From the NCBI GenBank assembly GCA_020346245.1, contig CP070778.1, forward strand, positions 1,591,924 to 1,628,054: a stretch of 36,131 bases of DNA, given 5' to 3'. The notes below the pieces were generated by a model, which was not told the DNA's origin, did no database searches, and saw only the letters and a program-made list of their open reading frames with translations. This DNA comes from Flavobacteriaceae bacterium. GTDB lineage: Bacteria; Bacteroidota; Bacteroidia; Flavobacteriales; Flavobacteriaceae. Positions 1 through 36,131 of the stretch are shown here, piece after piece; the stretch's first letter is position 1; the number at the start of each line of letters is the position of its first letter. The position numbers were made by a program, and so were the translations under genes.

Positions 1-207
1 ATCAAAAATCAAAAATAAAATAGCAAATAAATAGTACCCCACCTTGAACTGAACCCATGTTGGTCCAATAGTGGTCATACCACTCTCGTAAGGTTCCCTT
101 TTCTGAGGATTATCTGACTTGTGTGAAATTAAATTTGATAAAAAATTAGCCCCGGCAACCAGGACAATTCCAGCAAGAAAAAATACAATTATGGCTTCAG
201 AACCCAT
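1..207 (-). CDS. nuoA: NADH-quinone oxidoreductase subunit A (partial, C-terminus beyond window)
   Basis: Membrane subunit of respiratory complex I (ND3 family). The leftward frame from the ATG at 205-207 runs 69 codons without a stop to the window edge. It shows an N-terminal hydrophobic helix (residues about 5-24), then a loop ending in KREPYESGM, the conserved matrix/cytoplasmic loop of NuoA with its PYESG motif. A second helix follows, with VGYYLFAILFLIFD, where the family carries its conserved YYLFAxLFxxFD segment. The start lies 13 bases downstream of the korB stop codon, so the gene is almost certainly in the same transcript. The first NuoA position usually precedes nuoB and the rest of the complex, so the nuo operon probably continues outside the window. 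The frame was short and unclosed, so it is easy to miss. Confidence 0.9.
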   Translation of the reverse strand, partial: MGSEAIIVFFLAGIVLVAGANFLSNLISHKSDNPQKREPYESGMTTIGPTWVQFKVGYYLFAILFLIFD

Positions 208-220
208 AGGCTACTTTAAA

Positions 221-1234
221 TTATTTAACTTCATAAGTTTCTCCAGAGAAGAACAGGTCATCAGTCTTGGTAAAGTTAGAACCAGCTTTAACTTTAGCCG
301 TTAATTCATCAACCCGTTCTTCGAAAGTAACATCGGGAAAACTTCTGATGATACCTGTTACCAGTGGATATTCTGACCTTACCAACATTTGATGTAAGGT
401 AGGGTCTTGTTCTTCCGCATCATGAATAAGCAGATCTGCTTCGGTAATTCCATTTTCTCCCAGGGTCACAACTTCTAATTTTAGCCCGTTTAAGATCAGT
501 CCTTTGTCTCTTTCTTTCCCAAATATCATGGATTTTCCATGTTCAACAAATAATTGTTTGTCTTCTCTCACTGCTTTATCTGTATATTCTGAGAAACATC
601 CATCATTAAAAATCGGACAATTTTGCAGGACTTCAATTAATGAGGTACCCTTAAATTTTTCAGATTTAATAAAAATGTCGGTCATTTCTTTTGGGGTGTT
701 TCCTCCAATTCTTGCAAAAAAACGAGCATGCGCTCCAATAGCCAGTTCACCGGGTAAAAAAGGCGGTTGTGTATTACCGTAAGGAGATGATTTGGTCTTT
801 TGACCAACTAATGAAGTTGGAGAAAACTGACCTTTGGTTAAACCGTAGATTTCATTATTGAATAATACAATATTCAAATCAAGATTTCGTCTTAATACAT
901 GAATAAAATGATTGCCGCCTATAGCCATTGAATCGCCATCACCGGTTATGATCCATACACTGAGATCAGGGTTGGCCAGTTTAACACCTGAAGCTATTGC
1001 AGGGGCCCTCCCATGGATACTGTGCATTCCATAGGTGTCCATATAATATGGAAAACGGGAAGAACATCCTATTCCGGAAATGAATACTACATCTTCTTTT
1101 TTAAGTCCCATTTCTGGAAGTGCTTTCTGCATGGAACGGAGAATAACATAGTCATCACAACCCGGGCACCACCTTACTTCCTGATCACTTGCAAAATCTT
1201 TAAATGTATATTTTTTAGTTGCTGTTGTATCCAT
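221..1234 (-). CDS. korB: 2-oxoacid (2-oxoglutarate-type):ferredoxin oxidoreductase, beta subunit
   Basis: Thiamine-diphosphate and iron-sulfur subunit that decarboxylates a 2-oxoacid, forms the acyl-CoA and passes electrons to ferredoxin. The 337 residues include CPGC (C23, C26), GIGCS (C57) and NCPIFN (C206), which supply the four cysteines expected for the single [4Fe-4S] cluster of this family. The ThDP/Mg motif is GDGD (residues 98-101) followed by N126-N127. Length and the CPGCDDY / GIGCSSRFPYYM segments match beta subunits of two-subunit bacterial enzymes of the KorAB type. It starts 2 bases after the korA stop, so the two are translationally linked, and nuoA follows 13 bases downstream. 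Substrate cannot be fixed from sequence; 2-oxoglutarate is the best guess from family resemblance. Confidence 0.92.
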   Translation of the reverse strand: MDTTATKKYTFKDFASDQEVRWCPGCDDYVILRSMQKALPEMGLKKEDVVFISGIGCSSRFPYYMDTYGMHSIHGRAPAIASGVKLANPDLSVWIITGDGDSMAIGGNHFIHVLRRNLDLNIVLFNNEIYGLTKGQFSPTSLVGQKTKSSPYGNTQPPFLPGELAIGAHARFFARIGGNTPKEMTDIFIKSEKFKGTSLIEVLQNCPIFNDGCFSEYTDKAVREDKQLFVEHGKSMIFGKERDKGLILNGLKLEVVTLGENGITEADLLIHDAEEQDPTLHQMLVRSEYPLVTGIIRSFPDVTFEERVDELTAKVKAGSNFTKTDDLFFSGETYEVK

Positions 1235-1236
1235 TT

Positions 1237-3093
1237 CTATTTCAATATTTTTTTAAATTCCTCTATAAGTTCGGAGTTGCCAAAAGGCAATCCCTGAACT
1301 TTATTGTACTGATAAAATTCTATGCCATGAAAATTTGCTCGTAAAACAGAAGCAAATTGTCCTGTATTTAATTCACAAACTATGATTCGCTTAAATCTTT
1401 TTAAAACCTCCTCTGTGTTTTTTGGCAATGGATTTATATAGTTAAAATGTGCGAGTCCTATAGAGGTATAGCCTTCATGCATTATCTCTTTTACGGAAGA
1501 ATACAGGGAGCCATAAGTGCCACCCCATCCTATTACCAGTAATTCACCTTCATCAGCAAATTCGGTTTTAAGTTCTGGAATATAATCTTCAACCCGTTTC
1601 ACCTTTTTGGCCCGGACGTTGGTCATATATTCATGATTTTCGGGGACATAAGATACCTGACCGGTTACTTTATCTTTTTCAAGACCACCCACTCTATGTT
1701 CCAATCCAAATGTTCCGGGAATAGCCCAATCACGCGCCAGAGTTGCTTCATCCCGATCATAAGGATTCCATGCTTCATTGGCCTTTTTTATTAGCCTCGG
1801 TTTTATCTCAGGCATTTCGGATACTGTTTGTATTTTCCATGGTGCAGATCCATTCGCAATATAACCGTCTGTCAACAATATTACAGGGGTCATATGCTCA
1901 ACTGCCAGTTTTGCCGCTTCATAGGCATAATCAAAGCAATTGGCCGGCGTACTGGCCGCTATAATTATGACCGGACTCTCACCATTTCTGCCATACAGCG
2001 CCTGAAATAAATCAGACTGCTCTGTTTTAGTAGGCAACCCTGTAGATGGACCACCCCTTTGTACATCAACAACGACCAGTGGCAATTCCAGTATCATTGC
2101 CAGGCCCAGGGCTTCCCCTTTTAATGCCAAACCGGGACCCGAAGTGGTAGTAATGGCCAAATCACCGGCAAAGGCCGCACCAATTGCAGAGGTGATACCT
2201 GCTATTTCATCTTCAGCTTGTAAAGCTTTAACGCCAAAGTGTTTGTGTTTAACCAGTTCGTGGAGAATGTCTGAGGCCGGTGTAATTGGATATGAACCCA
2301 AAAACAGTTCCAGGCCCGATTTTTCTGCTGCGGCTAAAAATCCCCAGGCAGTGGCGGTATTACCCATGACTATCCTATAGGTTCCCGCTGGCATTTTAGC
2401 CGGAGCAACAGTATAAGAATTAGGAATTAACTCCAGTGTTTCTGCAAAGTAAAAGCCTGCATTCAGAACCTTTGTGTTTGCTTCAATTAATGCTGGTTTT
2501 GATTTAAATTTCTTATTAAAAAATTCTATGGTATGATCTGTAGATCTGTTATACATCCAATATACCATTCCCAGTGCAAACATATTTTTGCTTCTGGTGA
2601 TACTTTTATTATCCAATCCTTCAACCTCTTTGAGGGCCTCTTTGGTAAGTGAAGTCATGCTAACTTCTATTACCTGATAGTTTTCTAAACTTCCATCTTC
2701 CAGCGGATTAGACTCATATTGCGCTTTTTCCAAATTCTTTTTGGTGAAAGCATCGGCATCTACAATTACGGAGTGGCCTGGTTTAAGGGCATGTAAGTTC
2801 GTCTTAAGGCCTGCTGGATTCATGGCAACCAAGAGGTCTACATTTTCACCTGGGGTACTTACCTCTACACTGCCAATATGCACCTGAAAGCCCGATACAC
2901 CGTAAAGGCTTCCCTGCGGTGCCCTGATTTCTGCCGGGTAATTAGGAAATGTGGCAATGTCATTGCCAAACATTGCTGAAGTATCAGAAAACTGTGTACC
3001 TGTTAATTGCATACCATCCCCTGAATCACCCACAAATCGTACTATCACCGCTTCCAGTGTTTCCTTAGATTGTTTTGTTTTTGTAGCAATCAT
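1237..3093 (-). CDS. korA: 2-oxoacid (2-oxoglutarate-type):ferredoxin oxidoreductase, fused gamma-alpha subunit
   Basis: Partner of korB; supplies the pyrimidine-binding and CoA-related domains of the enzyme. Of 618 residues, about 15-220 form the gamma domain, with FVGDSGDGM near residue 20 and AEIRAPQGS near 54. From about 237 the alpha (PYR) domain shows YPITPAS (268-274), the acidic QAEDE stretch (292-296) bearing the ThDP-activating glutamate region, TTSGPG, and QRGGPSTGLPTK (345-356). The gamma-alpha fusion is the layout of the two-subunit KorAB enzymes, unlike four-subunit forms or single-chain NifJ. It is transcribed leftward, divergent from the ferredoxin gene, with 164 bases between starts. 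A TAnnTTTG-type box lies about 63 bases upstream of the start. Intact, no internal oddity. Confidence 0.92.
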   Translation of the reverse strand: MIATKTKQSKETLEAVIVRFVGDSGDGMQLTGTQFSDTSAMFGNDIATFPNYPAEIRAPQGSLYGVSGFQVHIGSVEVSTPGENVDLLVAMNPAGLKTNLHALKPGHSVIVDADAFTKKNLEKAQYESNPLEDGSLENYQVIEVSMTSLTKEALKEVEGLDNKSITRSKNMFALGMVYWMYNRSTDHTIEFFNKKFKSKPALIEANTKVLNAGFYFAETLELIPNSYTVAPAKMPAGTYRIVMGNTATAWGFLAAAEKSGLELFLGSYPITPASDILHELVKHKHFGVKALQAEDEIAGITSAIGAAFAGDLAITTTSGPGLALKGEALGLAMILELPLVVVDVQRGGPSTGLPTKTEQSDLFQALYGRNGESPVIIIAASTPANCFDYAYEAAKLAVEHMTPVILLTDGYIANGSAPWKIQTVSEMPEIKPRLIKKANEAWNPYDRDEATLARDWAIPGTFGLEHRVGGLEKDKVTGQVSYVPENHEYMTNVRAKKVKRVEDYIPELKTEFADEGELLVIGWGGTYGSLYSSVKEIMHEGYTSIGLAHFNYINPLPKNTEEVLKRFKRIIVCELNTGQFASVLRANFHGIEFYQYNKVQGLPFGNSELIEEFKKILK

Positions 3094-3155
3094 CGATATG
3101 TATTTATTTTTTACTTATTTTTATATTAAATGTCTTCTGATAGAAATATTGCTGC

Positions 3156-3163
3156 CAAATATA
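3156..3163 (-). promoter_or_regulatory. Candidate -7 promoter element for korAB-nuo
   Basis: Read leftward the sequence is TATATTTG, an exact match to the Bacteroidota -7 consensus TAnnTTTG. It sits about 63 bases before the korA start in the divergent korA/ferredoxin spacer. No clear TTTG/TTG -33 element is found at the expected distance, so this is only a candidate. Confidence 0.35.
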
Positions 3164-3257
3164 AATTGGAGGTTTATAAAGAAATATGACTTTTATCATT
3201 AGACAGATATTTGCAGTACATTAAATTTACGGACAATTATTTCAAAAACATATAATT

Positions 3258-3608
3258 ATGGCTATTATCATTACAGATGAATGTATTAACTGCGATGCTT
3301 GCGTTTCAGAATGCCCGAATAATGCAATATATGAACCAGATCAGGAGTGGTCATATTCAGACGAAACCTCTTTAAGTGGTATGGTCACAACTCCGGCAGG
3401 AATTGAAGTTGATGCCGACGCCGAAAATGAACCGGTTTCAGACGAGTTCTATTTTATAGTTACGGATAAATGTACGGAATGTAAAGGTTTTCATGATGAA
3501 CCTCAATGCGCTTCTGTTTGTCCGGTAGACTGTTGTGTACCTGATGAGGACCACGTTGAAACGGAGGAAGAATTATTAGCAAAAAAGGCCTGGATGCACG
3601 GTGAATAA
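3258..3608 (+). CDS. Two-cluster 4Fe-4S ferredoxin
   Basis: Small electron carrier of 116 residues, probably the acceptor for the adjacent KorAB and NifJ. Cluster motif I is C9-x2-C12-x2-C15-x3-C19-P. Motif II is C72-x2-C75-x8-C84-x3-C88-P, the spacing of the Allochromatium/YfhL-type 2[4Fe-4S] ferredoxins, which have a longer loop in one cluster and low potentials. Extra cysteines C92 and C93 follow. The roughly 50-residue acidic segment between the clusters (about 25-70) is longer than in minimal 55-60 residue clostridial ferredoxins. The start ATG follows an AT-rich leader; translation begins MAIIITDEC, typical of the family. It is followed by a strong terminator, so it is probably a monocistronic unit. 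Partner assignment rests on location and family knowledge. Confidence 0.93.
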   Translation: MAIIITDECINCDACVSECPNNAIYEPDQEWSYSDETSLSGMVTTPAGIEVDADAENEPVSDEFYFIVTDKCTECKGFHDEPQCASVCPVDCCVPDEDHVETEEELLAKKAWMHGE

Positions 3609-3642
3609 ACTTTTACAGTTATACAAATGACTACAAAATCGC

Positions 3643-3671
3643 GCCCGATTGAATCTCAATCGGGCCTTTTT
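3643..3671 (+). terminator. Rho-independent terminator after the ferredoxin gene
   Basis: A perfect 10-bp stem (GCCCGATTGA with TCAATCGGGC) around the 3-base loop ATC is followed by a run of Ts, 34 bases after the ferredoxin stop codon. Confidence 0.9.
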
Positions 3672-3910
3672 ATTCCTATGGGTTTAACAATTTATTTTAA
3701 AGAGCTCTGTCTTTTTTTATTAATAAATATGACATTGTCGTTTACCTCATATGGTACATAAATACCTGACATTTGTCATAGTATGCCAGCAGTAATGGCT
3801 CTAAATTTATCGAAAATTTTAAACGTATATCGCTTGCAGTTCCTGGAATAAGAAACCTTTCAATATCCCTTATAATTATAAACTGCCAGTTACTTTAATA
3901 ATAAATAGTC
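3672..3910 (+). promoter_or_regulatory. nifJ leader with two related inverted repeats
   Basis: This non-coding stretch separates the ferredoxin terminator from nifJ. It contains GACA-T-TGTC at 3731-3739 and the perfect palindrome TGACA-TT-TGTCA at 3767-3778, whose centres are about 37 bases apart. They share the half-site GACA/TGTC and could be a paired operator for a regulator of the pyruvate oxidoreductase gene. No exact TAnnTTTG promoter match was found here. Confidence 0.4.
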
Positions 3911-6900
3911 ATGAAGAAAAAATTTTCGAAGTTAATTTGCGATGCGAACGAGGCGGTTGCACGAGTTGCTCACAAAACGAATGAAGTATGTGCAATCTAT
4001 CCAATTACCCCCGCTTCGCCAATGGGGGAGCATGTAGACGTATTTAGTTCTAAAGGACAAAAAAATGTTTGGGGAAATGTACCTCGCATAGTTGAAATGC
4101 AAAGTGAAGGGGGTGCTTCCGGAGCCGTACATGGTTCCCTGCAGGCCGGGGCACTGACGACAACGTTTACTGCTTCTCAGGGATTGCTGTTAATGATACC
4201 TAATATGTATAAAATAGCAGGGGAGTTGCTGCCTTCAGTAATACATGTTGCCGCCAGAACTGTTGCAACTCATGCGCTATCTATATTTGGGGATCACTCT
4301 GATGTAATGGCGACAAGACAAACCGGATTTTCCATGCTGTTTGGCGGTTCTGTCCAGGAAGCCATGGACTTTGCATTAATTTCACAGGTAGCTGCTCTGC
4401 ATTCAAGAGTTCCATTCTTAAATGTATTTGACGGATTTAGGACTTCCCATGAAATTTCAAAGATTGATGCAATTCCTGATGATGTCATTAAAGCAATGAT
4501 GCCCGAAGATAAAATCATGGAACATAAAAAAAGATCATTAGATCCGGATCATCCGGTTATCAGGGGAACATCTCAAAACCCTGATGTTTTCTTCCAGGCC
4601 CGAGAGGCATCGAATCCATACTATGAAAAAGTTCCCGGAATTGTACAGGAAGTCATGGATGATTTTTACAAACATACGGGAAGAAGATACAGCGTATTTT
4701 ATTATTTAGGTCATCCTGAGGCAGAGCGAGTAGTTGTAATTATGGGATCTGGTCAAGGAGCGGTTCGCGAAGCTGTAGAAGCCATGGTAAATAATGATGA
4801 GAAAGTTGGGGTAGTATTTGTACGATTGTACAGGCCATTTTCTGTTTCTCATTTTATCGAAAGCCTGCCCGCATCCGTCAAAAAAATTGCCGTTTTGGAC
4901 AGGACTAAAGAACCGGGAAGCACCGGCGAACCTTTGTATCAGGATGTAATTACTGCCCTGGTAGAGAGTGACAGAAACATAGATGTAATAGGAGGCCGGT
5001 ACGGCTTGTCGTCTAAAGAATTTACACCTCAAATGGTAAAAGGAGTATTTGATGAGCTAGACAAAGAGAATCCGAAAAATCATTTTACAGTAGGTATAAA
5101 TGATGACATTTCTCATACCAGCCTGGAATCTGATCCTGCTTTTAAAGTGAGAAGCACAACTATAAATTGTATGTTCTATGGTCTAGGTTCTGATGGTACT
5201 GTTGGGGCAAATAAAAACTCCATCAAAATAATAGGCGATACTACAGAAAATTTTGTTCAGGGATATTTTGTCTACGATTCGAAAAAGGCTGGTGCACAGA
5301 CTATTTCGCATTTGCGTTTTGGTCCGGAACCAATTTACTCTTCCTACTTAATTGACAAAGCAGATTTTATAGCCAGTCATCAATTCAATTTTATTGAAAG
5401 ATATGACATGCTTGCTGATTTAAAACAAGGAGGTACATTCCTTTTGAATTCTCCGTTTTCGAAAGAGGAAATCTGGGAGAAATTACCAAAAAAAATGCAG
5501 GAAGGAATCATTGAAAAAGAGGCTAAATTTTATGTGGTGGATGCTACAAAAGTTGCCCATGAAGCCAATCTTGGTAAAAGGACAAATACCGTTTTACAAA
5601 CCTGCTTCTTTGCAATATCAGGTATCCTTCCTAAAGATGAAGCCATTCAGAAAATTAAGGATGCTATAGTTAAGTCTTATGCTCACAAAGGCGATAAGGT
5701 AGTTCAGATGAATTTTAATGCCGTTGATAAATCACTTGAAAATTTATATCAGGTAGATTATCCAAAGAATGTAAGCAGTGAGAGAGGATTACTTTCCGCA
5801 ATGACAGATGCCCCTGATGGTTTTGTGAAGGAGGTACTGGAAAAAATACTGGGCGGGCATGGAGACGAATTGCCAGTTAGTGCATTTCCGGTTGATGGTA
5901 CTTTCCCTACCGGCACTACCCAATATGAGAAGAGCGGGATTGCTAACTTCATCCCCATTTGGGATGATGAAGTCCTGTGTACTCAATGTAATAAATGTGT
6001 AGCTATCTGCCCGCATGCTGCAATCAGAGCTAAAGTTGTTCCGAATGAAGTTATGGCAAATGCTCCGGGTAGCTTAAAATCTGTTCCTGCAAAGGGAAGG
6101 CCATTTTCAGGAGAAACGGAATCTTACGTTTTACAGGTTTCTCCTGAGGATTGCACAGGATGTGACCTTTGCGTGGCAGTTTGCCCTGCTGAAAGCAAGG
6201 AAATTGAGAATTTTAAAGCCATCAATATGCGGAAGAAACTCGAATTTGATGCTGTGGAAAATGTAAACTGGGATTATTTTATCAACCTACCCGATTATGA
6301 CAGGTCGGCCTTACAAATTACGAATGTTAAGGGGTCCCAGTTTTTAGAGCCGTTGTTCGAATTTTCCGGAGCTTGTTCTGGCTGTGGGGAAACGCCTTAT
6401 ATTAAGATGCTTACGCAGCTATATGGCGATAGTATAATCATTGCCAATGCAACAGGTTGTTCCTCAATATATGGGGGTAATTTGCCAACAACACCTTATA
6501 AAACCAACAAAGAAGGAAGAGGCCCGGCCTGGGCAAATTCACTGTTTGAAGACAATGCGGAATTTGGATTTGGAATGAAGCTTGCTTTAACCAAAAAGCA
6601 GGAAATTGCAGTTAACCTTCTAAAAGGGCTTAAAAATGTAGTTGGTGAAGAATTAACTGAAACTATTCTAACCAATCCGGAAGAAACAGAAAAACAGCGA
6701 AGTCAGAAATTTGATGATATCGACAGGCTTAAGGAAATATTGGCAGAGGAAAAAGAAAATCCCGATGCTAAAAAATTAAGTCAACTTACCGAGTATCTTC
6801 GTAAGAAAGGAGTCTGGATTCTTGGTGGTGATGGCTGGGCTTATGATATAGGTTATGGCGGAGTTGATCATGTTTTAGCTTCGGGCGAGGATGTAAATAT

Positions 6901-7441
6901 TATGGTACTGGATACTGAAGTGTATTCCAATACAGGAGGTCAGACCTCTAAAGCAACCCCATTGGGCGCTAGTGCCAAGTTTTCTGTATCCGGGAAAAGA
7001 ACCGGGAAAAAAAGCCTGGCGCTTCAAGCCATATCTTATGAGAATGTTTATGTAGCCCAGGTGGCAATGGGAGCAAAGGATCTTCAAACCTTAAAAGCAA
7101 TTGAAGAAGCTGCAGCATATCCTGGTCCATCATTAATTGTAGCCTATTCGCACTGTGGTGAACATGGATATGATTTAAAAGATGGGGCTACGCAACAGCA
7201 AAAAGCTGTTGAGACGGGATATTGGCCATTGTTCAGATTTGATCCTTCCAAGCCTAAAGGAAAAAAATTCAAACTAGATTCTAAGGAACCCACTAAACCG
7301 TTAAGTGATTTCATGTATAATGAAACCCGTTTTACAAGAGTAGTAAAAGAAGATGCGGCATTGGGTGAGGAACTCTTAAAACAAGCTCAGGAAGAGGTAG
7401 AAACAAAATGGGAAAGACTAGAACTTTTTAGAAATATGTAA
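3911..7441 (+). CDS. nifJ: Pyruvate:ferredoxin (flavodoxin) oxidoreductase, single-chain
   Basis: Oxidises pyruvate with CoA to acetyl-CoA and CO2, reducing ferredoxin or flavodoxin. At 1176 residues it has the full length of the homodimeric enzyme. Motifs in order: YPITPASPMGE (30-40) in the PYR domain; two ferredoxin-like clusters C690/C693/C696/C700 and C748/C751/C754/C758; the proximal cluster cysteines C822, C825, C850 and C1082; and the ThDP site GGDGWAYDIGYGG beginning near residue 972, followed by NTGGQTSKATP. All key residues are present and no frame break is visible. The start MKKKFSKLICDANEA agrees with the family. It lies downstream of the ferredoxin terminator and so has its own leader. 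A HEPN-like gene follows 69 bases later. The enzyme is oxygen-sensitive in many organisms, which makes its presence informative about lifestyle. Confidence 0.95.
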   Translation: MKKKFSKLICDANEAVARVAHKTNEVCAIYPITPASPMGEHVDVFSSKGQKNVWGNVPRIVEMQSEGGASGAVHGSLQAGALTTTFTASQGLLLMIPNMYKIAGELLPSVIHVAARTVATHALSIFGDHSDVMATRQTGFSMLFGGSVQEAMDFALISQVAALHSRVPFLNVFDGFRTSHEISKIDAIPDDVIKAMMPEDKIMEHKKRSLDPDHPVIRGTSQNPDVFFQAREASNPYYEKVPGIVQEVMDDFYKHTGRRYSVFYYLGHPEAERVVVIMGSGQGAVREAVEAMVNNDEKVGVVFVRLYRPFSVSHFIESLPASVKKIAVLDRTKEPGSTGEPLYQDVITALVESDRNIDVIGGRYGLSSKEFTPQMVKGVFDELDKENPKNHFTVGINDDISHTSLESDPAFKVRSTTINCMFYGLGSDGTVGANKNSIKIIGDTTENFVQGYFVYDSKKAGAQTISHLRFGPEPIYSSYLIDKADFIASHQFNFIERYDMLADLKQGGTFLLNSPFSKEEIWEKLPKKMQEGIIEKEAKFYVVDATKVAHEANLGKRTNTVLQTCFFAISGILPKDEAIQKIKDAIVKSYAHKGDKVVQMNFNAVDKSLENLYQVDYPKNVSSERGLLSAMTDAPDGFVKEVLEKILGGHGDELPVSAFPVDGTFPTGTTQYEKSGIANFIPIWDDEVLCTQCNKCVAICPHAAIRAKVVPNEVMANAPGSLKSVPAKGRPFSGETESYVLQVSPEDCTGCDLCVAVCPAESKEIENFKAINMRKKLEFDAVENVNWDYFINLPDYDRSALQITNVKGSQFLEPLFEFSGACSGCGETPYIKMLTQLYGDSIIIANATGCSSIYGGNLPTTPYKTNKEGRGPAWANSLFEDNAEFGFGMKLALTKKQEIAVNLLKGLKNVVGEELTETILTNPEETEKQRSQKFDDIDRLKEILAEEKENPDAKKLSQLTEYLRKKGVWILGGDGWAYDIGYGGVDHVLASGEDVNIMVLDTEVYSNTGGQTSKATPLGASAKFSVSGKRTGKKSLALQAISYENVYVAQVAMGAKDLQTLKAIEEAAAYPGPSLIVAYSHCGEHGYDLKDGATQQQKAVETGYWPLFRFDPSKPKGKKFKLDSKEPTKPLSDFMYNETRFTRVVKEDAALGEELLKQAQEEVETKWERLELFRNM

Positions 7442-7510
7442 TTCTGTTTTTCAGAATTCAAGTTTAGAAAAAAGGGATTAATTAGAACTAATTATAAATC
7501 ACTACGGTCT

Positions 7511-7888
7511 ATGAAAGATAACGCAAAAAGACTTTATGAAACCGCTATTCTAAAACTGAAAGAGGCCAATGATGAATTGTGCAGACCTGCGGAAGATGTT
7601 GTTTCTTTTATGGTTTGTCAGAACTCTCATATTGCCATAGAGAATTACTTAAAGGGATTTTTGATTGAGAATGGTATTGAGCCAGATGCAAGTGCTTCCG
7701 TTGATTCACTGTATGAACAATGCAAAGCTGTGAATAGAAATTTTGAAAAAGTAAATTTATCCGGTTTTGAATGTGAAGAGCATCAATTAGATTCAAGATT
7801 TTGCAATGGTGTAACCAATGTAAGCAGATGTTATGACATTGCAGATAGCCTGGATACCTTTTTAAGGGAAGAAAAAATCATTAAATAA
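7511..7888 (+). CDS. Small HEPN-like domain protein
   Basis: A 125-residue, largely alpha-helical protein. The pattern AKRLYETAILKLKEAND near the N-terminus, then QNSHIAIENYLKGFLIENGI (residues about 37-56), resembles the two central helices of HEPN domains, where a histidine-containing helix is followed by a K-x-x-L/F hydrophobic helix. I do not find the RxxxxH ribonuclease motif of toxin-type HEPN proteins, so nuclease activity is not supported. No MNT nucleotidyltransferase partner is adjacent. It lies 69 bases after nifJ on the same strand with no convincing terminator between, so co-transcription is plausible. Function unknown. HEPN assignment is moderate confidence; the gene itself is well supported by codon pattern and position. 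Confidence 0.65.
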   Translation: MKDNAKRLYETAILKLKEANDELCRPAEDVVSFMVCQNSHIAIENYLKGFLIENGIEPDASASVDSLYEQCKAVNRNFEKVNLSGFECEEHQLDSRFCNGVTNVSRCYDIADSLDTFLREEKIIK

Positions 7889-8020
7889 GGTCTTTTGTAC
7901 TGCTTTGGATAAATAGAAGGCATGCTTCGGACAAATTTTATATGTGTTCGTCCTATTGCTCTTGGTTAGACCACAAATTCTTCTTTATTTGAATATATAA
8001 ACCTTTAAATATTCAATAAG

Positions 8021-8800
8021 ATGAGAAAATTAGTTACGATTGTGGTATTGGCTTTTTTCACGACGATTGCCTTTGGGCAAGATGAAAAACCCCTTTATCT
8101 CCTATTCGAATTTATGCATGTAGATGAAGGCCAGGGGTCTAATTATGCAGCAACAGAAGAATTTTGGGAAAAAGTTCATGTACAAAGAGTTAAAAATGGA
8201 GATTGCATTGGTTGGGATCTTTGGCGCCTTGAGCCTAGTGGGCAGGAGCAGGGGGCTCAGTTTATGACCGTAAGTCTGTACAATGACCCGGTAAAGATGA
8301 TGGAAGGCGGCGACTTTCTTAAGGCCTGGAATGCTGCTTATCCAAATTTAACGGAGTCAGCAAATAACGCAAAAATGGCGATGACTGCAAAAAGCCGGGA
8401 TCTCACGCATAGGGTATTCCTCCAGCAAATTGATCTAACAAATGATGATTTTGATATGCCTATAGGGACATTAGCGGTTATTAATTTTATGAAGGCAAAA
8501 CCTGGAAAATCAGCAGCCTATGAGAAAATGGAATCCGAAGTCTTTAAATCATATCATCAAAGCGATGTGGAATCTGGTGGCCGTGCAAGCTGGGGAATGT
8601 TGAGGAATATGCTTGGTTATGCAACTGAAGCTTATACAAGCCATATTACGGTTGATATGTATACAGGCTATGATCAGTTTTTTAATGGAGGTAGCTCTGG
8701 TCCGGCAACCGAAGCACAACAAAAAGCATATCAAGAGATGAATACACTTAGGGACCTTAAGTCTGTGACCCATGGTACATTGATCAGGAAAGTGCGATAA
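8021..8800 (+). CDS. Secreted protein with two alpha/beta-barrel-like repeats, function unknown
   Basis: A 259-residue protein with a clear signal peptide (about residues 1-20, cleavage after AFG/Q). I do not recognise a characterised family. Two halves resemble each other. Residues about 24-100 begin with a beta-strand (LYLLFEFMHV), then G-x-x-Y-x(3)-E-x(2)-W and a helix, then GWDLWRL. Residues about 152-225 begin LAVINFMKA, then GKSAAYEKMESEVFK, a helix and SWGMLRN, ending with a strand and YTGYDQFF. The layout suggests tandem ferredoxin-fold (dimeric alpha/beta barrel, ABM-like) domains, an inference. Its upstream region of about 130 bases is AT-rich and separates it from the HEPN-like gene. 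A strong terminator follows the stop codon. Confidence 0.75.
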   Translation: MRKLVTIVVLAFFTTIAFGQDEKPLYLLFEFMHVDEGQGSNYAATEEFWEKVHVQRVKNGDCIGWDLWRLEPSGQEQGAQFMTVSLYNDPVKMMEGGDFLKAWNAAYPNLTESANNAKMAMTAKSRDLTHRVFLQQIDLTNDDFDMPIGTLAVINFMKAKPGKSAAYEKMESEVFKSYHQSDVESGGRASWGMLRNMLGYATEAYTSHITVDMYTGYDQFFNGGSSGPATEAQQKAYQEMNTLRDLKSVTHGTLIRKVR

Positions 8801-8830
8801 ACAATTAGGTAAATAATTATTTGATTCAAA

Positions 8831-8860
8831 TCCTCCCAAATTTTAAGGGAGGATTTTTTT
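8831..8860 (+). terminator. Terminator between convergent secreted-protein and dipeptidase genes
   Basis: The stem TCCTCCC / GGGAGGA encloses a 9-base AT loop and is followed by seven Ts on the plus strand. It lies 30 bases after the plus-strand stop and just beyond the end of the leftward dipeptidase gene, which it may also serve weakly. Confidence 0.8.
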
Positions 8861-8862
8861 AG

Positions 8863-9930
8863 TTAACTCCAGGTTTTTCTAAGAAATTTTATAAAATTCC
8901 TGTGCATTATATTTTCAATATCTTCGGTAGTATAGCCTCTACTTTTAAGTAAGCCCGGAAGTTTTTGCAGATCGGCAATGGTATCTAAATCAGACGGGCT
9001 TTGTTCCCTTCCAAATCCACCATCGAGATCTGTTCCAATTCCCACATGCAAAGCGTCTCCTGCGAGTTGACAAATATGGTCTATATGATCTGCCATCGTT
9101 TCTAAAGTAACACCCATTGTTTCGGGTGTAGATTTACCACGGACCCAACCTGGCACCATCATCCATGCATCCAGGGCAACACCAATTACAGCATCTCTTT
9201 TAAATAGTTCAATAAACTGTTCGTCAGTAAATTGCCTTGTATGGTCTACAAGAGCCCTGCAGTTATTATGACTGGCCCATAGCGGGCCCTGGTAGGCATG
9301 CATTGTTTCCCAAAAGCTCTCATCACACAAATGGGTGGTATCAAGAATAATATTTAGTCGCGCTATCTCCTTTAAGAGCTCCTTCCCTTTAGGGCCAATT
9401 CCTCCAATAGAATTTGTCCCATGTGCATAGGTTCCGGGACCATAATGAGCTGGTCCAATGGCACGAAGCCCCTGTTCAAAACTTTTTTCAAGATATTCTA
9501 AAGTAATTATAGAATCGGCTCCCTCAAGGCTTAAAATATATCCAATGGGTTTTTTGGCTTTAACAGAAGAATTCCAAATTTCCAGATGTTTGTCTAATTC
9601 CTGCAGGTTGGTAATCTGGGACATTTCTCCAAGGGCTTCCATTGCCTTGTACCAGGCGAGCTGGCCCTGAGTTTGAGCCCATGCTTGTTGAGGAGAATTC
9701 CATCCGGGGAGCTTATTTTCTCTTTTTACATATCGAGCAATTTGAGTAGCCATACAAAGCCCGATATTGCCTTTTCGCATAGCATTAAGGGAAACTGTAT
9801 TTTTACCCCTGTCGGGTTTATCCGTCAGGCCAGTTTCTTTTGCACGAATATCCTCAACAGACCAGCTAAGATCCCGATTCCATTCCATTGCATTCATTGC
9901 TAAATCCAGGTGTGCGTCAAAAATAAACAT
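8863..9930 (-). CDS. Membrane dipeptidase family (peptidase M19)
   Basis: Zinc dipeptidase of the renal-dipeptidase fold; many bacterial members cleave dipeptides carrying D-residues at the C-terminal position. The 355 residues show the metal motif H7-x-D9 (DAHLDLAM), the bridging glutamate E136 in SLEGAD, H200 in DTTH, H221 in ASHNN, and D301 in GIGTDLDGGFG, which are the expected catalytic positions. No signal peptide or membrane anchor is present, so it is probably cytoplasmic, unlike the mammalian anchored enzyme. It is the last gene of the leftward operon starting with the GntP permease, 15 bases after the PLP-enzyme gene. Context suggests it releases D-amino acids from imported or recycled dipeptides; this is inference. 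Confidence 0.9.
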   Translation of the reverse strand: MFIFDAHLDLAMNAMEWNRDLSWSVEDIRAKETGLTDKPDRGKNTVSLNAMRKGNIGLCMATQIARYVKRENKLPGWNSPQQAWAQTQGQLAWYKAMEALGEMSQITNLQELDKHLEIWNSSVKAKKPIGYILSLEGADSIITLEYLEKSFEQGLRAIGPAHYGPGTYAHGTNSIGGIGPKGKELLKEIARLNIILDTTHLCDESFWETMHAYQGPLWASHNNCRALVDHTRQFTDEQFIELFKRDAVIGVALDAWMMVPGWVRGKSTPETMGVTLETMADHIDHICQLAGDALHVGIGTDLDGGFGREQSPSDLDTIADLQKLPGLLKSRGYTTEDIENIMHRNFIKFLRKTWS

Positions 9931-9945
9931 AGGTAATTTTTAGAT

Positions 9946-11052
9946 TTACATTTGATGATCTCTTGCGGCAATCTTCCATGCTCCGCTGATCTTACCATCC
10001 TCAACAGTCAGTACTCTAGAATATTTAGCCACTGTGGGGCAAATGTGCATAGGAATTGCATAAAAAACATCACCAATTTTCATGTTTTCACTTTTAGCAT
10101 AATGAAGAACCAAATGTTCTTCACTTTGCCCAATTTGTTGCGCATCTTCTAATCCAAAGATTTTAACCCTCGGGAAATCCATTTCAGGTGCTATAGCTTT
10201 ATGCCCAAGATCCAAACATACAATCCCTTCTTTTGGTTTGCTGATAATTCGGGTTAGCAATACGGCTGCCGGCAAAAATGGCATATCACTAAATGAAGAA
10301 CCATATCTTTCATCCCAAAGCAAGGTGGTCCCTGGGCTGGTCTCTACATTCTCCCTTTTGGCATGGATTGGAAATGAAGGCGATCCGCCCACAACTACTG
10401 CTTTTACTTCCATTCCTGAAGCTTCGATTTTAACTTTTAGATTTGTGACTAGCTTAAAGGCTGCATCACAGGCTTTTTTTCTGAGGGCTATTTCCGTATC
10501 CCTTATATGACCATCATAGGCATGAAGTCCGCATGCAATTAAATTTGGATTTTCTGCAATCCTGGCAAATAATTCTACTGCGGTGTCATTTGGCTCTATT
10601 CCTGTTCTGTTCATGCCAGTGTTGAGGTCCAGGAATAATCGTACGGCTGTACGCTTTGAGGCAGCGATATTTGATATAAGGTCAATAGAATATTTATTAT
10701 CCACAATAGTAGAAAATTGTGAATTTGGATAGGATGCAATAAGTTTAAAAAACCTGTTTAAATTGGCGCCAACTGGTTGCATGGCCAATAGAATATCCTT
10801 GGCACCACATTTAGCCAGGAGTTCAGCTTCTGCTATGGTAGCGCATTTAAATTTTTGAATACCATGCTGCATTTGCATCTCAATAATCTCGGCCGTCTTA
10901 TGGGTTTTTATATGCGGACGTAGCCTGGTGACATCCCCAATGATTTTTATCATTAATTTGATGTTCTTTTCAATTCTATTGGGGTATACCAACAAAGAGG
11001 GAGAAACAATTTCCTCCGGAGTATCAATTTCGTACCAATTTTTATCTGCCAT
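9946..11052 (-). CDS. D-serine dehydratase / D-threonine aldolase-fold PLP enzyme
   Basis: A 368-residue fold-type III PLP enzyme with an alanine-racemase-like N-terminal barrel and the C-terminal metal-binding domain of the DSD1/D-threonine aldolase family. The PLP lysine is expected in RPHIKTHKT (K49). Near the C-terminus, IPMHICPTV provides H336 and C338. From memory of the family, a His-x-Cys zinc pair is the form seen in eukaryotic D-serine dehydratase, while characterised D-threonine aldolases use His-x-Asp; this leans toward D-serine dehydratase, giving pyruvate and ammonia. The neighbouring RidA-like gene 11 bases upstream fits this, since dehydratases release 2-aminoacrylate. Substrate is still an inference. 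The start MADKNWYEIDTPE resembles other family members. Confidence 0.88.
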   Translation of the reverse strand: MADKNWYEIDTPEEIVSPSLLVYPNRIEKNIKLMIKIIGDVTRLRPHIKTHKTAEIIEMQMQHGIQKFKCATIAEAELLAKCGAKDILLAMQPVGANLNRFFKLIASYPNSQFSTIVDNKYSIDLISNIAASKRTAVRLFLDLNTGMNRTGIEPNDTAVELFARIAENPNLIACGLHAYDGHIRDTEIALRKKACDAAFKLVTNLKVKIEASGMEVKAVVVGGSPSFPIHAKRENVETSPGTTLLWDERYGSSFSDMPFLPAAVLLTRIISKPKEGIVCLDLGHKAIAPEMDFPRVKIFGLEDAQQIGQSEEHLVLHYAKSENMKIGDVFYAIPMHICPTVAKYSRVLTVEDGKISGAWKIAARDHQM

Positions 11053-11063
11053 TTTGAAACGGA

Positions 11064-11528
11064 TTAATGCAGTTGAAACATAGCTTCAATTTCAACCGGG
11101 ATGTTTCCAGGCAGCATCATACCCACAGCACTTCTGACACCCACGCCATTGTCAGTGCCAAATACATCTGCCATCAATTCGCTAAAACCATTAATAACCA
11201 AAGGGTGTTGACCAAAATCCGGAGTAGAATTTACCATGCCCAAAACTTTCACTACCCGCTTAATACGGTCTATATCCACAAAATGAGTTTGTATGGTAGA
11301 GAGCATTGTTAAGCCTACTTGTTCGGCCGCCAGTTTCCCTTGGCCCAGGTTAAGATCTTCTCCAACTCTTCCTGTCATTAATGTTCCATCAGATTGCATA
11401 GGACCCTGCCCTGATACATAAAGAAAATTATCTATTACAAGGACTGGTTTATAAAGTCCTGCAGGGGGTGGAGGGGGAGGTAATTTTAATCCCAAGCTAG
11501 CTATTCGTTGTGAAGGTAAATTGTTCAT
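11064..11528 (-). CDS. RidA/YjgF-family protein (enamine/imine deaminase-like)
   Basis: A 154-residue member of the RidA/YjgF superfamily, which hydrolyses reactive enamine/imine intermediates such as 2-aminoacrylate. The form is longer than E. coli RidA (about 128 residues) and carries the proline-rich LKLPPPPPPAG segment (about 15-24) typical of a separate YjgF subgroup. The VSGQGP segment and the C-terminal GVRSAVGMMLPGNIPVEIEAMF are present. R132 aligns with the carboxylate-binding arginine of active RidA and E148 sits in the VEIEA motif, so activity is plausible. It is 12 bases downstream of the permease and 11 upstream of the D-serine dehydratase-like gene, which suggests it clears aminoacrylate made by that enzyme. 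Confidence 0.88.
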   Translation of the reverse strand: MNNLPSQRIASLGLKLPPPPPPAGLYKPVLVIDNFLYVSGQGPMQSDGTLMTGRVGEDLNLGQGKLAAEQVGLTMLSTIQTHFVDIDRIKRVVKVLGMVNSTPDFGQHPLVINGFSELMADVFGTDNGVGVRSAVGMMLPGNIPVEIEAMFQLH

Positions 11529-11540
11529 ATCCGTACTTTT

Positions 11541-12857
11541 TTATATAAATGTGTTTAAGATTAATACGCCAATAAGTCCCATTACACCAACAGTGGTTTC
11601 CATAACGGTCCAGGTTCTGAGAGTATCTCTGACAGACAGGTTAAAATATTCTTTAAACAACCAGAAACCTCCATCGTTAACATGAGATAACATTAAACTT
11701 CCCGATCCAATTGCGAGGACCATTAATTCTGCATTTACGCCAGGGTTTGAAACCATCGGTAATACTATTCCTGCAGCTGTTAAGCCGGCTACGGTAGCAG
11801 ATCCTACACAAACCCTGATGATGGTAGCTATGAACCATGCCAATAATAAAGGAGAAATGGTTGATCCTTGAAGCATACTAGCAATATAATCACTTACACC
11901 ACTATCTACTAAAACCTGTTTCAAGGCACCTGCACCTGCTATTATGAGCAATACCATTGTAATTCCTGAAATTGAACTGCTTACAGAGCCCATAATTTCA
12001 GGCATTTTTTTACCACGTGCCAGCCCCAGGGTATAGATTGCAACTAATACAGCAATTAGCATGGCTATTACAGGGTTGCCAAGAAAATATATAATTGGAT
12101 TAAAGTAAAAATCTTCCGGTAAAAACAGGTCGGCCAAGGTGGCGGAGGCAATAAGTATTATGGGTAATAAAGCCGTAAAAATACTTATTCCCAAACCAGG
12201 CATTTCATGATCTTCGAGTATTCTCGGATTTACAAATTCTTTCAATGGTGTAGCCTTGATATTTTTAATTGTTCTTGAAAATAACGGGCCCGCAACAATT
12301 ATTGCAGGAATTGCCACAATTATCCCGTAAACCAGGGTTTTTCCAAGATCTGCATTAAACATCACGGTAATGGCAGTTGGAGCAGGATGAGGGGGTAGAT
12401 ATCCATGTGTTACCGACAATGAAGCCAGCATAGGTAAACCAACATATAGCAAAGGAAGTCCCGTGGCCGCAGCTACAGTAAAAACCAGAGGTATTAGAAT
12501 AACAAAGCCTACCGAATAAAACATTGGAATACCTACAATAAACCCTGTGAGTACAACGGCCCATTGAATGTATTTTAGACCAAACTTACTTACCAGTTTT
12601 GAAGTTATGCGTTGTGCTGCACCGCTATCGGCTACCAATTTTCCAAGCATTGCACCAAAACCTAAGATCATAATCAGAAAACCAAGAGTATTACCTATTC
12701 CATTCTGAATAGATTCTATAACATTTTCCAGCTTCATGCCTTCTGCAATGCCAACAAATAGCGAGACGATTATGAAGGTTATAAATGCGTTGAGCTTAAA
12801 TTTTACAATCAGGATAAAGAGAAGTATGATCCCAAGAATTACTATAAGAAGTGGCAT
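11541..12857 (-). CDS. GntP-family proton symporter (gluconate / D-serine type permease)
   Basis: A 438-residue inner-membrane transporter with about 12 hydrophobic segments. The GntP signature is clear: GFGAMLGKLVADSGAA, GIPMFYSVGFVILIPLVF, and HGYLPPHPAPTAI, which corresponds to the family's HGxxPPHPGPxA loop. The family includes gluconate permeases and DsdX, the D-serine transporter. It is the first gene of a leftward operon with RidA, D-serine dehydratase-like and dipeptidase genes (gaps of 11-15 bases), so a D-amino acid or related hydroxy-amino acid is a more likely substrate here than gluconate. No sugar-acid kinase is nearby. Its upstream region follows the aquaporin terminator; a TATTTTTG sequence at 12932-12939 (leftward) could be a -7 box but overlaps that terminator's T-tract. 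Confidence 0.9.
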   Translation of the reverse strand: MPLLIVILGIILLFILIVKFKLNAFITFIIVSLFVGIAEGMKLENVIESIQNGIGNTLGFLIMILGFGAMLGKLVADSGAAQRITSKLVSKFGLKYIQWAVVLTGFIVGIPMFYSVGFVILIPLVFTVAAATGLPLLYVGLPMLASLSVTHGYLPPHPAPTAITVMFNADLGKTLVYGIIVAIPAIIVAGPLFSRTIKNIKATPLKEFVNPRILEDHEMPGLGISIFTALLPIILIASATLADLFLPEDFYFNPIIYFLGNPVIAMLIAVLVAIYTLGLARGKKMPEIMGSVSSSISGITMVLLIIAGAGALKQVLVDSGVSDYIASMLQGSTISPLLLAWFIATIIRVCVGSATVAGLTAAGIVLPMVSNPGVNAELMVLAIGSGSLMLSHVNDGGFWLFKEYFNLSVRDTLRTWTVMETTVGVMGLIGVLILNTFI

Positions 12858-12930
12858 ATGAGTAGTTGGTTCTGATCTTTGAAATACTAAATATACTATT
12901 TCAAAAAGGAATTTGATGCGTTAAGCGAAA

Positions 12931-12957
12931 ACAAAAATAAGGGGCCTTTGCGGCCCC
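12931..12957 (-). terminator. Terminator after aquaporin gene
   Basis: Read leftward, GGGGCC and GGCCCC arms form a GC-rich 6-bp stem around a 5-base loop, followed by TTATTTTTGT. It lies just after the aquaporin stop and separates it from the GntP operon. Confidence 0.85.
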
Positions 12958-12964
12958 GTTTATA

Positions 12965-13654
12965 TTAACTTTTAGTTTCCGGAGAAATATATTTGTATAT
13001 CAGGCCTGCTAAAATGGCACCCACTATAGGCGCTACCCAAAAAAGCCACAACTGGCCAATAGCCCAGTCGCCTGCAAATAAGGCCTGGCTGGTACTTCTG
13101 GCGGGATTTACAGAAGTATTTGTAACCGGGATGCTAATAAGGTGTATCAGCGTCAGCCCCAGTCCGATAGCAATACCTGCCATTCCTTTTGGAGTTTTGG
13201 AATGAGTAGCCCCAAGGATAATGAAGAGGAACATAAAAGTCATAACCACCTCTGTAATAAGGGCAGCTAGCATACTATAACCTCCCGGGGAATGATCCCC
13301 GTAACCATTACTGGCGAATCCGCCAACTTCAAATCCGGCTTTACCAGTGGCAATGAGATATAATATCCCGGCACCCGCAATGCCTCCCAATACCTGGACA
13401 ATTATGTAAGGAACCAATTCTTTGCTCCCAAAACGTCCGCCTATCCATAACCCTATGGACACTGCGGGATTAAGATGGCATCCCGAAATATGCCCAATGG
13501 CGTAAACCATAGTCAATACTGTAAGCCCAAAGGCCAGTGAAACTCCCGCGAAACCAATTCCAAGCTCCGGATAGGCCGCAGCCAGGACAGCACTCCCGCA
13601 ACCACCCAGGACAAGCCAAAGAGTGCCAATAAATTCTGCTAATAATTTTTTCAT
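12965..13654 (-). CDS. aqpZ: Aquaporin Z (water channel)
   Basis: Inner-membrane water channel of the MIP family, 229 residues from the chosen start. Both NPA motifs are present (62-64 in CHLNPAVS, 183-185 in SVNPARS). The selectivity-filter positions appear as F42, H171, T180 and R186, the F/H/T/R set of E. coli AqpZ, which indicates water rather than glycerol transport. The frame stays open 40 codons farther upstream, to 13774. I chose the ATG at 13652-13654 because [11 protein letters not shown] is the usual aquaporin N-terminus, and the upstream extension would overlap the control region of the divergent gene. A terminator follows directly, so it is likely monocistronic. Confidence 0.93.
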
Positions 13655-13811
13655 TTTTCTGTTTTGTTGGTTATTAAAAAATTTATACAAGATAAACATT
13701 TTTTCCAAAGACTTTAGTTGAGGATCAGGGCTTAGTAAGACAAATAATACTACAGTAGTATAGTTTATAAACATTGAATTCCTTTTGCTATCTTGTGTAA
13801 AATATTATAGT

Positions 13812-15071
13812 ATGGATAAAAGGTCTTTTCTTAAAAGTTTTGGGAAGATGGCGGCAATTACGCCTTTTCTGCCCTATAACCTGAATGCCCGGAAGAATCA
13901 AATTCACAGGGATTATGGGAATAGCGATGAGGAGTTCTGGAAGAATATCAGAAAAGATTATTTATTAAAACCCGAATATATTAACCTGGAAAACGGCTAC
14001 TATAATATAACGCCTCAGCCAATAATGATGAAGTATCTGGAGCACATTAAAAGAGTTAACTATGAAGGCTCTTATTATATGAGAACTGTTCAGTGGGAAA
14101 ATAAGACCAGGGTTACCAAACGCCTGGCTGTTGTGGTAGGCTGTTCATCAGATCAATTGATCATTACCCGAAATACTACAGAATCTTTGGACATGATAAT
14201 TGGTGGTTATCCTTGGAAAAAGGATGATGAGGCAATTTTTGCAGAACAAGATTACGGATCCATGCAAGACCATTTCGGACTGATTGCCAAACGCTACGGA
14301 GTCGTCAATAAGATTGTTTCCATACCTAACCACCCGGTTTCGGATGAAGAACTGGTAGCACTTTACGAGGACCAGATTACTCCTAAAACCAAATTAATTA
14401 TGGTGTGCCACATGATCAATATTACAGGGCAGATATTGCCTGTTCGGAAGATCTGTGATATGGCACATAAACATGGTGTTGAGGTAATGGTTGATGGGGC
14501 ACACTGCATTGGCCATATTCAGGTTAAGATAGATGATCTGAACTGCGATTATTACGCTTCAAGTCTTCACAAATGGTTAAGCACTCCTCTAGGTGCCGGA
14601 ATGCTTTATGTTGCCAGGGATAAAATATCAAGGATTTGGCCGCTTATGGCAGAACATGATCGAGATCCAAATGACATTACAAGGCTGAATCATACAGGTA
14701 CTCATCCGGTTCATACAGATCTTGCTATTAATAATGCTATAGATTATCTGGAAATGATTGGCATGGAACGGAAAGAGAAAAGATTAAGGTTCTTGCAGCG
14801 ATATTGGTCCGAAAAAGTAAGAAATGTAAAAAATGTCAAAGTAAATACACCGGTTGAGGATTATCGAAGTTGTGGTATTGCCAATGTGGGAGTTGAAAAA
14901 ATGACTCCCGCTGTTTTGGCGACTACTCTTTTTGATGAATTTCATATATTTACGGTAGCCATAGATTATGCTAATGTGCATGGCTGCCGGATTACCCCTA
15001 ATGTGTACACAACTACAGAAGAACTGGATATATTTGTGGATGCAATTAACACATTAGCTTCAAGGATATGA
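13812..15071 (+). CDS. Exported class V aminotransferase-fold PLP enzyme (isopenicillin N epimerase-like)
   Basis: A 419-residue fold-type I PLP enzyme of the class V (NifS/CefD-like) group. The cofactor aspartate lies in MVDGAH (D228) and the Schiff-base lysine in SSLHKW (K254). I start it at the ATG at 13812, nine codons inside the open frame, because the protein then begins MDKRSFLKSFGKMAA, a Tat-like or signal-like N-terminus with a K/R-R-x-F-L-K pattern and a short hydrophobic stretch. Export of a PLP enzyme would be unusual, so this N-terminus deserves attention. The sequence resembles isopenicillin N epimerase-type proteins more than cysteine desulfurases; no catalytic SufS-type cysteine loop is evident. 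It is divergent from aqpZ. Actual reaction unknown; amino acid racemisation or lyase chemistry is possible. Confidence 0.82.
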   Translation: MDKRSFLKSFGKMAAITPFLPYNLNARKNQIHRDYGNSDEEFWKNIRKDYLLKPEYINLENGYYNITPQPIMMKYLEHIKRVNYEGSYYMRTVQWENKTRVTKRLAVVVGCSSDQLIITRNTTESLDMIIGGYPWKKDDEAIFAEQDYGSMQDHFGLIAKRYGVVNKIVSIPNHPVSDEELVALYEDQITPKTKLIMVCHMINITGQILPVRKICDMAHKHGVEVMVDGAHCIGHIQVKIDDLNCDYYASSLHKWLSTPLGAGMLYVARDKISRIWPLMAEHDRDPNDITRLNHTGTHPVHTDLAINNAIDYLEMIGMERKEKRLRFLQRYWSEKVRNVKNVKVNTPVEDYRSCGIANVGVEKMTPAVLATTLFDEFHIFTVAIDYANVHGCRITPNVYTTTEELDIFVDAINTLASRI

Positions 15072-15384
15072 GTGAATTAAAATTCCTTCGATCTGGTTGT
15101 TATGGATAATTTGATTGATAGAAATTAACTGATAAATGTCATAGGAAAGAAAAGGCTGCGAATCTAGTTTTGATCAGTTTTATCCTGATCATTTAGCCGG
15201 GGTTTAAATTGCTGTTCACAATGTTTTTATTGTTGTTGATCACAATAATTTTCTGAATACTAAATACCTGAATTAATTTTAATGCATGGATGCCATACCT
15301 TTTTATTTTCGTAACTCACGATCTAAAAGCAAAAATTGAAACCTGTCTCGTAAAAAAAATCATTAACAACTATAACTAAGCAAC
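15072..15384 (+). promoter_or_regulatory. Non-coding leader before doxX with repeated TGATCA sites
   Basis: I see no gene in this 313-base stretch. It holds three TGATCA palindromes at 15171-15176, 15186-15191 and 15237-15242. It also has the direct repeat TCACAAT at 15216-15222 and 15240-15246, 24 bases apart. These could be regulator sites for the DoxX/oxidoreductase unit. No exact TAnnTTTG box was found; TATTTTCG just after 15300 is a one-mismatch candidate. Confidence 0.35.
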
Positions 15385-15879
15385 ATGACTGAAACTAAAA
15401 GCAAATGGCAATTAAAACATACTGTTGTTTTATTGCGAGTACTTATTGGCTGGCACTTTTTATACGAAGGTGTTATAAAGCTTTATAATCCTGACTGGAC
15501 CTCATTTGGCTATCTGGCAACTGCACAAGGGCCATTTGAGTCCTTATTTTTAGAAATTGCCAAAGAGCCCTTTATTGGATGGGCGGATACCCTTAATTGG
15601 TTGGCACTTATGTTTGTAGGGATCACCTTTTTGCTAGGCATATTTGAGAAAAAAGGTGCTTTGGCAGGGATATTACTACTGGCCCTGTATTATTTAGCAC
15701 ATCCTCCTTTTCCATGGCTACAACAAGTGAATGTGGAGGGAAGTTACTGGTTTATCAATAAGAATTTAATAGAACTTGTAGCCTGCATGGTTATTTATCA
15801 ATTTCCCACAGGACAATATTTTGGCATATCAAACCTATTTAATAAAAATAAAGAACAAACTAAAACTGAAACCTTATGA
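15385..15879 (+). CDS. DoxX family membrane protein
   Basis: A 164-residue inner-membrane protein with four hydrophobic helices. The first, around residues 13-32, carries LLRVLIGWHFLYEGVIKL, the hallmark N-terminal helix of DoxX/SURF4-type proteins (R-x-x-x-G-x-x-F-x-x-x-G-x-x-K). In other organisms DoxX members are linked to thiosulfate:quinone oxidoreduction or redox stress, but no such partner is seen here. The stop codon overlaps the start of the next gene (ATGA at 15876-15879), so the two are translationally coupled. The pair suggests a membrane component working with a periplasmic oxidoreductase; electron transfer between them is speculative. Confidence 0.85.
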   Translation: MTETKSKWQLKHTVVLLRVLIGWHFLYEGVIKLYNPDWTSFGYLATAQGPFESLFLEIAKEPFIGWADTLNWLALMFVGITFLLGIFEKKGALAGILLLALYYLAHPPFPWLQQVNVEGSYWFINKNLIELVACMVIYQFPTGQYFGISNLFNKNKEQTKTETL

Positions 15880-17462
15880 AATGGACAAGAAGAGATGTAA
15901 TTAAAGGCTTAGGCGGAATCCCAATTCTTGGTGCCGTTTGGTGGGCGGGAGCTTCAAATGCTGTCTCCAAAAACAGGGAACGCGCAGCTATACTTGAACA
16001 ATTGAATATACAGCCTTCATTACCTTCTGCCGTAAAAGAAATTAGTGGAGAGCCGGTAAAAGTTGGAATAATTGGTTTTGGTATTCGGGGGGAGCAATTG
16101 TGTAGAGCACTGGGATTTGCAACACAAGAATGGCTGGATGAGATGGAACAGGCAGCGAAAGAAGATCCGAATCACTCCCGTTTGAAGGATTTTAATAATC
16201 AGGATAAGCTGAATGTGAAACTTACTGCGGTTTGTGATATCTATGATGTCAGGGCAGAAAGGGTAATTAATTCTTTTTCTACTGATGATACCAAGGTGAT
16301 TAGATTTAAGACCCATGAAGATATGATCCGAAGTGGTAAAGTAGATGCCGTGATTATAGCCACACCAGATCATTGGCATGCTCCTATGGCCATAGATGCG
16401 CTGGAAAATGGGATACATGCCTATGTAGAAAAGCCAATGACTCATACCGTAGAAGAGACTTACAGGCTAAAGGAAGCTGCTGAAAAGTCTAAGGCTGTAC
16501 TAATGGTTGGTCATCAGCACAGACAAACTTTGAGTTTTCAGACAGCTCAGGATATCGTTTCTAAAGGCGTTCTTGGTCATGTCTCTCTGGTTCAGACCAA
16601 TACCAACAGGAATGATGACAATGGAGCCTGGAATTATCATATAGAAGATGAAGCAACCCCGGAAACCATAGACTGGGATCTGTTTTTAGGGTCCGCTCCT
16701 AAAATACCCTTTAACAAGAATCACTTTTTCAGGTGGAGAAAATGGTGGCAATATGGATCTGGTCTTTCCGGAGATTTATTGACCCATGATTATGATCGTC
16801 TTAATTGTGTATTGCAAATGGGTATCCCAAATTCTGTTAGTGCTTCTGGTGGAATTTATACGCATAATGACGGACGAAACGTCCCCGATGTACTTCAGGT
16901 AAATATGGAATTTCCGGATTTTAGTACAGGTAGCAGCCAGAAAAAAGGCAAGGAAAAGGGAATGACCTTTGTTTACAGTGCAACGCTGGGTAATGGATTT
17001 AGCCGGCCTACTATTCTTATGGGGCATGACGCTACCATGGAATTGGGTAACCGACTTACCGTTTGGCCTGATAGCAGGTCTACGAAATATGCCGATATGA
17101 TCGAAGCTGAAAAAATGAAACCATCGGTACCGGTATATACTTACAATCCAGGAGCCAGTGTACCCGACGCTGTTTCTTCAGCAACCTCGCAATATTTTGC
17201 AGACAAAGGGCTTATGTGGACCTATATTAATGGAGCAAGAGTTGATTCAACATTTCTGCATTTACGCGAATGGCTCAGTGCCACGCGTAACGGAGGTAAA
17301 GTTAGCTGTGGAATAAATGAAGGTTTTGACGAAGCAATATCGGCACATATGGCTGGCCTTTCGGTGAAACTTGGAAGAAGAATAGACTGGAACGCTGCTG
17401 AACAGCGCATTGTACCTATTGAAGGTATTGATTTTGACGAAGTGCTATTATCCAGTATTTAA
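15876..17462 (+). CDS. Tat-exported Gfo/Idh/MocA family oxidoreductase
   Basis: NAD(P)-dependent oxidoreductase-like protein of 528 residues. It begins MKWTRRDVIKGLGGIPILGA, a twin-arginine signal with RRDVIK and a hydrophobic region, so it is likely folded with cofactor and exported. The Rossmann motif GIIGFGIRG is at 64-72, the family EKP motif at 185-187, and GHQHRQ at 212-217. It is longer than typical soluble members (about 330-400), with an extended C-terminal alpha/beta region. Many Bacteroidota and Planctomycetota Tat-exported Gfo/Idh proteins act on, or are linked with, carbohydrates, and some such enzymes work as NAD-dependent glycosidases; the substrate here is unknown. Coupled to DoxX by a 4-base overlap and closed by a strong terminator. 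Confidence 0.88.
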   Translation: MKWTRRDVIKGLGGIPILGAVWWAGASNAVSKNRERAAILEQLNIQPSLPSAVKEISGEPVKVGIIGFGIRGEQLCRALGFATQEWLDEMEQAAKEDPNHSRLKDFNNQDKLNVKLTAVCDIYDVRAERVINSFSTDDTKVIRFKTHEDMIRSGKVDAVIIATPDHWHAPMAIDALENGIHAYVEKPMTHTVEETYRLKEAAEKSKAVLMVGHQHRQTLSFQTAQDIVSKGVLGHVSLVQTNTNRNDDNGAWNYHIEDEATPETIDWDLFLGSAPKIPFNKNHFFRWRKWWQYGSGLSGDLLTHDYDRLNCVLQMGIPNSVSASGGIYTHNDGRNVPDVLQVNMEFPDFSTGSSQKKGKEKGMTFVYSATLGNGFSRPTILMGHDATMELGNRLTVWPDSRSTKYADMIEAEKMKPSVPVYTYNPGASVPDAVSSATSQYFADKGLMWTYINGARVDSTFLHLREWLSATRNGGKVSCGINEGFDEAISAHMAGLSVKLGRRIDWNAAEQRIVPIEGIDFDEVLLSSI

Positions 17463-17513
17463 TTGGAGGGGCGGCAGCTTTAAAAAGTAAATCAGCATTA
17501 TTGTTGCTAAGGT

Positions 17514-17548
17514 AATCAGGGCTATAAACAGCCCTGATTATTTTTTTT
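17514..17548 (+). terminator. Terminator after doxX-oxidoreductase operon
   Basis: A perfect 10-bp stem, AATCAGGGCT with AGCCCTGATT, around a 6-base loop is followed by a run of eight Ts; it lies about 50 bases after the stop codon. Confidence 0.92.
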
Positions 17549-17631
17549 GGCTTAAATTAACGCTCCACATTAATTTATGACATTATCAATCAAACCTGAT
17601 AAATATCATATAATCTACACGTTACATGACT

Positions 17632-17639
17632 TAAATTTG
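17632..17639 (+). promoter_or_regulatory. Candidate -7 promoter element for the TonB gene
   Basis: TAAATTTG matches the Bacteroidota TAnnTTTG consensus exactly and lies 24 bases before the start codon. No TTG element is found at the usual distance upstream, so confidence is low. Confidence 0.3.
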
Positions 17640-17662
17640 AGTATATCATAATAAAAATAGTC

Positions 17663-18385
17663 ATGCAAGTCAAAAAAAACCCAAAAGTAGATTTAAATAG
17701 AAATAGTGGACTGTATTTCGTAATTGGACTTACAGTGGTTCTATTTTTGACCTGGCGTGCTTTGGAATACAAATCGTATCCGAAGGACACCTTAACCCTT
17801 GAAATTGCTCAGGTAGTAGATGACCTTAAAGAAGATGTACCAGTGACAGAGGCACTAAAAACGCCACCACCTCCGCCACCCCCTGCAGCTCCTGAAGTAA
17901 TTGAAGTAGTAGAAGATACAGAAGAAATAGAAGAAACTATTATTGAAAGTACCGAAACTAGTCAGGAGACAGTTATTGACGAAGTAATGGATGTTGACGA
18001 TGTTGAGGTTGGGGAGGAAGAAGAAGAAATCGTAGTTCCCTTTGCAATCATAGAAAATGTTCCAATTTATCCTGGTTGTGAAAACGTAAATGGCAACGAT
18101 GAAAGAAAAGCATGTTTCCAAAAGATGATACAAGCTCATATTGTTAAAGAATTTTCATACCCTGAGAGTGCACTTGAACTTGGAATAAAAGGAAAAGTAT
18201 TTGTTCAGTTTATGATAAATTCTAAAGGTAAAGTAGAAGGAATTAGAACAAGAGGCCCGGATAAACTATTAGAGAAAGAAGCACATCGCATAATTGCTGC
18301 CCTTCCTAGTATGACGCCTGGGATGCAACGTGGAAAATCTGTCAAAGTTCCTTATAGTATACCAATTAACTTTATGATTCAATAG
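17663..18385 (+). CDS. TonB-family energy transducer
   Basis: A 240-residue protein that spans the inner membrane once and carries proton-motive energy to outer-membrane receptors. The single membrane helix is at about 16-32 after a short basic N-terminus. A poly-proline run (about 68-74) and a strongly acidic, valine-rich linker (about 78-125) follow. The C-terminal TonB domain (about 160-240) includes YPESALELGIKGKVFVQF and ends with YSIPINFMIQ. The segment VPIYPGCE and a nearby K-A-C-F-Q is the cysteine-containing element common in Bacteroidota TonB homologues. No exbB/exbD or TonB-dependent receptor is adjacent, so the partner receptor cannot be named. Flanked by terminators, it appears to be a single-gene unit. 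Confidence 0.9.
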   Translation: MQVKKNPKVDLNRNSGLYFVIGLTVVLFLTWRALEYKSYPKDTLTLEIAQVVDDLKEDVPVTEALKTPPPPPPPAAPEVIEVVEDTEEIEETIIESTETSQETVIDEVMDVDDVEVGEEEEEIVVPFAIIENVPIYPGCENVNGNDERKACFQKMIQAHIVKEFSYPESALELGIKGKVFVQFMINSKGKVEGIRTRGPDKLLEKEAHRIIAALPSMTPGMQRGKSVKVPYSIPINFMIQ

Positions 18386-18409
18386 AAATAGGAAACATGA
18401 CTATTTCCC

Positions 18410-18465
18410 GAGGATTGATTCAACTAATACCCAGGTATTGGAAAGAATCAATCCTCACTTTGTTT
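18410..18465. terminator. Large inverted repeat between convergent TonB and phosphoesterase genes
   Basis: A perfect 12-bp outer stem (GAGGATTGATTC at 18410-18421, GAATCAATCCTC at 18445-18456) encloses a further AATACC/GGTATT pairing, followed by CTTTGTTT on the plus strand. The right arm overlaps the last codons of the leftward phosphoesterase gene. Probably a terminator, mainly for the rightward transcript. Confidence 0.7.
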
Positions 18466-19350
18466 ATAATCTGATAATTGCTGAGGTCCTTCAAGTAAAA
18501 CCCTGACAATCTGAAGGGTGCCGTCTTCCTTGGTTGCTATTTGCCACTTAATTAGAGAAATTGAGCCGTTTACTATTTCAATACCAGTTATGCTTCTTGG
18601 GTGTACGCAGCTTCCATCGTTAAATAAAGGAATATCTCCAGGTTCGGGGAATCTCGGCCTGTGTGTATGTCCGACTATGGTTACTAATAGCTTGTTTTTT
18701 AAAATCCATCGCTTTATTCTTCGTTCTACTTTTATTAGCTCCCGATGATTTCGGGCCGGACTTGTAGGATCTGCAATTCCCCATACCTGAAGAGGTTTCC
18801 ATAGAACGCGCACTAAAAATCGGTTAAACCGCCATCCATGATAATTCATAAAATCTGCCTGATGGCCATGAGTTAAAAATAGTTCCTGCCCATTGGTACT
18901 GTGTTTTAGGATTATTGCTTCATGAAACTTTAATTGGTCTAATAAACTAGTTTCCTTGTCTTCTTTCGGTTCAAAATAGGTAAAGAGATGTTTTTTCACA
19001 TATGCAGGGTTTCTGTAGACCATATCGTGATTGCCGAATATCATATGCAACCTCTTTTCCTCATGAAAACGTTTCATTAACATGTAAATATTCTTGTGAG
19101 CTTCAAAAATGGGTTCAAAACTCAGGTTCTCCCAAAGTTCATCTCCATCTCCTAGCTCACAGTATTGGAACCCGTTATTAAAATAATGTTTTAAGGCATG
19201 AAAGTAGATATTGCGGTTATTCGCAAACTCATCAGCAAAACTATTGTCGCCCCTGTGACAATCACTGAAAAGGATAAACTTTGAGGAATCATCAAATGCT
19301 ATGGTTTTAGCCCTTTTGTAGGCGCTGCTAAGTCTTTTATCCGATGACAT
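18448..19350 (-). CDS. Calcineurin-like metallophosphoesterase
   Basis: A 300-residue cytosolic two-metal phosphoesterase. The conserved ligands are visible in order: D30-x-H32 (FSDCHRG), D68/D70 (LGDGDELW), N107-H108 (FGNHDM), H161 and H163 (THGHQ), and H228-x-H230 (GHTHRP). The arrangement is closest to UDP-2,3-diacylglucosamine hydrolase-like and similar serine/threonine phosphatase-fold proteins, but the substrate cannot be told. There is no signal peptide or anchor, though the stretch around 175-190 is moderately hydrophobic. It converges with the TonB gene, and its last codons lie inside the shared inverted repeat. It is divergent from the GAF-domain gene, with 115 bases between starts. 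Confidence 0.88.
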   Translation of the reverse strand: MSSDKRLSSAYKRAKTIAFDDSSKFILFSDCHRGDNSFADEFANNRNIYFHALKHYFNNGFQYCELGDGDELWENLSFEPIFEAHKNIYMLMKRFHEEKRLHMIFGNHDMVYRNPAYVKKHLFTYFEPKEDKETSLLDQLKFHEAIILKHSTNGQELFLTHGHQADFMNYHGWRFNRFLVRVLWKPLQVWGIADPTSPARNHRELIKVERRIKRWILKNKLLVTIVGHTHRPRFPEPGDIPLFNDGSCVHPRSITGIEIVNGSISLIKWQIATKEDGTLQIVRVLLEGPQQLSDYKQSED

Positions 19351-19465
19351 AAAGTAATTTTGTATAAATATCCAAAAAATGGCCGGAACACCGTATAAAT
19401 TCCTCTAACAAAAGGAAATTGAATAGTTTTGTAATTTTGTGGGCAATCCGTAGACAAATAGAAGT

Positions 19466-21835
19466 ATGGAACCAATGAATAAAGATATGCCGCTGCAAAT
19501 GTTGATTAGCTTTGAAAAGCTATTAAAGCAGTATGATGCAATGGCTAAGAGCGATGATCCTCTTTTATCATCCAGAGCTAAGCATGTATTGGAAACTCAG
19601 GCGCCATACCCAGAACTCAGGGAAGGTTTTTCAGATGTTGAGCTTCTGGAAAAACATAAAGACATTATTCGGGTAATTTTGCAGGATTCATTTGCAGAAG
19701 TTCTGAGTGAAAATGAAATTAAGGCCGCATCTCTTCCTTATTATGACGTTGTGTTTAATAAATCCAAAAGATTTCAAAAGATTTTGGACAATGCCGGAAA
19801 GGATTTCAAACTTTTTATAAGAGATCAGGATGAAGGGGTTGACTATATTATGGGATCAACAGTAATCCTTAAATGGCATTACGGATTTAACCTTGATTTT
19901 AGCAGACCCTACTTTTATGATATACCGGATGCCAACGGAATAATGCATCATTATCGTATTCTGTATAATGCTGATTTCATGGATTTAATCCCTACCGATC
20001 TGGCAAAAGATTTAACTCAGGCAGATGTTGACAAGCTTCTGGAAAATCCGGAAGATCTTGAGCTCTGGAAGGAAATGATCCCACCGAATAGTTTTATTTC
20101 AAAAGGATTTGTTATATCAAACATGTTTGATGTTACTGCCGAACATACTATTTCTGAAATTAAAACAAACCTTATCTCGAGTGATAAAAGAGGAAGTGAA
20201 ACCTTTATTTCGGATCTGCAGGAGACCTTTAGATCTTTCTTTAAGATTAAAGAATTAAAAATAGGTTTTGTCACATATAACACAAAAGATAATCTGCTGG
20301 AACGTGTTTATGGTAATGGAATAGAAAGTTTTCTCCTAAAAGAGAAAAATAATGAGGCTTGTAATCATGTCCTATGCGTTGGGTCCTATGCTAAAATAGT
20401 TAAGGAGAAAGGCTATTTTGCAATATCTGATGTGGATAAATACTATAAATTATCTGAAGGTGCAGAGCCTTACCGAAGCTTGCATGAACAAGGTATTAAA
20501 AGCGCCGTTTTTGCCCCTATTGTCAATGAAGGAGAACTTTTGGGTGTGCTGGAACTGGTATCCACTAAAAAAAATCAGCTAAACGGAGTTAACGCAACAA
20601 AGTTGGATGATGTAATGCCCTATATTGTTGCCGCTGTTGTCCGCTCTAAAATTGAAGAGGAAAACTTGATAGATGCCATTATTCAAAATGAATGTACTTC
20701 GGTGCACTCCTCTGTTCACTGGCGATTTGAAGAGGAAGCCAAACAATTTATTATAGACGGACTGGAAGGTCGACAGCCCTCATTTAAAGAAATAGTCTTT
20801 AAGGATGTCTATCCATTATACGGTCAAATAGATATTAAAGCCTCTTCACAGGCAAGAAATATAGCTATTCAGCGAGATTTGATGATTCAATTATCCAATA
20901 TTAAGGAAATATTGAATGCTGCATTGAAAAATGAAAAGTTGCCAATTTATGAAGAACTGATTTATAGGATAGACAAGTATATTGATGACATAAAAGAGAC
21001 CTTATTTACCAATAGTGAACAAACTATATTTGATTTTATAAATGCAGATGTGCTGCCCATATTTGATCATCTGAAAAACCAGAATAAGGAATTGTCTGAT
21101 TTGATAGAAGCATATGAAAAGACCATCAATGAGGAAACTCATTCCTATTATGATCACAGGAAACAATATGATGACAGTGTAATGCGGATTAATAAAAAAC
21201 TGGCGTCCGAAATTGATCGGCATCAGGAGGCCGCACAGCAGATGTTCCCTCACTATTATGAGCGTTATAAGACTGATGGGATAGAACACAACATGTATAT
21301 TGGAAGTTCTATTTCGGAGGATAAGGATTTTGATCCGCTGTATTTAAAAAATCTGCGGTTATGGCAACTTCAGGTAATGTGCGAGATGGAAAATAAGTAC
21401 TACAACCTTAAACCGGAATTGGATGTTCAGCTGGATGTTACCTCTCTTATTCTTGTTTATAGCACGTCCTTGTCTATTCGCTTCAGAATGGATGAAAAAC
21501 GATTTGATGTGGATGGCACCTATAATGCCCGATACGAAATAATAAAAAAGCGAATTGATAAATCATATATCAAAGGCACAAATGAAAGGCTAACCCAAAA
21601 AGGAAAGCTTTCTATTGTTTACTCTCAAAAGAAAGATGAACAGGAGTACCTTAGATATATATCTTTCCTGAAATCGAAAGGGTATTTTACCAATAACATT
21701 GAAATAGTAGACCTTGAAGGTCTTCAGGGTGTTTCGGGGCTAAAGGCAATAAGAGCCGAGATTCTTTACAAGAAGAACTCAGAAGACGAAAAAACCTTTA
21801 CCTATGAAGATCTCATGGAGGAATTAAAAGCCTAG
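19466..21835 (+). CDS. GAF-domain protein with large uncharacterised flanking regions
   Basis: A 789-residue cytosolic protein with no signal peptide or membrane segment. Residues about 235-400 look like a GAF sensor domain: a helix, a strand with KIGFVTYN, a loop, then FAISDVD and IKSAVFAPIVNEGELLGVLELVS, which is the characteristic final GAF strands. Residues 1-230 and 410-789 match no domain I recognise; the latter is helix-rich, acidic and basic in alternation, with RQKGKLSIVYS-like strands near the end. There is no histidine kinase, GGDEF, cyclase or HTH segment visible, so the output is unknown. It converges on the HD-Pycsar gene with only 14 bases between the ends, and TAnnTTTG-like sequences (TAGTTTTG, TAATTTTG) occur just before its start. 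Confidence 0.8.
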   Translation: MEPMNKDMPLQMLISFEKLLKQYDAMAKSDDPLLSSRAKHVLETQAPYPELREGFSDVELLEKHKDIIRVILQDSFAEVLSENEIKAASLPYYDVVFNKSKRFQKILDNAGKDFKLFIRDQDEGVDYIMGSTVILKWHYGFNLDFSRPYFYDIPDANGIMHHYRILYNADFMDLIPTDLAKDLTQADVDKLLENPEDLELWKEMIPPNSFISKGFVISNMFDVTAEHTISEIKTNLISSDKRGSETFISDLQETFRSFFKIKELKIGFVTYNTKDNLLERVYGNGIESFLLKEKNNEACNHVLCVGSYAKIVKEKGYFAISDVDKYYKLSEGAEPYRSLHEQGIKSAVFAPIVNEGELLGVLELVSTKKNQLNGVNATKLDDVMPYIVAAVVRSKIEEENLIDAIIQNECTSVHSSVHWRFEEEAKQFIIDGLEGRQPSFKEIVFKDVYPLYGQIDIKASSQARNIAIQRDLMIQLSNIKEILNAALKNEKLPIYEELIYRIDKYIDDIKETLFTNSEQTIFDFINADVLPIFDHLKNQNKELSDLIEAYEKTINEETHSYYDHRKQYDDSVMRINKKLASEIDRHQEAAQQMFPHYYERYKTDGIEHNMYIGSSISEDKDFDPLYLKNLRLWQLQVMCEMENKYYNLKPELDVQLDVTSLILVYSTSLSIRFRMDEKRFDVDGTYNARYEIIKKRIDKSYIKGTNERLTQKGKLSIVYSQKKDEQEYLRYISFLKSKGYFTNNIEIVDLEGLQGVSGLKAIRAEILYKKNSEDEKTFTYEDLMEELKA

Positions 21836-21849
21836 CATTACTGTTGAGA

Positions 21850-23037
21850 TCAGTAAACTACCTGGCCTAAATGTTTAAACGCCAGGGCAAAGGCTATTAC
21901 AGAAACAATAATGCCTACCACAAAAATACTATAGGTCCAACGTAAGATCTTGTATTTTCTGTGCAGCACCAAGCCAAGAAAATAGAGGTCTTTAGTGAGT
22001 GAAGAATAAATATAATCTTTGTCTTTAACCAATTCCTGAAGGGCCAGCTCATACTCATTCAATTTCATTTTATGAAAATTCCCAAAAAATAGGAGATTCA
22101 CCTTTTTATTGGCCACATCATCCTTACTGAATTTACCGCTGCCTACATTTGGGCGGGTTGCGATAACGGCCATAACCATTGAAGTAACCGTGAATAATAA
22201 GAAAATTAAGGTAGGGTAAATAAGATAGGTATTGGAGGGATTGTCAAGTTTTGGTATAAGGTTAGACAATACTACAGAAATAATAATTGCGTTGACAGAT
22301 AACAAAATATTTGCTTTGGTGTCTGCAATTTCACTAAGTGTTATGTGGTTTTTTAAGGTTACCCTAAACAGGGTCTGAATGCCCCTATCCGGGCTTTCAC
22401 TCTTATATTTTGCCTTTAATCGTTCTTTTTTTGCAATTTCTTTATCCTTTTTAATCTCTTTCTCAAGGACCTTCAGATTTTTGTCTTTTCGCTCCTGCCA
22501 GTTTGATTTGGCATAATCTGTATAAAACTGGTGTTGTTTTCTGAACATCTTTATGTTCTGCTCCATCCAATCTTTATATGAATATTCCGCTATGCCCAAC
22601 AATGAAAGTTCCTCCCGGAGTAGTTCACAGGTTTCTATATAACTTTTTTGGGCAAAATGTGAGGCGTCCGCATCTCGGATAATCTGTTCAAGTAAGTTTT
22701 TGGGCTCATAGATCATTTGTGTAGCCATAATGCATGCCTGAACCTGTTTGATACCCTCTTTATCATATCCCTCTTTTTCAAGAAAATCTTTTGTAATGTC
22801 ACAGCTACTTCTTTCGTGCTCCTTGTGGCCCTTAGTATATCCTGTATCATGCAACCAGGATGCCAACAACAAAACTTCTTTTTCTTTATTGCTCAGTGAA
22901 TTGACTTCTATTAATTCCCCGGTGCTATTTACTACCCTTTGGGTATGCTTCAGATTATGATATAGATATTTTGGATCCAATTGTGTTGACAACAAGTCAA
23001 CAGCAAAGGCTTCAGTTTTTACTAGAATATCAGACAT
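21850..23037 (-). CDS. HD phosphohydrolase fused to a Pycsar-effector-type membrane domain
   Basis: A 395-residue protein with two parts. The N-terminal HD domain (about 20-160) has H31, the H63-D64 pair in SWLHDTGY, and D124 in RDADASH, the metal ligands of HD phosphohydrolases, often active on nucleotides. A lysine/glutamate-rich coiled-coil-like linker spans about 175-213. The C-terminal part (about 220-395) has ADTKANILLSVNAIIIS, then membrane helices at about 244-262, 272-293 and 369-388, and the ATRP motif after the second. This is the pattern of the DUF5706/PycTM family, named for Pycsar antiphage effectors responsive to cyclic pyrimidines. No cyclase gene is adjacent. A defence role is inference; a housekeeping signalling role is equally possible. 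Confidence 0.85.
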   Translation of the reverse strand: MSDILVKTEAFAVDLLSTQLDPKYLYHNLKHTQRVVNSTGELIEVNSLSNKEKEVLLLASWLHDTGYTKGHKEHERSSCDITKDFLEKEGYDKEGIKQVQACIMATQMIYEPKNLLEQIIRDADASHFAQKSYIETCELLREELSLLGIAEYSYKDWMEQNIKMFRKQHQFYTDYAKSNWQERKDKNLKVLEKEIKKDKEIAKKERLKAKYKSESPDRGIQTLFRVTLKNHITLSEIADTKANILLSVNAIIISVVLSNLIPKLDNPSNTYLIYPTLIFLLFTVTSMVMAVIATRPNVGSGKFSKDDVANKKVNLLFFGNFHKMKLNEYELALQELVKDKDYIYSSLTKDLYFLGLVLHRKYKILRWTYSIFVVGIIVSVIAFALAFKHLGQVVY

Positions 23038-23265
23038 AGTTCAAATTTATAAAACAAAAATTACAAACGCTATGGTTTCCACAAATGTATGTAACTAGTT
23101 GCAAGTCTGAATGGCGCAATCTAAGTAGCACTTCAAATGGTATTTCCCGGATAATTTTTCACCTTCTAAATCAATTTCGTTGGGAGTAACATCATTAAAG
23201 TTGTAAATGGCACTTATAAATAAGAAATTATTAATTTGAAAAGCGCGTTATATTTGAAATTTAAC

Positions 23266-23294
23266 TTTGTAATTTGTCCAATATTATAGGTTTG
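23266..23294 (+). promoter_or_regulatory. Bacteroidota-type promoter before the phosphoesterase-barrel gene
   Basis: TTTG at 23266-23269 is followed after 17 bases by TAGGTTTG at 23287-23294, matching the TTG-N17-23-TAnnTTTG consensus of this phylum. The start codon lies 36 bases downstream. A second TATATTTG at 23249-23256 lacks a matching -33 element. Confidence 0.6.
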
Positions 23295-23330
23295 TACTAA
23301 TTTATTTTAGTTTAAAAGTAACTTTCAATA

Positions 23331-26300
23331 ATGATGAAACGGATATATAAGGCATTGACTGTTATAGTTTGTATTGCAGTTTTATCTTCCTGCGCTTCAT
23401 ACAGGGTCCAATACAAGGAAGAGAACTTAAAGGCTCAACAAACAGACAGTGAAATTTTACACTCTTTTTATTTAATAGGAGATGCGGGGTATTCGCCCAT
23501 AGGATCAAAATCTGAAGCACTCCGGTCTTTTGAAAAAGCACTAAAGCAAGCCTCTAAAAATAGTACAGCCCTGTTTTTAGGAGATAATATATACCCAAAA
23601 GGCTTGCCGGAAAAAGGAACTGAAGGGAGGGAATATGCTGAGCACCAGTTGAATGTCCAAACCGATGTTGTAAAAGATTTCGCTGGGAGGACAATTTTTA
23701 TTCCGGGAAACCACGATTGGTATAGCGGAGGACCTAAAGGTCTTGAAAGACAGGAAGAATATATCGAGGACAAGCTTGGAAAAAACACCTTTCTTCCGGA
23801 AGAGGGCTGCCCAATCCGAAAAGTTGAAATCAATGATGAGGTGGAGTTAATTATTGTGGATACGGAATGGTACCTTACCAAATGGGATAAATTTCCAACA
23901 TTAAATGACAATTGTGAAATTAGAACCCGTAACCGTTTTTTTCTGGAATATGAAAGCCTAATTAAAAAGGCCAGAGGCAAGACCACAGTGATTGCTTTGC
24001 ATCACCCATTGTTTACCAATGGCCCCCATGGCGGACAGTTTTCAGTAGGACAGCATATGACCCCCATCCCGGTTTTGGGGACTTTAAAAAATGTACTCCG
24101 CCGAGCCGGTGGCGTTTCTCCTGCAGATATACAATATAAACGATATGATGAATTCAGGGATCGAATAATTACACTTTCTCAGGATAATAATAAAATAATT
24201 TTTGTTTCCGGACATGAACACAGCCTTCAATATTTGGTTGAATCCAATTTGCCTCAAATAGTCAGTGGGGCAGGTTCTAAAACTACACCAACAAGAAATG
24301 TTGGTGGCGGGCAATTTTCCTATGGATCTCCGGGTTATGCCAGATTGGATGTTTTTAAAGATGGTTCTTCTCATGTAAGTTTCTTCTCAACAAAAGAGAA
24401 CAAAGTAGTATTTGAAACTGAGGTGCTACAAGAGGATCGCCCAATAATAACTGATTATCCTGATAATTTTCCGAAAGAAAAAACGGCTTCAATTTATACT
24501 AAAGAGGAAACAGATAAAGGTAAGACCTTTAAATGGCTTTGGGGAGAACGCTATCGCAAATTATATAGCACTGAACTCACTGTACCTACAGTGAACCTGG
24601 ATACCCTCTTCGGAGGTCTTAGTCCGGTGCGCAAAGGAGGAGGGCACCAGTCTAGTTCTTTGCGTTTGAAAAACAAAGAAGGGCAGGAGTATATCATGAG
24701 GGCAATGCGAAAAGATGCACTGCTATATATTCAAGCTGTTGGTTTTAAGAACCAATATGTAAAAGATGAGTTTGCAGGTACAAAAACGCAGGAACTTGTT
24801 TTGGATGTATTTACAGGGGATCATCCCTATACCCAGTTTATCATTGGAGACCTGGCCGATGCTGTTGGGGTATTCCATACCAATCCTAGTTTATATTATG
24901 TGCCAAAGCAAAATGCTATTGGCCGTTTCAATGATGAATTTGGGGATGCACTTTATGCCATTGAGGAACGAACAGATGACGGGCATGGAGACAAAGCCAG
25001 TTTTGGCTATGCCAATGAGATGATTAGTACACTAGACATGTTGGAAAAGTTAAAAAAGAATGAGGATCACAAAATAGATGAAACTACCTATGTTCGTGCC
25101 CGGCTGTTTGATATGTTATTGGGAGATTGGGATCGCCATCAGGATCAATGGCGCTGGGCAATTTTTAAGGAAGATGGGGTAACTACCTATAAACCTGTTC
25201 CAAGAGACAGGGACCAGGCATTTTCAATTATGAATGATGGTTTTGCCCTGGGACTGGCCACTAAGCTTGCCGCCCCTACACGGGTATTAAATTCATATGA
25301 AGAAGATATCAAAGATGTGCAATGGAGCAATTTAAATCCTTATGTTCTGGATGTTGCTGTGATACAGGAATCAGACAAAGCAGTATGGGATGAACAGGCA
25401 GCCTATGTGGCGTCTCATATTACTGATGAAGTTATAGATGCCGCATTTGAAAAATTGCCTGATGAAGTGAAGGATGAGAACATGGAGGATATTAAGCGAA
25501 AGTTGAAAGGCAGGCGTGGGAACTTGCGAAAAATTTCGGATGCCTATTTTAAGGTTGTAAATAGATATGCCGTGGTACGAGGTACGGATAAGGACGATTG
25601 GTTTGAGATTGAAAGAATGCCCAATGGCCAAACCAAAGTTACAGGCTATAGAATAAAGAGAGGTAAAAAAGGTTCTGTGTTTCATGAAAAAATATATAAA
25701 ACTGAAAGCACTAAGGAAATTTGGGTGTATGGCCTGGACGATGATGATTATTTTCATGTTATCGGGGAAGGAGATCATCCCATAAAATTACGCATGATTG
25801 GTGGCTCCAATAATGACAGTTATGAGGTCTTGAATGGTAAAAAAGCCCATATCTATGATTTTAAAAGTAAACCCAATACACTGCTAACCAAAAAGGGCAA
25901 ACAGCATATCAGGGATGATTATGAGAATAATAATTATAACTATAGGAAACCGAAATATAATGTAAACGCAGTTCTCCCATTAATAGGGGTAAACCCGGAT
26001 GATGGGCTAAAGCTGGGCATAATTGCAGGACATACCAGGTATGGCTTTGAGCGAAACCCTTTTACATCCACGAATAGAATAGCGGCAGCCTTATATACGT
26101 CTACCGGTGGATTTGATGTACGATATCAGGGAGAATTCGCTCATGTGGTGGGTAAATGGAACCTGGCCATCAATGGTGTGCTAACCAGCCCGAATTACAG
26201 TATAAACTTTTTTGGTTATGGGAATTCTACACCAAATCCGAACGTTGAAGATGAAGATAATTTTAATCTGAATTACAATCGGGTCAAACTGGGCACATTA

Positions 26301-27029
26301 GGTGGTTTTGTAGGATTGGCCTGGCATGGGGAAAATAATGGGGAATTTAGGATAGGGGTTAATTACAAAACCTATGAATTGGAAGAGACTCAGGGAAGGT
26401 ATATAAATTTATTTTCCGACTTTATCGCTCAGGAAGAGCGAAATAATTTTTTGGGAGCCGAGGCCGTGTATAGTTATACTAATAGTGATAACCCTGCATT
26501 TCCAACCCTGGGTATGGAGGCAGAATTTAGAACCGGAATTACCTCGAACCTTGACAATTCAAACACTTTTGGATATTTCATTCCGACGCTTGGTTTTGCG
26601 TACAAGATATCACCAAATGGTCAATTGGTTTTAGCTACCAGGTCTAAGGCCCATCTTATTTTTGGCGATGATTTTGAATTTTACCAGGCTGCGAGTATCG
26701 GTGGTAACGACGGTTTACGGGGCTATAGAAATGAACGTTTTACTGGGAAATCCTCTTTTTATCAGACTTCGGATCTGCGCTTCAATTTTAAAAGATATAA
26801 AACAGGACTGGTGCCGGTTGAAGTAGGCATATTTGGAGGATTTGATATAGGCAGAATCTGGGTAGATGATAGCCTGGTAGTAGATCCTTCCTTTAATCGG
26901 GATATCTGGAATACTTCCTATGGAGGCGGATTTTTTATCAACGGTACAGATTTGGTCACTGCCAACCTCGGGCTATTTGGTTCGGACGATGGTCTTCGAT
27001 TTTATTTTGGATTTATTTTGGGATTATAG
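23331..27029 (+). CDS. Lipoprotein fusion: metallophosphoesterase, kinase-like segment, outer-membrane beta-barrel
   Basis: A 1232-residue envelope protein. The signal ends in a lipobox, LSSC (C21). Residues about 44-365 form a calcineurin-like phosphatase: D51 (GDAG), D85-N86 (LGDNIYP), N127-H128-D129 (GNHDW), H224-H225, and H295-x-H297 (GHEH). Residues about 420-700 contain a glycine-rich turn (G436-G438), a basic stretch around 457-461, then LLGDWDRHQDQW (D599, D601) and VPRDRDQAF (D626, D628). This spacing resembles the catalytic and metal loops of CotH/Fam20/HipA-type kinases. From about 880 the sequence alternates like an outer-membrane barrel of the BamA/TamA or surface-antigen type, with GGNDGLRGYRNERF before the last strands. 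The start could be M1 or M2. Kinase activity is inference. Confidence 0.85.
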   Translation: MMKRIYKALTVIVCIAVLSSCASYRVQYKEENLKAQQTDSEILHSFYLIGDAGYSPIGSKSEALRSFEKALKQASKNSTALFLGDNIYPKGLPEKGTEGREYAEHQLNVQTDVVKDFAGRTIFIPGNHDWYSGGPKGLERQEEYIEDKLGKNTFLPEEGCPIRKVEINDEVELIIVDTEWYLTKWDKFPTLNDNCEIRTRNRFFLEYESLIKKARGKTTVIALHHPLFTNGPHGGQFSVGQHMTPIPVLGTLKNVLRRAGGVSPADIQYKRYDEFRDRIITLSQDNNKIIFVSGHEHSLQYLVESNLPQIVSGAGSKTTPTRNVGGGQFSYGSPGYARLDVFKDGSSHVSFFSTKENKVVFETEVLQEDRPIITDYPDNFPKEKTASIYTKEETDKGKTFKWLWGERYRKLYSTELTVPTVNLDTLFGGLSPVRKGGGHQSSSLRLKNKEGQEYIMRAMRKDALLYIQAVGFKNQYVKDEFAGTKTQELVLDVFTGDHPYTQFIIGDLADAVGVFHTNPSLYYVPKQNAIGRFNDEFGDALYAIEERTDDGHGDKASFGYANEMISTLDMLEKLKKNEDHKIDETTYVRARLFDMLLGDWDRHQDQWRWAIFKEDGVTTYKPVPRDRDQAFSIMNDGFALGLATKLAAPTRVLNSYEEDIKDVQWSNLNPYVLDVAVIQESDKAVWDEQAAYVASHITDEVIDAAFEKLPDEVKDENMEDIKRKLKGRRGNLRKISDAYFKVVNRYAVVRGTDKDDWFEIERMPNGQTKVTGYRIKRGKKGSVFHEKIYKTESTKEIWVYGLDDDDYFHVIGEGDHPIKLRMIGGSNNDSYEVLNGKKAHIYDFKSKPNTLLTKKGKQHIRDDYENNNYNYRKPKYNVNAVLPLIGVNPDDGLKLGIIAGHTRYGFERNPFTSTNRIAAALYTSTGGFDVRYQGEFAHVVGKWNLAINGVLTSPNYSINFFGYGNSTPNPNVEDEDNFNLNYNRVKLGTLGGFVGLAWHGENNGEFRIGVNYKTYELEETQGRYINLFSDFIAQEERNNFLGAEAVYSYTNSDNPAFPTLGMEAEFRTGITSNLDNSNTFGYFIPTLGFAYKISPNGQLVLATRSKAHLIFGDDFEFYQAASIGGNDGLRGYRNERFTGKSSFYQTSDLRFNFKRYKTGLVPVEVGIFGGFDIGRIWVDDSLVVDPSFNRDIWNTSYGGGFFINGTDLVTANLGLFGSDDGLRFYFGFILGL

Positions 27030-27133
27030 TTTAATGCTGATTTAAATATATTAATAGTACCATAGATTTAATTGTAATATTTTTATTAGCTTCATCGCCT
27101 TAAATAATTTATGTAATATTTACTCTGATAGTT

Positions 27134-27814
27134 ATGAAAAAATATATTACCATACTGTTACTACTTATTTTCTCCTTTGCATTTCAGAATTGCGGCAGTG
27201 TTAAAGTTAGAGACGCCTGGAGTGCGGAAGAGGAAACTATTGCCAAATTCAAGCAAAAGAAAATTCTGGTTATAGCAAGGACCGCAGACAACACAGCCAG
27301 AATAGCTTTTGAAGAAGCATTGGCAAATGAATTGAGGGCAAGGGACTACAAGGCCACGGAGAGCTTCAAAAAATTTCCGAAAATTTATGCTCAAAAAGAA
27401 ATAACTGAAGAACGGGTTGCTTTTATAGAAAGTATACTAAATAGCGAAGGATATACCGGAATTGTGATTGTGGCTGTAAAAGATGTGGAGAGTACCACTA
27501 CAACATCCAGCACGGGGATAGGTGTCGGAGTCTCTTCCGGCTACGGCTATCCCGGTTATTATGGAGGATTTTACAATTACTATAGAACGCCTTACGCTTA
27601 TGGTCCTTACTATAATTCGTTTGGGGGTTATATTCCAACTTCTACAACTACCAGTACTTCTACAACGTATATTTTGGAGACCGTATTTTATAACCTTGAT
27701 GAGCCAGAGGAAAATCAATTGGTGGCTGTAGTAACTTCCGAATTAGATGACCCCAAGGAAGCATATAAAACTGCTGAGAAGTATGTGGAAACCATGGTCA
27801 AAAGCTTTGAGTAG
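27134..27814 (+). CDS. Putative lipoprotein, paralogue A of a three-copy family
   Basis: A 226-residue secreted protein with an N-terminal hydrophobic signal ending FQNC; the residue before cysteine is atypical for a lipobox, so lipidation is uncertain. It has no family I can name. It shares with the genes at 33713-34381 and 35577-36131 a core KKILVIARTAD...R.AFEEAL (about 43-63), the SFKKFP and ITEE elements, GYTGIVIVAVKD (about 110-122), and a C-terminal YILETVFYNL followed by QLVAVVT. The middle is a low-complexity Gly/Tyr/Ser/Thr segment with GGFYNYY. The alternation of hydrophobic strands and helices suggests an alpha/beta fold. It follows the phosphoesterase-barrel gene by 104 bases with no clear terminator between. 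Confidence 0.72.
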   Translation: MKKYITILLLLIFSFAFQNCGSVKVRDAWSAEEETIAKFKQKKILVIARTADNTARIAFEEALANELRARDYKATESFKKFPKIYAQKEITEERVAFIESILNSEGYTGIVIVAVKDVESTTTTSSTGIGVGVSSGYGYPGYYGGFYNYYRTPYAYGPYYNSFGGYIPTSTTTSTSTTYILETVFYNLDEPEENQLVAVVTSELDDPKEAYKTAEKYVETMVKSFE

Positions 27815-28043
27815 CAGTTTGGCAATTTTTTAATCTGTTTACATCTAAAAGGGTTCTGTTTTTCAAAAATATGGTTGCCCTATTTCTTAAACTGGAACAT
27901 CAGTTATTGGTATTTATAGTGTATCTACGGTGCATTTCATAATTTAATGACTATCATATTTGTGAGGTCGTATCCTAAAATAAGGCTTAGATTTCTTAAA
28001 TTCATCTATATATTTAGACTAAGAAAAACTTAATACCTGACCT

Positions 28044-29084
28044 ATGAATGCAAAAGACAATATGACTTCGGTACTTAGAATAGTAGTTTTACTTCTAATA
28101 TTGGTCTGGTGTTTTTTAATTATTAAGCCTTTTGTGATTATAGCCATTTGGTCAATTCTTTTGGCCGTTGCTTTATATCCTTTGTATAAATGGTTTGTTG
28201 CAAAGCTAGGTGAGCATCGAAAAAAGTTGGCAACATTCATCTTTACATTAATCTCTGTGCTTTTATTAGCCGTTCCGGCTTACTTTGTACTTGCCAGTAT
28301 TTTTGAATCTATTGCAACTATTGCAGATCAGATAAAAAGTGAAGGATTACAAATACCATTACCGGATTTGAAAATTAAATCCTGGCCTTTGATAGGAGAA
28401 AGGCTTTATGATGAGTGGTATGCACTCTCAGTTAACATACATGAATTTGCTGTCGTTCATAAGGATGCCATATTGGAATATGGTAGGGGTTTTTTAAGTT
28501 CGGTAAAGGGGTTTTTGGGCACCATGGTTACTTTTGTTATTTCATTTTTTGTTGCCCTGGTTTTAATGTTCAATGCTGAAAGTGCATATAGGTCATCACT
28601 GAGACTATTCATGAAGTTAATAGGGCAAGAAGGAGAAGAAGTGATTTTAATTTCCCGGGACACTATTAGAAGTGTTGTTAAAGGAATCCTTTTAGTAGCT
28701 ATTATTCAGGCTGCATTTGCATTTATAGGGTTTAAGGCTATTGGATTAGCCGCAGCAGGATTATTTACTTTATTGGTTCTGATAGCCGCTATTGTTCAAA
28801 TCCCGGTAACTATTGTAATGGTAATTCCGATTCTGTTTGCATTTTCTATTGCAGAGCCAACCTATGCAATTATTTTCACGATATACTGCCTGCTTGTTGG
28901 CTTGTCAGACAATGTATTGAAACCAATTCTCCTGGGAAAAGGGTTAAAGACACCAATGATAGTGATCCTTATTGGGACCATTGGAGGCTTGTTGCTACAT
29001 GGCATTATCGGGCTATTTGTAGGGCCGGTGATATTGTCGGTTGTATACCAGTTGTATCAATACTGGATGCGAGCCACGGCGTAA
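28044..29084 (+). CDS. AI-2E family transporter (PerM/TqsA-like permease)
   Basis: A 346-residue inner-membrane protein with about seven to eight hydrophobic segments. A paired helix at about 8-45 (ending LAVALYPLYKWF), a second at about 60-90, a soluble stretch around 95-150, then the C-terminal helix bundle including the LSDNVLKPILLGKG region are all typical of the AI-2E (formerly UPF0118) family. That family includes E. coli TqsA, implicated in autoinducer-2 export, and Na+/H+ antiporters in other species; the name therefore does not establish the substrate. It is preceded by about 230 bases of AT-rich sequence without a recognisable gene and is followed by a long gap, so it is probably monocistronic. 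Confidence 0.9.
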   Translation: MNAKDNMTSVLRIVVLLLILVWCFLIIKPFVIIAIWSILLAVALYPLYKWFVAKLGEHRKKLATFIFTLISVLLLAVPAYFVLASIFESIATIADQIKSEGLQIPLPDLKIKSWPLIGERLYDEWYALSVNIHEFAVVHKDAILEYGRGFLSSVKGFLGTMVTFVISFFVALVLMFNAESAYRSSLRLFMKLIGQEGEEVILISRDTIRSVVKGILLVAIIQAAFAFIGFKAIGLAAAGLFTLLVLIAAIVQIPVTIVMVIPILFAFSIAEPTYAIIFTIYCLLVGLSDNVLKPILLGKGLKTPMIVILIGTIGGLLLHGIIGLFVGPVILSVVYQLYQYWMRATA

Positions 29085-29532
29085 AATACCTACAAAATCC
29101 TATAGCCCTATACAGGTGTTTGATACCAACTTATAATACCTTTTCAGAAAATTACATCAAACTAAGCCAACTACATATTGGTTGCTCCCCTTATTATATT
29201 ACTGCCTTAGAAGGTCATCAAAAAGAGCTTAGCCTCAACAGATTTATCGCATTTATAGTTTAAATAAATATATATATAATTAAACAAAAAAGTTAAATTA
29301 ATATAAGCTCTATTTAGGTTTGGTTAGTATTAATATTTTGTAAACCAATAGATTGATCTTAAAAAATAGATGGCAATAATTGCTATATTGTTTAATAATA
29401 TGAGCTATAACATAATACAAAAATAAAGGTGTTATTTTTTTAACTCAATAAAATATTGTACATTCAAAAGCGACTATAATAGCGGAACTTTAGAATTTTT
29501 CAACTATATATAAACATTTTAAAACCATCTTT
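29085..29532 (+). other. AT-rich intergenic stretch with no gene recognised
   Basis: This 448-base gap between the permease and sulfatase genes has no open frame of convincing length, no tRNA-like structure and no strong terminator hairpin that I can see. It is notably AT-rich, especially the half nearest the sulfatase. It probably carries the sulfatase promoter and a long 5' leader, but no consensus TAnnTTTG site was found. Confidence 0.5.
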
Positions 29533-31083
29533 ATGAGGACATTTAGATTTTTAGTTATTTTCCTGTTTGCATCGGCTATCTATGCGCAGGACAAACCAAA
29601 TATCCTGGTAATTTGGGGTGATGATATTGGGCAATCCAATATAAGCGCTTATACCCGGGGTATAATGGGGTATGAAACTCCGAACATTGACAGAATAGCC
29701 AAAGAAGGAATTATTTTTACAGACTATTATGGAGAACAATCCTGTACTGCCGGCCGTTCATCTTTTATTATGGGTCAAAGTGTATTCAGAACAGGCTTGT
29801 CAAAAGTGGGCCTTCCCGGAGCAGCTGAAGGTATGCGTATTGAAGACCCAACCATTGCTGTTTTATTGAAAGACCAGGGGTATGCTACTGGACAATTTGG
29901 TAAAAACCATCTGGGAGACAGAGATGAAATGTTACCTACAAATCATGGTTTCGATGTGTTTTTTGGAAACCTTTATCATTTAAATGCGGAAGAAGAGCCT
30001 GAGAATGTTGATTATCCGGGAGATATGATTATGGCTGATGGTAGGACATTTCGAGAAACCTATGGTCCCAGGGGGGTGATAAAATCCTTTGCCGATGGAA
30101 GAATTCAGGATACCGGCCCTTTGACAAAGAAACGTATGGAAACCGTTGATGATGAAACATCGGCGGCAGCCATTGAATTTATTAAACAACAAACAACAGC
30201 TGGAAACCCTTGGTTTGTTTGGTGGAGTGGAACTCGTATGCATTTTAGAACCCACGTTAAACAAGAACTTAAAGGTATTTCAGGACAAGATGATTACGCC
30301 GACGGTATGGTGGAACATGACATGCATATTGGTCTATTCCTGAAAGTTCTTGACGAATTGGGGATAGCGGATAATACTATTGTGCACTATTCAACGGATA
30401 ATGGACCACATTACAATACCTGGCCCGATGCTGCTTCTACACCTTACAGGGGTGAAAAGAATACAAACTGGGAAGGTGGTTGGAGAGTTCCGGCCATGGT
30501 TCGCTGGCCGGGTGTTATTAAGCCAGGCTCAGTCAGCAATGAGATTGTACATCACATGGATTGGTTGCCCACTTTTGTTGCCGCTGCCGGAAAATCTGAT
30601 ATAAAAGAAGATCTTTTGGATGGCTATGTTTCTAAGGCACTTGGACGAAACTATAAGGTACATTTAGACGGATACAACATTATAGATCATCTTAAAGACC
30701 CTAAAAATGTAAAAAGTCCCAGACATGAAATCTTTTATTTCTCCGATGACGGAGATTTAACAGCTATGCGTTATGATGATTGGAAGTTGATATTTATGGA
30801 GCAACGGGCAACAGGAACTTTATTGCTTTGGGCAAATCCCTTTACACCATTAAGAATTCCGCTTATATTTAATCTTAGAAGGGACCCTTATGAGCGGTCT
30901 CAAATTACTTCGAACACCTATTACGACTGGTTATTAGACAGGGCATATTTGCTGGTGCCTGCGCAGGCTTATGTGGCTAAATTCTTAAATACTTTTAAGG
31001 AGTATCCACCAAGACAGGAAGCTGCCAGTTTTTCACTGGACAAGGTATTGGCGAAACTCCAAAAAGGAGGAGGCTCTAAATAG
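29533..31083 (+). CDS. Secreted type I sulfatase (arylsulfatase-like)
   Basis: A 516-residue sulfatase with a signal peptide ending IYAQ (about residue 19). The N-terminal metal pair D30-D31 lies in VIWGDDIGQ, and the formylglycine motif is C71-T-A-G-R75, the cysteine-type C-x-A/P-x-R sequence needing maturation by a formylglycine-generating enzyme or anaerobic maturase not found here. The third metal-site segment STDNGPHYNT and the basic GEKNTNWEGG stretch are also present. Sulfatases of this kind remove sulfate esters from algal or host glycans. No SusC/SusD pair or glycoside hydrolase surrounds it, so it is not embedded in a typical polysaccharide utilization locus in this window. A strong terminator lies about 150 bases after the stop. 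Confidence 0.9.
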   Translation: MRTFRFLVIFLFASAIYAQDKPNILVIWGDDIGQSNISAYTRGIMGYETPNIDRIAKEGIIFTDYYGEQSCTAGRSSFIMGQSVFRTGLSKVGLPGAAEGMRIEDPTIAVLLKDQGYATGQFGKNHLGDRDEMLPTNHGFDVFFGNLYHLNAEEEPENVDYPGDMIMADGRTFRETYGPRGVIKSFADGRIQDTGPLTKKRMETVDDETSAAAIEFIKQQTTAGNPWFVWWSGTRMHFRTHVKQELKGISGQDDYADGMVEHDMHIGLFLKVLDELGIADNTIVHYSTDNGPHYNTWPDAASTPYRGEKNTNWEGGWRVPAMVRWPGVIKPGSVSNEIVHHMDWLPTFVAAAGKSDIKEDLLDGYVSKALGRNYKVHLDGYNIIDHLKDPKNVKSPRHEIFYFSDDGDLTAMRYDDWKLIFMEQRATGTLLLWANPFTPLRIPLIFNLRRDPYERSQITSNTYYDWLLDRAYLLVPAQAYVAKFLNTFKEYPPRQEAASFSLDKVLAKLQKGGGSK

Positions 31084-31234
31084 TGAATGAATGACAATAA
31101 CCTCAGTGCAAGAAAACAGTAGGGATTTTGGTGTGTTAAAGCTTTTTTATTAAAGCCGCACAGTACAACAATATAAAAAGGACTGAGTTCTTGGAATTTG
31201 GAGTGATGTTATGCTGTATAACAATAACAAACCG

Positions 31235-31270
31235 CCCTGTATGTTAAATTTTAATGCATACAGGGTTTTT
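31235..31270 (+). terminator. Terminator downstream of sulfatase gene
   Basis: A perfect 9-bp stem (CCCTGTATG with CATACAGGG) around a 13-base AT-rich loop is followed by five Ts. It lies about 150 bases after the sulfatase stop codon and 100 before the cardiolipin synthase start. Confidence 0.85.
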
Positions 31271-31370
31271 AAATTAGTAGACTATGAAAGAATTAGATAA
31301 AGGGTATAAATAGAACAGTTATTAAGTGAATTTGCATATATTCAATAATATTAAACTGTACTGATTTAGA

Positions 31371-32807
31371 ATGAATTGGGTCCTTATTGTCACATTTTTG
31401 GAAATTGCCCTTACTTTGTCATGCCTATATTTTTTAATTAAGGATGGCAGTAAGCCCGAGCGTATTTGGACGTGGATATTTGTAATTGTTTTTATGCCAT
31501 TCATTGGTGCAATATTGTATTTGGCTTTTGGGGTTAATCTTCGAAGACAAAAGATGTTTGATCTAAAAACGAAAATTGATTATACACAATTTGAGCATTT
31601 TATAAAAAAGTACTCAGCAGAAGCTGAACAAAATATTCTAAAAAGACATGATGTTACCGCTACATATTTACACCTTATACGATTACTCACCAGAGTAAAT
31701 AGCTCAATCATTACTTTTAATAATAAAGTTCAGATACTAAATGATGGGCCTGAAACCTTCGAAGCTATTTTTGAGTCTTGTGAAAAGGCGGAAAAGTATA
31801 TTCACCTTCAGTATTATATTTTCATAGATGGGGAATTGGTAGATCGTTTTGCCGCACTTTTTGAAAAGAAAATAAAACAAGGGGTAGAAGTAAGGATAAT
31901 TTATGATGCCCTGGGTAGTTGGGATTTATCAAACAAAATGATAGATAAATTCCGGGAAATTGGAGTGCTAATTTTTCCTTTTATGCCAGTACGGTTTGGC
32001 AGGTTGGCAAGACTAAACTATAGAAACCATCGGAAAATTTTAATTGTGGATGGAATAATTGGTTTTACAGGTGGCATTAACGTAGATGACAAATATATTA
32101 AAGATGATGAATTACTGGGTCATTGGACAGATACGCATTTGAAAATATATGGGATGAGTGTAAACTTCCTACATTTTGTATTTCTTGCAGATTGGCTTTT
32201 TGTAACCAGGGAAAACCTCATTAAACCAGAGATGTTTAAATTGATGGATAAAGTTGGAGATACACCCGTACAAATTGTGTCGAGTGGCCCCGATGCAGAT
32301 TACCCTAATATCCTTCAACAATACTTGTATATTTTATATCAGGCCAAGGAGTATGTATATATTGTAAACCCTTATTTAATTCCCGATTCCAACCTTTCGA
32401 TGGCCCTTAAAACTGTAGCTTTAAGCGGTATTGATGTTAGGATAATAGTGCCCAGAAATTCTGAATCAGCCATGATTCACTGGACTGTAAAATCATTTTT
32501 TAGCAGGTTCCTTAATGCCGGGGTTAAAATTTATTTATTCCAGGAAGGATTTATTCATTCGAAGGTCATTATTTCAGATGATTCGGTTTGTTCGATTGGA
32601 ACGGCGAATTTGGATATTCGGAGTTTTGAACAGAATTTTGAAGTAAACGCTTTGGTTTATAATAAGGAAGTAACAATGACCATGAAAAAACAGTTCACAC
32701 TATTTCAAAAAAATAGCATACAATTAACCTCAGAGGAGCATGCAGCCCGGCCTAATATTGACCGTGTAAAAGAAAAACTGGCAAGATTGGCCAGCCCCTT
32801 GATGTAA
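31371..32807 (+). CDS. cls: Cardiolipin synthase (phospholipase D superfamily)
   Basis: Inner-membrane enzyme that condenses phosphatidylglycerol to cardiolipin. The 478 residues start with two hydrophobic helices (about 3-23 and 32-53, the latter followed by FGVNLRR). Two HKD catalytic motifs follow: H220-x-K222-x4-D227 in NHRKILIVDG, and H396-x-K398 with D403/D404 in IHSKVIISDD, each followed by the GG(I)N or SxGTANLDxRS element. Length and architecture match the ClsA-type bacterial enzyme. It is a single gene facing the SYLF-domain gene, with a shared terminator between them. Some members use phosphatidylethanolamine as second substrate; that cannot be judged here. Confidence 0.94.
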   Translation: MNWVLIVTFLEIALTLSCLYFLIKDGSKPERIWTWIFVIVFMPFIGAILYLAFGVNLRRQKMFDLKTKIDYTQFEHFIKKYSAEAEQNILKRHDVTATYLHLIRLLTRVNSSIITFNNKVQILNDGPETFEAIFESCEKAEKYIHLQYYIFIDGELVDRFAALFEKKIKQGVEVRIIYDALGSWDLSNKMIDKFREIGVLIFPFMPVRFGRLARLNYRNHRKILIVDGIIGFTGGINVDDKYIKDDELLGHWTDTHLKIYGMSVNFLHFVFLADWLFVTRENLIKPEMFKLMDKVGDTPVQIVSSGPDADYPNILQQYLYILYQAKEYVYIVNPYLIPDSNLSMALKTVALSGIDVRIIVPRNSESAMIHWTVKSFFSRFLNAGVKIYLFQEGFIHSKVIISDDSVCSIGTANLDIRSFEQNFEVNALVYNKEVTMTMKKQFTLFQKNSIQLTSEEHAARPNIDRVKEKLARLASPLM

Positions 32808-32879
32808 GTTTTTGTTATTTATTTTCTTGGACAGTTTATAAATTTAAGTCCAATTAACTATGGATTAATTTAAAAAGAT

Positions 32880-32901
32880 AAAGCCCGGAACTCCGGGCTT
32901 T
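32880..32901. terminator. Bidirectional terminator between cardiolipin synthase and SYLF genes
   Basis: A perfect 9-bp stem AAAGCCCGG / CCGGGCTTT closes a 4-base loop, with T-rich flanks on both strands. It serves convergent genes ending at 32807 and 32925. Confidence 0.9.
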
Positions 32902-32924
32902 AAATTTCTTTATGGTATTATTTA

Positions 32925-33476
32925 TTATTGAATGGGGCTGAAAGTAAACTTTTGACCTCCTATTGAGGCTTCCAGCATTAGTCCTCCTTTTACCCTTGTA
33001 AATACCGCAACACCACCCTGATAGGCCACGTCTACCGAGGCACCTTCAGATATTGCCGTTGCCGACGCCTGACCGCTAAATTTAAATTTACCACCGGTAA
33101 ACTTGTCATATGCATCCTTATTTTCAAAGAATATTACTTCGCTATACTGCTGTCCTCCTGCCTGAAGCCCGAATGTTCCCTGTCCTAATTTTGAAGAACC
33201 TGTAATAGCATGATTTTTGTAAACAATCCCTTCGCCACCGGCTCCGCCAATGACCAATCCGGCTTTGGTTATTTTGGGATAAACCGCATATCCGTATGCC
33301 TGGTCTTTAAAGGTTTGCAACTTCGGTGCATCCTGGATCATTTTGTCCAGTGCTTCTTTGCAATCTTTTTCCAATTCAGGTTTCCAGCCGGCTATTTGAG
33401 CGTAAGAAGTAAGAGAAAAGGTAAAACATACAAAAAGTAACAAAAAGTGTGTTTTTTTTAGATGGATAGTGTTCAT
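32925..33476 (-). CDS. Secreted SYLF-domain (lipid-binding, DUF500-type) protein
   Basis: A 183-residue protein with a signal peptide ending SYAQ (about residue 27). The mature part matches the SYLF domain: AYGYAVYPKITKAGLVIGG near residues 60-80, G-rich strands, a QAGGQQYSEVIFF segment, and GGVAVFTRVKGGLMLEASIGGQKF at the end. In eukaryotes SYLF proteins bind phosphoinositides; bacterial exported ones probably associate with membrane lipid, but their role is not settled. It is the last of the leftward genes from 36.1 kb, separated from paralogue B by 236 bases, and is probably a separate transcript. The neighbouring cardiolipin synthase converges on it. Confidence 0.88.
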   Translation of the reverse strand: MNTIHLKKTHFLLLFVCFTFSLTSYAQIAGWKPELEKDCKEALDKMIQDAPKLQTFKDQAYGYAVYPKITKAGLVIGGAGGEGIVYKNHAITGSSKLGQGTFGLQAGGQQYSEVIFFENKDAYDKFTGGKFKFSGQASATAISEGASVDVAYQGGVAVFTRVKGGLMLEASIGGQKFTFSPIQ

Positions 33477-33712
33477 TTTTATTTCATTTAGTTATTAATT
33501 ATTTAAAACTTTAAATAGTAAGTTAAGTACATCTTAAATGCCTAAAATTAATTTAGATCGTGGGATGCACTTAAAAGGTCGAAAAAGGTACAAAAAACAA
33601 GTGAAACAACCCCTAATATGATGATATAATTCAAGCAATTCTAAGCAATTATTTTACGAGAAATGTACCAAGAGAAAATGCACTATTCTAAAACCATATT
33701 TATTATGAAATA

Positions 33713-34381
33713 CTATTTCTTAAATCCTTTGGCAATAGAATTTGCATAGGCTGATGCCACACCAGGTGAATTATCTGGATTTTCAATTGATGCAGTGATC
33801 CAGGCCACGAGCTGTTTCCCTTCTTCCTGCTCCAGGTCATAGACAACAGTTTCCAATATATAGAGTTTAGAGGTTATTGTAGTTCCTTCTGTTTTAAGCG
33901 AAACCTGATCTACCGAAAATGATCCCGGAAGATAGAAATAATTGTAAAACCCGCCATAGTTTATAGGATAATTCATTCCGCCATAAATTACCTGAGTATC
34001 ATATTTTTCAGCACCTATTTCGCGCGTATGTTCCTGATAATCTTTTAGGGCGGTAAGCACTACACCATTATATCCGTTTTTTTCTAAAATGTTTCGGATT
34101 TGTTGTTTTTGTTCTTCAGTTATTTTGGCCACAGGGTTGAAATCTGGAAACTGGGTATAGCTCGAGATTGCATTATAGCCTGCATCTGTAAACTTTTTGG
34201 TAATTGCGTTTTCATAGGCCATTCTGATATCCATATCGGCCGATCTGCCAATAACAAGTATTTTCTTATTCTGCATCTCGTTAGCCGTATCCCCTTTCCA
34301 GGATTTAATGATTTTGAAGCTTGAGCAACTGGTCAAGAATAATCCGGTGAGTAGGAATAGTAAAGTTGATGTTTTTTTCAT
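33713..34381 (-). CDS. Putative lipoprotein, paralogue B of a three-copy family
   Basis: A 222-residue protein with a good lipobox, LTSC, at about residue 19 after a hydrophobic signal. The core KKILVIGRSADMDIRMAYENA (about 39-59, shown as separate conserved positions), FTDAGYNAISSYTQFP, ITEEQ, GYNGVVLTALKD and the C-terminal YILETVVYDL followed by QLVAWITAS align with paralogue A at 27134-27814. A middle NYGGFYNYF segment matches the Gly/Tyr-rich part of A. No known domain is recognised. It lies 44 bases after the HtrA-like protease gene on the same strand, so co-transcription is likely. It may be an envelope stress or outer-membrane protein given this neighbour; that is inference. Confidence 0.75.
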   Translation of the reverse strand: MKKTSTLLFLLTGLFLTSCSSFKIIKSWKGDTANEMQNKKILVIGRSADMDIRMAYENAITKKFTDAGYNAISSYTQFPDFNPVAKITEEQKQQIRNILEKNGYNGVVLTALKDYQEHTREIGAEKYDTQVIYGGMNYPINYGGFYNYFYLPGSFSVDQVSLKTEGTTITSKLYILETVVYDLEQEEGKQLVAWITASIENPDNSPGVASAYANSIAKGFKK

Positions 34382-34425
34382 TTCATTTTTTTTTGAAAGG
34401 CTAATGTATGTATAATAATTGGAAG

Positions 34426-35454
34426 TTAATTCTCCTTGGTAAATTCTGCCTTGCCAATTTTTCCATTTCTTAGCACGGTCATAGTAATAACCTCTCCTGG
34501 CTTTGCTTCAGATATTTTCTTTCTTATCTGAAAAATAGAGTTAATATCCTTTACAGTTATTCCAGCCAATTCCAGAATAATGTCCCCACCAATTTTAAGT
34601 TCCGTTTCTTCAATTTTAGCAGTAAGGTAACCACCTTTCAATCCTAATGCACTTGCAGATCCTTTAGAAGACAAACTTGTAATCAGTAATCCTGCTTCCT
34701 GAGGAAGATTAAGGGCCTTTGCAAGGTTCCCATCCAGCAATACTGATTCCATGCCTCCCCAAATCCCCGGTTCCTGCATAAGTAATTTATTTGCCACATT
34801 AGATGACATAGCAAATCCGATGCCTTCAAAACCTCCAGAGTTACTATATATTCTGCTTGCTATTCCTATTACCTCTCCATTCATATTAAACATGGGCCCC
34901 CCGGAATTACCCGGATTAATGGAGGCATCGGTTTGAAGAAATTCAATCTTTACAAAATTATTGCTCAAATGTTCAGGAACAAACCTGCCGCTGAGAATAC
35001 CGCGTGAAAGAGATTGTTTAAAACCATGAGGAGCACCCAGAACAAAGACATCTTCGCCTACAGATACACTATCAGAATCTCCAATTTTGGCAACTTTTTT
35101 ATTCTTTAACTGAAAATCCCCCTCAATTTTTACAAGTGCAACATCAGCTTGTGTAACCGAACTTATAACGGTACCCTCATAAATATCACCATCCAGGAAT
35201 TCAATTTGAACTGCTTCGGCAGATTGTACAACATGGGCAGCAGTCCATATTAGCCCTTCTTTACCTACTAATACCCCTGAACCCTGCGATTCTTCAGTAA
35301 CTACTTCAATATTTTCCCCTTCACTTTCTCTGGAAACACTAATAATATTTATGACTACTACAGAGGAATTAATATCCTGATAAATCTTTGCAAGATTTTG
35401 AGATTTCGAAATAAAGGAGACAAGCAAGCAAAGTGTTAAAATTATTCTTTTCAT
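34426..35454 (-). CDS. HtrA/DegP-like serine protease with one PDZ domain
   Basis: A 342-residue exported protease or chaperone. A signal peptide covers about residues 1-18 (ending SKSQ). The trypsin-like domain has the catalytic triad H74 (TAAHVV), D104 (ADVALVKI) and S184 (NPGNSGGP). One PDZ domain follows at about 233-338 (GLLITSLSSKGSASALGL and GGDIILELAG). It is smaller than DegP (two PDZ domains) and closer in layout to DegS. No membrane anchor beyond the signal is apparent, so it is probably periplasmic. It sits between paralogues B (44 bases downstream) and C (122 bases upstream) on the same strand, making an envelope-quality-control role for that cluster plausible. Confidence 0.92.
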   Translation of the reverse strand: MKRIILTLCLLVSFISKSQNLAKIYQDINSSVVVINIISVSRESEGENIEVVTEESQGSGVLVGKEGLIWTAAHVVQSAEAVQIEFLDGDIYEGTVISSVTQADVALVKIEGDFQLKNKKVAKIGDSDSVSVGEDVFVLGAPHGFKQSLSRGILSGRFVPEHLSNNFVKIEFLQTDASINPGNSGGPMFNMNGEVIGIASRIYSNSGGFEGIGFAMSSNVANKLLMQEPGIWGGMESVLLDGNLAKALNLPQEAGLLITSLSSKGSASALGLKGGYLTAKIEETELKIGGDIILELAGITVKDINSIFQIRKKISEAKPGEVITMTVLRNGKIGKAEFTKEN

Positions 35455-35576
35455 TTAAACGCTTTTAAACTTTATAAGATTAAGATAAAATGCCATAGGC
35501 ACCTCTAAATATTTAAATCAGAAACTCTTTCAATTGTTAGTCCAATATAAATATTATTTGGAACCTGGAACTTTAT

Positions 35577-36131
35577 TTATGGGTTAATACTTTGATCTAG
35601 CAGGGCATCGACAAGTTCTTTAGAATACTGAGCTATAGCTTCTTTAATATCCCTGGGGTTTTTAAGTTTAAACCTACCTACCCATTGTAAATTGTCTTGC
35701 TTAGCTGAAGTTATATCGTACAAACAACTTTCAACAGTATAATCCACCGCTGTTTCTATTCGATCTGGCTCCCAGGAGGTTGCCGGGTAATAATTATAAT
35801 ACTGCCCAAACCTTCCATATTGAGGTGGCTGGTAGTCCACATTGCTACCTCCCGGAATAACATCTTTATACTGCTCTGTGTTTATTACATTGGTTATTAA
35901 AACACCAGAGAAACCGGCTTCAAGCAATTGAGAAATTAAGACCTTAATTTCACTCTCTGACAATTCTTTGGAAAAGTTTTCGGTTTGGATAACATCTACG
36001 GAAGATGCTGCATTTACTCCACGGAGTCCCAGGTCATTTACAACCAACCCTTCGGCTCTTATACGGGCTATTCTATCTTTGGTATGAGCTACCACTAAAA
36101 TCTTATCGTATTTTTTCTTGACGTTACTTAC
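35577..36131 (-). CDS. Secreted/lipoprotein family, paralogue C (partial, N-terminus beyond window)
   Basis: The open frame reaches the window edge, so the start is missing; at least 184 residues are encoded. The annotated-type GTG at 36093-36095 is internal, because upstream codons give KKKYDKILVVAHTKDR-like sequence that matches the KKILVIxRxAD core of paralogues A and B. Further shared elements are the LSESEI segment (ITEE in the others), AGFSGVLITNV (GYxGVVxxAxKD), a GQYYNYY segment and a C-terminal strand VESCLYDI followed by QWVGRFKL. It is the most divergent of the three: the Ala/Glu-rich part after the core and the linker differ. It lies 122 bases upstream of the HtrA-like gene. No function is recognised. 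Confidence 0.7.
   Translation of the reverse strand, partial: VSNVKKKYDKILVVAHTKDRIARIRAEGLVVNDLGLRGVNAASSVDVIQTENFSKELSESEIKVLISQLLEAGFSGVLITNVINTEQYKDVIPGGSNVDYQPPQYGRFGQYYNYYPATSWEPDRIETAVDYTVESCLYDITSAKQDNLQWVGRFKLKNPRDIKEAIAQYSKELVDALLDQSINP

Follow-up and report, generated by a model that had tools for sequence, protein, structure and literature searches.

A predicted kinase-fold domain between a purple-acid-type phosphatase and an Omp85-type barrel in an envelope protein of Bacteroidota

Here we describe a protein in which a purple-acid-phosphatase-type domain, a domain predicted to adopt a two-lobed kinase fold and an Omp85-type outer-membrane barrel follow one another in a single chain, with conserved residues in the active sites of both enzyme domains. 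The kinase-fold domain is common in Bacteroidota, and we infer that it is catalytic. The gene lies in the window, i.e. the whole stretch of 36,131 nucleotides of Flavobacteriaceae DNA that was analysed. Its features, all on the forward strand, are:

23331..27029, + strand: whole gene, a single open reading frame with an ATG start, encoding the three-part protein of 1232 amino acids (81 aligned proteins).
23331..23393, + strand: lipoprotein signal peptide and lipobox, Cys21 (sequence; lipobox regular expression).
23448..24485, + strand: purple-acid-phosphatase-type calcineurin domain, residues about 40-385 (Pfam Metallophos; phmmer; Foldseek).
24576..25565, + strand: predicted kinase-fold domain, residues about 416-745 (AlphaFold2 model; VIA-align; Foldseek).
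24612..24668, + strand: glycine-rich loop GGLSPVRKGGGHQSSSLRL, residues 428-446 (conservation in 81 proteins).
25116..25151, + strand: catalytic-loop-like motif LLGDWDRHQDQW, residues 596-607, with D601 as the proposed catalytic Asp (conservation; hhalign).
25197..25223, + strand: metal-loop-like motif VPRDRDQAF, residues 623-631, with D626 as the proposed metal Asp (conservation; hhalign).
25566..25955, + strand: beta-rich linker domain, residues about 746-875 (model secondary structure).
25956..27026, + strand: Omp85-type barrel, residues about 876-1232, in which 16 long strands were counted and a GLRGYR segment is conserved (Pfam; Foldseek; strands).

An earlier note, made from the sequence, had placed a phosphatase, a kinase-like segment and a barrel in one chain, and this layout holds: Pfam families above cut-off mark both ends of the 1232-residue frame (Metallophos, residues 46-297, E 3.7e-8; Omp85, residues 959-1155, E 2.7e-6) and the kinase fold lies between. 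In the window protein no Pfam family passed a cut-off between these two matches (E up to 1), and Pfam and NCBIfam searches assigned the middle domain to no family. The motifs on which the kinase-like reading had been built are also where they were said to be, LLGDWDRHQDQW starting at residue 596 and VPRDRDQAF at residue 623, with D599, D601, D626 and D628 correctly numbered, 25 residues from D601 to D626, and the glycine-rich stretch GGLSPVRKGGGHQSSSLRL upstream, from residue 428.

The kinase-like reading is carried by the predicted structure. AlphaFold2, supplied with 81 sequences and no templates, returned a model of the middle domain with pLDDT 89.0 and pTM 0.88, in which a two-lobed kinase core is present, as judged also by Foldseek and VIA-align. 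The predicted fold had been chosen beforehand as the point on which the reading could fail, and the model resembles two-lobed kinases in both comparisons. The 50 VIA-align matches listed have Z-scores of 10.2-14.9 over 208-271 residues and include PI4K-II, CotH, CtkA, PI3K/mTOR and HipA, with Z of 14.9 for PI4K-IIbeta, 14.4 for CotH, 13.6 for CtkA and 11.5 for HipA. Four Foldseek matches were obtained at E<=0.001, all kinase-like: CtkA, PI4K-IIalpha, ADCK3 and MSMEG_1954, the last of which we take to be a kinase-like protein. Fam20C (5yh2) was among the Foldseek matches at E 7.4e-3; absence of a family from these lists does not exclude that family. The proposed kinase likeness is supported by the model and refined: PI4K-II and CotH stand level as the nearest folds, ahead of CtkA and HipA. 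The middle domain shares with PI4-kinase type II, CtkA and HipA kinases the fold and a DRHxxN-like loop, but differs from them in its architecture, with 8-14% identity in structural alignments and a HipA profile not clearly above controls. With the CotH atypical protein kinases (PF08757; B. cereus 5jd9) it shares the fold over 256 residues (rmsd 4.0), the spacing of the catalytic and metal aspartates and the hhalign register of both motifs, but here there is no Pfam CotH match, identity in the structural alignment is 11-12%, the loop reads DRHxxQW and the domain is fused to an envelope barrel.

Profile-profile comparison placed CotH first of 36 comparisons; support at this level was nevertheless weak. 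CotH obtained an hhalign P of 0.0026 with 44 family rows, and 0.0059 (probability 6%) with a wider set after removal of its degenerate rows. Thirty-four control clusters from the flanks of the loci gave P from 0.080 to 0.80, among them SelO (P 0.69), presumably kinase-like itself. HipA obtained P 0.059 in the 44-row set and 0.074 in the wider set, the latter value scarcely separating it from the top unrelated control. As 36 comparisons make a P of 0.006 modest, sequence by itself would not carry the kinase claim. Searches of PDB and Pfam sequences matched the middle domain to no kinase. Pfam CotH (PF08757) and HipA_C (PF07804) had no match in the window protein (E up to 1) or in the window genome (E 1e-10), and CotH was absent from the best 25 of 35 families for the 81 proteins. 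PDB profile matches to ribosomal eS7 (E 0.02), a cysteine-rich protein and HDAC6, and scattered Pfam matches to EnY2 (17/81), BBP1_C (7/81) and LMWSLP_N (8.6e-5, 2/81), are mutually inconsistent and unrelated, and we took them for chance matches. The weak profile support would suit the view that the kinase resemblance is spurious and arises from the reading of motifs or from the modelling, an explanation that we regard as very improbable and as largely refuted by the model itself, which is of high confidence, template-free and at Z of 11-15 to several kinase families.

We then examined the putative active site of the kinase-fold domain. D599, D601, R602, H603, D605, D626 and D628 are identical in 81/81 aligned proteins (80 relatives and the window copy), including the four aspartates whose conservation the earlier note had put forward as a check; full-length identity to the window protein is 52-96% across 77 other proteins compared with it. 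In the glycine-rich loop, G436-G438, Q440, S441, S443 and L444 are at least 97% conserved among the 81 proteins, and GG.xQ[ST] is retained in most of 114 wider relatives, many of which are at 25-45% identity. No residue stands out as the usual beta3 Lys; the basic residues R457 and K461 are conserved in the 81 proteins, as is D492. D601 and D626 probably match the catalytic and metal pair D228 and D251 of CotH, as judged by motif, spacing (25 residues versus 23), conservation and profile register. In hhalign the LLGDWDRHQDQW motif falls on the CotH segment around QWDGY and VPRDRDQAF on SYDLDNTF. A strict CotH motif pattern matched only 3/21 CotH sequences, so that it is the profile register, and not this pattern, that carries the likeness of the motifs. 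Changes at D228 and D251 are reported as inactivating CotH (PMC7821199, in part).

A core of K461, D/E492, D601, D626 and D628, chosen after the alignment was seen, is kept in 98 of the 114 wider relatives; its absence from the other 16 indicates that the fold can serve without it. By architecture, 63 of these relatives carry both phosphatase and barrel, 38 the barrel only and 13 neither, and the core is intact in 61, 26 and 11 of them, respectively. The kinase-fold domain may not be a phosphotransferase; it could transfer another group, as does SelO, a kinase-fold enzyme that adenylylates proteins, or only bind a phosphorylated ligand for the phosphatase to hydrolyse. Atypical residues (Arg457 at the usual Lys place, QW after DRH) are in keeping with this, as are the 12/38 barrel members without a phosphatase that have lost the core yet are retained, and the periplasm is not known to contain ATP, which tells for this alternative and against phosphotransfer. 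However, D601, D626 and D628 are kept in 61/63 phosphatase-bearing proteins and 11/13 barrel-less copies, which argues for catalysis in those, and we consider a role other than phosphotransfer rather unlikely.

The N-terminal domain is, as judged from its sequence, a phosphatase of the purple-acid/tartrate-resistant type, with predicted activity. The earlier note's statement that a calcineurin-like phosphatase here has all its metal ligands was borne out and the type made more precise: D51, D85, Y88, N127, H128, H224, H295 and H297 are all present, and the metal-ligand set of the purple-acid type is Asp, Asp, Tyr, Asn, His, His, His, to which all of these positions except H128 correspond. All eight positions are found in 60/65 wider phosphatase domains, the exceptions being L184, L206, L223, L226 and L241. 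The likeness to purple acid/tartrate-resistant acid phosphatases extends to the Tyr after GDN, but the sequence is distant (a weak phmmer match to purple acid phosphatase 1qfc, E 0.018) and the domain sits in a bacterial envelope fusion; GAP50 (3tgh, E 1e-10) is a Foldseek match listed for it. A Riemerella metallophosphoesterase reported to have phosphatase activity may or may not belong to this group.

The suspected outer-membrane barrel at the C-terminus proved to be of Omp85 type: in addition to the Pfam match, a Foldseek search with the full-length model ranks BamA first and TamA third, 16 long barrel strands were counted from the model secondary structure, and NCBIfam NF047779 scores 58.8 bits on the barrel, below its cut-off of 200. 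The resemblance to BamA/TamA and the conserved GLRGYR segment would be compatible with a main function of the protein as an Omp85-like factor for outer-membrane assembly, its enzymatic domains being regulatory or vestigial. Against this, Pfam found no POTRA family in the window protein, where the linker is beta-rich in the model, and both active sites are strongly conserved; we give this explanation a small chance. One POTRA domain or more is a feature of the Omp85 superfamily, its non-POTRA subfamilies excepted (PMC4104836, in part). The pairing of phosphatase and barrel has been known since 2014 as the Omp85 'Metallo' subfamily of Heinz and Lithgow, defined as PF00149 plus an Omp85 barrel without POTRA (PMC4104836, in part), and the window protein has both PF00149 and the barrel. 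That description differs from ours in two respects: PF00149 was called a metalloprotease where we find a phosphatase type, and its main text, in which the word 'kinase' does not occur, names no domain between PF00149 and the barrel where we find the kinase fold (PMC4104836, in part). Our literature search found no report of the kinase-fold domain.

The protein had been described as surface-anchored, and this is not supported. The lipobox regular expression matched 75/81 aligned proteins; of the six misses, L005 and L044 still show SSCAT/TSCAT, and in L008, L019, L067 and L071 the start was called late or early. Surface export signals of lipoproteins are acidic at positions +2 to +6 after the lipobox Cys, and 70/75 proteins have no acidic residue there. 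In the Omp85 protein PlpD of Pseudomonas aeruginosa, which resembles the present protein in having an enzyme domain ahead of the barrel but differs in that the enzyme is patatin-like rather than a phosphatase plus a kinase fold, the enzyme domain is periplasmic (PMC11116518, in part). The lipid anchor, the barrel and this analogy suggest a periplasmic position for both enzyme domains. Surface display, in which the barrel would carry the N-terminal domains outwards to act on extracellular phosphate compounds or ATP, is less likely, and we regard it as improbable, even though fusions of an enzyme domain to a following Omp85 barrel were for a long time interpreted in this way, as once for PlpD (PMC4104836, in part), and surface lipoproteins are abundant in Bacteroidota (PMC12611786, in part).

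The kinase-fold domain was matched at E<=0.001 in 111/296 sampled genomes, that of the window included. The window organism is a marine bacterium. The domain also occurs in five plasmid records, and the search of phage records found none. A plasmid-borne copy in the gut bacterium Parabacteroides distasonis is annotated 'hypothetical protein'. Stand-alone copies of 423-425 amino acids exist (L112-L116), and in two genomes (L119 and L199) kinase fold, phosphatase and barrel each have a gene of their own, the three lying side by side on one strand. L206 and L223, the two three-part proteins without D601, also lack some phosphatase ligands and, being sisters, count as one case; L184, L226 and L241 have lost phosphatase ligands and kept the kinase core. 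A tree computed by a quick method on 115 rows requires at least 11 architecture changes; several degenerate rows are long branches, which makes any number of independent losses uncertain. A search with the barrel only, in 119 genomes of the class, gave matches in 13, mostly in open frames of the lengths seen for domain relatives, two being shorter (370 and 485 amino acids). Among the 80 relatives, an HD-PycTM gene (42), a 789-residue gene without Pfam family (33) and SelO (31) recur as neighbours and were read as local synteny rather than as partners. No neighbour family recurs around as many as three of the five stand-alone copies, so nothing there points to a substrate, and none was suggested by Pfam scans around L119 (efflux protein, ABC transporter parts, MgtE) or around L112, L113, L115 and L123.

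The reading we favour, with reasonable though far from full confidence, is an outer-membrane-anchored, periplasm-facing pair of phosphate-modifying enzymes. The lipidated N-terminus and the barrel would keep both domains on the periplasmic side of the outer membrane. There the phosphatase domain would take phosphate off, and the kinase-fold domain would put phosphate, or another group, on an envelope lipid, glycan or protein, D601 acting as the catalytic Asp and D626, together with Q606 and perhaps D628, binding the metal. Phosphotransfer would be its reaction, and the two enzymes may have one common substrate. More tentatively, and with considerable doubt, the domain could represent an unrecognised, phylum-wide family of extracytoplasmic kinases on outer-membrane barrels, which would use a donor other than cytosolic ATP and, with an opposing phosphatase in the same chain, cycle envelope lipids or proteins between phosphorylated and dephosphorylated states. 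These results place a predicted kinase-fold family in a compartment in which ATP-dependent kinases would not be expected, and correct how a named Omp85 subfamily has been read, its metal domain having been taken for a protease. As one gene, or as three adjacent genes in two species, the three parts offer a ready system for asking whether phosphate cycles run in the outer envelope of bacteria. With a phosphatase, a kinase-shaped domain and a barrel joined together, the envelope may be a place where phosphate groups are put on as well as taken off.

The open reading frame at 23331-27029 of the window (plus strand) encodes 1232 residues in a host genome of 3.05 Mb, and the nearest named relatives of its product are proteins of Eudoraea species (71-95% identity). 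The first 21 residues resemble a lipoprotein signal, with Cys21 as its last residue. Pfam covers just the N- and C-terminal parts (Metallophos, 46-297; Omp85, 959-1155); no family scores above cut-off in residues 388-905, and none recurs consistently there across 81 aligned proteins, i.e. the window copy and the best 80 of the 513 relatives confirmed in a contig search. The earlier note had described a phosphatase, a kinase-like segment and an outer-membrane barrel in one chain: the three-part observation is right, with reading frame, both ends and unassigned middle all confirmed.

The middle domain was modelled with AlphaFold2 from the 81-row alignment (residues 388-905; pLDDT 89.0, pTM 0.88). 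Foldseek against the PDB returned four matches at E<=0.001, CtkA, PI4K-IIalpha, MSMEG_1954 and ADCK3; judging by their titles, the remaining matches listed are also kinase-like, and two are chains of a pre-40S ribosomal particle, presumably a RIO kinase. With VIA-align 2, PI4K-IIbeta (Z 14.9, 262 residues, rmsd 4.9) and Bacillus cereus CotH (Z 14.4, 256 residues, rmsd 4.0) count as tied on this model, followed by CtkA (Z 13.6) and HipA (Z 11.5). The structural matches cover residues 416-745 of the protein (29-358 in model numbering). Models lacking a clear match typically reach a best Z of 7 to 8 (14 if mostly helical); since this fold is mixed and the matched families are consistent, Z values of 14-15 exceed that background. 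The middle domain almost certainly has a kinase fold.

Residues D599, D601, R602, H603, D605, D626 and D628 are identical in 81/81 proteins, and conservation is 97% or higher at G436-G438, Q440, S441, S443, L444, R457, K461, D492 and E545; the conserved basic residues, R457 and K461, are the candidate equivalents of the beta3 lysine. The kinase-fold family was aligned by hhalign to 21 CotH sequences (drawn from 25 loci), which set GDWDRH on the segment around QWDGY and PRDRDQAF on SYDLDNTF, placing D601 on the catalytic and D626 on the metal aspartate of CotH. Scores were weak (P 0.0059 for CotH and 0.074 for HipA, with 34 control clusters at 0.080-0.80). The two aspartates lie 25 residues apart here, compared with 23 in B. 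subtilis CotH; in HipA-type sequences such as L157 the corresponding loop is NCDDHTKN, with the metal-loop aspartate 23 residues after its first Asp. According to passages of PMC7821199, the D228Q and D251A variants of B. subtilis CotH are inactive. Predicted fold and active-site conservation support the kinase reading well, and a catalytic role in phosphotransfer is somewhat favoured.

The phosphatase domain carries the purple acid phosphatase ligand set, including Tyr88 after GDN. It matched a purple acid phosphatase in phmmer (E 0.018) and GAP50 (3tgh) in Foldseek (E 1e-10). In a full-length model (residues 33-1232, 78 rows; pLDDT 86.9, pTM 0.86), 16 long C-terminal strands were counted manually, and Foldseek ranked BamA first and TamA third. 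Between kinase fold and barrel sits a beta-rich linker (window 25566-25955), in which no POTRA match was found; its segments GLDDDDYF and GGSNNDSY give the impression of calcium-binding repeats.

Surface lipoproteins of Bacteroidota are described as carrying an acidic export signal at +2 to +6. The lipobox pattern is matched by 75/81 proteins, and because 70 of these 75 have no acidic residue at those positions, the periplasmic side is favoured: judged by sequence, the enzyme domains are probably periplasmic. For PlpD, an Omp85 protein with a comparable layout, the abstract of PMC11116518 places the enzyme domain exclusively in the periplasm.

The following genes lie near the three-part gene or its relatives (L014 and L112 are loci in other genomes):

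Window 21850-23037, minus strand: HD domain fused to a Pycsar effector-type membrane domain (PycTM), encoded upstream of the three-part gene and in the reverse orientation to it
Window 19466-21835, plus strand: 789-residue protein, no Pfam family, sub-threshold NCBIfam match to chloramphenicol acetyltransferase
Window 18448-19350, minus strand: second, separate calcineurin-like phosphoesterase, about 4 kb upstream of the three-part gene
L014:2455-4017 and relatives: the protein adenylyltransferase SelO, in flanks up to 6 kb
L112:7155-9665, minus strand: DUF5686 protein with a carboxypeptidase-regulatory-like domain, adjoining a stand-alone kinase-fold gene

The HD-PycTM gene is found near the three-part gene in 42/80 relatives, the 789-residue protein gene in 33/80, and that of SelO, itself a kinase-fold enzyme, within 6 kb in 31/80.

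Searched alone in 296 Bacteroidota genomes, the middle domain matched in 111 (the window's own included), spanning 61/140 genera and, by manual count, 137 places. Proteins were obtained for 114 of the 136 non-window places, 22 being omitted by hand: 63 combine phosphatase, kinase fold and barrel, 38 kinase fold and barrel, and 13 have neither partner. The tree requires at least 11 changes of architecture. A core of K461, D/E492, D601, D626 and D628, picked after the alignment had been seen, is intact in 61/63, 26/38 and 11/13 proteins respectively (raw counts, ignoring kinship). Twelve of the 16 degenerate copies are barrel proteins lacking the phosphatase, and these may be pseudokinases. At L117:4126-9151, three barrel-less kinase-fold genes stand in a row, one on the opposite strand and without D601 (GDWSRR); a divergent pair at L118 resembles this arrangement.

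In the main text of PMC4104836, Heinz and Lithgow defined an Omp85 'Metallo' subfamily carrying PF00149, which they termed a metalloprotease domain, together with a second subfamily, 'noNterm', with barrels similar to those of 'Metallo'; the word 'kinase' is absent from that main text. In Pfam, PF00149 is a calcineurin-like phosphoesterase. Some 'noNterm' proteins may, we guess, correspond to the form with kinase fold and barrel. The motif GDWDRH was not found in the open-licence papers searched, and among those listed for Omp85 or Bacteroidetes in combination with phosphatases or kinases there was no report of this domain, which is not proof of absence.

At L119 and L199, in two genomes sharing one genus code, kinase fold, phosphatase and barrel are encoded by three adjacent genes on one strand, the second and third overlapping by 4 bases in both. 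This split arrangement provides direct evidence for three distinct modules belonging to one set.
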